From Acidimicrobiales bacterium (GTDB lineage Bacteria; Actinomycetota; Acidimicrobiia; Acidimicrobiales; SKKL01), in assembly GCA_034521975.1 (NCBI GenBank), contig JAXHLR010000006.1, forward strand, positions 372,001 to 436,000: DNA of 64,000 bases. Direction: 5' to 3'. The notes under the pieces are model-generated. The model worked only from the letters and a program-made list of their open reading frames with translations, was not told the DNA's origin and searched no databases. Shown here piece by piece: positions 1 to 64,000 of this stretch (within the stretch, counting starts at the first letter, position 1; the number at the start of each line of letters is the position of its first letter). The translations under genes were made by a program, and so were the position numbers.

Positions 1-202
1 CATCGCCGACGATCGGGGCACGGCATCCGCCGGTGCGATAGTGCCATGTTGGTCGGCCCCAGCCCCGCCCGCAACCATCGTGGCGGCGACCACGGCAGGA
101 TCCGCACCCAGATCCCGCGCGATGGCGGTCCCACGGGACGGTTTCGGTCATAGACTGCCAGGAGGTCTGACGGGCGGGCACGTGGCCGGTTCGGGGAGCG
201 GC
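1..202. other. Window-edge region upstream of the flippase-like gene
   Basis: No convincing gene is visible in these 202 bases. A minus-strand ATG at bases 3-1 could begin a gene running off the left edge, but nothing of it can be read. On the plus strand there is a possible -10 element (TAGACT, 151-156) followed by a purine-rich AGGAGG (160-165). These are probably the promoter and leader of the downstream membrane-protein gene. Confidence 0.3.
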
Positions 203-1198
203 ATGGAAGCGACGAGCACACAATTCAGGCGCCGAGCGGTGCTGCTCGTCCGCGTCCTGGTGAGCGTCGGCTTCCTGGCGGTGCTGTTCACCCAGGTCGA
301 CGACGTCGACCCCGGCTCGCTGACCCCCACGTGGTCGTTCAGCACCATCATGTGGCTCGCCGGGGCCGCCGCGTTCACCTTCATCGGCATCGGCCTCTCC
401 ACCATGCGCTGGCAGCAGGTCCTCACCGCCATGGGGATCCACACCCGGTGGCGCCACCTGTTCTCCCACTACCTCGCCGGCCAGTTCATCTCCAACGTGT
501 TGCCCACCACCATCGGAGGCGACGTGGTGCGGGTGTCGCGCCTGTCCCAGGAAAGTGGCCACAGCCCCAGCACCTTCGCCTCGGTGGTGCTCGAACGCCT
601 CAGCGGCTGGCTGGTGCTTCCGCTCATCACCTTCGCCGGTCTCCTGGCGAACCCCGGCCTGCGTCAGCTGGGAGCCGCCACCGCCCTGGCCGCCGCCGTC
701 GCGGCCGCGACCCTCACCGCCCTGGTGCTCGTCGTGGTCCTCGTCGCCGACGTGCGCCTGGGCGGGCGATTCGCACGCCGCGAGGGCTGGTCCCGCTTCG
801 CCGGAGCGGTCCACGAAGGCATGACCCACTTGCGCAAGCAGCCCCTCGCCGCCACCTCGGTCCTCGCTGCCGGCGTCCTCTACCAGCTGGTGATGGTGGT
901 CGCCGCGCTGATGGCGAGCCAGGCCCTCGGCATCAGCGCGCTCGGGCTCACCGCGATGCTCACGTTCCTCCCGGCCGTCCTCGTCATCCAGGTCCTGCCC
1001 GTCGGCATCTCGGGCTTGGGTCTGCGCGAGGCCGCCTTCGTGATCTTTCTCGGTCCCCTCGGCGTCCCCACCGAGCAGGCGATCGCGCTCGGGCTCTGCC
1101 TCTATCTGCTCAACGTGGTCACCAGCCTCCCCGGCGCTCCGGCGTTCGCCATCGGACCTCGCCGGCACAATCCTGCCGCCAGCGGAGCCTTGGCATGA
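203..1198 (+). CDS. Flippase-like (LPG synthase transmembrane-type) integral membrane protein
   Basis: This predicted multi-pass inner-membrane protein of 331 residues resembles the transmembrane domain of lysylphosphatidylglycerol synthases (UPF0104 / flippase-like family), which move lipids or lipid-linked molecules across the membrane. The family hallmark is visible: a conserved loop NVLPTTIGGDVVR at about residues 98-110, followed by VVLERLSGW near 128-136, among hydrophobic helices. The soluble aminoacyl-transferase domain of MprF is absent, so lysyl transfer is not expected. ATG 203 follows a GGGGAG ribosome site by four bases; an in-frame GTG at 182 is an alternative. Its stop overlaps the start of the PAP2-type gene (ATGA), so the two are translationally coupled and probably act on the same lipid carrier. 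The substrate is unknown. Confidence 0.75.
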   Translation: MEATSTQFRRRAVLLVRVLVSVGFLAVLFTQVDDVDPGSLTPTWSFSTIMWLAGAAAFTFIGIGLSTMRWQQVLTAMGIHTRWRHLFSHYLAGQFISNVLPTTIGGDVVRVSRLSQESGHSPSTFASVVLERLSGWLVLPLITFAGLLANPGLRQLGAATALAAAVAAATLTALVLVVVLVADVRLGGRFARREGWSRFAGAVHEGMTHLRKQPLAATSVLAAGVLYQLVMVVAALMASQALGISALGLTAMLTFLPAVLVIQVLPVGISGLGLREAAFVIFLGPLGVPTEQAIALGLCLYLLNVVTSLPGAPAFAIGPRRHNPAASGALA

Positions 1199-2127
1199 GC
1201 CGCACCGAGGATCCTGGGCTCCCCGCCGACCACCAGTCGGTGAACGCCCCCGACTCGGCGGCGCCCGATGACAACTCGGCAACCCTGGCGCTGGCCGCAC
1301 AGGAGGTCCACGCCAAGCGGCTGCGCTGGTGGCGTGAGGTCATCTACGTCACCACCTTCTTCCTCATCTACTCATGGACCAGGAACCAGTTCGGCTCGGC
1401 GTCGCTCGACAGCCGGCGGGCCTATGAACACGCCAAGCTCATCATCGACATCGAGGCGTTCGTCGGCCTCTACCACGAAGCCACGATCCAGAGCTGGTTC
1501 CTCGGCCACACCTGGTTCATCCAGTTCTGGAACGTGTTCTACGGCACCTTCCACTTCGCGGTCACCATCGGCGTGTTCATCTGGCTGTTCGCTCGCCGGC
1601 GCTCCTACTACGCGGCCTGGCGCAACACCCTCGCCTTCACCACCGCCCTGGCCCTCATCGGCTTCAGCCTCTTCCCCCTCATGCCTCCACGCCTGCTCTG
1701 CGACGACTGCGACTGGGGCGCCGGCCAGGCCGATCCCGCCTTCGACCCCGATGACTACCCCTTCGTCGACACGCTCGACCAGCACGGGGGGCTGTGGTCG
1801 TTCAACCAAGGGAACATGTCGCGGGTCTCCAACCAGTACGCGGCCATGCCCAGCCTGCACTTCGCGTGGTCGTCCTGGTGCGCGTTGGCGATCTGGTCGC
1901 TGGCCCGGCACCGCTGGGCCCGGGTCCTCGCTGCGCTCTACCCCCCGGCGACGCTGTTCGCGGTGGTCGTCACCGCCAACCACTTCTGGCTCGACGCGGT
2001 GGGCGGGGCGCTCGTGCTCGGGGTCGGCTGGCTGCTCGGCACCCGCGTCGCCGCGTGGAACGACCGCCGCATCGCTCGCGAGCTCGTGGTGCCCCAGCCT
2101 CGTGACCGGTCCCTGAACTCCGCCTGA
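1195..2127 (+). CDS. PAP2-superfamily (Aur1/Ipt1-like) membrane phosphatase or phosphotransferase
   Basis: This 310-residue integral membrane protein belongs to the phosphatidic-acid phosphatase type 2 superfamily, in the branch related to inositol phosphotransferases. The hydrophilic N-terminus (about 45 residues) is followed by about six helices. Catalytic motifs are seen in order: MPSLH at about 218-222 (acid/base histidine) and NHFWLDAVGG at about 262-271 (nucleophilic histidine). Family members dephosphorylate lipid phosphates or transfer phospho-headgroups on the outer face of the membrane. The start overlaps the stop of the flippase-like gene by four bases. The pairing suggests a lipid-carrier or glycolipid step, for example recycling a polyprenyl phosphate, but this is inference. 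Confidence 0.75.
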   Translation: MSRTEDPGLPADHQSVNAPDSAAPDDNSATLALAAQEVHAKRLRWWREVIYVTTFFLIYSWTRNQFGSASLDSRRAYEHAKLIIDIEAFVGLYHEATIQSWFLGHTWFIQFWNVFYGTFHFAVTIGVFIWLFARRRSYYAAWRNTLAFTTALALIGFSLFPLMPPRLLCDDCDWGAGQADPAFDPDDYPFVDTLDQHGGLWSFNQGNMSRVSNQYAAMPSLHFAWSSWCALAIWSLARHRWARVLAALYPPATLFAVVVTANHFWLDAVGGALVLGVGWLLGTRVAAWNDRRIARELVVPQPRDRSLNSA

Positions 2128-2197
2128 ACCACGCCTGAACCCCACGGCACCACCCGGTGACGTGGTGCGTCGTATCGTGCAGCGGTACGGTTTGGCT

Positions 2198-4087
2198 GTG
2201 GCTAGCACCGCCGACCCACCAACCGAACCGCCACCGAGACTGCTCGATCACATCGAATCGCCCGCCGATCTCACCCCGCTGACCCATGCCGACCTCGAAG
2301 GGCTCGCCGCCGAGATCCGTGAGTTCATCGTCGACGCGGTGAACAGCACCGGAAGCGGACACCTCGGTTCGAACCTGGGGGCGGTCGAGCTCACGCTGGC
2401 CCTGCACCGGGTGTTCGACTCGCCCAAGGACATCGTGCTGTTCGACACCGGCCACCAGGCCTATGTCCACAAGGTGCTCACCGGGCGCCGCGACCAGTTC
2501 GGCGGACTCCGCCAGGCAGGCGGCCTCTCCGGCTATCCGAGCCGCGACGAGTCCCCCCACGACTGGATCGAGAACAGCCACGCCTCCACGGTCATCAGCT
2601 ACGCCCACGGGCTGGCCACGGCGCAGCAGTACGAGGGCGGCGACGGTCGCCGGGTCATCGCCGTGATCGGCGACGGTTCGATGACCGGGGGCATGGCCTA
2701 CGAAGGGCTCAACAACCTGGGCCACAGCGGCCGCGATGCCATCATCGTGCTCAACGACAACGGGCGCTCCTACGCCCCGACGGTGTCCCGACTCGGCGAG
2801 TCGCTCAACCGACTGCGAGCCAACCCGTTCTATGTGCGCGAGACCACCCGCATGGAGCGGTTCCTCTGTCGCATCCCCCTGATCGGGAGGCTGCTGCGTC
2901 GCGGGTTCAACGCGACCCGCACCGCCGCCCGCGAGTTCTGGACCGAACCGACCACGTTCTTCGAGCAGCTCGGATTGCAGTACTACGGCCCGTTCGACGG
3001 CCACGACATCGCCGAGCTCGAGCGGGCGTTCCGCTACGCCGCTGAACTGAGCGGCCCCCAGATCGTCCACGTCATCACCCAGAAGGGCCGGGGCTACCCG
3101 CCCGCCGAGAACGACCACGTCAAGAACCTGCACGACATCGGAGGCGTCAAGCCGGGCAGCTACACCGCGGCCTTCGCCGAAGCCATCATCAAAGCCGGCG
3201 AGGAGCACCCCAACCTGGTGGCGCTCACCGCGGCGATGCCGGACTCCACCGGGTTGCTCCCCTTCGACGAGCGGTTCCCCGGCCGAATGATCGATGTCGG
3301 CATCGCCGAGCAACACGCGGTGACCTCGGCATCGGGCATGGCCATGGGTGGGCTGATCCCTGTCGTCGCGCTCTACTCGACCTTCCTCAGCCGTGCCTTC
3401 GACCAGGTGAACCTCGATGTCGCCCTCCACGGCCAGAAGGTCATCTTCTGCATCGACCGGGCCGGCATCACCGGCGACGACGGACCATCCCACCACGGCG
3501 TGCTCGACATGGTCCTGCTCTCCAAGGTCCCCGGAATGACCCTGCTCGCACCCTCGTCCTACCAGGAGCTGCAGGCGATGCTCCACGACGCCATCGCCAT
3601 CGCCGAGGGACCGGTCGCCATCCGCTGGCCCAAGACCGCGGCCCGCAACGTCACCGCCGACGAGGTGGGTGTCGGGTTCCGGGCACGGCAGTGGCGGCGC
3701 GGCTCCGACGTGTGCCTCATCGGCGTCGGCAAGATGCTGCAGACGGCGCTGGATGCCGCCGATGCCCTCGCCGACGAGGGCATCGAGGCCACGGTGTGGG
3801 ACCCGCGAGCCGTCACCCCCCTCGACCCCCAGATGGTCGCGGACGCCGCTGCCCATCCCTTGGTCGTCACCATCGAGGACGGCTACCGCGACGGCGGTGC
3901 AGGTTCGCTCATCTCCGACGCGGTCGACACGACCGCCGACGCGGCCGGATCCCTCGTCCCACCGGTGATGGTGCTCGGCGTGCCCACACGGTTCCTTCCC
4001 CACGGCAAGCCCGATGCCATCCTCGCCGAACTGGGACTCGACGCCCAAGGTGTGGCCGAACGGGTTCGTCGCCGCCTGTCGAACTGA
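2198..4087 (+). CDS. dxs: 1-deoxy-D-xylulose-5-phosphate synthase
   Basis: DXS condenses pyruvate and glyceraldehyde 3-phosphate into DXP with thiamine diphosphate, the first step of the MEP isoprenoid pathway; DXP also feeds thiamine and pyridoxal synthesis. The protein of 629 residues matches the family length. Visible motifs are the TGHQAY substrate/TPP histidine loop (84-89), the TPP/Mg motif from GDGSM (158) to VLNDN (184), and the catalytic glutamate in GIAEQHAV (E371). The C-terminal transketolase domain is complete. GTG 2198 is chosen because a -10 element TACGGT (2186-2191) lies six bases before it and no ribosome site is seen, as in leaderless mRNAs. An upstream GTG at 2162 would add 12 residues but would place the -10 inside the gene. 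Confidence 0.95.
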   Translation: MASTADPPTEPPPRLLDHIESPADLTPLTHADLEGLAAEIREFIVDAVNSTGSGHLGSNLGAVELTLALHRVFDSPKDIVLFDTGHQAYVHKVLTGRRDQFGGLRQAGGLSGYPSRDESPHDWIENSHASTVISYAHGLATAQQYEGGDGRRVIAVIGDGSMTGGMAYEGLNNLGHSGRDAIIVLNDNGRSYAPTVSRLGESLNRLRANPFYVRETTRMERFLCRIPLIGRLLRRGFNATRTAAREFWTEPTTFFEQLGLQYYGPFDGHDIAELERAFRYAAELSGPQIVHVITQKGRGYPPAENDHVKNLHDIGGVKPGSYTAAFAEAIIKAGEEHPNLVALTAAMPDSTGLLPFDERFPGRMIDVGIAEQHAVTSASGMAMGGLIPVVALYSTFLSRAFDQVNLDVALHGQKVIFCIDRAGITGDDGPSHHGVLDMVLLSKVPGMTLLAPSSYQELQAMLHDAIAIAEGPVAIRWPKTAARNVTADEVGVGFRARQWRRGSDVCLIGVGKMLQTALDAADALADEGIEATVWDPRAVTPLDPQMVADAAAHPLVVTIEDGYRDGGAGSLISDAVDTTADAAGSLVPPVMVLGVPTRFLPHGKPDAILAELGLDAQGVAERVRRRLSN

Positions 4088-4132
4088 GCCAGGCACCGCT
4101 CGCTCCCCGACCCGGCGCCTAGGGTCGTGGCG

Positions 4133-5038
4133 ATGTCGGTGATCGAGGTGGACGGCCTGACCAAGCGCTACGGAGACATCATCGCGGTCGACCACGTGTC
4201 GCTTCGCGTCGAGCAGGGCGAGATCTTCGGCATCCTCGGACCGAACGGAGCGGGCAAGACCACCACCGTCGAATGCCTCCAGGGGCTACGCCGCTACGAC
4301 AGCGGGCAGGTCCGCGTGCTCGGCCTCGATCCCATGGCCCGTCCTCGTGAGCTGCTCCGCCGCATCGGTTCACAGCTCCAGGAGTCAGCACTGCCCGATC
4401 GCATGCGGGTCTGGGAAGCGCTCGATCTCTTCGCGTCGGTCAGCTCCGCCGGCCCCGACTGGCGCGAGCTGCTGACCACCTGGGGACTGTCCGAGCAGTC
4501 CCGGCAGAGCTTCGCGTCACTCTCCGGCGGCCAGCGCCAACGCCTCCTCGTGGCGCTGGCGCTGGTGAATGATCCCGAGGTCGTGTTCCTCGACGAGCTC
4601 ACCCAGGGACTCGACCCGAGCGCCCGGCGGGTGGCGTGGGAACTGATCCGACAGGTGCGCGACCGGGGAGCCACCGTGGTGCTCGTGACCCACCACATGG
4701 ACGAGGTCGAGCACCTCTGTGATCGGGTGGCGATCATCGACCACGGGCGGGTGATCGCCGACGGGTCCCCGCACCAGCTGGTCGCCGAGGCGGCCCGGAC
4801 CGTCACCGTGAGGTTCACCACCGATGCCGACGTGGGCTGGCTGGCCGACGGGCAGCACGTGTCCGGGGTGATCAGACACGGTCGGTCGGTGGAGGTCACC
4901 GGTTCGGGACCGGTGCTTGCCATCGTGGCGTCGCTTCTCGTCGAACGGGGCCTCGTTCCCGACGACCTGCGGGCCCAGCACCCCTCGCTCGAAGACGTCT
5001 ACCTCGAGCTCACCGGCGATCCGGGCAGCGGCGCATGA
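4133..5038 (+). CDS. ABC transporter ATP-binding protein (ABC-2/drug-exporter type)
   Basis: This cytoplasmic ATPase subunit (301 residues) powers an ABC exporter. It shows Walker A GPNGAGKTTT (about 37-46), the signature LSGGQRQR, Walker B VVFLDELTQGLDP (with the glutamate, but ELTQGLD rather than EPTNGLD) and the switch histidine in LVTHHMDE. The C-terminal about 75 residues form the extra domain typical of the CcmA/DrrA subfamily. A -10 element TAGGGT (4120-4125) sits seven bases before ATG 4133, suggesting a leaderless transcript; GTG 4127 is an alternative. The stop overlaps the permease start (ATGA), so this is a two-gene exporter. The substrate cannot be read from sequence. Confidence 0.9.
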   Translation: MSVIEVDGLTKRYGDIIAVDHVSLRVEQGEIFGILGPNGAGKTTTVECLQGLRRYDSGQVRVLGLDPMARPRELLRRIGSQLQESALPDRMRVWEALDLFASVSSAGPDWRELLTTWGLSEQSRQSFASLSGGQRQRLLVALALVNDPEVVFLDELTQGLDPSARRVAWELIRQVRDRGATVVLVTHHMDEVEHLCDRVAIIDHGRVIADGSPHQLVAEAARTVTVRFTTDADVGWLADGQHVSGVIRHGRSVEVTGSGPVLAIVASLLVERGLVPDDLRAQHPSLEDVYLELTGDPGSGA

Positions 5039-5775
5039 CCCGTCTCTTCGTCAAGCTCGTGTGGGTCGAGGCCAAACTGCTGGCTCGCGAACCGATTCTG
5101 CTCGTGTTCACCTTCGTGTTCCCGATCGTGGTCATGGTGGTGCTGTTCGGGGTGTTCGGATCACAGCCGACCGCCGAGTTCCGGTTCGCCCGCCCGATCG
5201 ACTACTACCAGGCGAGCTACCTGGCGGTGGTGATCGCCGCCCTCGGACTCGTCGCGCTTCCCGTCCACGTCGCCACCTATCGCGAGCAGGGGGTGCTCCG
5301 ACGGTTCCGCGCCTCGTCGGTCCCGGCCAGTGGTGTGCTCGGTGCCCAGCTGGTGGTCACCCTGGGCCTGGCCGCCGTGGGTGGGCTCACCCTGGTCGTC
5401 GTCGGCGCCGTGGTCTATGACGCGAACGCACCCGCCTCGACCCTGGGGGCGGTGGCCGGGTTCGCGCTCGGCGCGCTGAGCTTCCTCGCCCTCGGGTTCC
5501 TCATCGGCAGCCTGGCCCGCACCGCACGAGCGGCCCAAGCCATCGGCATGCTGGCCTTCTTCCCGATGTGGCTGCTGTCGGGGGCCGGTCCACCTCCCGA
5601 TGTACTCTCCGACGGCATGCGCCAGGCCAGCGACCTCCTGCCGCTCACCTACGCCGTGCTGGCCATCCAGGACCCATGGCTCGGCCATCCGACATCGACA
5701 TCGGCGGTCGTGGTGCTCGCCGCGATGCTGGTGATCGCGAGTGCCGGGGCGGTGCGCGTCACCCGCAACGTGTAG
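5035..5775 (+). CDS. ABC-2 type transporter permease
   Basis: This 246-residue membrane subunit has six predicted helices and belongs to the ABC-2 permease family used by DrrB-like exporters and by lipid or polysaccharide exporters. The N-terminal helix is followed by an extracellular loop and the characteristic block that includes TYREQGVLRRFRASSVP (about 82-98). It overlaps the ATPase gene by four bases and is its partner. It converges on the nfuA-like gene with only six bases between stops. Position downstream of dxs and two lipid-related membrane genes makes export of a lipid or isoprenoid-linked compound possible, but drug or peptide export is equally compatible. Confidence 0.85.
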   Translation: MTRLFVKLVWVEAKLLAREPILLVFTFVFPIVVMVVLFGVFGSQPTAEFRFARPIDYYQASYLAVVIAALGLVALPVHVATYREQGVLRRFRASSVPASGVLGAQLVVTLGLAAVGGLTLVVVGAVVYDANAPASTLGAVAGFALGALSFLALGFLIGSLARTARAAQAIGMLAFFPMWLLSGAGPPPDVLSDGMRQASDLLPLTYAVLAIQDPWLGHPTSTSAVVVLAAMLVIASAGAVRVTRNV

Positions 5776-5781
5776 CCGGGA

Positions 5782-6447
5782 TCAGCTGTAGTAGGGGTTC
5801 TCGCCGGCGTCGTGGTCGGTGACGTCGATGATCTCGGTGACCTCGGGGATGGCGGCCTTGATCTGGGCCTCGATGCCCTGGCGCAGGGTCATGGCGCTGA
5901 CCGCGCACCCCTGACAGCCGCCCCCCATCGAGAGGTAGACCTTGGTGTCCTCGACGCCGGTGAGGCTGGCGAACCCCCCGTGGGCCGCCAACATGGGGTT
6001 GACCGACTGCTCGAGGAGCTGGGTCACCTTCTCGGCGATGTCGCCGTGGAGGTCGAGCTCGACACCGGCCAGCGGATCGGGGCGGTTGGGGTTGCGGATG
6101 ACCAGACCACCTTGGCCGGCGTTGGCCGGAAGGTCGAGGGTGGCGCCCGCCAGCTTGTCGACGCTGTCGGCGGGCACGATCACGGTGAGTCCACCGTCGG
6201 TGACGACCGAATCACCCTCGGCCGCGTCGGCGATGGGCTCGAAGGCCAGGTCATAGGCGTACTCGACGCCGCTGGCCCCCACGACCTCGATGCGCAGTCC
6301 CAGCGTGTCGGGATCTTCCTCGGCGCCACGGATCTCGAGCACCTTGTCGCGGGCCTCGTCGGTGACGAGGATCACCGAGTCGGCGGTGCGCTCCTCGGTT
6401 CCGGCCTCGGCCTCGGTGGCGGATGCGGTGGAAGTCTCTGATGCCAT
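5782..6447 (-). CDS. NfuA-like iron-sulfur cluster carrier (HesB-like plus NifU C-terminal domain)
   Basis: This cytoplasmic protein of 221 residues delivers [4Fe-4S] clusters to apo-enzymes. The N-terminal about 35 residues are acidic and low-complexity. A HesB/IscA-like domain follows (about 25-120) without its cysteines, as in E. coli NfuA. The C-terminal NifU domain carries the CxxC cluster ligands in GGGCQGCAVS (C178 and C181). ATG 6447 is favoured because a perfect -10 TAGAAT (6460-6455 on the minus strand) lies seven bases upstream, typical of a leaderless mRNA; longer in-frame extensions lack support. No suf genes adjoin it. Confidence 0.85.
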   Translation of the reverse strand: MASETSTASATEAEAGTEERTADSVILVTDEARDKVLEIRGAEEDPDTLGLRIEVVGASGVEYAYDLAFEPIADAAEGDSVVTDGGLTVIVPADSVDKLAGATLDLPANAGQGGLVIRNPNRPDPLAGVELDLHGDIAEKVTQLLEQSVNPMLAAHGGFASLTGVEDTKVYLSMGGGCQGCAVSAMTLRQGIEAQIKAAIPEVTEIIDVTDHDAGENPYYS

Positions 6448-6577
6448 GGGTCGAATTCTAACGGCCCAGCTCGGTTTTTCGCCCCGCGCGGTCCTCGACG
6501 CTCCACCGAGGGGCCGGTAGCGGTGCCGTACGATGCGCGGGGCCCGTGTTCGACGGCCCCGATCGGAGGAGCCCACC

Positions 6578-7405
6578 GTGACCGACCAACCCGACGCCAC
6601 CGAGGACGACCCGGTCCTCTACGCGGTGAGCGATCACGTCGCCACCATCACCCTCAACCGACCCGACCGGATGAACGCCATCTCGGTGCCGATGCTGCAG
6701 CACCTGGCCACCCGGCTGGCCCAGGCCGACCTCGACGACGAGGTCAGGGTGGTGATCATCACCGGTGCGGGTCGCGCCTTCTGCGCCGGACTCGACATCA
6801 AAGACGCCATGGCCGGCACCGGGATCGGCAGCTCCAGTAGCGGAGCGGGCGGGGGCGGGCTTCGGCACCAGACCACCCGCGACCTGCCGACCATCGAGCT
6901 GTTCGAGATGGACACACCGGTCATCGGCGCCATCAACGGGGCTGCCGCCGGCTACGGCCTCGATCTCGCGCTCGGGTGCGACATCAGGCTCGTCGCCGAG
7001 GATGCCAAGATCATCACCGGCTTCGCCAAGCGGGGCGTGGTCCCCGAGAGCGGCGGCACCTGGTACCTGCCACGGTTGCTCGGTTGGGCCAAGGCCGCCG
7101 AGATCGGGTTTCTGGGTCGCGATCTCACCGGGGTCGAAGCAGCCGAGATGGGCCTCGTGAACCGGGCGATCCCAGGCGACCAGGTGATGGCCACAGCACA
7201 CGAGTGGGCCGGCGCCATCGCGGCCAACGCGCCATTGGCGGTCCAGGCCATGAAGCGCCTGTTCCGCCACGGCCTCACCGAGGACTTCCAGAGTCACAGC
7301 CACCACGTGCTGCTGCAGACCATGCTGTTGTTCCAGAGCGACGACTTCACCGAGGGCATCACCAGCTTCGCCGAGGGTCGCCCCCCGAGGTTCTCCGGCC
7401 GCTGA
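6578..7405 (+). CDS. Enoyl-CoA hydratase/isomerase family protein
   Basis: This crotonase-fold protein of 275 residues probably acts on an acyl-CoA in fatty-acid or branched-chain acid breakdown. Crotonase features are present: NRPDRMNAIS near 28-37, the oxyanion-hole segment AFCAGLDIKDA (about 65-75), a second oxyanion segment INGAAAGYGLDLALGCD, and an acidic residue in the position used by hydratases (VPESGGTWYLPRL). GTG 6578 is selected because GGAGGA (about 6565) precedes it; the -10 TACGAT (6529-6534) suits a short leader. It diverges from the nfuA-like gene. The precise substrate is not identifiable, and three separate crotonase paralogues lie in this window. Confidence 0.85.
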   Translation: MTDQPDATEDDPVLYAVSDHVATITLNRPDRMNAISVPMLQHLATRLAQADLDDEVRVVIITGAGRAFCAGLDIKDAMAGTGIGSSSSGAGGGGLRHQTTRDLPTIELFEMDTPVIGAINGAAAGYGLDLALGCDIRLVAEDAKIITGFAKRGVVPESGGTWYLPRLLGWAKAAEIGFLGRDLTGVEAAEMGLVNRAIPGDQVMATAHEWAGAIAANAPLAVQAMKRLFRHGLTEDFQSHSHHVLLQTMLLFQSDDFTEGITSFAEGRPPRFSGR

Positions 7406-7460
7406 ACCTCATCGTCGTGCCGCTCCCCCGACACCTCGCCCTCTCCCCCACCTTCGGCTG

Positions 7461-8888
7461 ATGCTGTTCCCCACCGTCGCCTTCGCGGTCTTCTTCGTGG
7501 TCGTCTTCACCGCCAACTGGGTGCTGCGACCCCACGAACGGCCGTGGCGGCTGTTCATGTTCGGCGCCAGCCTCTACTTCTACGCCTACTGGGACGTCCG
7601 CTTCGTCGCACTCATCGTCTTCTCGATCGTCGCCAACTGGTTGTTCGGCCGGGCAACGGCCGCCTCGCTCGCCCCCGACGACTCCAAGACCGGTCCGAGC
7701 CGGGCCCTGGTCGTCATGGCGGTGGCGGTCAACCTGGGGGTGCTGGGCTTCTTCAAGTACTACGGCTTCTTCGTCGAGTCGCTGCTGGCGCTCGGCGACC
7801 GGTTCGGTGTCGACCTCTCACCGCCGCTGCTCGACGTGATCCTCCCCGTCGGCATCTCGTTCTTCACCTTCCAGGCGATGAGCTATGTGATCGACATCGG
7901 ACGGGGCCAGATCCAGACCATGCCCCTGCTCGACTTCGCGGTGTACCTGAGCTTCTTCCCCCAGCTCGTCGCGGGACCGATCGTGCGGGCCTCGGAGTTC
8001 GCCCCTCAGCTGGCCGAACGGCCCGATCCGCGACACGTGCGCATGCCCGAGGCGTTCCGGCTGATCTTTCGTGGCCTGTTCAAGAAGATGGTGATCTCGA
8101 GCTTCCTCGCTACGAACATCGTCGACCCGGTGTTCGCCAACCCCGGGCAGTTCAGCGCGCTCGAGAACCTGTTCGCCGTCTACGGCTACGCCATCCAGAT
8201 CTATGCCGACTTCAGCGGCTACACCGACATCGCCATCGGGTGCGCGCTGTTGCTGGGGTTCCGGTTCCCGCAGAACTTCGACAAGCCCTACCGGGCCCTG
8301 TCGATCCAGGAGTTCTGGCGCCGCTGGCACATGACCCTGTCGCGCTGGCTGCGGGACTACCTCTACATCCCCCTCGGCGGCAACCGCGGGACGCCGGCGT
8401 TCGTGCATCGCAACCTGTTCCTCACCATGCTGCTCGGCGGCCTGTGGCACGGAGCAGCCTGGACCTTCGTGGCCTGGGGTGCGCTCCACGGTGCCTACCT
8501 GATCGTGGAGCGGGTGGTGAAGCAGCAGTGGACGCCCCGCGGGTACCCGTTGCCGGTGGTGCGGGCCGGGCAGTGGCTGCTCACCTTCCACCTCGTGTGC
8601 TTCGCCTGGGTCTTCTTCCGGGCCGAGACCTTCACCCAGGCCACCGAACTGCTGGGCCGGATCGCCTCCGCCGGTGGCACCGGACCGATGCTGACCCTGC
8701 TCGTCGCGGCCACCATCCTGGCCAGCCTGGCCATGCAGTTCGTTCCCGACGAGCTGGCCGTGCGGGCCGAACGGCTCGCGGCGGCGACCCCGCTGGCGGT
8801 CTACGCGGTGGCCCTCGCCGTGGGGTTCACGGTGATGGACGCGTTGGGACCCGAGGGCGTCGCCCCGTTCATCTACTTCCAGTTCTGA
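7461..8888 (+). CDS. MBOAT-family membrane-bound O-acyltransferase (AlgI-like)
   Basis: This 475-residue polytopic membrane protein transfers an acyl group, typically acetyl, to an extracytoplasmic polysaccharide or other hydroxyl acceptor. MBOAT hallmarks are seen: SYVIDIGRG (about 141-149), FWRRWHMTLSRWLRDYLYIPLGGN (read as blocks within 285-308, histidine H290) and the catalytic histidine in LLGGLWHGAAWTF (H330), then WGALHG (339-344). Length and helix pattern match AlgI/PatA/DltB-like proteins. Its stop faces that of an SGNH-hydrolase-like membrane protein 23 bases away. AlgI-type enzymes commonly work with an SGNH partner (AlgJ/AlgX, PatB), so the pair is likely one polysaccharide O-acylation module. 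Confidence 0.88.
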   Translation: MLFPTVAFAVFFVVVFTANWVLRPHERPWRLFMFGASLYFYAYWDVRFVALIVFSIVANWLFGRATAASLAPDDSKTGPSRALVVMAVAVNLGVLGFFKYYGFFVESLLALGDRFGVDLSPPLLDVILPVGISFFTFQAMSYVIDIGRGQIQTMPLLDFAVYLSFFPQLVAGPIVRASEFAPQLAERPDPRHVRMPEAFRLIFRGLFKKMVISSFLATNIVDPVFANPGQFSALENLFAVYGYAIQIYADFSGYTDIAIGCALLLGFRFPQNFDKPYRALSIQEFWRRWHMTLSRWLRDYLYIPLGGNRGTPAFVHRNLFLTMLLGGLWHGAAWTFVAWGALHGAYLIVERVVKQQWTPRGYPLPVVRAGQWLLTFHLVCFAWVFFRAETFTQATELLGRIASAGGTGPMLTLLVAATILASLAMQFVPDELAVRAERLAAATPLAVYAVALAVGFTVMDALGPEGVAPFIYFQF

Positions 8889-8911
8889 ACCTCGGCGAGG
8901 CTCAGCTCAAC
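8889..8911. terminator. Short intergenic hairpin between convergent acyltransferase and SGNH genes
   Basis: The 23-base gap holds a small palindrome (CCTCGGCGAGG, about 8890-8900), followed by the iterated sequence GCTCAGCTCAACTCAGCTCA. It could serve as a weak bidirectional terminator. There is no U-tract on either strand. Confidence 0.3.
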
Positions 8912-9982
8912 TCAGCTCAGGCCGGCGTCGGCCTCGACGAGGTCGAGCACGCGGCGCGCCAGCAGATCGCCACCGGCTCGGGACAGGTGGATCCCGTCGC
9001 CCTGGCGTAGGTCCTGCACCTGTCCGTCGACGCCCGGGAGGAAGGCCTCGTACTGGCCCGCGTCGTCGGCGAAGAGCGAGTAGGAGTCGACATAGCGCAC
9101 CCACGGTCGGGTGTCGGCTTCCTCGCGGTAGATGGCGTTGAGCCCGGCCATGCGCTCGGAGAACCCAGCAGAACGCATGATGGGTTGCCCGACCCAGTAC
9201 ACGATCCGCTCGCCATCGGGGTCACGGAGCAGATCCATCGTCCCTGCCACCCGACGCTGGTACTCCTCGATCCAGCCCTCGGTCAGGACACCGAACACCT
9301 GGCCGTCGTCGGTCTCGAGCCCTTGGGCGTCGTTGGCGCCGAACATGATGACGACCGCCTCGGGGTCCAGCCGCTCCAGCTCGGCGGCGAGGTGGGCGGG
9401 CCAGTTGAAGTAGTCGGGCCGGGTGAGGCCGGTGGAGATCCGGTAGTCGAGCTCGCTGGTGATGAGGTCGGTCTCGCCGACGAAGCCGACGAGCGACTGT
9501 CCGAAGACCTGTGACATCGAGTCACCACCGACCCAGAGCCGCAACGGGTCCTCGGCTGTCGGGGTGCGCAGTTCGGGTTCGGGAGGGGGCGGCGGCTCGG
9601 TGGTGGTCGTGGACGACGTGGTCGGCGCGGGTTGGTCCGGGGGAGCGGTGGTGGTCGGGGTGGCGGACTCACCGGCATCTGTGGTGGGGGGTGGGAACTC
9701 GAAGTCGGCGTCAGCGCGGGTGTCGGCTCGTCCGGTCATCGAGTCGATCCAGTCACGAGGCCGGTTCAGGGACAGGGCGTGGCTGAGGTCCTGCAGCGGG
9801 TGCCACACCATCAGCGACAGGTCGCGCGGCCAGCCGAACGGCTTGCGTTCTGCCTGGGCGACGAGGCTGTCGGCGTTGAGGAGCGCACCCAGGATGAGCG
9901 CGATCAGCCCGACGACGAGCACCCGCCCCGCGGGAGTGGTCGCGCCCGAGGGAGGAGGGGGATCGTTGACCTCGGTGGACAC
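8912..9982 (-). CDS. Membrane-anchored SGNH/GDSL hydrolase-like protein (DUF459 type)
   Basis: The 356-residue protein has one N-terminal transmembrane helix (about 20-36) and a Pro/Thr-rich linker (about 97-140), then an SGNH-hydrolase fold outside the membrane. The SGNH blocks are visible: WVGGDSMSQ (nucleophile S155), a GAND block (N217), and DGIHLSRAG near residue 335 holding the Asp-His pair. Such proteins add or remove O-acetyl groups on cell-surface glycans. The start is GTG 9982, with a -10 TACCAT (minus strand 9995-9990) seven bases upstream, so the mRNA may be leaderless. It is convergent with the MBOAT acyltransferase, which supports a joint role. Confidence 0.8.
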   Translation of the reverse strand: MSTEVNDPPPPSGATTPAGRVLVVGLIALILGALLNADSLVAQAERKPFGWPRDLSLMVWHPLQDLSHALSLNRPRDWIDSMTGRADTRADADFEFPPPTTDAGESATPTTTAPPDQPAPTTSSTTTTEPPPPPEPELRTPTAEDPLRLWVGGDSMSQVFGQSLVGFVGETDLITSELDYRISTGLTRPDYFNWPAHLAAELERLDPEAVVIMFGANDAQGLETDDGQVFGVLTEGWIEEYQRRVAGTMDLLRDPDGERIVYWVGQPIMRSAGFSERMAGLNAIYREEADTRPWVRYVDSYSLFADDAGQYEAFLPGVDGQVQDLRQGDGIHLSRAGGDLLARRVLDLVEADAGLS

Positions 9983-10006
9983 TGCGGCGATGGTACCGGT
10001 GCTGGC

Positions 10007-10378
10007 TCAGACCCCGGGGTCACGGCCGGGATCGGTCGCGCCGGCCTCGCCCCGTTCGACGGCGTCAGCCAGCTCGTCGACGTCCATGTCGGGCCGGCGC
10101 TCGGTGCCGGTGCGGTAGGCCGAGCGAACGACCAGGTGCATTCCGCTCGGAAAGGTGAGACCGAGCAACAGCAGGGCGAGCAGCAACTTGGCTCCGTGAC
10201 CCGGATCGCCCAGCTCGATGGCGGTGGCGGTGAACACCATCGCCCCACCCAACGGTGCCGCCTTGCCGGCGGCGTGCACGCGGGCGAACACGTCAGCGAA
10301 GCGGTGCAGGCCGATCGCGGAGATGAGCGTCAGGAGCGCGCCGGCGAGCACCAGCACCGACATGAGCACCTCGGTCAT
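10007..10378 (-). CDS. mnhG: Na+/H+ antiporter subunit G
   Basis: This is the last gene of a complete Mnh/Mrp cation-proton antiporter operon (A to G, minus strand). The 123-residue protein has three hydrophobic helices in its first about 85 residues with the family motif around IGLHRFADVFARVHAAGKA (22-40), then a charged tail of about 35 residues. Subunit G is a small membrane part of the complex needed for assembly and Na+ export. Its start overlaps the mnhF stop (ATGA), marking translational coupling. Confidence 0.9.
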   Translation of the reverse strand: MTEVLMSVLVLAGALLTLISAIGLHRFADVFARVHAAGKAAPLGGAMVFTATAIELGDPGHGAKLLLALLLLGLTFPSGMHLVVRSAYRTGTERRPDMDVDELADAVERGEAGATDPGRDPGV

Positions 10379-10641
10379 CGGGCCCCCCTCCGTTCGATGA
10401 AGCGAGCCACCGAGACCGTCGCGAGGAACCCGAGCAGCGCGATGACGACCACGACGTCGAGGAACGCAGCGGTCCCCCGGCGTGCCGCATCGGCAACGAT
10501 GGTGATCATGGCGACGGCCACCAGCAGGTCGAGCGCGACGATGCGGTCGGCCAGGCTCGATGCGGACACCACCCGCACCGCGGCCAGCACCGCGGCCAGC
10601 GACAGGATGGCGAAGGCCACGACCAACGACGTGTCGAACAT
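10375..10641 (-). CDS. mnhF: Na+/H+ antiporter subunit F
   Basis: The 88-residue membrane protein has three helices, with the MnhF/MrpF segment SSLADRIVALDLL at about 29-41. It overlaps mnhG by four bases and meets the mnhE stop in a one-base overlap (TGATG arrangement at 10641). MrpF is a small membrane subunit of the antiporter. The C-terminus (RFIERRGAR) is short and basic, as usual in the family. Confidence 0.9.
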   Translation of the reverse strand: MFDTSLVVAFAILSLAAVLAAVRVVSASSLADRIVALDLLVAVAMITIVADAARRGTAAFLDVVVVIALLGFLATVSVARFIERRGAR

Positions 10642-11174
10642 CAGCGGACACCCCCGCCGGGGAGCGCCAACTCGTCGAGCTCGGCCACCGCCTGCCGGGA
10701 CGCGAAGGCGCGGATGGCCAGGTGTTGCATCTTCATCAGTCCGGCCCGGGCTCGGTCGACGTCGTGGACCTGGAGCAGGTGCACATAGATCACCCGTGGC
10801 GTCTCGGTGAGGTCGACGACCATGGTGCCAGGGGTGAGCCCGATGCTGTTGACCAGCAGGGTCAGCACCGTCGGCGAGCACGACGGCACCACAGGGATCG
10901 CCAGGATGGCCTCGCGCTCGTGGTTGCGGGGCGTGAGGACCTCCCAGATCACCCGCAGGTTCGAGATGACCAGTTGGCCGAGGAAGTACCCCAGGTACCA
11001 CAGCGCGGCGACGGGACGGAGAGTCCCGTGGCGTGGATCGCGAGTTGTGGGGAACAGCACCAGCAACACCGTGGCGATGACCGCGCCCGAGATGAGGTTG
11101 GCGGCGCTGAAGTCGCCCCACAGGGCGGCCCACACCGCGGTGAGCCAGGCGGCGATGGCCAGGTGGCGGATCAT
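10641..11174 (-). CDS. mnhE: Na+/H+ antiporter subunit E
   Basis: The 177-residue protein has two to three N-terminal helices (to about residue 75), then the soluble MnhE domain with IPVVPSCSPTVLTLLVNSIGLTPGT read across about 92-116, a strongly conserved family block. MrpE is needed for full activity but is not the ion channel. Length is close to the usual 160-170. It overlaps mnhD by four bases and lies within the coupled operon. Confidence 0.9.
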   Translation of the reverse strand: MIRHLAIAAWLTAVWAALWGDFSAANLISGAVIATVLLVLFPTTRDPRHGTLRPVAALWYLGYFLGQLVISNLRVIWEVLTPRNHEREAILAIPVVPSCSPTVLTLLVNSIGLTPGTMVVDLTETPRVIYVHLLQVHDVDRARAGLMKMQHLAIRAFASRQAVAELDELALPGGGVR

Positions 11175-12655
11175 CGGCCCATCACCGCCTCGGCATAGGC
11201 CGTCGGGTCGACCAGGTCGACCGCCGCACGTTCGGCCAGGTCGTAGATCGGCCCGGCGAACACGGCGATGGCCAGCGTGAGCCCGACCATGGCGAGGGTG
11301 GCGGCGGTCATCAGCTGTGGCGGCCGGAACCGGGTGGCACCCCTCGCGTCGGGCACCGGGGGCTCCTCGTCGGGCGCTCCCCAGAACACGCCCGCCCAGA
11401 TCTTGGTCATCGACACCATGGTCAGGATCGAGGCGAACAGGGCCACTCCGACGATGATCCAGGCCTCACGCGCCAGCCCCGCCTCGACGAGGGACAGCTT
11501 GGCCACGAACCCGGCAAAGGGCGGGACGCCCCCAAGGCTCAGAGCGGGGATGAGGAACGCCGCCGCCACCACCGGCGCGGTGCGCAACATGCCTCCCAGT
11601 CGGTGCAGCGTGCCGGTCCCGGTGGTCTCTTCGACCAGACCACCGGCGAGGAACAACACGGTCTTGCCCGGGATCTGGTGCACCACGAAGAAGACCGCCC
11701 CCGCCAGCCCCGCCACCGTGAACAGGCCGAGCCCCATGATCATGTAGCCGATCTGGCTGACGATGTGGAAGCTGAGGATGCGCTTGATGTCGTCCTGGGC
11801 GATGGCTCCGATCACCCCGATGACCATCGTGATGCCGGCCACGACGAGGATCACGTCGCCGAGCTCGGTCAGCCCGAGCGAGGTCTGGGTGCGGATGATG
11901 GCGTAGACCCCCACCTTGGTGAGCAACCCGGCGAACACCGCGGTCACCGCGGTCGGAGCGTTGGGGTAGGAATCGGGGAGCCACCCGAAGACCGGGAAGA
12001 TCGCCGCCTTCACGCCGAACATCACCAGCAGCGCCAGACCGATGGCGAGCTGCAGGTTGGCCGGGATGGCGGGGAACTTCTGGCTGAGATCGGCGAAGTT
12101 GAGGGTGCCGGTCGCCCCGTAGACGAAGGCGACCACGGTGACGAACAAGGTGCTGGCGGTGAGGTTGATGACCACATAGGTCATCCCCGACCGCACCTGG
12201 GTGCTGGTGGCGCCGATGGTGATCAGCACGTAGCTGGCGATCAGCATCATCTCGAAGCAGACGAACAGGTTGAACAGGTCGCCCGAGAGGAACGAACCGG
12301 CGACGCCGGCGGTGAGCACCAGGTAGCACGGGAGGAACACCGACCGGTTGTCGACCCCTTGGCCGATGGCGAAGAGCAGGACGGTGAGGATGGTGAGCAG
12401 CGACACCAGCAGGAACAGCGCGGCCATGAGATCGGCGACCAGGGAGATGCCGACCGGCGCGGCCCAGGCGCCGACCTGGGTCGCGGTCACCCCGTCGGCG
12501 TCGACGGTGACGAGGATGGCGATCGCCATGCCAACGCCGGCGACCAGGGTGGCCACGCTCACCACGCGCTGTACCACCCGCGACCGCGAGACCAGCAGGC
12601 ACAGCGCGGCTCCGATGAGCGGCAACACCACCGACAGCGGCAACAGCGCGGTCAC
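11171..12655 (-). CDS. mnhD: Na+/H+ antiporter subunit D
   Basis: The 494-residue protein has about 14 helices and is related to the NuoM/NuoN proton-pumping subunits of complex I. Conserved proton-path residues are visible: the glutamate in LFVCFEMMLIASY (about 138) and lysines in FGVKAAIFPVFGWLPDSYP (about 220-238) and LLTKVGVYAI. MrpD is one of the two ion-translocating subunits, together with MrpA. GTG 12655 is chosen because it overlaps the mnhC stop (GTGA). A much longer in-frame upstream extension would overlap mnhC and is rejected. Confidence 0.93.
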   Translation of the reverse strand: MTALLPLSVVLPLIGAALCLLVSRSRVVQRVVSVATLVAGVGMAIAILVTVDADGVTATQVGAWAAPVGISLVADLMAALFLLVSLLTILTVLLFAIGQGVDNRSVFLPCYLVLTAGVAGSFLSGDLFNLFVCFEMMLIASYVLITIGATSTQVRSGMTYVVINLTASTLFVTVVAFVYGATGTLNFADLSQKFPAIPANLQLAIGLALLVMFGVKAAIFPVFGWLPDSYPNAPTAVTAVFAGLLTKVGVYAIIRTQTSLGLTELGDVILVVAGITMVIGVIGAIAQDDIKRILSFHIVSQIGYMIMGLGLFTVAGLAGAVFFVVHQIPGKTVLFLAGGLVEETTGTGTLHRLGGMLRTAPVVAAAFLIPALSLGGVPPFAGFVAKLSLVEAGLAREAWIIVGVALFASILTMVSMTKIWAGVFWGAPDEEPPVPDARGATRFRPPQLMTAATLAMVGLTLAIAVFAGPIYDLAERAAVDLVDPTAYAEAVMGR

Positions 12656-13137
12656 TGGTCGCCCTCCGGCTCGGTGTCGGCGCCAGGTTCGGCATCGATC
12701 CCGGTGTCCGGCCAGGACAGCGCCTCGCCGCGGATGTCGCGCCGCTCGCGCGCCGTCGCGGCTTCGGAGCGGGCCAGCTCGGCCTCGACCCGGCGGGCGA
12801 CGAGGAGGTCCTCGACATCGTCGCGGACCTCGTCGTCCTCGGTGAGCGACCAGCTCCGGTAGGCGAGCGCCAACAGGAACGCGGTGACCCCGAAGCTGAT
12901 GACGATGGCGGTCAGCGCAAGGGCGTGGGGCAAGGGGTCGACCACCGCGTCCCCGGCGACGTCGGGGCCCATGATGGGCGGGTCCCCCGCCCGACCACCC
13001 GCGACCTGCAACAACAGCACCGTGCCGTGACCCATGAGAGCGAGGCCGAGGATGACCCGGGTCAGGGTCCGCTGCAGCAGCAGGTAGGTGCCGCATCCGA
13101 ACAAGGTGGCGGCGCACACCGCGAGGGCGAGGCTCAC
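12652..13137 (-). CDS. mnhC: Na+/H+ antiporter subunit C, with a long charged C-terminal tail
   Basis: The 161-residue protein has three helices homologous to NuoK in the first about 105 residues, including LLLQRTLTRVILGLALMGHG (about 19-38) and DPLPHALALTAIVISFG (about 68-84), which hold typical MnhC residues. Family members usually end near residue 115. This one continues with about 50 hydrophilic, acidic and arginine-rich residues, predicted to lie in the cytoplasm. It overlaps both neighbours by four bases. The tail may be lineage-specific; its function is unknown. Confidence 0.9.
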   Translation of the reverse strand: MSLALAVCAATLFGCGTYLLLQRTLTRVILGLALMGHGTVLLLQVAGGRAGDPPIMGPDVAGDAVVDPLPHALALTAIVISFGVTAFLLALAYRSWSLTEDDEVRDDVEDLLVARRVEAELARSEAATARERRDIRGEALSWPDTGIDAEPGADTEPEGDQ

Positions 13138-13628
13138 CGGGAACCTCCCTGATCGTGGGAGGGATCGAGGGCGTGGGTCTCAGACGTATCGGCCTCCCGA
13201 CCCAGCGAGTCGACGATGGCCGCGATCAAGCCGACGACCACCAGGTACACCCCGATGTCGAAGGGAAGGGTGCCGGTGAACTTCACGACGCCCAACACCG
13301 GCACCTCGCGCTCGAACACCCAGGACTCGAGGAAGCCGAGCCCACCGGCGAGCGCAGCCACGCCCGTGACCGAGCTGATGAGCAGTCCGAGACCGCACAG
13401 CGCCTCGTACCCCAGCCCCGGTAGCGCACCTGCGGCCCGGCCGCCGGCGATGAAGCGCAAGAAGATGGCGGCTCCGGCCACCAGACCGCCGCTGAACCCT
13501 CCTCCGGGCGCGTTGTGGCCGACGAAGAGGAGGTACACCGACAGCACCAGAACGGTGTGGAAGGCGAGCCTGATCGACTCGTCGAGGATGGGAGAGCGGT
13601 CGCCGCCAAAGGGCCTTCCGTCGGTCAT
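13134..13628 (-). CDS. mnhB: Na+/H+ antiporter subunit B
   Basis: The 164-residue membrane protein has four helices and the MnhB signature VGHNAPGGGFSGGLVAGAA at about 36-54, followed by FTGTLPFDIGVYLVVVG near 117-133. MrpB is part of the proton/Na+ path of the hetero-oligomeric antiporter. The C-terminal about 25 residues are polar. It overlaps mnhA and mnhC by four bases each. Confidence 0.92.
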   Translation of the reverse strand: MTDGRPFGGDRSPILDESIRLAFHTVLVLSVYLLFVGHNAPGGGFSGGLVAGAAIFLRFIAGGRAAGALPGLGYEALCGLGLLISSVTGVAALAGGLGFLESWVFEREVPVLGVVKFTGTLPFDIGVYLVVVGLIAAIVDSLGREADTSETHALDPSHDQGGSR

Positions 13629-15973
13629 GTCGGCTCCTCGAGCCCCGCGCCGGAGCGACCGCGGTCGGGCGGTACCTCGACATCCTCGCGAGGTCGACGA
13701 GCGCGGACCAGCGCGACGGTGCCGATCGCCGCGACGGCGATGACGACCAACTCGCCCATGGTGTCGAAGGCGCGGATGTCGGCCAGGATCACGTTGACCG
13801 CGTTGCGCCCCTCGCCTTCGCGGTAGGAGAGCTCGGCGGCGACCTCACCCACCGGGACCTCGGTGCGAGCGGCCAGCGAGGTGACCATGATCCCGAAGAC
13901 CACGGCGGCGACCGCGACCGAGATCGTGACGTGCAGCGCCTTGAGGGCCCGTTCGCGCCGCGACCAGAAGTGCTTGGGCAGCTCCCGCAGCACCAGCAGG
14001 AACAGGACCAGCACCACCGTCTCGATGAGCACCTGGGTGAGGGCCAGATCGGGCGCACCCTGCACGACGAAGAGCATGCCGACGCCGTACCCGACGATCC
14101 CGAGGGTGACCACCGCGGCGAAGCGGCGACGGGTGATCACCGTGGCCAGCGCACCGGCGATCACGACCGCGGCGACCAGCACCTGGAACGGCGACTCGGC
14201 GACGACGACGTCGTCGGGGATGGCGAGATGGCCGACCAGCACCACCGCGGGCAGCACGGTGAACGAGACGATGATCAACGAGATGTAGACCATCTGCGAT
14301 CCCGGTTGCACGACCCTGGTGATGCGGGCGGCGGCGCGCAGCATCCCCGCGTAGCCCGCGTGGAACACCTGGTCGGCACCGCCACCACGAGCCAGACGGT
14401 CCTGCACCGCGGTGATCCCGTCGCGACCCAGGAAGAGCACCAGACCGCCCCCGACCGCGATGGCCGAGAGGACCAGCGGTGTGCCGAGCCCCGGCCAGAG
14501 GTGCAGGTGGTACTCGCCGGCGCCCACCGACAGCGCGCGTGCGGCAGGGCGGACGAGACCATCGGCCACACCGGTGAGCAGACCACCCGCAACCGACACC
14601 ACGGCCAGCAGCGCCGCCGGAGCGACGAACCAACGGCTCGGGCGCGCCACCTCGGCTCCGATGGGGTCTGCCACCTCGGGCTTGGTGCTGAAGGTGCCCC
14701 ATACGAATCGCAGCGTGTAGGCGGCGGTGAGGACCGACCCGACCACGAGTCCGCCGAGGACCACGCTCGACCAGAGCCCCGGCGCGTCGAGGAACCCGAC
14801 GAAGCCGGCTTCCTTGGAGACGAACCCCAGAAGCGGTGGGACCCCGGCCATCGACAGCGCGCCGATCGACGCCACGACGAACACACCGGGGAGACGTCGG
14901 CCGAGTCCGCTGAGGCGGCGCAGGTCGCGGCTGTGCGCCTGGTGATCGACGATGCCGACGACCATGAACAGCGATGCCTTGAACACGGCGTGGGCGAGCA
15001 ACATCGCGGTGCCGGCGAACAACAGCTTGGAGGAGCCCCAACCGAACAGGGCGATGAGGAAGCCGAGCTGGCTGATGGTGCCGAAGGCCAACACGAGCTT
15101 GAGATCGTGTTGGCGCAGAGCGCGGTAACCGCCCCACACCATGGTGGCGACACCGACGGCCGCGGTGAGCGGTCTCCACAGCCCGACGTCGGCGAAGGCG
15201 GGTGAGAAGCGGGCCACCAGGTAGACACCGGCCTTGACCATCGTGGCCGAGTGCAGGTAGGCGCTGACCGGCGTGGGGGCCTCCATCGCACCCGGCAGCC
15301 ACATGTGGAACGGGACCTGGGCCGACTTGGTGAACGCGCCGGCCAAGATCAGCACCACGGCCCAGGACACGACGGCGCCCTCGGTGGGCGGATCGGCGAG
15401 GATCTCGGCGAGCGACCAGGTGCCGGCCTGCTGACCGACCAGCACCAGCCCGGCGAGCAGGGCCAGGCCACCGATGCCGGTGATCATCAGCGCCTGCAAG
15501 GCGGCCTTTCGCGAGTTCTCCCTCAGATCCTCGAATCCGATGAGCAGGTAGCTCGTGACCGAGGTGAGCTCCCAGAACACGAACAGCACCAGGATGTTGT
15601 CGGCGAGGACGAGGCCGAGCATGGCACCCGAGAAGGCGCAGAGCAGCATGGCGAATCGACCGAGATCGGGGCGCTCGTGGAAGTAGTAGCCCGCATAGGC
15701 GAACACCAGGGTTCCGATGCCCGAGACCAGCAGCACCATGAGCGCACCGAAGGCGTCGAGGCGCAGCGCCACCTCGAGCTGCAAGCCGGCCACCCACGTG
15801 GTGGTCTCGGCGACCTCGCCGCCGTCGAGCAGGTGACCGAGCTTGGGAGCGAGCCACGCAAGGGTGGCGAGCGGAGCGATGGCGATCCATGCGAAGACGC
15901 GCCGACCGAGCACCCGGCCGAGCGCGGGTGCGGCCACAGCGACGAGGGCGTGCAGGAGGATGAGCAGGGTCAT
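13625..15973 (-). CDS. mnhA: Na+/H+ antiporter subunit A (with C-terminal MbhD/MbhE-type region)
   Basis: The 782-residue protein is the largest antiporter subunit. The N-terminal about 500 residues are NuoL-like (about 14 helices) with the conserved FWELTSVTSYLLIG block (about 132-145), lysines in AFTKSAQVPFHMWLPGAM (about 212-229) and HSATMVKAGVYL. The C-terminal part (about 600-780) carries the extra membrane region found in MnhA, with QGAPDLALTQVLIETVVLVL near 643-662. It is the first gene of the operon. The 131 bases upstream to the ABC-F gene contain no clear -10 or ribosome site. The set should give Na+ export and pH homeostasis, consistent with a saline habitat, although such operons also occur elsewhere. 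Confidence 0.94.
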   Translation of the reverse strand: MTLLILLHALVAVAAPALGRVLGRRVFAWIAIAPLATLAWLAPKLGHLLDGGEVAETTTWVAGLQLEVALRLDAFGALMVLLVSGIGTLVFAYAGYYFHERPDLGRFAMLLCAFSGAMLGLVLADNILVLFVFWELTSVTSYLLIGFEDLRENSRKAALQALMITGIGGLALLAGLVLVGQQAGTWSLAEILADPPTEGAVVSWAVVLILAGAFTKSAQVPFHMWLPGAMEAPTPVSAYLHSATMVKAGVYLVARFSPAFADVGLWRPLTAAVGVATMVWGGYRALRQHDLKLVLAFGTISQLGFLIALFGWGSSKLLFAGTAMLLAHAVFKASLFMVVGIVDHQAHSRDLRRLSGLGRRLPGVFVVASIGALSMAGVPPLLGFVSKEAGFVGFLDAPGLWSSVVLGGLVVGSVLTAAYTLRFVWGTFSTKPEVADPIGAEVARPSRWFVAPAALLAVVSVAGGLLTGVADGLVRPAARALSVGAGEYHLHLWPGLGTPLVLSAIAVGGGLVLFLGRDGITAVQDRLARGGGADQVFHAGYAGMLRAAARITRVVQPGSQMVYISLIIVSFTVLPAVVLVGHLAIPDDVVVAESPFQVLVAAVVIAGALATVITRRRFAAVVTLGIVGYGVGMLFVVQGAPDLALTQVLIETVVLVLFLLVLRELPKHFWSRRERALKALHVTISVAVAAVVFGIMVTSLAARTEVPVGEVAAELSYREGEGRNAVNVILADIRAFDTMGELVVIAVAAIGTVALVRARRPREDVEVPPDRGRSGAGLEEPT

Positions 15974-16104
15974 GCGAGGGTTCCGGCCACTGGTCGGACT
16001 CGGGCACCGGGCGGGGACGCCCGATCCGGGTTGGCGACAGGATACGAGCCGCCAGCGTGCCGCTCGAACCTACGCGGGCGGGCCCACACCGTGCACCTCC
16101 GAGA

Positions 16105-17907
<1,803 letters not shown>

Positions 17908-17975
17908 GCCTGGCAGGGTAGGTGGTCCGGGCGGTCCACCGACATCGGAACAGCGCCACCTACGATCGACTGCCC

Positions 17976-18806
17976 ATGAGTCGCCCCCGCCACCTCGCCC
18001 CAGAGCCGCTCGACGTCGACGGGCCCCGGCGCCGGCCGACCGCCCACCCCAAGGTCGCGGTCACCCCGGGAATGGTCGTCGAGCACCGGCCGTCCGGCGC
18101 GGTGGGCGCGGTCGTCGAGGTCGCCACAGGCCGCATCACCATCCGCGACCGCCACGGGCGCGATCGGATGCTCCGTCTCGCCGACGGGGCCTTCCTCGTC
18201 GAGGGACGGCCATGCACCCTCGTCGTCGAACCCACCCCAGCATCCGCCGGCGGACCCGGCACCACCGCCTCGGGCTCGATCGCGGTGCCGGACACGCCGG
18301 CACGGGTCGCCCGCGCCAGCCGCATCCTCGTCGAGGGGGTCCACGATGCCGAACTGCTCGAGAAGGTCTGGGGTGACGACCTCCGGGTCGAGGGCATCGT
18401 GGTCGAACGCCTCGACGGCATGGACGACCTTGCCTCGGTCGTGCGGGGGTTCGGGCCCCGGCCCGGGCGCCGGTTGGGGATCCTGCTCGACCACCTGGTC
18501 GACCGCAGCAAGGAGCAACGAGCCGCCTCGGCGATCGACCACCCCGATGTGTGCATCACCGGCCATCCCTATGTCGATGTGTGGGCCGCCATCCGCCCGT
18601 CGGTGGTCGGGATCGATGCCTGGCCCGAGGTTCCCATGGGCGAGCCGTGGAAGGAGGGCGTCTGCGCGCGGCTGGGGGTCGACGATGCGCCAGGACGGTT
18701 CTGGAAGCAGGTGCTGGGACGGGTGACCAGCTACCGAGACCTCGAGACACCCCTGGTCGGAGCAGTGGAACAACTCATCGACTTCGTCACCGAACCCCAG
18801 GGGTGA
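17976..18806 (+). CDS. DUF3097 family protein
   Basis: This soluble 276-residue protein is of the DUF3097 family, which I know mainly from actinobacteria; its function is unknown. The N-terminal region (about 30-80) looks like a small beta-barrel. A larger conserved block starting at RILVEGVHDAELLEKVWGDD (residues about 110-129) resembles the glutamate-bearing start of a TOPRIM-like fold (LVEGxxD), and GILLDHLVDRSKE (about 168-180) could hold the DxD pair. That suggestion is inference. ATG 17976 follows -10 TACGAT (17961-17966) by nine bases, so the transcript is likely leaderless. Confidence 0.8.
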   Translation: MSRPRHLAPEPLDVDGPRRRPTAHPKVAVTPGMVVEHRPSGAVGAVVEVATGRITIRDRHGRDRMLRLADGAFLVEGRPCTLVVEPTPASAGGPGTTASGSIAVPDTPARVARASRILVEGVHDAELLEKVWGDDLRVEGIVVERLDGMDDLASVVRGFGPRPGRRLGILLDHLVDRSKEQRAASAIDHPDVCITGHPYVDVWAAIRPSVVGIDAWPEVPMGEPWKEGVCARLGVDDAPGRFWKQVLGRVTSYRDLETPLVGAVEQLIDFVTEPQG

Positions 18807-18843
18807 GCGCCAGAACGCAGCCCCCAGGCCTCGGCGGGGTCGC

Positions 18844-20448
18844 TCAGGCGGCGCACTCGAACCCGGCGTCGGGCAGATCGAGCTCGACGAGGTAGGTCTC
18901 GACGGTGCGATCCACACAGGCGTTTCCCGTTCCGAACGCCGTGTGACCCTCGCCCTCGACCGACAGCAGATGACCGGTGGCCAACTCGTCGGCGAGCGCC
19001 ACCCCCCACTCGTAGGGGGTGGCGGGATCGCCCGTGGTGGCCACCACCAGGATCGGTGGCGCATCGGGGATCGAGAACGGATCATCGCTGCCATGGGCCT
19101 CGACCGGCCAGAACTCACACGGACTCGGCGCCGACACGAACACCGGACCCACCCGCGGTGCGACCTCCAGTGCCGCCTCGATGGCAGCCTGCTCCTCGGC
19201 CGGCGTCGGCGCTGGAGAGTCCATGCAGGTGTAGGCGGTGAAGGCGTAGTGCAGCGTGCTGTACTCACCCCCGGGGGATCGCTCGTTGTAGAAGTCGGCG
19301 AGCGACAGCAGCCCGCTGCCATCGCCGTCGTCGCGGGCCGTGGCGAGGCCCCGGTCGAGCTGGGGCCACAGCTCGGGTGTGTAGAGCGCCGCGAGCACAC
19401 CCGTCCAGGCCAGGCCCACGGTCAGCTGACGTCCATCGGGATCGTCGGCGGGCAGCGATCCGGCCCGGATGGTCTCGAAGAGCTGGTCGAACTGCACCGC
19501 GGGGTCACCACCGGCAGCGAACGAGCACCGCCGCGGCGTGCACCACTCGAACCAGGCGTCGAGCGAACGTTCGAAGCCCATGGCCTGGCCCTCGCTCTTG
19601 TCGGCCATCCCCAGGCTGCGCGGGTACGCACCGTCGAGCACCGCGGCGCGCACACGATCGGGGAACAGCTCCGCGTAGGTCGCGCCGAGCACCGTGCCGT
19701 AGGAGAACCCGACATAGCTGATCTCCTCCTCCCCCATCGCGTCCCGGATGAGGTCCATGTCGCGGGCACTCGCCTCGGTGTGCAGGTGGGGAAGCAGCTC
19801 GCCGCTGTCGCGCTCGCACGCCTCGGCGAACTCGCGGACGATGGCCTCGACCTCGGCTTCGGCCTCGGGTGTCTGGGGCACGGGATCGGCCGCAACGAAC
19901 CGATCCATGAGCTCGCCGTCGCCGCAGCGGACCTGGGTGCTGTCGCCCACGCCCCGCGGATCCCAGGTGACGAGGTCGAAGCGGTCACGCAGGTCGCTCG
20001 AGAACAACAAGCCGAGAAAGCCCGCCATCTCGACCCCCGATGCCCCGGGCCCGCCGAAGTTGACCAGGATCGCCCCGATGCGATCGTCGGGATCGGCAGC
20101 AGGGCGGCGGGCCACGGCCAGCTCGATGGTGCCGGCACCGGGATCGGAGTGGTCGAGGGGAACGTCGAGAGTGCCCTGGTCCAACGAGCCCGAGGTGCTC
20201 CAGTCGATCGATCCGGTGGGCTCGCGGGAGTCGGGGTCCTCCTCATCGGTGCCGTCACCGGGATCGGTCGCCGGCGGGCTGGTGTCGGTGGGCCAGGTCC
20301 AGGTGCCACCGTCGTCGGACGCGTCGGTCGTCGCGTCGTCGGAGCAGGCCGACGCGAGCATGCCCACCGCGACCAGCGCGGCCAGCGTTCGCGTCCACCG
20401 GTGACTGCGGTCGAACGGAGGAGTCGTCGTGGGGTGTGCTCGAGGCAT
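18844..20448 (-). CDS. Secreted lipoprotein alpha/beta hydrolase (tripeptidyl-aminopeptidase-like)
   Basis: The 534-residue exported hydrolase has a basic N-terminus, a hydrophobic signal segment and a lipobox ending LASAC (cysteine about residue 35), so it is anchored to the outer face of the membrane. After an Asp/Thr-rich linker comes an alpha/beta-hydrolase fold: oxyanion region NFGGPGASG (about 129-137), nucleophile elbow VGFSYGTVLG (about 227-236), then the TAP-like C-terminal domain with GDPATPYEWG and the histidine in EGEGHTAFG. The family includes streptomycete tripeptidyl aminopeptidases and related esterases. -10 TATCGT lies six bases before ATG 20448. The true substrate is unknown. 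Confidence 0.85.
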   Translation of the reverse strand: MPRAHPTTTPPFDRSHRWTRTLAALVAVGMLASACSDDATTDASDDGGTWTWPTDTSPPATDPGDGTDEEDPDSREPTGSIDWSTSGSLDQGTLDVPLDHSDPGAGTIELAVARRPAADPDDRIGAILVNFGGPGASGVEMAGFLGLLFSSDLRDRFDLVTWDPRGVGDSTQVRCGDGELMDRFVAADPVPQTPEAEAEVEAIVREFAEACERDSGELLPHLHTEASARDMDLIRDAMGEEEISYVGFSYGTVLGATYAELFPDRVRAAVLDGAYPRSLGMADKSEGQAMGFERSLDAWFEWCTPRRCSFAAGGDPAVQFDQLFETIRAGSLPADDPDGRQLTVGLAWTGVLAALYTPELWPQLDRGLATARDDGDGSGLLSLADFYNERSPGGEYSTLHYAFTAYTCMDSPAPTPAEEQAAIEAALEVAPRVGPVFVSAPSPCEFWPVEAHGSDDPFSIPDAPPILVVATTGDPATPYEWGVALADELATGHLLSVEGEGHTAFGTGNACVDRTVETYLVELDLPDAGFECAA

Positions 20449-20590
20449 CGCCTCACGATAGGGCGCGACCCGACCACGGATCGGTCACCGGCACCGCCGC
20501 CAGCGCCCTGGCCCCCCTCAGGAGGGGACCGGCCCCGGTAGCCTGTGCGGTGTGGGTCGCTGACCCGACGCAGCGCCACGGGAGGAAGCA

Positions 20591-21781
20591 GTGGAGTCAG
20601 CCAGCATCCGACTCGGCAGGATCGCCGGTGTCCCGGTCGGGTTGTCGTGGTCACTACTGATCATCGCAGCCGTCTTCGCGCTGGGTCTGGCCGAGGGCCG
20701 GTTCCCCCACTCGAACCCCGGATACGGCATCGGGGCCTACTGGTTGGCTGCTGCGATCACCGTCGCCGTCTTCTTCAGCTCGATCCTGGTCCACGAGCTG
20801 TCCCACGCCATCGTGGCCAAGCGCCATGGTCTGCCGGTCGAGGGCATCACCCTGTGGCTGCTCGGAGGGATCGCCAACCTGGGCGGCGAGGCGCCGAGCC
20901 CCCGCGCCGAGTTGCGCATCGCCGGGGTCGGTCCCATCTCCAGCGGCGTGCTCGCACTCGGCTTCTGGGGGCTGGCCTGGTCCTCGTCGCAGGTCGGCCT
21001 CGACCCACTCGCGGTCGAGGTCCTGGCCTGGCTCGCCCTCATCAACGCCCTGCTGGCCGCGTTCAACGCGCTGCCCGCCGCTCCCCTCGACGGGGGTCGG
21101 GTGCTCGCCGCGGTGTGGTGGTGGCGCACCGGCAACCGGACCAAGGGGCTGGTCGGTGCCGCCAACGCCGGTCGCCTGCTCGGCGCCGGGCTCTTCGGGT
21201 TCGCCGGGTGGCAGTTCGTCACCGGTGACGGCATGGTGGCGCTCTGGACGGCCCTGATCGGTTGGTTCATCTGGCAGAGCGCGGTGGCCGAGGGGCGTTC
21301 GGCGATGGCCAGGGGATCGCTGGCCGGCATCACCGCCGTTGAGGCAGCCCGCCCCGACCCGCCGATCGTCGACGAGTGGCTCACCGTCGACGGTCTCATC
21401 GCGGTGCTCGGCGACGGAGGCGACCACACCGCCTTCGTCGTCCGCGAGTCCGACGGCGTCCTGCGCAGCATCGTCACCCTCGACGACATCCGACGGGTAC
21501 CACCCAACCGCCGGGGCTTCGTGCACCTGGCCGACATCGCGACACCTATCGCCGCGGTCACCACCGCATGGGACACCGAACCGCTCATCCAGGTGTTCGA
21601 TCGCATCCCGAGCGACGACCGCCCCGAGATCGTCGTGTACGACTCGCGCCTGTGCCTGGTGGGCGTGATCAGTCGCGCCGACCTCAGTCGGCTCATCCAC
21701 CAGGCCGGCTCCGGACGCGTCCCGACCGCCACACCATCCGCTCCTCCACCCACTCCGCGCACCGGCGCCCATCCGGGCTGA
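20591..21781 (+). CDS. Site-2 protease family zinc metalloprotease with CBS domains
   Basis: This intramembrane metalloprotease (M50) of 396 residues cleaves membrane-embedded substrates such as anti-sigma factors. The zinc motif HELSH is at 68-72 in the second or third helix. The distal metal aspartate is in the block NALPAAPLDGGRVLAA (about 158-173). After about six helices a pair of CBS domains occupies about 255-375, which may sense adenine nucleotides. GTG 20591 follows the strong ribosome site GGGAGGAAG, and a -10 TAGCCT (20539-20544) lies upstream. The last about 20 residues are Pro/Thr-rich. It matches the actinobacterial Rv2625c-type S2P with CBS domains. No anti-sigma gene adjoins it. 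Confidence 0.9.
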   Translation: MESASIRLGRIAGVPVGLSWSLLIIAAVFALGLAEGRFPHSNPGYGIGAYWLAAAITVAVFFSSILVHELSHAIVAKRHGLPVEGITLWLLGGIANLGGEAPSPRAELRIAGVGPISSGVLALGFWGLAWSSSQVGLDPLAVEVLAWLALINALLAAFNALPAAPLDGGRVLAAVWWWRTGNRTKGLVGAANAGRLLGAGLFGFAGWQFVTGDGMVALWTALIGWFIWQSAVAEGRSAMARGSLAGITAVEAARPDPPIVDEWLTVDGLIAVLGDGGDHTAFVVRESDGVLRSIVTLDDIRRVPPNRRGFVHLADIATPIAAVTTAWDTEPLIQVFDRIPSDDRPEIVVYDSRLCLVGVISRADLSRLIHQAGSGRVPTATPSAPPPTPRTGAHPG

Positions 21782-21811
21782 CCCCACCACCCGGCGCGGT
21801 AGCGTCGGAGA

Positions 21812-22513
21812 ATGAGCACAGACGACGCGCTTTCGGTGAGCATCGACGACGGGGTGGCGGTGCTGCACCTCGACGACGGTCGGGCCAACGCCATCTCCCA
21901 CGAGGTGCTCGAGGCCATGCACGCCGGACTCGACCAGGCCCTCACCGATGCCCAGTCCGTTGTGATCCAGGGACGACCCGGACGATTCTCCGCCGGGTTC
22001 GACCTGTCGGTGATGCAGGCCGGCGACAAGCCGCTGCAGGACCTGGTGCTGGCCGGCGCCGAGTTCTTCCTGCGCCTCTACGGCCACCCTCAGCCGGTGG
22101 TCGCCGCATGCACCGGACACGCCCTCGCCGGTGGAGCGCTGCTGTTGCTCAGCGCCGACACCCGCGTCGGTCACGCGGGCGACTTCAAGATCGGGCTCAA
22201 CGAGGTGGGCATCGGGCTGGCGCTCCCTTCGTTCGCGATCGAGCTGGCTCGCGACCGCCTGTCGTCCGCCCAGCTCACCGCGGCCACCGCCCAGGCCTGC
22301 ATCTACGCTCCGGACGGGGCGGTCGACGCCGGCTACCTCGACTGGCTCGTCGAACCCGACGAGTTGATCGCCGCAGCGATCGCGGAGGCGCGTCGGCTCG
22401 GCGAGCTGCGCCGGGGTGCGGTCGCCGAGACCAAGAAGCGGTTGCGAGACTCGACGCTTCGCCGCGTTCGGTCGACCCTCGAGGACGACATCGCCCAACT
22501 CACCTTGGGCTAG
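21812..22513 (+). CDS. Enoyl-CoA hydratase/isomerase (crotonase) family protein
   Basis: This 233-residue crotonase-fold protein has DDGRANAISHEVL (about 20-32), FSAGFDLSVMQAG (about 60-72) and a second oxyanion block CTGHALAGGALLLLSAD (about 100-116). The residue positions used as glutamate acid/base in hydratases are not clearly conserved (NEVGIGLALPSFAIELAR gives one Glu), so isomerase, hydrolase or other acyl-CoA chemistry is possible. At 233 residues it is shorter than the usual 255-260. ATG 21812 follows -10 TAGCGT (21800-21805) by six bases, indicating a leaderless mRNA. Confidence 0.82.
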   Translation: MSTDDALSVSIDDGVAVLHLDDGRANAISHEVLEAMHAGLDQALTDAQSVVIQGRPGRFSAGFDLSVMQAGDKPLQDLVLAGAEFFLRLYGHPQPVVAACTGHALAGGALLLLSADTRVGHAGDFKIGLNEVGIGLALPSFAIELARDRLSSAQLTAATAQACIYAPDGAVDAGYLDWLVEPDELIAAAIAEARRLGELRRGAVAETKKRLRDSTLRRVRSTLEDDIAQLTLG

Positions 22514-22518
22514 GCACT

Positions 22519-22544
22519 CGGGTGTGGCGGACCGCTCACACCCG
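22519..22544. terminator. Bidirectional hairpin between convergent genes
   Basis: A perfect 8-bp inverted repeat (CGGGTGTG at 22519-22526, CACACCCG at 22537-22544) with a 10-base loop lies between two convergent stop codons and covers the stop of the dioxygenase gene. Its placement suits a shared terminator. No U-tract is visible. Confidence 0.5.
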
Positions 22545-23153
22545 GAAGCGGAGCCCGAGCGCAGCCCGGCGGCGACCGGTGCGGTTGGGGCCCGACGCGT
22601 GGAACAGAGCGGGGTGATGCACCGACACGTCACCCGGTTCGAGCTCGACGTCGATCGCCGCCGCCTCGTCGACCAGGTCGGGATCGCTCGCCCACCCGAA
22701 CACGTTGGCAACGTCGACCCTGGTGTGCAGCGGGTGCAGCCCCGTCCGTTGGCTGCCGGGGATGACCCGTAGCCCACCGCTGTCGGGCGTGGCCGGGTCG
22801 AGCGCGACCCACAGCGTGAGGGCGTGCTCGATCCCCAACCGCTCTCGCCACGGGTGGCCGTCCTGGTGCCAGAGCACCACCACCGAGGACCGTGGCGGCT
22901 TCACCACGTAGGTGAAGCCGAACAGGCGGGGCTCGGCACCGAGCAGACCTGCAGCCAGGCCGGTGAGACCGAGATCGGTCCCGAGCTCGGCGGCGATCGG
23001 GTCGTGGTCGGGACTGACCGCCACCAACCCGTTGGGAGGAGACGGGTACCCGACGAGGTGGTCGAGCGCGGTCCGGACGAAGGCGTCGTTCACCGCCGAG
23101 CGGACCACGACGTGGCCGTCGCGCCGGTACCGAACAGCGACCAGGTCGTCCAT
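22536..23153 (-). CDS. Phytanoyl-CoA dioxygenase (PhyH) family protein
   Basis: This Fe(II)/2-oxoglutarate-dependent oxygenase of 205 residues has the double-stranded beta-helix iron triad: HQD (H96, D98) and the distal histidine in LFHASGPNR (H185), with an arginine in the following RTGRRRAALGLR block likely binding 2-oxoglutarate. Family members hydroxylate small lipophilic or secondary-metabolite substrates, not only phytanoyl-CoA. It is shorter than the 250-300 residues common in the family. ATG 23153 has a -10-like CAGACT seven bases upstream. The substrate is unknown. Confidence 0.82.
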   Translation of the reverse strand: MDDLVAVRYRRDGHVVVRSAVNDAFVRTALDHLVGYPSPPNGLVAVSPDHDPIAAELGTDLGLTGLAAGLLGAEPRLFGFTYVVKPPRSSVVVLWHQDGHPWRERLGIEHALTLWVALDPATPDSGGLRVIPGSQRTGLHPLHTRVDVANVFGWASDPDLVDEAAAIDVELEPGDVSVHHPALFHASGPNRTGRRRAALGLRFRV

Positions 23154-23228
23154 CGAAGTGAGTCTGGCAGCCGGGCGTGCACCTGTGGCGAGTAGGTTCG
23201 CCTCGACGGACCACACAGGGAGGGCCCC

Positions 23229-24035
23229 ATGACCGAACCGGTGATCGATCTGCTCGACCAGACCTGGGCGTCCATCGCCGATCTGTTGACCGAGGTCAGC
23301 GCAACCGACTGGGAGCTGCCAACCGATCTCCCCGGCTGGACGGTGCGCGACGTCGTGTCCCACATGATCGGCACCGAGCGGATGTTGCTCGGCGAAGATA
23401 CCCCCGAGCCGCCGCCCGAGCCCGGACCCCACGTGCGCAACGCCATCGGCGAGTTCAACGAGGCCTGGGTCGTCGCCCGCCGGGGGCGCTCCGGGGCAGA
23501 GATCCTCGACGAGTTCCGCGACGTCACCGCCCGGCGCCTCGAGCAGCTGCGGGCCCTACCGGCCGAGGCGTGGGACGAGGTGGGGTTCACCCCCGAGGGA
23601 GAAGGCCCCTACCGCCGGTTCATGGAGATCCGGGTGTTCGACTGCTGGGAGCATGAACAAGACATCCGCCGAGCGACGGACCGACCAGGCCACCTCGACG
23701 GGCCGGTCGCGGCCCACTCCGTTGGAGAGGTGACCAGCAAGCTCGGCTACATCGTCGCCAAGAGGGCGGGCGCACCCGACGGCACCACCGTGACCTTCGA
23801 CATCACCGGCTCGTTGCCCATGATCCTGCCGGTCTTCGTCGACGGGCGGGCGCGCATCCTCGACCGCGAGCCGTCAGATCCCGACGCGACCATCCACCTC
23901 GACACCGAGGCCTACAACGCCCTGGGGTGTGGTCGGTGGAGCGCGCAGCACGCGCTCGACACGGGCCGGGCCGCGCTGAGCGGCGACGTCGATCTGGCCC
24001 GCCGCGTCCTCGACAACATGGCCTTCACGATCTGA
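23229..24035 (+). CDS. Maleylpyruvate isomerase / DinB-type (mycothiol-dependent) family protein
   Basis: This 268-residue soluble protein contains an N-terminal four-helix DinB-like domain with the actinobacterial block LPGWTVRDVVSHMIG (about 34-48), where the histidine contributes to a metal site, and VFDCWEHEQDIRRA (about 135-148) with a second histidine. A C-terminal SCP2-like region (about 170-265) includes TIHLDTEAYNALGCGR. Relatives include mycothiol-dependent maleylpyruvate isomerase, but most family members lack a known reaction. ATG 23229 follows AGGGAGG; a -10 TAGGTT is at 23193-23198. It diverges from the PhyH gene. Confidence 0.8.
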   Translation: MTEPVIDLLDQTWASIADLLTEVSATDWELPTDLPGWTVRDVVSHMIGTERMLLGEDTPEPPPEPGPHVRNAIGEFNEAWVVARRGRSGAEILDEFRDVTARRLEQLRALPAEAWDEVGFTPEGEGPYRRFMEIRVFDCWEHEQDIRRATDRPGHLDGPVAAHSVGEVTSKLGYIVAKRAGAPDGTTVTFDITGSLPMILPVFVDGRARILDREPSDPDATIHLDTEAYNALGCGRWSAQHALDTGRAALSGDVDLARRVLDNMAFTI

Positions 24036-24060
24036 GTCCCCAAGGCCACCGGTGATGCGA

Positions 24061-27000
24061 TCAGGAGTCGTCGCGGCGGCCGGGAGTCGGCCAGCTGGGA
24101 CGAGCACGCCGGGCCCAGTCGAGGGTCGAATCGCTGGCGGGTCGGTCATCGCCGGCGCCCGAGGGATCCTGGTCCTCGTCCTCACCGCGGTCGTCGCCGG
24201 GATCGGGTGGTGTTGAGGGCTCCGCGACGGGCTGCTGGTCGTCGGGGTCGAGGAACGCGCTGGGGTTGACCCGATCCTCGAACACGATCCCGAACCCGAT
24301 GTCGACCCCCGAAGGAGCGTCGTCTCCGGAACCGTCGTCGAGGTCCGCGGCCGGCTCCGTCTCGTCATCGTCGGGCGCGTGGCCAACCTCCCGCTCGGAC
24401 CGGTTCCCGACCTCTCCCGGCACCCTCGACTCCTCGGCCTCGATCTCCTCCCACCGCTCGGCCTCGGCCAGGTGCTCCTCCCCGGCGGTGTCGAGCACCT
24501 CCTCGTCTGTCGAGTAGAGCCCGTCCAGATCAGAGAAGTCGTAGGCCTCCTCGCTGCGGGGCAAGGCGCGGTGCGGGGGCACGTCCTCTCGTTCGTCGTC
24601 GGCGTGGTCCCGCATTCGCGGAAGGTCGCGAGGCATCGAGGCGTTGACCTCGACGAAGTCGAGCATGTCCTGGGCGCTGCCGCTGTCCTCTCTGCGTGCG
24701 GTGCGGACGGTCCGGGCGAGCCGCTGTGCCTGTCGGGGCAGCCCCGAGAGGTCGACAGGCGCAGCATCCAGCGACGAGCGGATGACCACCAAACGGCCGT
24801 AGGCGGCGAAGAAGTCGGGCGCCGACGGGTCGCTGGCCGCGTCGCGGGTGGCGTCTGGTTGGAGCACGAAGACCCAGGTGCTCGACAGGCTCATCGGCAC
24901 CCGGCCCACCACCGTGTCTTCGTCGACGACGGCGCCGCCGCTGGCCACGACAGGGGCGTCGGCGGAGGCGACGGTGCCCACCGGGGGCCGGAGCGGGCTG
25001 GCGGCGTTGCGGACCGAGAAGTGCAGGTCGCGCCAGTCGAAGTGCCGCGCTCGCGGGAGATCGGCCGCCTCGCAGAGGTCGTCGCTGAGGATGAGCGGAC
25101 TGCCATCGGTGTCGACCCGATAGATCGATCCGTCGGACCACACCGCGACCCACACGTCGGTGGCCACCGCCTGCTTCGACGGGCGGAACCGGGCCTTGAC
25201 CCAGTCGAGGACCCAGAGGGCCAGCAGCGGGATGACGAGCGCGATGAGGCTCATGGCGGCCGCGATCAACGCTCGCCGGGTGGTGTTCACCGGTGCGACG
25301 ACATCGAGCACGACGTCGACATCGACCGCGTCGAAGGTGTCGCTGCCGCTGACGGACAGGGCGATGACCGAGGAACCGTCGTAGCGCCCCGTCTCGAGCC
25401 CGCCGAGGTCGACCCTCAGCGGGATGTCGACGGTCTGGCCGGCAGGCACCACCGCGCACGACAGCGCCGAACGGGCATCGTCGGCGAGGACCAGGGCACT
25501 CCCCTCGGGTCCGGTGTCGAGGGCTCCCTGCTGGAGCCACACACACCCATCGACCTCGTCGCCCGCGGTGACGGTCACCACGCCGGTGGCCACGGAACCG
25601 GCCTCGCCTCGCAGCGCGACGGCGCCACCCGACAGCGACGGCCACGCCGATAGGTCGAGCACCAGCGCCTGGGTGGTGGTGACGACGTCGGGCAGCGGGC
25701 CGAGGCTGCTGTCGGTGCTGAGCACCAGGCGGACGGTGACCGGTTCCAGGTCGCCGTCGACACCGAACGTGTCGGGTAGCTCGACGAGTCCGCGCCACGA
25801 TCCTGACTCGTTGCTCTGGAGGGGGACGCGCAGCAGCTCGTCGCCGGACGACTCGATCACCGCGACGAGGCCGACCCGGTCGGCGAACGAGGACGGACCC
25901 ACGAGCCTGCCCTCGTTGTCGGTGACCTCGGCCCCGAGGACCACCTCGCGGCCGGGAACGAGCTGCGGGGACCCGACCACCTGAGGGGTGAGGCCCGGAA
26001 CGGTCTCGATCACCAGCTGGGCGGCACCGGCGTCGCCGGTCTCCTCCGCCTCCGGGGAGACGGCGGTGAAGGTCCACTCGCCCGGCCAGTCGGTCTCGGT
26101 GGGGCTCACCTCGGTCTCGAGGCGCACCACACGGGGCGTGACCCAGGTGGATCGGAGCGTGAACGACCCGGCGCCGATGGGGCCGCCGGCGCGCTCGGAG
26201 ACGGGGAACTCGATGCCGCGGGGCAGGCCGACGACCAGGTGGGCGGTGTCGTCGGGAAGCACCGCCGTGACCGAGAACCGGCCGAGCACCGGGTCGAGGG
26301 TGACCGCTCGGGTCCCCTCGTCGCAGGGCTCACCGCTGCAGACCGCGAGGTCAACGGCGGTGACCAGACCGCCCCGGAGGCGACCGACGAGCTGGGCGAG
26401 ATCGGCGACGACCGGTCCGACGTCGTCGGTTGGCAGGTACCGACCCGGGGGCTCGGCCGGAGCGGTACCGCACCCGGTGCCAGAGACCACCGCGTCGAGC
26501 GTCTCGGCAACACCGTCTCCGAGCTGGTCGGATCCGGGTGAGGTGATCCAGAGCGGGGTGGAGTCCTCGCGGAGGCGATCGACCGGGCCACCCGGCTCGC
26601 AGGCTCGTTCACCAGCTCCGGCGGCGAGCTGGCCCGAGCTGAGCACGATCACCACCCGGCACGCGGTCGCGGGGTCATCGAGCTCGCCGATCCGCTCATC
26701 GAGGGCGTCGTCCACACCGGCCAGCCCGATGTCGAGCGAGAGCGGTGGCGACGCCTCGTCACCCTCGGAGGGCGCTGCCGCCTCCAGGAAACCCGCCATC
26801 CGATCGGCGCTCCCAGCGGTGACGGGCCCCCACGGCGCCACCGTTCGGAGCTCGGGCGAGGCCGCGGCGACCAGGATCTCGACGCGCTCTCGGTCGAGGC
26901 CGGCGAGCAGGCGCACCACGTCGACCACCGGTTCGGCCTTGGCCGGATCGGCGTCGTCGGTGAGCACCGCGACGAGCACCGCGGCATCGGCGGGGCACTC

Positions 27001-27162
27001 AGCGACCGCGTCGAAGAACCCGGTCGGGTCGGGGCGCTGGGCCCCCGCAGGGGTGCCCATGAGGGGGAGCACGACCAGCACCATCGCCACGAACACCCAT
27101 GACCGGACGAATCGTGCGCGCCAGGTCGAGCGACCCTGTCGGCTGCCCCGCACGTCGATCAT
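24061..27162 (-). CDS. Large membrane protein: secreted vWA-like region, one helix, acidic cytoplasmic tail
   Basis: I do not recognise this 1033-residue protein. Residues 1-42 form a signal peptide ending near GTPAGA. About 55-265 resembles a von Willebrand A (Rossmann-type) fold: strand-like AVLVAVLTDD (61-70), VEILVAA (94-100), CRVVIVLSSG (168-177) and PLWITSPG (203-210); however, the usual DxSxS metal motif is replaced by TDDADPA. About 270-625 is beta-rich, as in immunoglobulin-like repeats. One transmembrane helix spans about 629-653. The cytoplasmic part (656-1033) has a beta-rich domain to about 800 and then a highly acidic, disordered tail. ATG 27162 overlaps the stop of the small membrane-protein gene (ATGA). 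A sensor, adhesin or secretion component is conceivable; no function is assigned. Confidence 0.75.
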   Translation of the reverse strand: MIDVRGSRQGRSTWRARFVRSWVFVAMVLVVLPLMGTPAGAQRPDPTGFFDAVAECPADAAVLVAVLTDDADPAKAEPVVDVVRLLAGLDRERVEILVAAASPELRTVAPWGPVTAGSADRMAGFLEAAAPSEGDEASPPLSLDIGLAGVDDALDERIGELDDPATACRVVIVLSSGQLAAGAGERACEPGGPVDRLREDSTPLWITSPGSDQLGDGVAETLDAVVSGTGCGTAPAEPPGRYLPTDDVGPVVADLAQLVGRLRGGLVTAVDLAVCSGEPCDEGTRAVTLDPVLGRFSVTAVLPDDTAHLVVGLPRGIEFPVSERAGGPIGAGSFTLRSTWVTPRVVRLETEVSPTETDWPGEWTFTAVSPEAEETGDAGAAQLVIETVPGLTPQVVGSPQLVPGREVVLGAEVTDNEGRLVGPSSFADRVGLVAVIESSGDELLRVPLQSNESGSWRGLVELPDTFGVDGDLEPVTVRLVLSTDSSLGPLPDVVTTTQALVLDLSAWPSLSGGAVALRGEAGSVATGVVTVTAGDEVDGCVWLQQGALDTGPEGSALVLADDARSALSCAVVPAGQTVDIPLRVDLGGLETGRYDGSSVIALSVSGSDTFDAVDVDVVLDVVAPVNTTRRALIAAAMSLIALVIPLLALWVLDWVKARFRPSKQAVATDVWVAVWSDGSIYRVDTDGSPLILSDDLCEAADLPRARHFDWRDLHFSVRNAASPLRPPVGTVASADAPVVASGGAVVDEDTVVGRVPMSLSSTWVFVLQPDATRDAASDPSAPDFFAAYGRLVVIRSSLDAAPVDLSGLPRQAQRLARTVRTARREDSGSAQDMLDFVEVNASMPRDLPRMRDHADDEREDVPPHRALPRSEEAYDFSDLDGLYSTDEEVLDTAGEEHLAEAERWEEIEAEESRVPGEVGNRSEREVGHAPDDDETEPAADLDDGSGDDAPSGVDIGFGIVFEDRVNPSAFLDPDDQQPVAEPSTPPDPGDDRGEDEDQDPSGAGDDRPASDSTLDWARRARPSWPTPGRRDDS

Positions 27163-27545
27163 CGGGCGACGTCCAGCGCGATGGTCCAGGCCGAGAGCCC
27201 GGTGCCGATCAGCGCGAGCACGACGACCGCAGCAGCCGCCCGTCGCGATCGAGCCGATCTGTCGGGCTGGTTGTCGGGGCGGAGGGCGACATCTGCCCGC
27301 CGGGCGGCGCCGAGCAGTCCGACAGCGACGACCGACGACAACGTGAACGCGTAGGGAGCGAGGGTGCGCGACATGGTCAGGGCCAGTGCGACGCCCACGA
27401 CCACCGCTGCGACCGAGCCCGTCGTCAACGGGCCCGCGTGGCCGAGCAGCAACGTGGGGTCGCTGGTTCGGCGGAGCGGACGCCGCCTCCAGGGCAGATG
27501 GGCTCCCCAGCCCGTCGTTGCCGGTGCTGTTCGCGCCCTCGCCAT
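27159..27545 (-). CDS. Small three-helix membrane protein, unknown function
   Basis: This 128-residue protein has a basic, cytoplasm-like N-terminus (about 1-45, rich in Arg and Pro) and three hydrophobic segments: about 46-60, 66-82 and 107-124. I do not recognise it. It precedes the large vWA-like membrane protein and overlaps it by four bases, so the two are probably made and work together. ATG 27545 is chosen; an in-frame TTG at 27554 would add three residues. The operon diverges from the topoisomerase genes. Confidence 0.65.
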   Translation of the reverse strand: MARARTAPATTGWGAHLPWRRRPLRRTSDPTLLLGHAGPLTTGSVAAVVVGVALALTMSRTLAPYAFTLSSVVAVGLLGAARRADVALRPDNQPDRSARSRRAAAAVVVLALIGTGLSAWTIALDVAR

Positions 27546-27654
27546 CCCTGGCAATGTACACGCGGGGTTTCACACTCACGCGGTGGTGTCCCCGGGTCCG
27601 CCGTCGTCGTGCAGGGATCGACCATCCTGGTGGGGTGCGGGTCGCTCCGTGCAT

Positions 27655-27668
27655 CGAACGCCTGTTCG
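27655..27668. promoter_or_regulatory. LexA-like SOS box at the topoisomerase promoter
   Basis: A perfect palindrome, CGAAC at 27655-27659 and GTTCG at 27664-27668 with a 4-base spacer GCCT, matches the LexA operator form of Gram-positive and actinobacterial SOS genes (CGAAC-N4-GTTCG). It lies just upstream of a -10-like TAGCAT (27674-27679), where a bound repressor would block RNA polymerase, and 58 bases before the ATG of the topoisomerase A subunit. LexA binding is inferred from sequence only. Confidence 0.6.
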
Positions 27669-27725
27669 CCAGCTAGCATCGTCGCCGCGACCCGATCCCC
27701 TCAGGTTCTCACCGGAGTACTGCCC

Positions 27726-30134
27726 ATGGCCCAGCAGGGAGAGCTCGTTCCCTTCGCCCGCGAGGTGATCGACACCCCCGTCACCGACGAGTTGAGCGAG
27801 TCGTTCCTCGCCTACTCGATGTCGGTCATCACCTCGCGCGCGCTTCCCGACGTCCGCGACGGCCTCAAGCCGGTCCAGCGCCGGATCCTCTTCGCCATGT
27901 ACTCCATGGGCATCCGCCCCGACACCCCCACCCGCAAGAGCGCGCGCGTGGTCGGCGAGACCATGGGCAAGTACCACCCCCACGGCGACGCCGCCATCTA
28001 CGACGCCCTCACCCGCCTCGGCCAGGACTTCGGCCGCAACGTCACCCTGGTGCAGCCACAGGGCAACTTCGGGTCGCTCGACGATCCGCCGGCCGCCGCC
28101 CGCTACACCGAGTGCCGGCTCACCCCTGCGGCCATGGACATGCTCGGCGAGATCGACGAGGAGACCGTCGACTTCCGCACCACCTACGACGGCGAGAACG
28201 ACGAACCCGTCGCCCTGCCCGCCGTGCTGCCGAACCTGTTGGTCAACGGGGTCTCGGGCATCGCGGTGGGGATGGCCACCAACATGGCACCCCACAACCT
28301 CAGTGAGGTGTACGAGGCCATCAAGGTGGTGATGACCAAGCGCCGCCCCAAGCCCACCATCGACGAGCTCATGGAAGCGCTCCCCGCTCCCGACTTTCCC
28401 TCGGGCGGCATCGTCATCGACGACGGGTTGCACGAGGCCTACCGGACCGGCCGGGGCAGCGTGCGTATCAGGGCCAGGGCCGAGATCGCCCAGGTCACCG
28501 CCCGGCGCCAGGGCATCGAGATCACCGAGCTCCCCTACCTGGTCGGACCCGAACGGGTCATCGCCAAGATCAAGGAGCTGATGCTGACCGGCAAGCTGTC
28601 GGGCATCGCCGAGGCGAAGAACCTCACCGACCGCCACCACGGCATGCGCATCCAGATCGAGTGCAAGACCGGGGTCAACCCCCGCGCCGTGCTCACCGAG
28701 CTCTACCGCCTCACCCCCATGGAGGAGACCTTCGGCATCAACAACGTGGTGCTGGTGAACGGCGAGCCGAAGACCCTCGGCCTCTACGACCTGTGCTTGG
28801 CCTATGTCGACCATCGCCTCGACGTCGTGGTGCGCCGCAGCCGGTTCCGTCTGGGCAAGACTCGGGACCGGTTGCACCTGGTCGAGGGGTTCCTCGTCGC
28901 CCTCGACGCCATCGACGAGGTGGTGAGGATCATCCGCGGCTCCCAGGACACCGCCGAGGCCCGATCGGCGTTGATCGAGCGCTTCGGCCTCAGCGAGGTG
29001 CAGGCCAACGCCATCCTCGACATGGCGCTGCGCCGTCTCACCGCGCTCGAGAAGCTCAAGCTGGAGGAGGAGCGCGACGAGCTGGTGGCCCGCATCACCG
29101 ACCTCGAGACCATCCTCGGGTCCGAACAGCGCCGGCGCACCATCGTGCTCCGCGAGCTCGGCGAGCTCGTCGACCGGCTCGGACGACCCCGACGCACCTC
29201 GATCCTGGGGCCCGACGACATCGATGACGTGTCTCCCGCCGAGCCCATGCCACTCGAGATCACCGACGATCCCTGCATCGTCACCCTGTCGACATCGGGC
29301 CTCATCGGCCGCGAACCCGAGGGAGGGGTCACCAAACCGTCACTCGGTCGCCACGACGTGCTGGTGTCGGCGGTCGAGACCACCAACCACGCCACGGTGT
29401 TCGCCGTCACCGACACCGGTCGCGCGCTCGGAGTCACCGCCATGGAGGTCCCCGAGGTGGCGGGACGAAACCGGGGCGCCAACGCGGCCGAGGTCGTCGA
29501 CCTCAAGCACGGCGAGCGGGTGATCACCCTGCTCGTGCCCGGCGACGACATGGTCCTGTTGGTCACCCGCTCGGGTATCGCCAAGCGCATCACCGCCGCG
29601 GAGCTGGCCGGTACCAAGTCGGGCGGTGCCGTCATCGGCCTCAAGGGCGACGACCGCCTGGTCGCCGCCATGCCCGCACCCGACGACGCCGACGTCGTCA
29701 TGGTCACCGACGACGCCCAGGCCCTCCGCACCGCGGTCGCCGGGGTGAGCGTCCAGGGTCGGGGCGCGAGCGGTGTCGCCGGCATGAAGGTGAAGGCCGG
29801 TGCCGCGGTCATCGCCGCGGGCCTCGTTCCCGACGGCGCCATGATCCTCTCGGTCACCGACACGGGCACGGCCAAGCTCACCGACGCCGCCGAGATCCCC
29901 GCCAAGGGACGCGGCGCGGGCGGGGTCCGCCTCACCCGGTTCAAGACCGAGAAGCACCTCGCCTTCGCCCGCGTCGGACCGATCGACGACCTGGCCGTGG
30001 TCGTCGGCCAGCCCGACGCGCCGACCAAGCCCGACCCGACCCCCGTCGCCCTTCACCTCACCCCGAGCCGTCGCGACACCCAGAGCGCCCCCACCGACGA
30101 ACGCATCCTCGGCGCGGGAACACGGAGGTTCTAG
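27726..30134 (+). CDS. parC: Type IIA DNA topoisomerase subunit A, most like topoisomerase IV ParC
   Basis: This DNA-cleavage subunit of 802 residues forms an A2B2 enzyme with the next gene. The winged-helix tower starts near residue 25; the catalytic tyrosine is Y127 in PAAARYTECR, preceded by the quinolone-region block (about 78-100, GKYHPHGDAAIYDAL). The C-terminal beta-pinwheel (about 510-780) repeats a GRGASG-type motif, but its first blade lacks the GyrA box (QRRGGRG), which gyrase needs to wrap DNA. That favours decatenating topoisomerase IV over gyrase. Automatic annotation may still say GyrA. ATG 27726 has a weak CGGAG upstream. It directly abuts the B-subunit gene and sits behind a LexA-like box. 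Confidence 0.85.
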   Translation: MAQQGELVPFAREVIDTPVTDELSESFLAYSMSVITSRALPDVRDGLKPVQRRILFAMYSMGIRPDTPTRKSARVVGETMGKYHPHGDAAIYDALTRLGQDFGRNVTLVQPQGNFGSLDDPPAAARYTECRLTPAAMDMLGEIDEETVDFRTTYDGENDEPVALPAVLPNLLVNGVSGIAVGMATNMAPHNLSEVYEAIKVVMTKRRPKPTIDELMEALPAPDFPSGGIVIDDGLHEAYRTGRGSVRIRARAEIAQVTARRQGIEITELPYLVGPERVIAKIKELMLTGKLSGIAEAKNLTDRHHGMRIQIECKTGVNPRAVLTELYRLTPMEETFGINNVVLVNGEPKTLGLYDLCLAYVDHRLDVVVRRSRFRLGKTRDRLHLVEGFLVALDAIDEVVRIIRGSQDTAEARSALIERFGLSEVQANAILDMALRRLTALEKLKLEEERDELVARITDLETILGSEQRRRTIVLRELGELVDRLGRPRRTSILGPDDIDDVSPAEPMPLEITDDPCIVTLSTSGLIGREPEGGVTKPSLGRHDVLVSAVETTNHATVFAVTDTGRALGVTAMEVPEVAGRNRGANAAEVVDLKHGERVITLLVPGDDMVLLVTRSGIAKRITAAELAGTKSGGAVIGLKGDDRLVAAMPAPDDADVVMVTDDAQALRTAVAGVSVQGRGASGVAGMKVKAGAAVIAAGLVPDGAMILSVTDTGTAKLTDAAEIPAKGRGAGGVRLTRFKTEKHLAFARVGPIDDLAVVVGQPDAPTKPDPTPVALHLTPSRRDTQSAPTDERILGAGTRRF

Positions 30135-32192
<2,058 letters not shown>

Positions 32193-32203
32193 GACGAGGT
32201 CCG

Positions 32204-34975
32204 ATGTCCGACTCCACGAATCCGACTGATGCACCGATCGACCAGTGGCGCAGCGCGGTCGATGCCGAGCTGCGCGCCGACATCCGCCACCTCGGTGACG
32301 AGCTCGGGCGCACCCTGGTCCGCCAGGGAGGCCAGGAACTGCTCGACGAGGTCGAGGAGGTCCGGCGTCTCTCCGGTCTCGCCACCGAAGGCGACGAGAC
32401 GGCTGCCGACGAGCTGAGGCGTCACCTCGGCACCGTCGACGCCCTTGCGGCCATCCGCCTGTCCCGCGCCTACACCACCTACTTCCACCTGGCGACCGTG
32501 GCCGAGCAGAGCCACCGCATCACCGTCCTCGAACAGCCAGAGCAACAGGAGCGGGGCTGGATCTCCATGGCGGTCGACCGTTTGGCCGAAGCCGAGGTTC
32601 CCGCTGACGAGATCGCCGACGCCGTCCGACGCCTCGAGGTCCGCCCGGTGGTCACCGCCCATCCGACCGAGGCCTCACGCCGCTCGGTGCTCACCAAGCT
32701 GGCCGACATCGCCCAGGCACTGCACCGCTCCCACAACCCGCGCCGCAGCGCCATCGACCGCCGACGCTCCGACCTGCGACTCGGCGAGCTCATCGACCTT
32801 CTGTGGGTCACCGACGAGATCCGTGGTGCCCGTCCCCGACCGGTCGACGAGGCCCAGTCGGCGCTGTTCTACGTCGAGGCGCTGCTGTGGGACATCCTCC
32901 CCAACCTGACCACGGACCTGCGCCTGGAGCTGGAGCGGATCGGGGTCGAACTGCCCGCCGAGGCGAACCCGGTGCGGTTCGGCACCTGGGTCGGCGGCGA
33001 CCGGGACGGCAACCCCAACGTCACCCCTGAGGTCACCGCCGAGGTGCTGGCGTGGATGCACGACCGCGGACTCCTCCTCGTCGAGCGGGCCCTGAACGAT
33101 CTCATCACCGAGCTGTCGCCCTCGTCGAAGGTCGTCGGCACCGATCCGCGCCTGGTCGAGTCCCTGGAACGCGACCGCGAGCAGCTACCGGAGGTGTGGG
33201 AGCGCCTCGCCCACCTCAACGCCGAGGAGCCCTACCGGCTCAAACTCTCGTACTGCCGGCAACGGGTGCAGAACACCCGCGAGCGACACCGGGCGGGGCG
33301 TTCACACCGGCCCGGCGTCGACTACCGCGACGGCTCGGAGCTGGTCGCCGAGCTCGACCTGCTGCGCGAGGTCCTCGCCGAACAGGCCGGGGAGCTGGTC
33401 GCGCTCGGCCGCCTCGACGGGGTCCGGAGGGTCGTCGCCGCCTCGGGATTCCACCTCGCGGTGATGGACGTGCGCGACCACAGCCAGTCGTTCAACACGC
33501 TGGTATCGGAGCTGTGCGCCCTGAACGGCTTGGTCTACCCCGACGACGACCTCGGGCGTCAGCACCTGCTCGACCGTGAGCTGTCGGGGGCCCGACCCCT
33601 GAGCGGGGTCACCACCACGGTGTCGGCCGCGGCTGCTCGCGTCGCCGAGATGTTCTCGGTGCTGCGGGACTGCATGGATCGCTACGGCGACGGAGTGGTC
33701 GAGACCTGCATCGTGTCGATGACCCGAGGTGCCTCCGACGTCCTCGCCGCCGTCGTCGCGGCCCGCGAGTCGGGTCTGGTCGATGTCGGCCAGGGCGTGG
33801 CCCGCCTCTCCTTCGTGCCGCTGCTCGAGACCATCGACGAACTCGAGGCCGCGGACCGCATCGTTGGCGATCTGCTCGCCACCCCCAGCTACCGGTCGGT
33901 GGTGGCGGCGCGGGGCAACGTGCAGGAGGTGATGCTCGGCTACTCGGACTCCAACAAGGACGGGGGCATCGTGGCCTCCCGATGGGCCATCCAGAAGGCC
34001 ATCCGCGCGCTGCGCGACACCGCCTCCCGCCACGGTGTGCACCTGCGCCTGTTCCACGGTCGGGGTGGGTCGGTCGGCCGTGGGGGCGGGCCGGCCCACC
34101 ACGCGATCCTCTCCCAACCTCACGGAGCCGTCGACGCCTCGGTGAAGCTCACCGAGCAGGGCGAGGTCATCTCCGACAAGTACCTGCTGCCGAACCTCGC
34201 CCGCCACAACCTCGAGCTCCTGGTGGCCGCCACCCTCGAAGCCACCCTGCTGCACACCACGTCGCGCCAGCACACCGACACGACCGGTCGCTACGACGAG
34301 GCGATGGAGACCATGGCGAGGGCGTCGCGGGCCGCCTACCGCCGTCTGGTCGACGATCCGTCACTCGTCGCCTACTTCCTCAGCTCCACCCCGGTACAGG
34401 AGCTGGCCCGGCTCAACATCGGCTCACGTCCGGCGTCGAGGCCCGAGGAGGGCAGCGGCTTGGGCGGTCTGCGGGCCATCCCGTGGGTGTTCGGCTGGAC
34501 CCAGAGCCGCCAGATCGTGCCCGGGTGGTTCGGTCTCGGCACCGCGATCTCGGTCGCACGCGAGGCCGGACACGGCGACGTGCTCCGCGAGATGGCGGGT
34601 GAGTGGTGGTTCATGCGCACACTGCTGTCCAACATCGAGATGGCCCTGGCCAAGACCGATCTGGGCATCGCCCGCCTCTACGTCGACACCCTGGTCGAGC
34701 CCGAGCACCAGCACCTGTTGGGCACCCTCGAACGCGAGCTCGCGACCACGAGGCAGCAGCTCGCCTGGATGACCCAGGGCGAGGGTCACCTCGAGTCACA
34801 ACCCGTCCTGCGGCGCACCCTCGCGGTGCGCGACCGCTACCTGCACCCGCTTCACGCCATGCAGGTCGAGCTGCTGGCCAGGGTGCGGGCCGACGACGAG
34901 ACCGACCCCGACACCGAGCGGGCGCTGCTGCTCACCGTCAACGCCATCGCCGCGGGGCTGCGCAACACCGGCTGA
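32204..34975 (+). CDS. ppc: Phosphoenolpyruvate carboxylase
   Basis: PEPC adds bicarbonate to PEP to give oxaloacetate and refills the TCA cycle. The 923-residue length is typical. Key motifs are seen: VVTAHPTEASRRS with the catalytic histidine (about H152), GGDRDGNPNVT (PEP/metal binding), the GYSDSNKDGGIVAS block with its lysine, and the glycine loop FHGRGGSVGRGGGP. The conserved C-terminal NTG is present, as is usual for allosterically controlled PEPCs. ATG 32204 follows GACGAGG and is 11 bases after parE, so readthrough from the topoisomerase operon is likely. A long in-frame extension upstream only overlaps parE and is not coding. Confidence 0.95.
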   Translation: MSDSTNPTDAPIDQWRSAVDAELRADIRHLGDELGRTLVRQGGQELLDEVEEVRRLSGLATEGDETAADELRRHLGTVDALAAIRLSRAYTTYFHLATVAEQSHRITVLEQPEQQERGWISMAVDRLAEAEVPADEIADAVRRLEVRPVVTAHPTEASRRSVLTKLADIAQALHRSHNPRRSAIDRRRSDLRLGELIDLLWVTDEIRGARPRPVDEAQSALFYVEALLWDILPNLTTDLRLELERIGVELPAEANPVRFGTWVGGDRDGNPNVTPEVTAEVLAWMHDRGLLLVERALNDLITELSPSSKVVGTDPRLVESLERDREQLPEVWERLAHLNAEEPYRLKLSYCRQRVQNTRERHRAGRSHRPGVDYRDGSELVAELDLLREVLAEQAGELVALGRLDGVRRVVAASGFHLAVMDVRDHSQSFNTLVSELCALNGLVYPDDDLGRQHLLDRELSGARPLSGVTTTVSAAAARVAEMFSVLRDCMDRYGDGVVETCIVSMTRGASDVLAAVVAARESGLVDVGQGVARLSFVPLLETIDELEAADRIVGDLLATPSYRSVVAARGNVQEVMLGYSDSNKDGGIVASRWAIQKAIRALRDTASRHGVHLRLFHGRGGSVGRGGGPAHHAILSQPHGAVDASVKLTEQGEVISDKYLLPNLARHNLELLVAATLEATLLHTTSRQHTDTTGRYDEAMETMARASRAAYRRLVDDPSLVAYFLSSTPVQELARLNIGSRPASRPEEGSGLGGLRAIPWVFGWTQSRQIVPGWFGLGTAISVAREAGHGDVLREMAGEWWFMRTLLSNIEMALAKTDLGIARLYVDTLVEPEHQHLLGTLERELATTRQQLAWMTQGEGHLESQPVLRRTLAVRDRYLHPLHAMQVELLARVRADDETDPDTERALLLTVNAIAAGLRNTG

Positions 34976-35076
34976 GCCACGAGGTGTAACTGGATCGACC
35001 CGAGACCGTCCTGTGCTCGAACCAACGACGACCGTCGATGCCACTCGTGGTGCGGCGCAGAGGAGATGGACCCGAC

Positions 35077-35709
35077 ATGCGACGCATCACGATGATCGCG
35101 CTCAGTGCCCTGCTCATCGGGGCACTGGCGGCGTGCGGCGACGACACCGACGGCGACGATTCCGCGCTCACCTTCCAGACCGATGCCGAGGGCAACATCA
35201 CGTCTGACGAGGACCTCGCGGGAGTGCCCGACGATGATCCCGACGATGACATCCCACCCATCGGCGAAGGCTCGAGCGACGACGGCGGGGAGCCCACGAG
35301 CGGGAGCGGTGCGGTCGGGACCGTCGCCGTCGACGGGGTCGAGATCGGGCTCGACGAGGTGATCCGGTGCGAAGAGGACAGCTCCGATCTCGAGGACATC
35401 GAGCGGCTGCTCGAGGTCTCCTACACCGGCGGTGACTACTTCCTCAGCCTCTACACCAGCGAGGTGGCCAACGTCGGTGTCACCCAGTCGGTCGATTTCG
35501 CCAGCCCTGACGGGCGCTTCGGCGGCAGCTCCGTCGAGACTGCCGGCGGGTGGACCGGCGTCAGCGGTCCCTCGGAAACTCCGCCGTACACCGTCGACGG
35601 GAACCGCATCACCGGATCGGCGACGCTCACCGGGAGCATGGACCCCGATGCTTCGGTCGAGGTCAGCTTCGACGTGGTGTTCCCCGACGAGACCACCCAG
35701 TGCCGCTGA
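35077..35709 (+). CDS. Putative lipoprotein of unknown function
   Basis: This 210-residue exported protein has a short signal peptide and a lipobox ending GALAAC (cysteine about 20). Residues 21-80 are an Asp/Gly/Ser-rich spacer. The remaining about 130 residues look like one beta-rich domain with two cysteines (IRCEED about 90 and a terminal TQCR) that could form a disulfide. I do not recognise the domain. ATG 35077 follows GAGGAG, with a suitable spacing. It is flanked by ppc and by a hairpin at 35715-35733, so it is probably a single-gene unit. Confidence 0.75.
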   Translation: MRRITMIALSALLIGALAACGDDTDGDDSALTFQTDAEGNITSDEDLAGVPDDDPDDDIPPIGEGSSDDGGEPTSGSGAVGTVAVDGVEIGLDEVIRCEEDSSDLEDIERLLEVSYTGGDYFLSLYTSEVANVGVTQSVDFASPDGRFGGSSVETAGGWTGVSGPSETPPYTVDGNRITGSATLTGSMDPDASVEVSFDVVFPDETTQCR

Positions 35710-35714
35710 AGACC

Positions 35715-35733
35715 CAGTGCCGATGTGGCACTG
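35715..35733 (+). terminator. Hairpin downstream of the lipoprotein gene
   Basis: A perfect 7-bp stem (CAGTGCC 35715-35721, GGCACTG 35727-35733) with a five-base loop begins six bases after the lipoprotein stop codon. There is no U-tract, so it is a probable rather than certain terminator; it also lies between convergent genes. Confidence 0.5.
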
Positions 35734-35794
35734 CAGATCAGCCGACGACCAGAGCGCATCCGAAGCTGGCGACGGCGACCCGCCAGGCCACTGC

Positions 35795-36919
35795 TCAGGA
35801 ACCGTTCAGGCTCCAGTGCCAAGGTTCGCTCGCCAGGTTGTGCAACCCGTAGATGTCGGCGTTGTCGGCCAGCCACCGAAACGCAGCACTGTTGCGAGAG
35901 CTGATCGTCGTCCCGTTGTAGGTGAAGTCGACGGCGAGGCCGATCTCGTGCATCGAGTTGCCGGGGCGTGCCGTTGGCGGTGAGCACTCCGACGACGGCA
36001 TCTCATAGATGGCCTTCGGCTCCTCGCCGCAGTGGAGGCGCCGGAGCTCGATCTGCTCAGCGTGGGTCCGGAAACCGCCGCCACCGAGGACGATCCCATC
36101 GGCCTCGGCCGCAGCCAGCAGCATCTCGAGCTGGCCTGCGATCGACTGGTGCACCCGGATCCCCCGCACGCTGGTGAGGGGCAGCCGGGACTCGGGGCGC
36201 GTCGAGGCCTGGGCGACCAGGTGGCGGTTCGACCGGTCGAGCGCGAGCGCGAAGATCTCGGACTCGTAGGTTGCGCCGGCCTGCCGGGCCAGAACCTCGT
36301 CGTGGATCACCGCGAACCGTCCCCGTGTCGCGGCAAGGTCCTCCAGGGTCGAGGCGGCCTCGTCGCGGGCAGCCTGGGCCCGCTCTTCGGTGGCTCGGGT
36401 TCGTTCCGTGAGCCGGCCGAGCTGTTCACGAGCTTGGCGGAGCTGTTGGACCAGGTCGGTGTCACGCTCGGACTTCACGTCGAGGTACACCGACATCCGG
36501 GCGGCGTCGGCAGGGGCGGCAGAGTTCTTCAAGGTCGCGAGATGATCGGCGCTGGGCGGCTGTACGTAGGCGTTGACGGCCATGGTCGCCATCAGGCCCT
36601 CGAGGTCGTCGATCTCGGCGGCTTTGGCCTCCTCGGCGGCGGCCGACCGTTCGGCGGCGATGGTGGCCTCGGCCAGAACGGCCTGGGTGTGGTCGACCTC
36701 GGCGGTCTGCACGCCGATCCACACATCGAGCGTTTCGAGCGCGTCCGCCAGTTCGTCGTCACTCGCCGCCAGCTCGTCGAGCTCCTCGGCCAACGCCAGC
36801 TGGCGCTGCACGATCTCGGTGCGCTCATCGTCACGCCAGTCCGCGCTTGCGCTCGCGGGCCACAGCAGGCCGGCGACCATCACCGCACCTACGACCACGC
36901 GCCAACGGGTGAGACTCAT
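35795..36919 (-). CDS. Secreted coiled-coil protein with VanY-like D,D-carboxypeptidase (M15B) domain
   Basis: The 374-residue protein begins with a signal peptide (about 1-28, ending SASA) and continues with a long helical coiled-coil region (about 30-215), much like NlpC/EnvC-type cell-wall proteins. The C-terminal domain (about 260-374) is a VanY/M15B peptidase: a GGFRTHAEQIELRR block, the zinc-ligand region GNSMHEIGLAVDF (His and Asp), and ASEPWHWSLN with the last histidine. These enzymes trim D-Ala-D-Ala ends or peptide bridges in peptidoglycan. ATG 36919 gives a compact signal peptide; a longer start at 36976 is possible. It lies 117 bases downstream of the amino-acid importer operon on the same strand. 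Confidence 0.8.
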   Translation of the reverse strand: MSLTRWRVVVGAVMVAGLLWPASASADWRDDERTEIVQRQLALAEELDELAASDDELADALETLDVWIGVQTAEVDHTQAVLAEATIAAERSAAAEEAKAAEIDDLEGLMATMAVNAYVQPPSADHLATLKNSAAPADAARMSVYLDVKSERDTDLVQQLRQAREQLGRLTERTRATEERAQAARDEAASTLEDLAATRGRFAVIHDEVLARQAGATYESEIFALALDRSNRHLVAQASTRPESRLPLTSVRGIRVHQSIAGQLEMLLAAAEADGIVLGGGGFRTHAEQIELRRLHCGEEPKAIYEMPSSECSPPTARPGNSMHEIGLAVDFTYNGTTISSRNSAAFRWLADNADIYGLHNLASEPWHWSLNGS

Positions 36920-37036
36920 CGACACCGATCCTGCACTCGCACTCGCTTCCCGGCGCCGGCCCTCGCCGCGCACCATTCACCATCGGCAGATCGACAAGCC
37001 CGCTTGAGCACAACCGCAAGCGCGCTCGACGATCAG

Positions 37037-37834
37037 CTAGAGGATCTGGGACAGAAACAGCTTGGTGCGTTCCTCCTCGGGATCCTCGAAGAAGTGTTGC
37101 GGTGTTCCCACCTCGACGACCTCGCCATCGGACATGAACACCACCCGGTCTGCCACCTCGCGAGCGAAGCCCATCTCGTGGGTGACCACGATCATGGTCA
37201 TGCCGCTGCGAGCCAGTTCCTTCATGGCGTCGAGCACCTCGGCCACCATCTCGGGATCGAGCGCCGATGTGGGCTCGTCGAACAGCATGGCCTTGGGTCG
37301 CATGGCGAGTGCCCGGGCGATGGCGACCCGCTGCTGCTGCCCACCCGACAGCTGGCCGGGGTACTTGTAGGCCTGCTCGGGGATCTTCACCCGCTCGAGG
37401 AGCTCCATTGCCAGGGCTTCGGCCTCGGCCTTGGGCTGACGGCGTACCTGGCGAGGGGCCAGGGTGATGTTCTCCATGACCGTGAGATGAGGGAACAGGT
37501 TGAACGACTGGAAGACCATGCCGGACTCGCGCCGAATCTCGGAGATGGCCCGCATGTCGTCACTCATCTCGATGCCATCGACTGATATGCGACCGCGGTC
37601 GTGCTTCTCGAGGCGGTTGATGCAGCGGATCAGGGTGGACTTGCCCGAACCCGACGGGCCGATCACCACCACCACCTCCTGACGACCGACGACCAGGTCG
37701 ATGCCCCCCAGGGCGCAGAAGTCGCCGAACCACTTCTCGACCCCCTCCAGCACGATCATCGGCTCACCGGTCCCCCCGGGGAGGGTGGCGGCGTCGGTGA
37801 GACCTCGCTGGCCTCCGGTCGTCTGATCGCTCAT
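37037..37834 (-). CDS. aapP: Polar amino-acid ABC transporter ATP-binding protein
   Basis: The 265-residue ATPase belongs to the GlnQ/HisP/AapP group. It has Walker [14 protein letters not shown] (about 54-66), Q-loop [12 protein letters not shown], signature [15 protein letters not shown] and Walker [15 protein letters not shown] with the switch histidine in VVTHEMGFA. The C-terminus contains the family block [19 protein letters not shown]. It overlaps the upstream permease gene by four bases and is the last gene of the aapJQMP-type operon. Confidence 0.93.
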
Positions 37835-39099
37835 CGGGTACCAACCCCCAGTCGGGTCTCGAGGCGTCGACTCTCACGAGACATTGAATACGAGATCGCC
37901 CAGAAGACGAAGGCCACGAACGGCAAGGTCACCGATTGCAGACCCTGGCCCACGAAGTCCGGCTGGTTCGTGACCCGCTGGCCGACGTTCAACAGCTCGT
38001 CGAAGCCGAGGATGAAGAACAGCGTCGTGTCCTGGAACAGGCTGATGAACTGACCGACCATCGCGGGGATGACAGCACGCAGCGCCTGCGGGAGCTGGAT
38101 GCGCCGGACGACGGCGAGCGGCGACATTCCCAAGGCCTGGCCAGCTTCGATCTGGCCGCGGTCGACGCCCTGGAGTCCCCCACGCACGATCTCGGCGATG
38201 TAGGCCGACTCGAAGATCACGATGGCGACGAGCGCCCGAGCCAGCTGGCTCGGCGCATCGATCCAGCCCGGCAGGAAGAACCCGATCATGAACTGGCCCA
38301 TGAGCAGCAGGGTGATGAGCGGAACACCGCGGAAGAACTCGATGTAGCCGACCGAGACGATCCGGACCGCGGGGAGGGACGACCTCCGGCCCATGGCCAG
38401 CAGGAGCCCGAGGGGGAACGCCAGCACGATGCCCGATCCGGTGGCGAAGATGCTGAGGTGCAGACCACCCCACTCGTCCCACCCAACGCCCCCGAACCGG
38501 GAGAGCACCACGACGGCCGCGACGAACCCCAGCAGGGCCACCACCCAGATGAAGCGGTTGAGCACGCTCGGGAGGCGGGTACCGACCGATCGGGCGACGA
38601 CTCCCACCGCGAGGACCAGCAACGCGAGCAGTGTCGGGGCGATGGTGCGCGTGAAGCCGAGCAGGACCACGACGAGCAGGGCCATCGGCCAGAACCGTCG
38701 GAGCCGGTCGCGCCAGGTGATCCGGGGCAGCTGACGCCCCTCCTGTTGTGCGATCTGCTCCGCGGTGACCGATCCCGCCCCACCGACCAGGCCAAAGGTG
38801 ACCGCGAGGATGCCGGTCGCCGCCCACGGCCGCCACAGCTCGGCTCGGTCGAATCGCCCGAGCATGAACGAGGTGAGGTTCCGCTGGACGATCTCCCAGT
38901 CGGAGTTCACGAACACCAACAGGGCGAGGCGCACAGCAGCCCAGGCGATGAACGCGCCGAACAGCGCGGTGAGCACCGCGTTCAGCGCCGAGTTGAACAG
39001 GTTCTCCCGCATCCATCCGACGGGCCCGACCGAGGTGTCGGGTGGCCCTGCCGCGCGACCGCGCGGGGCCCCGGACGGATGGGTGGCCACGGCGGTCAT
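37831..39099 (-). CDS. aapM: Amino-acid ABC transporter permease (AapM-like)
   Basis: The 422-residue permease is the second of the two membrane subunits. As in AapM, about 180 residues carrying several extra helices lie between the first helix and the conserved core. The core holds [12 protein letters not shown] (about 268-279) and the ATPase-contacting EAA-type loop [25 protein letters not shown] (read across about 325-349). The start (39099) overlaps the stop of the first permease gene by four bases. Together with AapQ it should form a heterodimeric channel for polar L-amino acids. Confidence 0.9.
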
Positions 39100-40295
39100 C
39101 GGCTCACCAGCTGGAAGCGACGGTTGACGATGTTGGTGAACAAGGCGATGACCAGCGACAGGAACAGGTAGGCAAACATCAGCAGCAAGATCGACTGCGG
39201 CGCCGGGTTCCCGTTGCCGATGACGATGAACGTGACCTGGGTGAGCTCGGCGAAGCCGACGGCGATGGCCAGCGACGAGTTCTTGGTGAGGTTCAGGAAC
39301 TGGTTGGCGATCGCGGGGACCGCGATGCGAAAGGCCTGGGGCAGGATCACGAACCGCAGCCGCTGGAAGCCCGACAGCGCCAGCGCCAGCGAAGCCTCGG
39401 TCTGGCCCTTGTGCACCGCTTGGATGCTGCCGCGGACGATCTCGGCGATGTAGCTGGCGGTGTAGATGACCAACGCGAAGAGCACGGCGGCATAGTTGGC
39501 GCTCATCGACCAACCACCCTCGAGCTGGCGTCCGACCACCTCGGGACGATCGATGCCGAGGGGCCGGCCGGTGAGACTCCAGGCGAGGACGACGACGGCG
39601 AGGAAGGCGAGGCCCGACAACGCGACCCGATGGTGGGGCTGTCCGGTCCGGGCGTTGTGACGGGTTCGCACGATCCAGACCACGGCGGCCAGCACGAGCG
39701 CCGTTACGAGCGCGAGCAGGAATCCTCCCGAGCCCGCGTCGAGCGACGGGGCCGCGATCGAGATGGTGCGATTGGTCCAGATGGCGAGGTCGAACCACTC
39801 GGCCGGTGCCTCGATGCGGGGCAACCGCAGGATGACCGCGGTGAACATGAAGACGATGACGATCAGCGGTGGGAGGTTGCGGAGCGTCTCGACATAGACG
39901 GTCGCAGCCTTGCGGACCAACCAGTTGCTGGAGAGGCTGGCCACCCCGACGATGATCCCGAGGATCATCGTGAGGACGATGCCGATGACAGCCACCGAAA
40001 CCGTGTTGGACAAGCCCACCAGGAGCGCGTCGCTCACCGACTGGGCGGCACGGAAGTCCGACCCCAGGATCTGGAACCCCGCGGGCCGGTCGAGGTAGCC
40101 GAAATCGGTGCGGATCCCCTGGTCGGTCAGGTTGTTGACCAGGTTCGAGTACAGATAGCTGATCAGCGCCACCACCGCGACGGCGAAGGCCACCTGCAGC
40201 ACCACCCGGATCACCCGCACATCGCGCCACAACGGTGGTCGGCTGGATCGGGGCGGCTGCCCCGGGGGATCCGGGGCGTCGACCACTGCCGTCAT
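39096..40295 (-). CDS. aapQ: Amino-acid ABC transporter permease (AapQ-like)
   Basis: The 399-residue permease has an N-terminal helix, a periplasmic-type segment (LVNNLTDQGIRTDFGYLDRPAGF, residues about 51-73, characteristic of AapQ), then the core with VETLRNLPPLIVIVFMF (about 134-150) and an EAA-type loop near EASLALALSGFQRLRFVILPQAFR (about 305-328). Length and layout match AapQ/BztB of general L-amino-acid transporters. GAGGAGG lies a few bases before ATG 40295. It is separated from the binding-protein gene by 105 bases that contain a strong hairpin. Confidence 0.9.
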   Translation of the reverse strand: MTAVVDAPDPPGQPPRSSRPPLWRDVRVIRVVLQVAFAVAVVALISYLYSNLVNNLTDQGIRTDFGYLDRPAGFQILGSDFRAAQSVSDALLVGLSNTVSVAVIGIVLTMILGIIVGVASLSSNWLVRKAATVYVETLRNLPPLIVIVFMFTAVILRLPRIEAPAEWFDLAIWTNRTISIAAPSLDAGSGGFLLALVTALVLAAVVWIVRTRHNARTGQPHHRVALSGLAFLAVVVLAWSLTGRPLGIDRPEVVGRQLEGGWSMSANYAAVLFALVIYTASYIAEIVRGSIQAVHKGQTEASLALALSGFQRLRFVILPQAFRIAVPAIANQFLNLTKNSSLAIAVGFAELTQVTFIVIGNGNPAPQSILLLMFAYLFLSLVIALFTNIVNRRFQLVSR

Positions 40296-40349
40296 TCGCC
40301 TCCTCGATGCTGGCCAGGACCCTGCCCGGGTCAGCCGTCAGAACCGGCA

Positions 40350-40383
40350 GGTGCCGGGGCGATCCGATCACCACCCCGGCACC
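40350..40383 (-). promoter_or_regulatory. Intercistronic 10-bp hairpin between aapJ and aapQ
   Basis: A perfect 10-bp inverted repeat (GGTGCCGGGG 40350-40359, CCCCGGCACC 40374-40383) with a 14-base loop begins 17 bases after the aapJ stop and ends 54 bases before the aapQ start. Hairpins of this kind between a binding-protein gene and its permeases commonly act as partial terminators or 3-prime stabilisers that raise the amount of binding protein. That role is inferred from position and structure. Confidence 0.6.
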
Positions 40384-40400
40384 GCAACGCCGGGATTGGG

Positions 40401-41552
40401 CTATCGATAGGGCGGCGGGTAGAGCAGCCCGCCGTTGGTCCACAGGTCGTTCTCGGCTCGCGCGAGACCGAGCGGGGTGTCGGGCCCGACGTGACGCTCG
40501 AAGATCTCGCCGTAGTTGCCGACCTGGCTGATGACGTTCACCGCGAAGTCGGGATCGAGTCCGAGTCCGGGATCGGCGACGGTCCCCTCCTCGGGGTCGG
40601 GCTCGCCGAGGAACCGCAGGATGTTGGGATCGTCGCTGGTGGTGAAGTCGTCGATGTTCTCCGAGGTGATCCCGAACTCCTCGGCTTGGATGGTGGCGAT
40701 GACCGCCCAGTTCACCGCATCGAACCACGCCGAGTCGCCATCGCGGACCGCCGGCCCGAGCGGCTCCTTGGAGATGGTCTCGTCGAGGATCGTGAGGGAC
40801 TCGGGTCCGCCGTCGGCCTCGGGATAGGCCGAACGCACCGCGGCGAGCTGGGACTTGTCGGAGGTCCAGCCGTCGCACTGGCCGGCGATGAAGGCTTCAC
40901 GCAGGGTGTCGTTGTCCTCGAACGAGAGTGGCGAGTAGTCGAGTCCACGGGCGTTGAACACGGTGGCCAGGTTCAACTCGGTGGTGGTGCCCGAGAGCAC
41001 ACACACCGAGGCGCCGCCCATATCGTCGATCGAACCGATGTCACCATCGGCCCGGACCATCATGCCCTGGCCGTCATAGAACGTCGTCGTGGCGAACGCC
41101 GCCCCCTCACCGCCATCGCGCGAGGCGGTCCAGGTGGTGTTGCGAACCAGCACATCGATCTCACCCGACTGCAACGCCGTGAAACGCTGGGCTGCGGTGA
41201 GCGGCACGTACTCCACTGCCTCGGCATCGCCGAGGACCGCGGCGGCGATCGCCCGGCAGTAGTCGACGTCGAAACCGGAGAAGTTGCCGTCCTCGTCGAC
41301 GAAGCCGAACCCCGGTACGGCATCGTTCACGCCGCAGACCACGACACCGGAGTCCTGCACCGACGCAAGCACGCTCTCGCCGTCCTGGACCAGATCGATG
41401 GTCTCGGACGGACCGTCGCCGTTGTCTTCGCCGTTGTTGTCGGGTGCATCAGGAGTGTCCGCGGCATCATCGTCGTCGCCGGTGCACGCACCGAGGACGA
41501 GGACGAACACTGCGAGCACTGCCAGCCAACGCATCCACCTTCGCTGATTCAT
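40401..41552 (-). CDS. aapJ: Amino-acid ABC transporter substrate-binding lipoprotein (AapJ-like)
   Basis: This 383-residue binding protein is anchored outside the membrane by a lipobox (LVLGAC, cysteine about 23), then an Asp/Asn-rich spacer to about 50. The type II periplasmic-binding fold follows, with the AapJ-like blocks GFDVDYCRAIAAAVLGD (about 93-109), RFTALQSGEIDVLVRNTTWT (about 123-142) and GVNDAVPGFG; family members bind Glu, Asp, Gln and related L-amino acids. ATG 41552 follows AGGGGAG. It is the first gene of the importer operon. The stretch 41553-41760 upstream holds two inverted repeats that may control it. Confidence 0.92.
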   Translation of the reverse strand: MNQRRWMRWLAVLAVFVLVLGACTGDDDDAADTPDAPDNNGEDNGDGPSETIDLVQDGESVLASVQDSGVVVCGVNDAVPGFGFVDEDGNFSGFDVDYCRAIAAAVLGDAEAVEYVPLTAAQRFTALQSGEIDVLVRNTTWTASRDGGEGAAFATTTFYDGQGMMVRADGDIGSIDDMGGASVCVLSGTTTELNLATVFNARGLDYSPLSFEDNDTLREAFIAGQCDGWTSDKSQLAAVRSAYPEADGGPESLTILDETISKEPLGPAVRDGDSAWFDAVNWAVIATIQAEEFGITSENIDDFTTSDDPNILRFLGEPDPEEGTVADPGLGLDPDFAVNVISQVGNYGEIFERHVGPDTPLGLARAENDLWTNGGLLYPPPYR

Positions 41553-41760
41553 GATCAACGCTCCCCTGGATTGATGGTGACCGGGCGTTCGCTCATGTGC
41601 AGAGGCCTGCGCGTGGTGCTCGCGACCCAGTCGGTTGTTGTTGGTCGCGACGGTACGCCATCGCATACCACGCGTGCTGGGATTCACAGAAATGGTTGCG
41701 AATCGCTCACAGGTGTGAGCACCAGGGGCAACGCTCTCAGACCGCCATGGAGCGGTCCCC
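41553..41760. promoter_or_regulatory. Control region upstream of aapJ with two inverted repeats
   Basis: These 208 bases contain no gene. Two perfect inverted repeats stand out: TCGCGACC (41620-41627) with GGTCGCGA (41643-41650), spacer 15; and GCTCACA (41705-41711) with TGTGAGC (41714-41720), spacer 2. The first lies about 70-100 bases before the aapJ start and the second 41 bases past the CBS-gene stop, so one may be an operator for the importer and the other an operator or a terminator. No clear -10/-35 pair is visible on the minus strand. Confidence 0.45.
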
Positions 41761-42153
41761 TCACACGTCGCCGTCGAGATAGGCACCCAACAGGTCGCGG
41801 ATCGACACGATGCCGACCGGCCCGCCGGCGTCGACGACGGGCAGATGGCGGATGCCACCGTCGAGCATCGCCCTGGCCACGGCCTCGAGGGCATCGGCGG
41901 ACCCGACCGACACCACGTCATAGGTCATGACGTCGGCGGCCCGCTCGGCATCGGGGTCCACCCCCTCGGCCAGCGCGGCCACGATGTCGCGCTCGGAGAC
42001 GATGCCGGCGAGACCCTCGGCACCACGGACCACGACCGCGCCGACCTCCTCGCGAGCCAGCGTCTCGGCGACCTGGCGGATGGTGGTGTCGGGTCGCACG
42101 CTGACGGTGCTGCGATGCATGACGTTGGCAATAGGGGCGGAGGTGGCACGCAT
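41761..42153 (-). CDS. Two-CBS-domain protein
   Basis: This small soluble protein of 130 residues consists almost entirely of two CBS motifs (about 8-60 and 72-126), which bind adenine nucleotides or S-adenosyl compounds and usually regulate another protein. Conserved strands end in the typical GIVSERDIVAAL (about 50-61) and GIVSIRDLLGAYL (about 112-124). It is a single-gene unit between the importer operon and the UbiB-like gene. A GGAGCC precedes ATG 42153. No partner is obvious. Confidence 0.85.
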   Translation of the reverse strand: MRATSAPIANVMHRSTVSVRPDTTIRQVAETLAREEVGAVVVRGAEGLAGIVSERDIVAALAEGVDPDAERAADVMTYDVVSVGSADALEAVARAMLDGGIRHLPVVDAGGPVGIVSIRDLLGAYLDGDV

Positions 42154-42261
42154 TTCGGGGCTCCGGTCTCGGTGGCCGGTGGTTTCGGCCGCTGGGTACA
42201 GCCTGGCGCCGCGACCGGGGCCGTCACAGGGCCAAAGGTCACAGGCACCAGGGCCAGACGT

Positions 42262-43779
42262 TCAGTCGATCGGACTGGCGCGCTGGGCCGACCAGGCAGC
42301 GATCGCTTCGCCCATCGGGGTCGAGGGCGGTCCCTGCACGAACGGCCACAGCTCCTCGGTGATGCGCCGCCAGTTGGCGGTGGCACCGATCTGGCCGAAG
42401 ATGGCATAGAGCCCGAGGTTGATGCGCTGGACGACCACGAAGCTCGGGGGAACGTTCACCGCCCGCATGACCGGACCGTGTGGGCCGCCCAGATCGAGCA
42501 TCTGGCGGATCGTCGCCGCGGCGAACTCGTTGCTGATCGTGTACTCGCCGTCGACTCGGACGAACTCGTAGAAGTGCGAGAAGTAGTCGAACACCTGCTC
42601 GTCGCTCACCGGAGCCCCCGGCCTGAGCACACCGAGGCGCTCGACCTCGCCACGAAAACGAGCGGGATCCGGGTCGAGCACCACCGCCCGGATGAGGCGG
42701 CCGAACCCCTCGACCTCGTCGGGCGTGAAGTGCTTGACCAGACCGAAGTCGAGGAAGCTGACCCGGCCACCCGGACCGAACAGGTAGTTGCCCGGATGCG
42801 GATCGCCGTTGAACATACCGAGGCCGTACAGGCTGCCGAAGGCGAACCGGTAGATGGTCTCGGCCGCCAGGTTGCGCTCCTCGGGCGACCAGGTGAGCAT
42901 CTCGGCGAAGGTCGCGCCCTCGACCAGCTCGGTGGTGAGGACCCGTGCGGTGCTCAGCTCGGGCACCACCTCGGGCACGTGGATGGTGGGATGGCCCCGG
43001 TAGTGGTCGGCGAAGGCGGCCTGGTTGCGGGCCTCGAGGCGGTAGTCGAGCTCTTCGAGCAGCCGGTCGCGGAGCTCGACGACGATCGGTCCCGGGTCGA
43101 GTCCGGGGAACAGCTGGGCCAGGCCGGCGAAGATGGCGTCGGCGCTGCCGAGGTCGGCACCGATCGCTTCGTCGACACCCGGATACTGGACCTTGACCGC
43201 CACTGCTCGCCCGTCGTGGGTGATCGCCCGGTGCACCTGTCCGATCGATGCCGCGGCGATCGGCACCGGGTCCCAGGTGTCGAACAACGCCGTGGGAAGC
43301 TCGCCCAGCTCGGAACCGATGGTGGCGTCGACCAGCTCGGTGCTCATCGGCGGTGCGTCGGCCTGCAGCTGGGCGAGGGCGTCCCGGATGTGATCGGGCA
43401 TCCCCTGGTCGAGGTAGGAGGCGAGCTGGCCGACCTTCATCAGCGCCCCCTTCAGATGTCCGAGCGTGTCGACCACCTGCTCGACCGTCCGAAGCTCGAA
43501 GCTGCGATCCAGCTCCTCCCGCCGACCCGCCGAGGCGAAGACGCGCCGGGCTCGGTGCGCGGCATAGGTCGCTGCGGTGCCACCACCCATGCGGGCCAAC
43601 GCCGCGTTGCGCGCCGAGCCGGTGGTGCGGGCCAGGCGTCCACGTTGAAGGGCCGATCGGGACCGTCCGAAGCGACGGGCAGCGAGCGCGGCAACACCGA
43701 CCACCAGGGTGCCGCCGGCCGCTGCGACCGCGCGGCCAGAAGCGTGGAAGCGTCTCGGGTCGAGGGGGAACGGCGCCAT
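42262..43779 (-). CDS. ABC1/UbiB-family atypical kinase-like protein
   Basis: The 505-residue protein carries one possible N-terminal hydrophobic helix (about 15-35) and the ABC1/ADCK/UbiB fold. Diagnostic blocks are LKGALMKVGQLASYLDQG, the KxGQ motif (about 108-125), an AAASIGQVHRA alanine-rich loop in place of the glycine loop, VAVKVQYPGV with the ATP lysine, FNGDPHPGNYL with the metal Asn, and VSFLDFG. Such proteins support quinone or isoprenoid-lipid metabolism, or lipid handling at membranes. ATG 43779 lies ten bases after the whiB-like stop, so the two are probably co-transcribed. Actinobacterial homologues mostly have no known substrate. Confidence 0.88.
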   Translation of the reverse strand: MAPFPLDPRRFHASGRAVAAAGGTLVVGVAALAARRFGRSRSALQRGRLARTTGSARNAALARMGGGTAATYAAHRARRVFASAGRREELDRSFELRTVEQVVDTLGHLKGALMKVGQLASYLDQGMPDHIRDALAQLQADAPPMSTELVDATIGSELGELPTALFDTWDPVPIAAASIGQVHRAITHDGRAVAVKVQYPGVDEAIGADLGSADAIFAGLAQLFPGLDPGPIVVELRDRLLEELDYRLEARNQAAFADHYRGHPTIHVPEVVPELSTARVLTTELVEGATFAEMLTWSPEERNLAAETIYRFAFGSLYGLGMFNGDPHPGNYLFGPGGRVSFLDFGLVKHFTPDEVEGFGRLIRAVVLDPDPARFRGEVERLGVLRPGAPVSDEQVFDYFSHFYEFVRVDGEYTISNEFAAATIRQMLDLGGPHGPVMRAVNVPPSFVVVQRINLGLYAIFGQIGATANWRRITEELWPFVQGPPSTPMGEAIAAWSAQRASPID

Positions 43780-43789
43780 GGCCGCTGGT

Positions 43790-44098
43790 CTAGTCGCCCG
43801 ACGCCGCGGCACGCACGGCGCGTCGGGTGGTCGAGAAGGGGGCGTAGCCGGCCATGGCCCGCTCCTCCTCGCTCTCGCCTCCCCAGAAGCCGCTCTCACG
43901 GTTGAGCCTGGCGTCGGCCCGGCAGGCGAGCATGACCGGGCACTGGAGGCACATGGCCCGAGCCGACGCTTCGCGAAGCGCGCGGGCCTCGGGGCGTTCG
44001 CCCAGAGGGGCGAAGAACAGCTCGGTGTGCCCGACGCACCGGGCATGGTCCACCCACGAGCGATCGGTCAGGATCGGTTTCCTCGGTGGTCGGGACAT
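43790..44098 (-). CDS. WhiB-family iron-sulfur transcriptional regulator
   Basis: This 102-residue actinobacterial regulator carries a [4Fe-4S] cluster sensitive to redox or NO. Four cysteines are present: HARCVGHTELFF (about 21) and AMCLQCPVMLAC (about 49, 52 and 58), the CX2CX5C pattern of WhiB proteins. The G[VI]WGG-like turn appears as SGFWGGESEEER (about 69-80). The N-terminal extension is short and basic. GGAGGG precedes ATG 44098. It stands upstream of the UbiB-like gene and divergent from the dehydrogenase-like gene. Which WhiB class it belongs to cannot be settled here. Confidence 0.92.
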   Translation of the reverse strand: MSRPPRKPILTDRSWVDHARCVGHTELFFAPLGERPEARALREASARAMCLQCPVMLACRADARLNRESGFWGGESEEERAMAGYAPFSTTRRAVRAAASGD

Positions 44099-44237
44099 GG
44101 CGGCTCCCTCCGAAGCCCTCGAGTGGTCGACACGGCCGCGTGGGCCCTTACCCCACTTCCGTGGCATCCATCGCTCCCGGATGCACCCCGCGACGCCCTC
44201 TTCGATCGCGGGCCACCCGGGGTGACACAATCCGGGT

Positions 44238-45260
44238 GTGCAGATCCACAAGCTGACGACGACCAACGCCTTCATCATCACCGACCTCGACGGGGCCTCC
44301 CAGGCGGCAGGGATCGTTCGCGTCGCGCCCAAGGTGCTCCAAGGCAGCGCGCAGGCGTTCGCCCGCACCGCCACCTACACCTTTGCGCTGCGTGAGCTGC
44401 AGGTCGGTGGGGCATCGGCGGGCATCAGCGCCGAAGCCGAGGCCCGCGACGAGGCGGTCGCCGCCTTCGTCGCCGAGGTCAAGGCTCGGGTCGACGCCGG
44501 CGAGCTCGTGCTCGACCCGGGTACCGGTGTCACCGCAGACGACCTGGCCGATCTCGCCGCGAGCGACCCACGCAGCCCGGTCAGGAACGAAGAAGTCGAC
44601 GGCCTGTCGCTGCAGCATCATCTCGAGGCCATCGGACCCGTCATCGCCGCCGAGGCAGCCTTGGGCGGTCTCGACGGACACACCGCGGCGATCGAGGCGA
44701 ACCCGGTCGCGGGCCGCTTGGTGGCAGAGCTGGTCGCCCGCGGTGCCACCGTGGTGGCCTTCGGCAACGCCAAGGGTGCCGCCCTCGACCCCAATGGGCT
44801 CGACGCCGACACCCTTGTCGAGGCCGGAGCGTCGGCGCTCGACTCTCTCACCAGCGAGCCAGAGGATGCGTCGGCCCTCTTCGGCGCCGAGGCGTCGGTC
44901 CTGTTCTGCGGGTCGCGGCAGGGCATGATCGACGGCGAGGCAGCCGAGGCCACCGGAGCGGGCCTGGTGGTGCCAACCGGCTGCCAGCCGGTCTCGGCCA
45001 AGGGCCTGGCGGTCCTGCGCCGCCGGGGGATCGTGGCCCTCGCCGACTTCATCTCCACCTCCGGCCCGACCTACGCGGGATGGCCAGCGGGCGAGGCAAC
45101 CATCGACGCGGTGCTCGCCGATGCCACCAGCGGTATCACCGAGGCCGTTCGCCGGTCGCTCGACCACGACGAGGGCCCGCTCCTCGGCGCCTGCTACCGG
45201 GCAGAGGCGTTCCTCTCCACCTGGCAGGAGGCGCTGCCCTTCGGCCGCCCGCTCGCCTGA
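44238..45260 (+). CDS. Glu/Leu/Phe/Val dehydrogenase-fold protein lacking catalytic motifs (probable pseudoenzyme)
   Basis: The 340-residue protein follows the layout of amino-acid dehydrogenases. N-terminal part: VRVAPKVLQGSAQAFARTAT (about 27-46), then LQVGGASAGIS (about 54-64) where active enzymes have a GGGKGG motif with the catalytic lysine; here both lysine positions are lost. C-terminal part: EANPVAGRLVAELVARGATVVAF replaces the dinucleotide loop GFGNVG (about 151-172), followed by recognisable NAKGAALDPNGLDADTL and ALFGAEASVLFCGS where enzymes carry a conserved PAA-type block. The fold is supported by this ordered alignment from memory, not by a search. GTG 44238 has a -10-like CACAAT (44226-44231) six bases upstream. 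A regulatory or ligand-binding role is more likely than catalysis. Confidence 0.65.
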   Translation: MQIHKLTTTNAFIITDLDGASQAAGIVRVAPKVLQGSAQAFARTATYTFALRELQVGGASAGISAEAEARDEAVAAFVAEVKARVDAGELVLDPGTGVTADDLADLAASDPRSPVRNEEVDGLSLQHHLEAIGPVIAAEAALGGLDGHTAAIEANPVAGRLVAELVARGATVVAFGNAKGAALDPNGLDADTLVEAGASALDSLTSEPEDASALFGAEASVLFCGSRQGMIDGEAAEATGAGLVVPTGCQPVSAKGLAVLRRRGIVALADFISTSGPTYAGWPAGEATIDAVLADATSGITEAVRRSLDHDEGPLLGACYRAEAFLSTWQEALPFGRPLA

Positions 45261-45453
45261 GTGCCCCATCGGCTCCACTTTGGTCCGAACGCACTATGGA
45301 CGATCGGCACCGACCGCGGCCACACTTGGTGATCGAGGGGGAGGCTCTGATCCGTCGGTGAGAACTGGTCGCTGCGCCGGCGGGGAGCCACAGCGAACCC
45401 GGCCCCTGTCCCGTCGGTGACCACGTCACCGACACCGCAGACAGGAGAGGCAC
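45261..45453 (+). promoter_or_regulatory. Leader of the EAL gene with a repeated 10-mer and an inverted repeat
   Basis: This 193-base gap has no gene. The 10-mer CCGTCGGTGA occurs at 45352-45361 and again at 45411-45420. The second copy forms an inverted repeat (CGGTGA 45415-45420, TCACCG 45426-45431, spacer 5) 23 bases before the start codon. AGGAGAGG provides the ribosome site. The repeat could be an operator or a small hairpin near the start. Confidence 0.4.
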
Positions 45454-46347
45454 GTGTGGCCCCCACACCCTCAGCTCCAACCGGCTCCGCAACGACGAGA
45501 CGGCGTCCCCGCTGATCGGAGCGCCCTCGAACAGGATCTGCGTCTCGCCACCGTGCGCGGTGAGATGGTCGTGCACTACCAGCCGAAGGGCGACCTGCGC
45601 CTCGACCGGATCACCGGGGCCGAAGCCCTCCTTCGGTGGAACCACCCCCGCTGGGGCACGCTGCCACCCGACAGCTTCATCCCGCTGGCCGAGGAGTCCG
45701 GGGTCATCCGGGAGCTGGGCGAGTGGGTCCTCGAGGAGGCCTGCCGGCAGGCGGTCGAGTGGCAGGATCGGTGCTCAGGCTTCGTGATGGCGGTGAACCT
45801 CTCTCCGAGGCAGTTTCAGCTGCAACAGATCGACGAGATGGTGCTCGAGGTGCTCGACCGGACCGGCCTGGCCCCCCACCGCCTCGAGCTCGAGGTCACC
45901 GAGAGCCTGGCGCTCGAACAGATCGATCAGGTGACCACCAGCTTGTCGAACTTGCGGACGATGGGTGTTCGCTGCTCCCTGGACGACTTCGGGACCGGAT
46001 ACTGCGGGTTGGGATACCTCGACCAGTACCCGGTCAGCGGGATCAAGATCGACAAGCGGTTCCTGGACGCGGTCCGGACACCCGGTGGCGAGGCCCCGAT
46101 CGTCCGGGCGATCATCGCCATGGCCAGGGACCTGCAGCTCGATGTGGTCGCCGAAGGGGTCGAGACCACCTGCCAGCTGGAGTTCCTCCGCGACAACGAC
46201 TGCCACCAGATCCAGGGGTTCCTCCTCAGCAAACCGGTGTCGACCCTGGACTTCGAGATCCTGCTCCTGCTCGATCAGTTGGACGATCCGGGGCCACTCG
46301 CCGGCGCGGCGCACTCGCCGCACTGGAGGCGGTCGGCATCCAGCTGA
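45454..46347 (+). CDS. EAL-domain cyclic di-GMP phosphodiesterase
   Basis: This soluble 297-residue protein consists of one EAL domain (about 25-275), which hydrolyses c-di-GMP to pGpG. All main catalytic residues appear: GAEALLRW (about 55-62), NLS in AVNLSPRQF, the Glu in LEVTES, DDFGTGY (about 177-183), Lys in KIDKRF, AEGVET and the Gln in QGFLLSKP. It has no transmembrane helix or sensory domain, and no GGDEF. GTG 45454 follows AGGAGAGG. A GGDEF-EAL protein is encoded on the opposite strand about 1.2 kb away, so the two may balance c-di-GMP locally. Confidence 0.9.
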   Translation: MWPPHPQLQPAPQRRDGVPADRSALEQDLRLATVRGEMVVHYQPKGDLRLDRITGAEALLRWNHPRWGTLPPDSFIPLAEESGVIRELGEWVLEEACRQAVEWQDRCSGFVMAVNLSPRQFQLQQIDEMVLEVLDRTGLAPHRLELEVTESLALEQIDQVTTSLSNLRTMGVRCSLDDFGTGYCGLGYLDQYPVSGIKIDKRFLDAVRTPGGEAPIVRAIIAMARDLQLDVVAEGVETTCQLEFLRDNDCHQIQGFLLSKPVSTLDFEILLLLDQLDDPGPLAGAAHSPHWRRSASS

Positions 46348-46373
46348 CCGACCCGGGCTCGCCCAGGCGCCAG

Positions 46374-46652
46374 TCAGTCGCTCCGGCGGGTGAGCCACCA
46401 CACCAACGCCGCCAGGACGGATCCGGCGACCAGCATCGGGGCGAGCTGCACCAACCTCGACGGAGCTCCGCGGTGTGTACCCGCTACCGGTGTGGATGCA
46501 GCAGCTGGCGTCGAGCCGTTGCTGGCTGCCGGCTGGGAGTGCACCGGATCGGGACCGAGCAGGGCCTCGACCGGAGCCGCGTTGGCATCCGCGGGGGTCG
46601 GGGGGTGGGGACGAGAACGGCGGGGATCGTAGGCAGAGGACATGATGGACAT
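46374..46652 (-). CDS. Small tail-anchored membrane protein coupled to ParA
   Basis: This 92-residue protein has a Pro/Ala/Ser-rich, disordered N-terminal two thirds and a single transmembrane helix at the very C-terminus (about 67-87) followed by RRSD. ATG 46652 shares its A with the TGA stop of the ParA-like gene (TGATG), so its translation is coupled. I do not recognise a family. A membrane tether or receptor for the ATPase is a reasonable guess. An internal ATG at 46643 is an alternative start. The opposite strand between the EAL gene stop and this gene has no better candidate. Confidence 0.6.
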   Translation of the reverse strand: MSIMSSAYDPRRSRPHPPTPADANAAPVEALLGPDPVHSQPAASNGSTPAAASTPVAGTHRGAPSRLVQLAPMLVAGSVLAALVWWLTRRSD

Positions 46653-47452
46653 CACTCCGAGGCGGGGGAGGCGGGAACGGGCGCAGACGCCAGCAAGCAC
46701 CGGAGCAGTGCGGAGAACTCGTCGGCCGCCTCGGGTGCACCCGGGCGGTTGCCGAGCGCGTGCACCGGGAGCGACTGCGCGCCCGCCTCGGTGATCGCCG
46801 CCCGCTGGCGGATGGGCGGAAGCGTGAGATCGCCGTGCTCCTGTTCGAGCTGGCGGTACCAGTAGTTGGCGTCGCGGGTGCGGGCCAGGTTGTTCACCAC
46901 GATGCCCGCAATGGTGAGCCCGTCGGGGCGACGGCGCGACACGCGCTCGATCGTGGTGAGCACCTGCTCGACACCATCGGAGGCCCAAGCGGAGGGAGCG
47001 GTGACGACCAGCGCCCGGTCGGCGCCGAACAGCCCGTTGACGGTGAGCAGGCCGAGTGAAGGAGGGCAGTCGATGAGCACGAGGTCGTGGTCGCAGCCCG
47101 CCAGCGCGACCCGCAGGCGATCCTGGGCACCGATGGGATCGGTGGCCAGCTGCGGCTCGCGCCGGGCCAGCGCCGGAGAGCTGGGCACGACATCGGGAGG
47201 AGTCCCGACCACCGCTGGCCACGCTGATGGCACGGCGACCTCGGCGTAGGCACCCGGACGTTCCTCGGCCAGGAGATGGTCGACGGTGCGCTGGGGTTCC
47301 CACACCGCCAGGCCGGTGGTGGCGTTGGCCTGCGGATCGAGGTCGATGACCAGGACGCGGCGGCCCGCCAGCGACGCCGCCGCGGCCAAGCCGAGCGCGA
47401 CGGTGGTCTTTCCGACCCCGCCCTTCTGGTTCACGACCGTGATGCTCACCAT
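46652..47452 (-). CDS. ParA/Soj-family ATPase, without a ParB partner
   Basis: This 266-residue deviant-Walker ATPase has KGGVGKTT (10-17), the aspartate block VLVIDLDPQANATTGLA (about 33-49) and LVLIDCPPSLGLLT (about 128-141). Such proteins partition chromosomes or plasmids, or place cargo and secretion complexes on the nucleoid or membrane. No parB gene or parS-like cluster is near; the coupled downstream gene encodes a tail-anchored mini-protein instead. -10 TACGGT (minus strand 47466-47461) is eight bases before ATG 47452, consistent with a leaderless mRNA. The neighbours are c-di-GMP enzymes, so it may belong to polar localisation or motility rather than segregation. Confidence 0.85.
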   Translation of the reverse strand: MVSITVVNQKGGVGKTTVALGLAAAASLAGRRVLVIDLDPQANATTGLAVWEPQRTVDHLLAEERPGAYAEVAVPSAWPAVVGTPPDVVPSSPALARREPQLATDPIGAQDRLRVALAGCDHDLVLIDCPPSLGLLTVNGLFGADRALVVTAPSAWASDGVEQVLTTIERVSRRRPDGLTIAGIVVNNLARTRDANYWYRQLEQEHGDLTLPPIRQRAAITEAGAQSLPVHALGNRPGAPEAADEFSALLRCLLASAPVPASPASE

Positions 47453-47520
47453 CGCTGTGAACCGTACCAAGCGCACCGGTGCCGGGGGACGATCCGGCCC
47501 GACGGGCGCAGCCGACCCGG

Positions 47521-49164
47521 TCAGAGAAGCTCGGCGAAGGCGTCGGGCGTCAACGGGGGCGAGAACAGATACCCCTGGGCGGCGTCGCACCCCAGCGAGC
47601 GCAGCAGGTCGCGCTGAGCCTCGGTCTCGACGCCCACCGCCACCGTCGAGACGCCGAGGCGGCGAGCCATCGTCACCGTCGACTCGACGATGGCCTCGAC
47701 CTTGCCGTCCCGATCGACGGACTCGACCAGCTCACGATCGATCTTGATGAACTCGATCGGGAAGCGTCGCAGTCCACCCAACGACGACCCGTCGGCACCG
47801 AAGTCGTCGAGCCCGAACGCGATCCCCAAGGTCACCAGATCCGCGACGACGAGGTCGACGGTCGGGCTCGCAGCCAGCAGGACGCTCTCGGTGAGCTCGA
47901 GGCTGAGCCGGTCGGGAGCGACACGAGCCGCGCCGAGTGCGTGGCCGATGGCGTTGGAGAAGTCTCGGTCGCTGAGCTGGACCGGCGAGACGTTCACCAT
48001 GACCCGGAACGGCCGCCGACGGCCGAGCCGGGGCTCCCACACCGCGATCTGGCTCGCGGTCTCCTCCAGGACATAGCGACCCAGACGGGCGATCAGGCCG
48101 CTGTCCTCGGCGGCGTCGACGAGGTGAGCGGGGCTGAGGGACTGCTGGTCGGCGCTTCCGGCGACCCGCATGAGGGCCTCGGCCGCGACCACCACCCCGG
48201 TGTCGAGGGAGAGAACCGGCTGGTAGTGCATCTCGAGAGTGCCGGCCGCGAGCGCGTGCCGGAGCTGGTGGGCGGTGCTGAGCCGCCGTGCCACCCCGGC
48301 CTCGAGCCTCCGTCCGAAGACCTGGGCCCGATCGCGCCCCTTGTCCTTGCCCGCGAACAGGGCCGTGTCGGCGTCTCGCAGGAGATGGTCGGGAACCGTT
48401 CCGGCGCCCCCGACCGAAAGTCCCACGGTGGCGGTCAACGCCACAGACTCCCCCTCGACCTCGACCGGTTCGGCGATGGCCTGGCGCACCCGCTCGGCCA
48501 GTGCCTTGGCCCGGGAAGGATCGTCGATGTGTTCGACGACGACGGCGAACTCGTCACCGCCCAGTGCAGCCGAGTAGGAGCGGCCGGCGGCGACCCGCAC
48601 CCGTTCGGTCATCATCGCGAGCAGCTCGTTGCCGGCGACCGCACCCAACAGGTCGTTGTGGAGCTTGAAGCGATCGAGATCGACCAACAGGACCGCGACC
48701 AAGTGGTCGCCGGCCCGCTCCAGAGCCTCGGCGAGGTGGACGACGAGATCGCCGCGATCGACGATCCCACGCTGGTGACGGGTGTCGACGCCGCTCAGAC
48801 CATCGGAGCCCAACTCCGCCACCTCGACGGGACGAACCACCGGACCCATGACCTCGTGGGTCACCTCGAAGGAGCGTCGCTCCCAGCCGCCGCCATCCGG
48901 CGCCCGCGCCAGCAGCGGCAGCACCACACGGAACCCTGGCCGCTGTGCGGCCAGGTCCACCAGCTGACCCAGCACCGAGGCCTCGTCGGGGTGGACCAGA
49001 CGGCTGGGATCGTCGTCTCGCCCGGTCGGACCCGTGACACGGGAGTCGGTGACGGGTTCGCCAGGGCCGCCGTCCTCGTCGACGCGGTGGCTTCGCGCGG
49101 GCGCGGAGACCGACGCCGCGGTGGCCCGCTCGACGAGGTGGAGGCGTCGCTCCCACTGGTCCAT
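47521..49164 (-). CDS. GGDEF-EAL protein, probable diguanylate cyclase with defective EAL domain
   Basis: The 547-residue soluble protein has an N-terminal region of about 125 residues that probably includes a short PAS-like sensor, a GGDEF domain (about 145-285) with intact LGGDEF near 201, and an EAL domain (about 295-545). In the EAL domain AAEALMR, NVSP, ELTES, DDFG, Lys and QGYLF are kept, but the AEGVE block reads AVGVE, losing a glutamate that assists catalysis, and DDFGTGY is DDFGADG. It is likely a c-di-GMP synthase with a binding-only or weak EAL domain. It lies upstream of the ParA-like gene on the same strand. Confidence 0.88.
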   Translation of the reverse strand: MDQWERRLHLVERATAASVSAPARSHRVDEDGGPGEPVTDSRVTGPTGRDDDPSRLVHPDEASVLGQLVDLAAQRPGFRVVLPLLARAPDGGGWERRSFEVTHEVMGPVVRPVEVAELGSDGLSGVDTRHQRGIVDRGDLVVHLAEALERAGDHLVAVLLVDLDRFKLHNDLLGAVAGNELLAMMTERVRVAAGRSYSAALGGDEFAVVVEHIDDPSRAKALAERVRQAIAEPVEVEGESVALTATVGLSVGGAGTVPDHLLRDADTALFAGKDKGRDRAQVFGRRLEAGVARRLSTAHQLRHALAAGTLEMHYQPVLSLDTGVVVAAEALMRVAGSADQQSLSPAHLVDAAEDSGLIARLGRYVLEETASQIAVWEPRLGRRRPFRVMVNVSPVQLSDRDFSNAIGHALGAARVAPDRLSLELTESVLLAASPTVDLVVADLVTLGIAFGLDDFGADGSSLGGLRRFPIEFIKIDRELVESVDRDGKVEAIVESTVTMARRLGVSTVAVGVETEAQRDLLRSLGCDAAQGYLFSPPLTPDAFAELL

Positions 49165-49297
49165 GGATGATCCGCCCTTCGGAGGGACTCACGTGGCAAG
49201 TCGTGTACATGAGCCCATCGGCCCATGAACGCCGGTTCTGAAGGTTTCGCGGAGACGTCCCCGAGCCACCCTCACGACGCGGGATACCGTCGGCGCG

Positions 49298-49819
49298 GTG
49301 GATCGCTGCGACCAGTGCGGCTTCGTGTACCGCGACCTGCCGCAAGCCGACATCGCGGGGGCACTGCGCGCGGTGGCCCGCCAGTACCGCTCCCGCCTCG
49401 GCGGCGGCGACGATGTGCTGCGCCGCCGCCCCGCGCCAGCGGTGTGGGCACCGCTCGAGTACGCAGCCCACGTCCGCGACGTGCTCAGCGTGCAGCGTGA
49501 GCGTGCGGCGCTCGCCCTGCGCGTGCGTGAGCCGACGATCGAGTCCATGCGGCCCGACGAGCGGGCGGTCGAGCTCGGCTACGCGCAGCTCGACCCGGGC
49601 CGCGTGGCCGAACAGATCGACCGCGCCGCCGAGGCGCTCGCCGCGCTCTTCGACAGCCTCGGCGACAGCGAGTGGGGCCGCACCGCGATCTACAACTGGC
49701 CACAACCGGCCCGCCGCGACCTCACCTGGCTCGGCCGCCACACCGTTCACGAGCTGATCCACCACCTGTTCGACATCGCCCGCGGCGTCGAACCGACCCC
49801 GGCCGCGGCCTCGGGGTAG
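49298..49819 (+). CDS. DinB-superfamily protein with N-terminal CxxC
   Basis: This soluble 173-residue protein has a four-helix DinB-like fold. The first residues hold DRCDQCGFVY, a CxxC that could bind metal. A histidine in LEYAAHVRDVL (about 54) and HTVHELIHHLFDI (about 149-160) may form the DinB metal site. GTG 49298 is seven bases after -10 TACCGT (49285-49290), so the mRNA is likely leaderless. Function unknown; relatives include mycothiol-dependent enzymes. Confidence 0.75.
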   Translation: MDRCDQCGFVYRDLPQADIAGALRAVARQYRSRLGGGDDVLRRRPAPAVWAPLEYAAHVRDVLSVQRERAALALRVREPTIESMRPDERAVELGYAQLDPGRVAEQIDRAAEALAALFDSLGDSEWGRTAIYNWPQPARRDLTWLGRHTVHELIHHLFDIARGVEPTPAAASG

Positions 49820-49859
49820 GTCATGCCGCCGACACCGACCCGCTCGAACCGGGCCCGGC

Positions 49860-52800
49860 TCATTCCCGGGACCGGCGGCTCCGCTTGGGCTTGCCACCAT
49901 GGCGAGGGAGCTCGATCACCCGGGCGTCGGGGCGGGCCTCGCTCATGGTGCCGATGCTGGCGGGCTGACAGGAGAACAGCAGCACTTGGTGGGATTCGGC
50001 CAGCTCGGCGACCACACCGGCCATGGCCTCGGTCCGTTCGGGGTCGAAGTTGACCAGCACGTCGTCCATGACGAACGGCAGCGGGGTGTGCGATGCGAAC
50101 TCGGCCGCCAGACCGAACCGCACGCAGAGGTAGAGCTGCTCGGCGGTGCCGCGGCTGAGGTCGACGGTCGAGAGCTGGCGGCCGGCGTGGTCGACGACCC
50201 GCACCTCGCCGTCGGCGATCACCAGGTTGGGGTAGTGGCCGGCGGTGACACGCTCGAACATGGTCTCGGCCCGGCTGAGCACCGCCGGCTGACGCTCGCG
50301 CTCGTAGCGGGCGAGCGTGTCGGCGATGAGGGTTCGGGCCGCGGTCAGGGTCTGCCACTCGGTGACACGGTCGGCGAGGCGGGCCTGGACCGATTCGAGA
50401 CGCAGCGCGGCATCGGCCACGTCGGCGGACCGCGCCAGTTCGTCGAGCGCTCGGTCGGCGTCGTGGTGGCGACGGATGGCCGCCTCGTGCTCGTCCTCGA
50501 GCTCGGGCAACCTGGCGGCGGCGTCGGTCAGCGCAGCATCCCAACCGCCACGATCGCCGAGCTCGAGCTCCGCGAGCAACGGTTCGGCTGCCTGGCCACG
50601 CCCCAACGCAGCGTGGATCTGTTCCATCGCCCCCTGTCGCTCGGTCTCGAGCTCGACCCGGCGACGCCGCCGCTCGAGCGCCTGGCGGAACTGGGCGTCG
50701 TCATCGGCGCCGACGATCCGGAGCAGGCCGGCGTGCTCGGCGGCTGCCGAGTCGAGGCGCTCCTTGGCCAGATCGGCCCGCTGGTTGGCCTCCTCCCACG
50801 CCGCGAGCCGCTCCTCGAGCGAACGCCGGGATGCCTCGTCGGCCTCGATGCGCTCGGCCAGGGTGCGGATGCGGCTGATCAGATCGACGTTGTCGTCGGG
50901 GAGGTCGTCGTGCACCCGGTCGAGCACGGCTCGGGCCCGGCTGCGCCAGGCCTCGGCATCGGCTGCGACCTCGTCGCGCTCGCGTTCGATGCCCTGCAGG
51001 CTCCGCAGGGTGGACCGGGCCCGTTCGATGGCGGTGAACAGGTCGTTGATCGCTTCGATGCCGAGATCGGGCGGAACCTGGCGCTCCTTCTTCCAGGCCT
51101 CCCACTCCTCCTGCTCGCGGGCCACCTTCTGGGAGAGCGACGCGATCTCGGTCTCGAGCTCGTCGAGTCGCTTGGTGGCATCCTTGATGTCGCTGGTCAG
51201 CTCGGTGGCACGCGTACGGCGCTGAAGGGCGTCGCGGAGCTCCTGATTGGACTTCTCGATTCGGGCCGCGCACTCCTCGACCTCGATCGCGGTCGGCTCG
51301 GCGGTCAACCCCAGCTGCAGCGCGGTGGCCCGAACACTGGTTCGAAGCACCTCGACCTTGTCCTGGGACTCGGCCGCGGCCTGCTCGGCCTCGATGATCT
51401 GGCGAGTGATCGCGGCTTCCGACGAGTGCCTGGTGAGCGATCTGCCGCCGACGAAGACGATGCCCGCGATGGCCATCATGGCGACACCGCCGGCTCCCAG
51501 CACCCCCGCCACCGGTGTCGACCCACCGATGAGCGCCGCGACACCCAACGCGGCGACCACCGCGCCGAGCACGCCGATGACCACCGCACCGGCGCGACTG
51601 CTCTTCCCCGCCGACGCCGACGCCGGCGCGACCGCCTTGAGCCCGGCAAGGGTCCGGTTGGCGCCTTCGAGTCGGGCGCTCTGGGTCCCGAGATCGACCA
51701 GGTGGGCACGAAGCTGACGAAGGGCACGAGACTCGCGGGCGGCGTCCTCGGCCGACGGCAACCGCGGCGTGCCCTCGTTCTGTTCCTCGATCGCCGCAAG
51801 CTTGGTCTGGGTCTCGGCGCGGGACCGGGCCAGGGCCACCCGCTCGGACTGGAGCCGCTCGAGACGGTGCTCCATGTCCTCGAGGCGATGACCACGACGC
51901 CGGACCTCTTCGGCGGCCGGGATCGAAGCATCGAACTGGGCCAGCTGGTGACGATCCCAGTCCGGTCCCAGCGTGGCGAGCTGCTCGTCGAGCAGCTCGC
52001 GCTGCGAGTCGATGGCGTGGGCGAGCTCGGCGAGTCGGGTGCGGCGCCCCTCCTCCAGCGCGATCTCACCCAAGAGGGTTCGCACCTCGGGAGCAACCGA
52101 GGAGAGCTGGTCGTCGGTCCGGATGGCGTCGCGCTTCTTCTGGGCGGCTCCGGCGGCCACCGTGGCTTCATCGAGTGCCCGTTGTGCGGCGGCGAGCTCG
52201 GTGGCGACACGCTCGAACCTGGCCTCGGTGGTGCCGTCGAGGCCGTCGGGGACCTCGAGGGTGTCCAGGTCGGCATCGATGTCGGCGATGCGACTGCGCA
52301 CCGGCCAGACCTCGAGCAGGGAGCGGAGGCGCTGCTGCTCCTGGCGGCAGCCTTCGACCGCCGCCCGCTTCGCGTCGGCCTCCTCGGCCAAGCGGTCGAC
52401 GTCGCCACGACGGCGAGCGAGGTCGGCTGCGGCTGCCTGGGCCTGATTCAGCTCGCGGGACACGTTGCGCGCCTGCTCGGTCAGCTCGCGGATCTCGCAC
52501 TTGCCGCGCGGGCGGGCCAGCGACTGACGACGGGCGTCGAGCGTGCTCAGCGCGTCGCGGGCCGAACGACCGGCACCGACCACCCCGGCGGAGAAGATGC
52601 GCTCACGAACCGCGTCGGAGTCGATGAACTCGAACGCGTCGAGCTCGGTGAGTCCGAAGGCGAACACGTTCGCGAACAGGGTCGAATCGGCGCTGCCCAA
52701 CAGGCGGGCGAGCTCGCCCGGTTCGGCGGTGGAGCCGTCGGGGCGCCGAAGCGTGAAGGTCTTGGGGTCGACGTAGCGCTCGGCGGTCCAGGTGCCGCCG

Positions 52801-53036
52801 GACTCGTCGACGAGGAACACCGCACCGCCGTGGCGGCCACCGTTGACCGGCTCGTGGCGGCGGGCCCGCATCCGGCCGTCGGGGAAGCCGAACAGGACCC
52901 CGCGCAGGAACGCCAGCAGCGTGCTCTTCCCGGCTTCGTTGGGGCCGGTGACCAGGGTGAGCCCTGGCGGAAGATCGTCGACGGTGGCATCGGAGAAGAT
53001 CCCGAACCCATCGATACGCCAGCCGGCGATCCGCAT
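49860..53036 (-). CDS. SMC-like AAA ATPase (YhaN/SbcC type) with central membrane segments
   Basis: The 1058-residue protein has split ATPase halves at the termini and coiled coil between. Walker A GPNEAGKST is at about 32-40; near the C-terminus are STVDLSRGTAEQLYLCVRFGLA (signature) and LPFVMDDVLVNFD (Walker B, about 990). Two long coiled-coil arms (about 175-480 and 530-900) are interrupted by a hydrophobic stretch (about 482-528) able to form two transmembrane helices, as reported for B. subtilis YhaN. It lies 13 bases after the nuclease gene and forms an SbcCD-like pair. ATG 53036 begins the typical MRIAGWRIDGFG strand. DNA end processing or repair is the likely role. Confidence 0.85.
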   Translation of the reverse strand: MRIAGWRIDGFGIFSDATVDDLPPGLTLVTGPNEAGKSTLLAFLRGVLFGFPDGRMRARRHEPVNGGRHGGAVFLVDESGGTWTAERYVDPKTFTLRRPDGSTAEPGELARLLGSADSTLFANVFAFGLTELDAFEFIDSDAVRERIFSAGVVGAGRSARDALSTLDARRQSLARPRGKCEIRELTEQARNVSRELNQAQAAAADLARRRGDVDRLAEEADAKRAAVEGCRQEQQRLRSLLEVWPVRSRIADIDADLDTLEVPDGLDGTTEARFERVATELAAAQRALDEATVAAGAAQKKRDAIRTDDQLSSVAPEVRTLLGEIALEEGRRTRLAELAHAIDSQRELLDEQLATLGPDWDRHQLAQFDASIPAAEEVRRRGHRLEDMEHRLERLQSERVALARSRAETQTKLAAIEEQNEGTPRLPSAEDAARESRALRQLRAHLVDLGTQSARLEGANRTLAGLKAVAPASASAGKSSRAGAVVIGVLGAVVAALGVAALIGGSTPVAGVLGAGGVAMMAIAGIVFVGGRSLTRHSSEAAITRQIIEAEQAAAESQDKVEVLRTSVRATALQLGLTAEPTAIEVEECAARIEKSNQELRDALQRRTRATELTSDIKDATKRLDELETEIASLSQKVAREQEEWEAWKKERQVPPDLGIEAINDLFTAIERARSTLRSLQGIERERDEVAADAEAWRSRARAVLDRVHDDLPDDNVDLISRIRTLAERIEADEASRRSLEERLAAWEEANQRADLAKERLDSAAAEHAGLLRIVGADDDAQFRQALERRRRRVELETERQGAMEQIHAALGRGQAAEPLLAELELGDRGGWDAALTDAAARLPELEDEHEAAIRRHHDADRALDELARSADVADAALRLESVQARLADRVTEWQTLTAARTLIADTLARYERERQPAVLSRAETMFERVTAGHYPNLVIADGEVRVVDHAGRQLSTVDLSRGTAEQLYLCVRFGLAAEFASHTPLPFVMDDVLVNFDPERTEAMAGVVAELAESHQVLLFSCQPASIGTMSEARPDARVIELPRHGGKPKRSRRSRE

Positions 53037-53049
53037 CTTCCGCCTCCCG

Positions 53050-54324
53050 CTACGAGCTCTCGTCGCCCGCGACGAGATCGACTGCCAGTTCCTCGGCCGA
53101 ACGCCAACGTTCGGGGTCGTCGGCGTTCGGCAGCGCCTCCCCCAGCAGGTGGGCCAGATCAGATGGTAGTTCGTCGTCCCAGGTCTGGACCCGCTCGGCG
53201 CGGGTGGCATCGTCGTCCAGCAGCGCGGAGGCCTCCTCGACCAGATCGGCGACGAAGTCGTTGCGCCCGAGCAGCTCGTCGAGGTCCTGCACCGGTCGGG
53301 TCGACACGTCGATGCGATCCCACCACAGGAACGGTGCTTCGCTGAGCGACTCCCCCCGGAGGGTGTCGAGCAACTCGGCCAGCGCCCCGGGACGGTAGAG
53401 GTCGCCGTGGATCGGTCCACGGCCCACCAGCTCGACGCGCAGCAGCACCGAACGTCGGTCGGCCTCGGCCAGGCGCTGGTGCCCGAGGTCGATCAGGCGG
53501 TCGCGCAGCGTCGCCAGGTCGGAGATGCCGTCGATGCTGTGCTCGATGCGATCGAACCGGATGCGGTCCAGGGCGACGAACTCGGGCTCGGCGATGACAC
53601 CCGCGTCGTCGACCTCGACCACGTAGGCCCCCTTCGGTCCCCGCTCGCTGGCCCGGGGACTACGCGCCTGCAGATTGCCGGGATAGACGATCCACGGATC
53701 GCGATGGAGGATCTCACGGGTGTGGACGTGACCCAGTGCCCAGTAGTCGATGCCCGATGCCACCAGCTCATCGATCGTGCAGGGGCTGTACGGGTCGTGG
53801 TCGGGGTTGCCTCCGACGTTGGCGTGCAGCACCGCGAGGTGAGGCCCCGGTCCGTCGTCGGGGCGGATCCGCTCGGCCAGGTTGTCGGTGACGGCCCGGG
53901 TGCCATAGCTGATCCCGTGCACGGTGGCCAACGGGGTGCCGTCGCGCTCGACCACGACCGACGCGGGCTCGTCGGCCGGGAAGATGGTGACCAGCCCCGG
54001 CCACTCGCGGATCGCCGACCACCCCTCGTCCACCGGATCGTGGTTGCCCGACACCACGAAGGTGCGGATGCCGCGCTCGGAGAGCTCCCGAAGGCCCCGG
54101 TGGAGCTCCAGCTGGGCCCTCACCCCGCGCTCGGCACCGTCGTAGACATCGCCGGAGATGATGACGAAGGCGACGTCGCGTGCGATCGCGAGGCGCACCA
54201 GCTGATCGAACGCGGCGAGGCTCGCGTCGCGCAGCGCAGCCGCCACCTCGGGCGCGGTGGCGCTGAGCCCCGAGAAGGGGGTGTCGAGATGGAGATCGGC
54301 CGCGTGGAGAAACCGGTAGGACAT
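53050..54324 (-). CDS. Metallophosphoesterase nuclease (SbcD/YhaO type)
   Basis: This 424-residue nuclease subunit shows all five phosphoesterase motifs: ADLHLD (about 9-14), GDVYDG (about 58-63), GNHDP (about 97-101), a histidine in VLHANVGG and GHVHTRE (about 207-213). A capping region follows the catalytic domain. In SbcCD/Mre11-Rad50 type complexes this subunit cuts DNA ends and hairpins, driven by the ATPase. -10 TACGAT (minus strand 54340-54335) lies ten bases before ATG 54324, so the leader is at most a few bases. It diverges from pncA. Confidence 0.88.
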   Translation of the reverse strand: MSYRFLHAADLHLDTPFSGLSATAPEVAAALRDASLAAFDQLVRLAIARDVAFVIISGDVYDGAERGVRAQLELHRGLRELSERGIRTFVVSGNHDPVDEGWSAIREWPGLVTIFPADEPASVVVERDGTPLATVHGISYGTRAVTDNLAERIRPDDGPGPHLAVLHANVGGNPDHDPYSPCTIDELVASGIDYWALGHVHTREILHRDPWIVYPGNLQARSPRASERGPKGAYVVEVDDAGVIAEPEFVALDRIRFDRIEHSIDGISDLATLRDRLIDLGHQRLAEADRRSVLLRVELVGRGPIHGDLYRPGALAELLDTLRGESLSEAPFLWWDRIDVSTRPVQDLDELLGRNDFVADLVEEASALLDDDATRAERVQTWDDELPSDLAHLLGEALPNADDPERWRSAEELAVDLVAGDESS

Positions 54325-54391
54325 GTGTCACCGCATCGTAGGCGCGGATCAACCGTCGATAGGCTGGCAACCGGGAGAAAGGAGCGCACCC

Positions 54392-54994
54392 ATGGACCAC
54401 TACGGACCACACACTGCGCTGATCGTCGTCGACATGCAGAACGATTTCGTTCATCCCGACGGCTCCCTCCACGTGTCCGGAAGCATGGACGCGATCCACC
54501 GGGTCAACGCCGAGATCGCCGCCGCCCGGGCCGCGGGTTCCCCGGTCGTCTACACCCAGGACTGGCACCCGCCCGACACCCCCCATTTCGTCGATCAGGG
54601 CGGCAACTGGCCGCCCCACTGCGTCCGCGACACCTGGGGTGCCCGGTTGCACGACGACCTCGACGTGCCCCCCGACCCGGTGGTGGTGAAAAAGGGCACC
54701 GGCATGGAGGACGGCTACTCGGGGTTCACGGTCTATGACCTCGAGGCCGACGCCGATCAGCCCACCGAGCTCGACCGGATCCTGCGCGACCAGGGCATCG
54801 AACGGACCATCGTGGTCGGCGTGGCCACCGATGTCTGCGTCAGGGCCACCGCACTCGATGCCGCGAAGCTGGGCTATGTCACCGAGGTGATCCCCGAGGC
54901 CACCGCCGCGGTCGACCAGGAAGAAGGCGACGGCGAGCGCGCGCTCGAGGAGATGGCGGACCACGGAATCGCCATCGTCAGCGCCGCCACCTGA
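54392..54994 (+). CDS. pncA: Nicotinamidase (isochorismatase fold)
   Basis: The 200-residue enzyme hydrolyses nicotinamide to nicotinate. Triad residues are visible: Asp in IVVDMQNDF (about 14), Lys in VVKKGTG (about 100) and nucleophilic Cys in ATDVCVRATA (about 148). Metal ligands Asp-His-His lie in the TQDWHPPDTPHF block (about 50-61). It is followed 22 bases later by nicotinate phosphoribosyltransferase, giving a complete Preiss-Handler salvage pair. ATG 54392 follows GAGAAAGGAG, with -10 TAGGCT at 54360-54365. Confidence 0.92.
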   Translation: MDHYGPHTALIVVDMQNDFVHPDGSLHVSGSMDAIHRVNAEIAAARAAGSPVVYTQDWHPPDTPHFVDQGGNWPPHCVRDTWGARLHDDLDVPPDPVVVKKGTGMEDGYSGFTVYDLEADADQPTELDRILRDQGIERTIVVGVATDVCVRATALDAAKLGYVTEVIPEATAAVDQEEGDGERALEEMADHGIAIVSAAT

Positions 54995-55016
54995 GCCCGG
55001 CTGCCATGATGCACCC

Positions 55017-56375
55017 ATGACCAGACCGGGAGAGCTCGTTTTCACCGATCTCTACGAGCTGACCATGGCCGCCGCGTACGAGCACGCGGGCAAGACCGGA
55101 CGCGCCACCTTCGACCTGTTCGTGCGGTCGCTGCCCGAACCACGCAACTTCCTCGTGGCCGCGGGACTGGCCGAAGCGCTCGACCACCTCGAGGCGTTGC
55201 ACGTCACCGACACCGAACTCGACCACCTCCGCACCCTCGAATGGGTCGACGACGGCTTCCTCGACCTGCTCGCCAACCTGCGCTTCACCGGCGAGGTGTT
55301 CGCCGTGCCCGAGGGCGAGGTCGTGTTCGGCGGCGAACCGATCCTGCGGGTCACCGCACCGCTGATCGAGGCCCAGGTGGTCGAGACCCGCCTGCTCAAC
55401 CTGGTCGCGTCCCAGACCATGATCGCCAGCAAGGCAGCCCGCATCGCCATCGCCTGCGGCGACCGCCGCTTCGTCGAGTTCGGCTCGCGACGCACACATG
55501 GCGGCGACGCCGGGATGCAGGCGGCACGCTCGTCGTGGATCGGCGGGGCGGCGGGCACGTCGCTCGTGTCGGCCGGCGTCGCCTACGACCTGCCCCTGTC
55601 GGGGACCATGGCCCACTCGTTCATCATGAGCTTCGACGACGAGGCCGACGCCTACCGCGCCTTCGCCCGGCGCTTCCCCGACGGGGCGGTGCTGCTGATC
55701 GACACCTACGACACCGAAGAAGGGGCTCGCCTGGCGGTGCAGGTTGCCCACGAACTGGCCGACGAGGGAGTCCGCATCGGCGGGGTGAGGCTCGACTCGG
55801 GCGATCTGGCCCGATTGGCGAAGTCGGTCCGGCGCATCCTCGACGACGGAGGGCTCGAGCATGTGTCGATCTTCGCCTCGGGCGACCTCGACGAGTACCG
55901 CATCACCGAGATCCTCGCCACCGGTGCTCCCATCGACGCCTTCGGTGTCGGCACCCAGCTCGGCACCAGCGCCGACGCGCCGTCGCTCGGAGGGGTCTAC
56001 AAGCTGGTGAACGACGAGTCGGGACCCAAGATCAAGCTGTCAGAGGACAAGGTGACCCTTCCCGGGGTGAAGCAGGTATGGCGCGTGTCCGACGACGTCT
56101 CGGACCGCTACGACGTCATCGCCGTCGAGGGCGAGGACATCGCGGTACCGAACGGGTGCCGTTCCCGTCCTCTGCTCGAACCGGTCATGATCGCGGGACG
56201 CAGGACCCGACCCGACCCCGGCCTCGACGCGGCCCAGCAGCGCTGCCGCGACTCGGTCGCCGCCCTCCCCAACCGGATGCGGAGTCTGCAACAGCGCGAG
56301 CGACCCTTCGAGGTGCGGCGCTCGGACCGGCTGCAGGAGCTGATCGAGACCCTCACCCGCGCCCACAGCCACTGA
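55017..56375 (+). CDS. pncB: Nicotinate phosphoribosyltransferase
   Basis: The 452-residue enzyme converts nicotinate and PRPP to nicotinate mononucleotide for NAD synthesis, coupled to ATP hydrolysis. Family blocks are seen: FTDLYELTMA at the start (about 8-17), FGSRRTHGGDAGM (about 156-168), GTMAHSFIMSF with the regulatory histidine (about 196-206), and the phosphate-binding GVRLDSGDLA and ASGDLDEY blocks. The last about 60 residues are arginine-rich. It is the second gene of the salvage unit with pncA. The weak context before ATG 55017 suggests coupling to upstream translation. Confidence 0.93.
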   Translation: MTRPGELVFTDLYELTMAAAYEHAGKTGRATFDLFVRSLPEPRNFLVAAGLAEALDHLEALHVTDTELDHLRTLEWVDDGFLDLLANLRFTGEVFAVPEGEVVFGGEPILRVTAPLIEAQVVETRLLNLVASQTMIASKAARIAIACGDRRFVEFGSRRTHGGDAGMQAARSSWIGGAAGTSLVSAGVAYDLPLSGTMAHSFIMSFDDEADAYRAFARRFPDGAVLLIDTYDTEEGARLAVQVAHELADEGVRIGGVRLDSGDLARLAKSVRRILDDGGLEHVSIFASGDLDEYRITEILATGAPIDAFGVGTQLGTSADAPSLGGVYKLVNDESGPKIKLSEDKVTLPGVKQVWRVSDDVSDRYDVIAVEGEDIAVPNGCRSRPLLEPVMIAGRRTRPDPGLDAAQQRCRDSVAALPNRMRSLQQRERPFEVRRSDRLQELIETLTRAHSH

Positions 56376-56387
56376 CCGACAGCGCGG

Positions 56388-57161
56388 TCAGCGGTGCTGC
56401 CAGGACGGGGCGCGCTTCTCGACGAAGGCGGCCATCGCCTCCTGGGCGTCGTGGAGCTGGCTGGCCGAGGCCATGACCTCGATGGCGTACTCGTAGGCAT
56501 CGGCCTGGCTCATCGAGAGCTGGGTGTAGAGCGCGTGCTTGCCGAGCGCCCGCGATGCAGCGCTTCCCCGGGTGGCCCGGGCGAGCAACTCGGCGACGGC
56601 ATCGTCGAGGTCGGCGTCGGGGACGACCCGGTTGACCAGTCCCCACTCGCAGGCGGTGGCGGCGTCGATCTCGTCGCCGGTGAGCGCCAGCTCGAGGGCA
56701 CGCTTGCGAGCCACCGAGCGGCCGATGGCCACCATGGGCGTGGTGCAGAACCAGCCACCCTTGCCGCCCGGCGCCGCGAAGCGGGCCGACTCGGACGCCA
56801 CGGCCAGATCGGTCGCGGCCACCAGCTGAGCGCCCGCTGCGGTGGCGATGCCGTGCACCCGCGCGATCACCACCTGGCCGATCTCCTGCATCGTGTCCAT
56901 CACCTCGGTGCAGGTGCGGAGCAGGTGCCGCATCTCGCCCAGGTCGGCTCCGGCCATCGCGGCCATGTCGTGGCCGGCCGAGAACACCGGACCGTTGGCG
57001 GCCAGCACCACACCGGTGGCGTCACCCTCGCCCGCTGCCCGGAACGCCTCCAGCAGCTCGCCGAGGTGTTCGACCGAGAGGGCGTTGCGTCGCTGGGGCC
57101 GGTTCATCGTGATCGTGACGGTCGGACCGTCGCGATCCACCGTGACGTGCTCGTATGCCAT
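56388..57161 (-). CDS. Enoyl-CoA hydratase/isomerase family protein
   Basis: This 257-residue crotonase has NRPQRRNALS (about 20-29), FSAGHDMAAMAG (about 60-71), HGIATAAGAQLVAATD (about 103-118) and KGGWFCTTPM (about 133-142). The usual hydratase glutamates are replaced here (no Glu in the FCTTPM block), so it resembles the EchA/ECHDC-like group or an isomerase rather than a classic crotonase. GAGAGGT precedes ATG 57161. It is convergent with pncB (12 bases between stops) and divergent from the truncated TetR gene. Confidence 0.83.
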   Translation of the reverse strand: MAYEHVTVDRDGPTVTITMNRPQRRNALSVEHLGELLEAFRAAGEGDATGVVLAANGPVFSAGHDMAAMAGADLGEMRHLLRTCTEVMDTMQEIGQVVIARVHGIATAAGAQLVAATDLAVASESARFAAPGGKGGWFCTTPMVAIGRSVARKRALELALTGDEIDAATACEWGLVNRVVPDADLDDAVAELLARATRGSAASRALGKHALYTQLSMSQADAYEYAIEVMASASQLHDAQEAMAAFVEKRAPSWQHR

Positions 57162-57213
57162 CGGTCAGACCTCTCGTGCTGGTGATCGGGTGCTCGCCGG
57201 AGGGCGGCGCCGC

Positions 57214-57242
57214 TTGACACTCTAATTCGCGCCCCCTACACA
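57214..57242 (+). promoter_or_regulatory. Promoter of the truncated TetR-like gene
   Basis: A consensus -35 TTGACA (57214-57219) is followed, 17 bases on, by a -10-like TACACA (57237-57242), six bases before ATG 57249. This is one of the few full -35/-10 pairs visible in the window. Divergently placed between a TetR-like gene and a crotonase gene, it is where an autoregulating TetR protein would act. Confidence 0.5.
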
Positions 57243-57248
57243 TCGACC

Positions 57249-57590
57249 ATGAACCCGGTTCCGCCTCGCGGTGACACCTCGGGACGGACCCGCCGAACGA
57301 GCCTCGAACAGCCACGTTCACGCCGGAACCGGGCCGCGCTCGTCGACGCCGCCGATCGGGCCATCGGGCACCGCACCCTGCACCACACCTTCGCCCGTGC
57401 CTTCGACCACGGACGGGACCGGGGCGAGGTCGGCGACGAGCACGACCCCGACGAGCTCGGGGGGCTCCTCGAGTGGACCCTGCTACGAGCCGAGCTCGAA
57501 TGGGCCACCTCGACCAGCCGGCAACCGGCGCTGCTGAAGCGCCTCTGGGGCTGGGTCGAGATCATCCTCCGGGGAACGAAGGCCACCTGA
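57249..57590 (+). pseudogene. TetR-type regulator with internal deletion of the DNA-binding domain
   Basis: The reading frame gives 113 residues, about half a normal TetR protein. The start (RNRAALVDAADRAIGHR, about 25-41) matches the first helix of the TetR HTH domain. It then jumps directly to a C-terminal region (LHHTFARAFDHGRDRGEV to LLRAELEWA, about 43-85) typical of the last helices of the ligand-binding domain. Helices 2-3 (DNA recognition) and most of the ligand pocket are missing, consistent with an in-frame deletion of about 80 codons. It may be non-functional or a dominant-negative dimerisation remnant. Its stop overlaps the next start (TGATG). Confidence 0.55.
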
Positions 57591-58126
57591 TGTTCCTGTA
57601 CGTCGACCGCGACGACGCCGGCGAGCTCGCGACGCTGGCGAGTGCCATGGAGTCTCTGGTCGAGACGGGTCAGGGGTGGGTCAACCTGATGCCAGAGGGA
57701 GTCGAGCACGCCGAGCTGAGCTCGACCCGGTCGGTGCCCGGCATGATCTTCGGCCGGGTCGGCGGACGTGGCTCCCCGGTGCCCAAGATCACCTGGACCG
57801 CGCCTCGCCGCCGGCGCCGCCGCATCGAGGCGGCACACCTCGGCATCGAGCATCCGGCCGGACCGAAGGCCCGCGACCTGCTCGCCGATGCGGGACACCC
57901 GATCCCTGCGCACTGGCCGGTGTTGCAGGACCATCCGATCCGCGGGCTCGTCGTGATCCCCACCAGCGAGGTGGAGGGAACGGCGCGCACCGCCGCCGGA
58001 GACGACCGATCCCCGACGCTCCCCGATCATGGGGAAACGATCGCGTGGGCCATCGACGCGGCGACGATCCTCGCGGGGGGCGGGTTCGACACCACGTGGC
58101 AGGCCCAGGTGTTCGACTCCGGCTGA
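57590..58126 (+). CDS. Hypothetical protein coupled to the TetR remnant
   Basis: This 178-residue soluble protein of no family I recognise is proline- and arginine-rich in the centre (TAPRRRRRRIEAAH, about 68-81). The first part (FLYVDRDDAGELATLASAMESLV) looks like a small alpha/beta domain; the last 60 residues (from about LQDHPIRGLVVIPTSEV) contain hydrophobic strands and an alanine-rich helix. No signal peptide or membrane helix is present. ATG 57590 shares a base with the preceding stop, so it is probably co-translated. The stop is seven bases before the -10 of the cobalamin riboswitch transcript. Confidence 0.55.
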   Translation: MFLYVDRDDAGELATLASAMESLVETGQGWVNLMPEGVEHAELSSTRSVPGMIFGRVGGRGSPVPKITWTAPRRRRRRIEAAHLGIEHPAGPKARDLLADAGHPIPAHWPVLQDHPIRGLVVIPTSEVEGTARTAAGDDRSPTLPDHGETIAWAIDAATILAGGGFDTTWQAQVFDSG

Positions 58127-58132
58127 AGCGGC

Positions 58133-58303
<171 letters not shown>

Positions 58304-58330
58304 CACCAACACTGCCGGCGGGCTCTCTTC

Positions 58331-58352
58331 ATCCTCCCGAGACCTGGAGGAT
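58331..58352 (+). promoter_or_regulatory. Hairpin that hides the btuF ribosome-binding site
   Basis: ATCCTCC (58331-58337) pairs perfectly with GGAGGAT (58346-58352), loop of eight bases. The 3-prime arm contains the ribosome site of btuF (ATG 58356). This is the arrangement of a translational expression platform: when the upstream aptamer binds cobalamin, this stem would form and block initiation. The link to the aptamer switch is inferred; the stem itself is plain in the sequence. Confidence 0.7.
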
Positions 58353-58355
58353 GCA

Positions 58356-59384
58356 ATGCGACATCGACCCATGACCCTGGCGCTGGCCCTCGTGGCCGCG
58401 CTGGCGCTCGCCGCGTGCGGCGACGACACCGACTCAGACGCAGTTCCCCAGTCCGGTGACCGACCGGAGGAGACTGCGGAGGACACCTCGCCCGACAGCT
58501 CCGACGAATCGGACGACACCACCACCACCAGCGACGGCGCCGACGGCGGCGCCTTCCCGGTGACGGTGGAGGCGGACAACGGATCGGTCACGATCGAGGC
58601 GACCCCGGAGCGGATCATCTCGCTGTCGGCCACCCACACCGAGATGCTGTTCGCGCTGGGAGCGGGCGACCAGGTGGCCGCGGTCGACCTGCAGTCCGAC
58701 TACCCGCCCGAAGCTCCCGATGGCGAGTTGGATGCCTTCCAGCCCAACGTCGAGGCCATCGCCGGCTACGAGCCCGACCTCGTCGTCCTCTCCTATGACC
58801 CCGGTGACGTGGTCGAATCACTCGAGCTGCTCGAGGTCCCCGCACTCCTCCTCGACGCACCCGCCGACTTCGACGGCATCTACCGCCAGGTCGAGGTGCT
58901 CGGCGCAGCCACCGGAAACGTCGGCGGTGCCGCCGAGGTCGTTGGCCAGATGCAGACCGACATCGACCAGATCGTGGCCGACCTCCCCGAACACGCCGAG
59001 GGGCTCACCTACTTCCACGAGCTCGACGACACCTACTACTCGGTGACCTCCCAGACCTTCATCGGCCAGGTCTACGCCTTGCTGGGTCTGGAGAACATCG
59101 CCGACGAGGCCGAGGCCGCCGGCACTGCGGGCGGCTACCCACAGCTGTCGGCAGAGTTCATCATCGAGTCCGACCCCGACCTCATCTTCCTGGCCGACGC
59201 CACCTGCTGTGACCAGAGTCCCGAGACCGTCGCCGGCCGCCCGGGCTGGGAAGGGCTCTCGGCGGTGGCCAACGACGCGGTGTTCGTGGTCGACGACGAC
59301 GTCGCCTCGCGCTGGAGCCCCCGCATCATCGACCTGCTCCGCAACGTGGCCGAGGCCGTCACCACGTTCGAGCCTGCCGGCTGA
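58356..59384 (+). CDS. btuF: Cobalamin ABC transporter substrate-binding lipoprotein (BtuF-like)
   Basis: The 342-residue binding protein has a signal peptide and lipobox ending LALAAC (cysteine about 20), then an Asp/Ser/Thr-rich spacer to about 65. The helical-backbone metal-receptor fold begins at PERIISLSATHTEMLFALG (about 82-100), followed by two lobes that include VVLSYDPGDV and QTFIGQVYALLG blocks. Substrate class is set by the riboswitch rather than by the protein alone, since the same fold binds siderophores. ATG 58356 follows the sequestered CTGGAGG site. The btuC start is 5 bases after its stop. Confidence 0.88.
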   Translation: MRHRPMTLALALVAALALAACGDDTDSDAVPQSGDRPEETAEDTSPDSSDESDDTTTTSDGADGGAFPVTVEADNGSVTIEATPERIISLSATHTEMLFALGAGDQVAAVDLQSDYPPEAPDGELDAFQPNVEAIAGYEPDLVVLSYDPGDVVESLELLEVPALLLDAPADFDGIYRQVEVLGAATGNVGGAAEVVGQMQTDIDQIVADLPEHAEGLTYFHELDDTYYSVTSQTFIGQVYALLGLENIADEAEAAGTAGGYPQLSAEFIIESDPDLIFLADATCCDQSPETVAGRPGWEGLSAVANDAVFVVDDDVASRWSPRIIDLLRNVAEAVTTFEPAG

Positions 59385-59388
59385 AGCC

Positions 59389-60489
59389 GTGAACGACCGA
59401 CCCACCCGAACCACCGTCGAGGCCATCATCCGGCCCGATGCGCCCGCAGAGCTGGCTCCCAGCCGGGTGCGCCGGCGGTGGTTCGCGGTGGCCGTCGGCT
59501 CGCTCGCGGGAGCCATGGCCCTCGGGATCTTCCTCGGGCCCGCCGGCCTCTCGGCGTGGGGGGTGGTCACCGAGGCGGTGTCGACGATCCCCGGCATCGA
59601 TGCCGGACCGGGCCTCACCGATCGCCAAGCCGACATCCTCTGGAAGATCCGGCTACCCCGAGTCGTGCTCGGTGCCTTGGTCGGGGGCATGCTCGCCCTC
59701 TCCGGCGCCGCCTACCAGGGCGTGTTCCGCAACCCCCTCGCCGATCCCTACCTCTTGGGCGTCGCCGCCGGAGCCGGCCTGGGCGCCACCCTCGCCATCG
59801 CCTACGGGCCCGATTCGTCGTCCTGGCCGGTCGAGGCCCTGCCGGTGTTCGCCTTCGCCGGCGCGTTCCTGGGAGTCACCGCCGCGTGGAGCCTCGGCCA
59901 CGCCTCCGGCGCCGGCCGCAACGCGGCCACCCTGATCCTCGCCGGGGTGGCGGTCGCGGCGTTCCTCACCGCGGCCCAGACCTATGTGCAACAGCGCGAG
60001 ACCGAGACGCTGCGACAGGTGTACTCCTGGATCCTCGGACGGTTGGCCACGTCGGGCTGGCACGAGGTCCTGCTCATCCTCCCCTACGTCGTCGTCAGCA
60101 GCGTGGCGGTGCTGTTGCACCGTCGCCTCCTCGATGTGCTGGCCGTGGGCGACGACGAGGCCGACACGCTGGGAGTGCGCACCGAACGAGTGCGACTCGT
60201 CGTCGTCGCGGCCGCGACGCTCGGCACCGCGGCGGCGGTCGCGGTCAGTGGCCTGATCGGCTTCGTCGGCATCATCGTCCCCCACGCGGTGCGCCTCGTC
60301 GCCGGCACCAGCTACCGGATCGTGCTGCCGCTGTCCCTGCTCGGCGGGGCGGCGTTTCTCATCACCGCCGACGTGGCGGCGAGAACGGTGGCCAGCCCGG
60401 CCGAGCTCCCCATCGGCGTGATCACCGCATTCCTGGGGGCGCCGTTCTTCGCGGTGGTCCTCCACACCAGCAAGCGAGCCGTGCAGTGA
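59389..60489 (+). CDS. btuC: Cobalamin ABC transporter permease (BtuC/FecCD family)
   Basis: The 366-residue membrane subunit has about 10 helices and works as a homodimer. Family blocks include LWKIRLPRVVLGALVGGMLALSGAAYQGVFRNPLADPYLLGV (about 83-124, quoted in parts), the GRLATSGW loop and the ATPase-contact region LGVRTERVRLVVVAAATL (about 264-281), then GLIGFVGIIVPHAVRL (about 290-305). The basic N-terminal 30 residues are longer than in E. coli BtuC. GTG 59389 follows the btuF stop by four bases; a longer in-frame start would overlap btuF. It overlaps the ATPase gene by four bases. Confidence 0.9.
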   Translation: MNDRPTRTTVEAIIRPDAPAELAPSRVRRRWFAVAVGSLAGAMALGIFLGPAGLSAWGVVTEAVSTIPGIDAGPGLTDRQADILWKIRLPRVVLGALVGGMLALSGAAYQGVFRNPLADPYLLGVAAGAGLGATLAIAYGPDSSSWPVEALPVFAFAGAFLGVTAAWSLGHASGAGRNAATLILAGVAVAAFLTAAQTYVQQRETETLRQVYSWILGRLATSGWHEVLLILPYVVVSSVAVLLHRRLLDVLAVGDDEADTLGVRTERVRLVVVAAATLGTAAAVAVSGLIGFVGIIVPHAVRLVAGTSYRIVLPLSLLGGAAFLITADVAARTVASPAELPIGVITAFLGAPFFAVVLHTSKRAVQ

Positions 60490-61313
60490 CCGCGCTGCGG
60501 ATCGACTCGGTCACGGTCGCCTTCGACGAGTTCCGGGCGGTCGATGCGCTGTCTGCCGAGGTGGCCGACGGCGAGTGGCTGGGCCTCATCGGACCGAACG
60601 GAGCCGGCAAGAGCAGCCTGCTCCGCGCGGTGGTCGGGCTCGTGGCCCACGAAGGATCGATCGCCATCGACGGCACCGAGCACCAACAACGCTCGCGGCG
60701 CCAGCTGTCCCAGCTGGTCGCGATGGTCCCCCAGGTGCCGCAGTGCCCACCCGAGATGCGGGTCGCCGACTATCTGCTGCTCGGACGCAGCCCCTACATC
60801 TCCTACCTCGGCACCGAGGGGCGCCACGACCTCGACGTGGTGGCCGGGGTGGCCGACCAGCTCGAGCTGTCCGACTTCCTGGGGCGCACCCTCGGCACCC
60901 TCAGCGGTGGAGAGCTGCAACGGGTCGTGCTGGCCAGGGCGCTGGCCCAGGAGGCACCCCTCCTGCTGCTCGACGAACCCACCAGCGCCCTCGATGTGGG
61001 TCACCAGCAGCAGGTCCTCGAGCTGGTCACGGGTCTGCGGCGCGACCACGGTCTCACCGTCCTGAGCGCCATGCACGACCTCACGCTGGCGGGCCAGTAC
61101 TCCGACCGCCTGCTGTTGATGAGCAACGGGCGGGCGGTGGCATCGGGATCGGCCACAGAGGTCCTGACCGAGCACACGATCAGCGAGCACTACGGCGCAT
61201 CGGTGCGGGTGATCCACGACCCCTCGGGAGGGGTCGTGGTGGTGCCGACCCGCCACCGGGCGGCGTCGGGCTCGCCGACCGCTCCCTCCAGCACCGACAC
61301 CGCCCCCCGCTGA
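60486..61313 (+). CDS. btuD: Cobalamin ABC transporter ATP-binding protein (BtuD/FepC family)
   Basis: The 275-residue ATPase has Walker A GPNGAGKSSLLRA (about 36-48), a Q-loop AMVPQVP, the signature LSGGELQRVVLARAL (about 139-153) and Walker [17 protein letters not shown] (about 157-172) with the switch histidine in SAMHDLTLA. A Ser/Thr/Pro-rich tail follows at the C-terminus. GTG 60486 overlaps the permease stop (GTGA). It completes the riboswitch-controlled B12 import operon; no downstream gene follows on this strand before a 27-base gap to a convergent gene. Confidence 0.9.
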   Translation: MTALRIDSVTVAFDEFRAVDALSAEVADGEWLGLIGPNGAGKSSLLRAVVGLVAHEGSIAIDGTEHQQRSRRQLSQLVAMVPQVPQCPPEMRVADYLLLGRSPYISYLGTEGRHDLDVVAGVADQLELSDFLGRTLGTLSGGELQRVVLARALAQEAPLLLLDEPTSALDVGHQQQVLELVTGLRRDHGLTVLSAMHDLTLAGQYSDRLLLMSNGRAVASGSATEVLTEHTISEHYGASVRVIHDPSGGVVVVPTRHRAASGSPTAPSSTDTAPR

Positions 61314-61340
61314 GCGCGGCGGTCGGGCCCACGAGGGCGG

Positions 61341-61740
61341 TCAGGTCTGGAGCGTGGCGAGCAAGCGGTCGACGAAGTCCCCGGCACCCTCGGCCAGCCG
61401 CTTGCGATGCAGGGCGACCCCACCGAGCACCTCGCCTCCCCGCTCGGCCACGATGTCGCCGAGCTTGGTGAGGGTCTTGCCCGGATCGACCGCATAGGTG
61501 CAGAAGACCGCCGCCCGCTTGCCGTCGATCACCGGGAGCTTCCGCAGCCGCCCAGCCCTCCCCGGCCGCTGGCCGACGAAGAACAACCCGTCGACCCAGC
61601 TGCCCACCACCACCAGATCGGCCGCGGCGAGCGCGGCGAGGTCGATCGAGTCGATGGCGTTGACTGCCACGTCGACGCCGGCATCGCGCAGCCCGGCGCC
61701 GATCAGCGGGGTTCCGTTCGTCGCCGACTCCCCCCGTCCG
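61341..61740 (-). pseudogene. Flavodoxin-like gene without an intact 5-prime end
   Basis: The frame ending at 61341 encodes a flavodoxin-like domain: GESATNGTPLIGAGLRDAG (about 61733-61677, FMN phosphate-loop-like), DLVVVGSWVDGLF, KLPVIDGKRAAVFCTYAVDPG and GGEVLGGVALHRKRLAEG. However, no ATG, GTG or TTG lies where the protein should begin. The first usable start is GTG 61670, which removes the phosphate loop and leaves 109 residues. Upstream, the other frame (ITTIFADGG) would supply the expected first strand if one base were added in a run of six identical bases (61730-61735). It is either a decayed gene, a sequencing frameshift or a shortened protein. It is head-to-head with hemH. Confidence 0.5.
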
Positions 61741-61754
61741 CGAAGATCGTGGTG

Positions 61755-62798
61755 ATGGACCGACCGACGACGCCGCCCTACGACGCAGTGATCGTGGTGT
61801 CCTTCGGCGGTCCCGAAGGCCCCGGCGACGTCATGGCGTTCCTCGAGAACGTGACCCGGGGACGTGACGTGCCCCGTGCCCGACTCGAGGAGGTCGCCCG
61901 CCAGTACCTCGAGACCAGCGGAGGCGTGTCGCCGATCAACGCCCAGAACCGGGCACTGGTCGACGCGCTCACCGCCGAACTGGCCGTCCACGGCATCGAC
62001 CTGGCGATCTACTGGGGGAACCGCAACTGGCACCCGTTGCTCAGCGACACGGTGGCCCAGATGGCCGACGACGGCGTCGAGCGGGCGCTGGCCTTCGTGA
62101 CCTCGGCCTACAGCTCGTACTCGGGATGCCGCCAGTACCGCGAGGACATCGAAGCGGCTCGAGCCGCGGTGGGTGAACGAGCGCCGTCGATCGACAAGAT
62201 CCGCCAGTTCTGGAACCACCCGGGGTTCATCGAACCGTTCCGGAACGGGCTGCGAGCCGCGCTCGACACCCTGGAGCCCGAACGGCGGCGGCGGGCGCGG
62301 GTGGTGTTCACCGCCCACTCGCTGCCGCTGTCCCTCGCCGCAACCAGCGACTACCAGGCCCAGCTGCACGACGCGGTCGCTCTCGTGGCCGACGATGTCG
62401 CCCCCGATCTGGAGCGGGACCTGGTCTGGCAGTCCCGGAGCGGTCCTCCTCAGGTGCCATGGCTCGAGCCCGACATCAACGACCACCTGCGGTCGATCGT
62501 CTCCGAAGGCGTCGACACGGCGGTCGTGGTCCCGATCGGATTCGTCTCCGATCACCAGGAGGTCGTCTTCGACCTCGACACCCAGGCGCGGGCCACCGCC
62601 GACCAGTTGGGGATGCATCTCGTCCGCGTCCCGACGCCCGGCACCGACCCCACCTTCGTCGCCATGGTTCGTGAGCTGATCGTCGAGCACCTCGACCCCG
62701 AAGCACCCCGCAGGGCGCTCGGGCCTCTCGGGGTCCGAGCCGCTCGCTGCGCGCCGGACTGCTGTCCGGCGCCACCGCGACAGCCGGATCGGCCATGA
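61755..62798 (+). CDS. hemH: Ferrochelatase (coproporphyrin ferrochelatase type)
   Basis: The 347-residue enzyme inserts Fe2+ into a porphyrin in heme synthesis; in actinobacteria the substrate is coproporphyrin III. Visible blocks: [18 protein letters not shown] (about 13-30), YWGNRNWHP with the histidine (about 87-95), [16 protein letters not shown] (about 116-131), [11 protein letters not shown] with the catalytic-region His (about 195-205), and [16 protein letters not shown] (about 260-275). Cysteines in SYSGCRQY and the C-terminal ARCAPDCCP match the positions of [2Fe-2S] ligands in mycobacterial ferrochelatase. ATG 61755 is preferred over in-frame GTGs just upstream because SFGGP homologues begin close to this point. 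Confidence 0.92.
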
Positions 62799-62835
62799 TG
62801 GCATCGCTCCTGCACGCAACCGGCGGAGGCCGACC

Positions 62836-63246
62836 ATGACCCGCATCGCAGTCGGAGTCGACGAGTCGCCCGGTGGGCACGCCGCGCTCGCCTGGGCACT
62901 GGCCGAAGCCCGACGATGGGGGGCCACCCTCGAGATGGTGGTCGCCTGGTCCTACCTGGTCCAGCCGGTCGCGGAGTTCCAGCCGGACTTCGACGACGCC
63001 GCGGCGCGCGACCTGCTCGACACGATGCTGGCCGAGCACGACACCTCCGGCGTCGAGATCGAACCGGTCATCATCAACGAGCTCCCCGTCCAGGCCCTGC
63101 TCCACGTGGCCGAGGAGGCCGATCTCCTCGTCGTCGGCGCTCGCGGCCTCGGCGGGTTCGCCGGGCTACTGCTCGGGTCGGTCAGCCAGCAGGTCTCCAC
63201 CCACGCCCCGTGCCCGGTCGTGATCGTCCACCGCGCCCCGGACTGA
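62836..63246 (+). CDS. Universal stress protein (UspA family)
   Basis: The 136-residue protein is a single Usp domain. It begins [25 protein letters not shown] (residues 2-26) and ends with the ATP-binding motif [20 protein letters not shown] (about 101-120), the G-2X-G-9X-G(S/T) pattern of nucleotide-binding Usp proteins, then CPVVIVH. It is likely a dimeric stress or energy-status factor. ATG 62836 lacks a strong ribosome site. It is between hemH and an MFS exporter on the same strand, with no evident functional link. Confidence 0.9.
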
Positions 63247-63306
63247 GGCCGCCCGCGCGCTCAACTGGCCAGCCCGGCTCCTGCCGCCGGTAGACTCCTT
63301 CCTCCC

Positions 63307-64000
63307 GTGCCAGCTACGTCCACCCTCACTGCAGCCCGACAGCGCCTGCGGGGCCGTCTCGAGGCCAAGGGGAGCTACCAGCGCTGGGTGCTGTTCGCCG
63401 CTCTGGCGGGCATGTTCGCCACCTCGTTCCCCATCACCATCCTGTCGGTCTCGCTCACCGACATCGCCGACGAGTTCGGCACCTCCACCTCGGTGCTCAC
63501 CTGGGTGATCTCGGCTCCGATGCTGCTGTCGGCCCTCTCCCTGCCCATCCTCGGCAAGCTCGGCGACCTCCACGGCCACCGCAAGGTGTTCCTCATCGGC
63601 TTCACCATCGCCACCACGGTCGCCGCCGTCACCGCCCTGGCCTGGAACGCCACCAGCCTCATCGGCCTGCGATCGCTCGCCCAGATCGTCGGAGGAGCGA
63701 CCCAACCGACCTCGATGGCGCTGGTGATGCTGGTCTTCGCCCCCAAGGACAGGGTGAAGGCCATCGGCTACTGGTCGCTCGTCGCCGCCGGGGCCCCGGC
63801 CATCGGCCTCGCGGCCGGTGGCCCGCTGGTCGACCTCGTCGGCTGGCGGCTCATCTTCGTGCTCCAGGCGGGCCTGGCCGCGACCGCGCTGTGCTTCGCC
63901 GCGGTGATCCTGCCCGAGAGCGAGCCGAAGCAAGTCCGCTTCGACGTGCCCGGGGCGGCCGCGCTCACCGTGGTGGTGGGCTGTGCCATGTTGGCCATCG
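63307..64000 (+). CDS. MFS transporter of the EmrB/QacA (DHA2) type, cut by the window edge
   Basis: The visible 231 residues are the N-terminal half of a drug:H+ antiporter-type carrier. After a basic N-terminus (about 1-28) come helix 1 (WVLFAALAGMFATSFP), the DHA2-like SLTDIADEFGTS block (about 50-61), ISAPMLLSALSLPILGKLGDLHGHRK (about 69-94, the A-motif loop), and helices 4 to 6 with a GGATQPTSMALVM block. The frame is open to the last base, so the rest lies beyond 64000. GTG 63307 follows -10 TAGACT (63291-63296) by ten bases, consistent with a leaderless or near-leaderless transcript. Confidence 0.85.
   Translation, partial: MPATSTLTAARQRLRGRLEAKGSYQRWVLFAALAGMFATSFPITILSVSLTDIADEFGTSTSVLTWVISAPMLLSALSLPILGKLGDLHGHRKVFLIGFTIATTVAAVTALAWNATSLIGLRSLAQIVGGATQPTSMALVMLVFAPKDRVKAIGYWSLVAAGAPAIGLAAGGPLVDLVGWRLIFVLQAGLAATALCFAAVILPESEPKQVRFDVPGAAALTVVVGCAMLAI

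Follow-up and report, generated by a model that had tools for sequence, protein, structure and literature searches.

The gene at positions 44 238–45 260 of the window (the whole 64 000-nt stretch of Acidimicrobiales DNA analysed here) raises the question of what can be done by a protein that is recognizable as an amino-acid dehydrogenase and carries none of the residues with which such an enzyme works. It could be a decayed gene, an enzyme of an unusual kind, or a member of a conserved family that has given up catalysis. We addressed the question by comparing the protein with its relatives in the same order, class and phylum and with the dehydrogenases proper.

An intact gene with a conserved start

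The first-pass annotation had described the locus as a real, full-length ORF without signs of decay. Coordinates, GTG start and product length were all borne out (Table 1). The GC content by codon position (0.75/0.54/0.88) has the pattern expected of genuine coding sequence where genomic GC is high, orthologs have the same ends, and the gene is under purifying selection (see below).

The sequence just upstream of the GTG contains an extended −10-like element which, by analogy with known actinobacterial promoters, is predicted to be the promoter of a leaderless mRNA beginning at the GTG itself. In 51 of 129 relatives a hexamer of the form [CT]A[CG][AG][ACT]T begins 12 or 13 nt 5′ of the start codon; in shuffled controls this was the case for about one relative (maximum 4). 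The conserved position of the hexamer supports both the choice of the GTG as start codon and active use of the gene. A scan with the sigma-70 consensus did not find a −35/−10 pair, and the promoter evidence consists of the conserved −10 position only.

Table 1. Coordinates of the features of the locus in the window
Feature	Positions	Strand	Remarks
ORF containing divergent WhiB-like regulator	43790..44374	−	PF02467, 5.8e-12, ORF residues 107-173
Extended −10-like element TGaCACAAT, 6 nt 5′ of GTG	44223..44231	+	Sequence; predicted promoter, leaderless mRNA
Pseudo-dehydrogenase gene, GTG start to TGA stop, 340 aa	44238..45260	+	Orthologs in the order have same start and same end
N-terminal ELFV dimerisation/substrate domain, residues 8-102	44259..44543	+	PF02812
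A24, site of first substrate lysine (GPxK)	44307..44309	+	Lys in 0/125 members
T48, site of second lysine (TWK; reads TYT)	44379..44381	+	Lys in 0/125 members
S60, site of catalytic lysine (GGxKGG)	44415..44417	+	Ser in 114/125 members
G95, site of catalytic aspartate (APD; APDxxT motif)	44520..44522	+	Asp in 0/125 members
GDH-type Rossmann domain, residues 146-276	44673..45065	+	PF00208; listed fold-search matches all GDHs
ANPVAG, residues 154-159, site of GxGxxG dinucleotide loop	44697..44714	+	Joint alignment
NAD-module residues 178-214	44769..44879	+	Present in query; deleted in 46/125 relatives, sister genus included
C-terminal helix and near-invariant tail ACYRAEAFLSTWQEALPFGRPLA	45162..45257	+	FGRPLA reaches past GDH end

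Assignment to the Glu/Leu/Phe/Val dehydrogenase superfamily

The placement of the protein in the Glu/Leu/Phe/Val dehydrogenase superfamily, also proposed in the first-pass annotation, holds. Both Pfam domains score above their cut-offs (PF00208, 28.4 bits with a cut-off of 23.4; PF02812, 25.5 bits with a cut-off of 25.3), and comparison of the pseudo-family profile with a GDH profile by hhalign gave a probability of 99.8 with an E-value of 2.4e-30 over 310 columns. PDB sequence matches of the 340-aa protein were GDHs without exception (best E 1e-7). No dedicated NCBIfam model matches the protein.

Structure prediction was weak, and inadequate for the N-terminal domain: an AF2 model built from 4 sequences had a mean pLDDT of 44, and a second one, built from 22 sequences that included GDHs from the viral-contig scans, a mean of 46. 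In the second model the block means of the Rossmann core mostly lie at pLDDT 60–87, a range reached by no other part of the protein. The matches listed in a fold search with this model were all GDHs; GDHs were present in its alignment, so this result is no independent proof.

Loss of the catalytic residues

We aligned the members of the pseudo-family jointly with 35 proteins of the GDH group and inspected the four columns that hold the catalytic residues. The reported loss of the GGGKGG lysine was confirmed and proved to extend to the whole family: the motif reads GGASAG in the query, and none of the 125 members has Lys in the column of S60. The two other lysines and the aspartate are missing as well (Table 1). 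In the GDH-group rows of the same alignment the three lysines (K1, K2 and K3) and the aspartate are present in 33–35 of the 35 rows. The acidic residue after beta-2 is missing from most pseudo members. Likewise, the altered block that reads SVLFCGS in the query is real and family-wide (consensus ADVLFxGSKxGxxDH). Judged from these sequences, we infer that NAD-linked amino-acid deamination would be beyond the ability of the family.

Distribution and phylogeny

Among 298 genomes of the order scanned at a threshold of E ≤ 1e-12, 130 (about 44%) had a match, mostly one per genome; 125 distinct pseudo members were gathered. Scans were extended to the class (247 genomes) and the phylum (396 genomes), each set including genomes of the order. 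Among the matches listed from outside the order there were GDH-like scores (≤150 bits), a single long-branched relative (L108, 146 bits) and a single protein of the dehydrogenase-like sister type (L120 in G518; see below), and nothing else. A single-protein genome scan returned one ortholog (L021, ‘Acidimicrobiia bacterium’) along with two haloarchaeal GDH-like loci, and scans of viral contigs found no members of the pseudo-family.

The pseudo members sampled for a 70-row tree form a single clade (support 100/99). The sister of this clade (99/86) is made up of dehydrogenase-like proteins (L013 of genome G028, L120 of G518 and L173/L076 of G131/G060; L013, L120 and L173 are in the tree), and the two groups are joined at 100/100. 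Proteins of the sister clade are similar in length to the pseudoenzymes and share with them a conserved C-terminal tryptophan, W329. They differ in that K2, K3, the aspartate and GxGxxG are kept; the first lysine is already Ala, position 32 is Asp, not Lys, and there is no FGRP tail. Since the catalytic losses are found in 125 of 125 members, in one clade, next to a sister with the core kept, these losses are old and shared; the idea that homologues in related genomes might have them too is borne out for the catalytic residues.

A sister-type gene and a pseudoenzyme gene occur together, on different contigs, in two genomes, G060 (L076 with L077) and G131 (L173 with L184). Sister-type loci with the catalytic core kept include L200 (G518:C13:12644-13657) and L201 (G028:C174:4860-5864). 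One sister-type locus comes from a genome outside the window's class and within its phylum; this may reflect transfer or a misbinned contig.

Glycine loop and NAD module

The dinucleotide-binding part has a different history. In the query the GFGNVG loop is indeed lost, as had been noted, and reads EANPVAG. This loss did not turn out to be common to the homologues: 32 of the 125 members retain the strict G/G/G pattern, and the loop has decayed lineage by lineage, with 13 state changes on a 101-row tree (Ala also being allowed at the third position). To judge by the motif, some of the 32 members with the full pattern may still bind a dinucleotide.

The segment 178–214 is missing from 46 of the 125 members. 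It changes state seven times on the 101-row tree and nine times on the careful 70-row tree, both of which were built without the columns of the deletable segment. Several changes fall inside well supported pairs (L169/L055, L101/L156, and L008 + L012 beside the query), and deleted and full forms occur side by side within genus groups (g37, g54). The query's own family is mixed, with the deleted form in L008 and L012 and the full form in the query and L002. Family group f51 (L064, L174) instead has an insertion at this place, 75 and 130 residues against 44 in the query. The protein, conserved elsewhere, is thus free to vary in this stretch of its NAD module.

Selection and conserved regions

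Values of dN/dS (NG86) ranged from 0.04 to 0.40 over 68 pairs, which include deleted-form pairs and one sister-type pair. The query and L002 gave 0.32, a rough value given dS near 0.9. Conservation is unevenly spread along the protein: mean identity is highest in the last 32 residues (60%), followed by the former substrate site (residues 25–65, 56%), residues 215–280 (42%) and the deletable segment (28%).

In the substrate cleft R28, R43 and Y47 are invariant, and S60 and the basic residue at position 32 (K in 113/125, R in 11/125) are near-invariant. K/R32, L34, S60, A73 and the FGRP tail are fixed in the pseudo clade and not in the sister. Of the 125 members, 123 have the motif [FWY]GRP 1–3 residues before their C-terminal end. 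Some tails end in LAA, and a ClpXP/ssrA-like degron was considered; we dropped this idea, as the last residues vary (LA, LAP, LAS, LG, IA, FAP).

Gene neighborhood

The query gene is flanked by the divergent WhiB gene and by an EAL-domain gene (45 454–46 347). The true start of the WhiB-like ORF is probably internal (MSRPPRK...), near position 44 100. Divergence from a WhiB regulator, pointed out in the first-pass annotation, is correct for the query genome, where the Pfam match is clear (Table 1), but no consistent linkage to WhiB was seen in relatives. Farther out on the minus strand, ∼2–4 kb from the query gene, 40 401–42 153 contains a gene for an amino-acid ABC transporter binding protein-like product (AapJ-like by eye) adjoined by a gene for a CBS-domain-like protein; past the EAL gene, the products encoded at 46 652–49 164 (minus strand) look by eye like a ParA ATPase and a GGDEF-EAL protein.

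The neighbors that do recur in relatives are xseA-xseB, encoding exonuclease VII. Both places were readable in 84 of the genomes listed, which are a sample and not a census. In 47 of these 84, belonging to 12 family groups, the pseudo gene is situated 3′ of xseB on the same strand and within 10 kb, and in 24 it is within 200 nt of xseB; in the remaining 37 the xse and pseudo genes are far apart or on other contigs. Where other genes lie between xse and the pseudo gene, a P450 gene is among them, along with those for a polyprenyl synthetase and release factor 3; the identities of the latter two neighbors and of XseA and XseB were verified. In family group f35 (L060, L062, L079) the order xseA-xseB-polyprenyl synthetase-release factor 3-(P450)-pseudoenzyme is kept. 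No xse gene was found within ∼8 kb of the query gene or of the members of its family examined, and xseB often occurs without the pseudo gene, in many of the order's genomes. The recurrent linkage points to an ancestral site of the gene behind xseAB.

Alternative explanations

That all the classic sites deviate might suggest that the gene is a pseudogene in decay or that the ORF is spurious. This idea can be regarded as refuted, with hardly any probability left to it: the gene is intact in more than 100 genomes, its dN/dS is well below 1, its tail is conserved up to the last residues and the −10 element is conserved. We also consider it very improbable that the protein still works as an NAD(P)-dependent amino-acid dehydrogenase, its catalytic residues having moved to other positions. 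Recognition of both ELFV domains and retention of GFGxxG in some members would agree with activity; however, not one of the four catalytic residues is present in any member, the acidic residue after beta-2 is mostly gone and the NAD module has repeatedly lost a segment. Harder to set aside, and yet doubtful, is a neofunctionalised enzyme that would use the old cleft for some other, NAD-independent chemistry via Ser60, K/R32, R28, R43 and Y47. Replacement of the catalytic Lys by Ser in 114/125 members and the new basic residue at position 32 resemble selection for a new site rather than drift, and the high conservation of the pocket residues fits an altered enzyme too; on the other hand, no recognizable catalytic motif is present, position 60 is not Ser (mostly Thr or Ala) in 11/125 members, and no consistent linkage to metabolic genes was seen.

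The neighborhood brings up yet another possibility, an accessory factor of exonuclease VII encoded by the third gene of an xseA-xseB-X operon and regulating the nuclease or docking on it. It is the linkage in 47 of the 84 genomes that speaks for such a factor, which we think unlikely: the genes are unlinked in 37, neither the query nor the examined members of its family have an xse gene nearby, X is missing from many of the order's genomes that do have xseB, and ancestral gene order accounts for the linkage without any interaction. A more specific scenario, in which a dehydrogenase became an NAD-independent partner of exonuclease VII in an ancestral xseA-xseB-X operon and many lineages then discarded the NAD module independently, is a slightly longer shot still; if true, it would mean that a metabolic fold was turned into a regulator of DNA repair.

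Proposed function and comparison with known systems

We favor, with a probability of about 60%, an order-wide family of pseudoenzymes derived from an amino-acid dehydrogenase and serving, independently of NAD, as a ligand- or partner-binding regulatory or scaffold protein. The ‘conserved pseudoenzyme’ part of this reading, already put forward in the first-pass annotation, is strongly supported, as far as sequences can tell, by the two-domain homology, the family-wide loss of the catalytic core in a single clade, the losses in the NAD module, purifying selection and the conserved start and tail. The family probably functions through binding and not through catalysis. The reshaped N-terminal cleft (R28, R43, Y47, K/R32 and S60) could hold a small acidic ligand or a side chain of a partner, and the fixed tail LPFGRPLA might shut the cleft or dock on the partner. 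A sensor of amino-acid or acyl ligands, as first suggested, is a possible form of such a protein. The literature that we searched (incompletely) contained no paper joining ‘pseudoenzyme’ and ‘amino acid dehydrogenase’, which is weak evidence of novelty.

The family and its relatives make up a natural series from enzyme to non-enzyme: core-intact relatives, proteins with a dead site and a full NAD domain, and proteins with the NAD module partly cut out. All members of the series are related, and purifying selection is seen wherever pairs can be compared. Pfam-based annotation would label the pseudo genes Glu/Leu/Phe/Val dehydrogenases; reconstructions of nitrogen metabolism in these bacteria may therefore overcount dehydrogenases.

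In common with the ELFV GDHs, the pseudo-family has the two-domain order, the Rossmann core, the invariant residues G25 and R28 (Gly and Arg of GGIR), the GGxxG turn and the PDFxxxxG block. It differs from them in the loss of all catalytic Lys and Asp residues, in a shorter N-terminus, in a glycine loop that is decayed or an NAD module that is deleted, and in the added C-terminal FGRPLA tail.

A parallel in logic is GdhA of Thermus thermophilus, an inactive GDH subunit that is regulatory for leucine activation; C-terminal segments of the Thermus heterohexamer take part in leucine binding (PMC9570180). A regulatory or scaffold role of the pseudo-family would follow the same logic with another partner and a different tail. 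The query genome does have a separate, normal GDH gene; its location on another contig gives no support to a GdhA-type hetero-oligomer with active GDH. Both GdhA and the pseudo-family proteins are catalytically inactive GDH homologues (the latter by sequence). GdhA, however, is GDH-sized and resides in a hexamer with active GdhB, whereas the query protein has ∼20% identity to GDH and is encoded by a gene remote from the GDH gene of its own genome.
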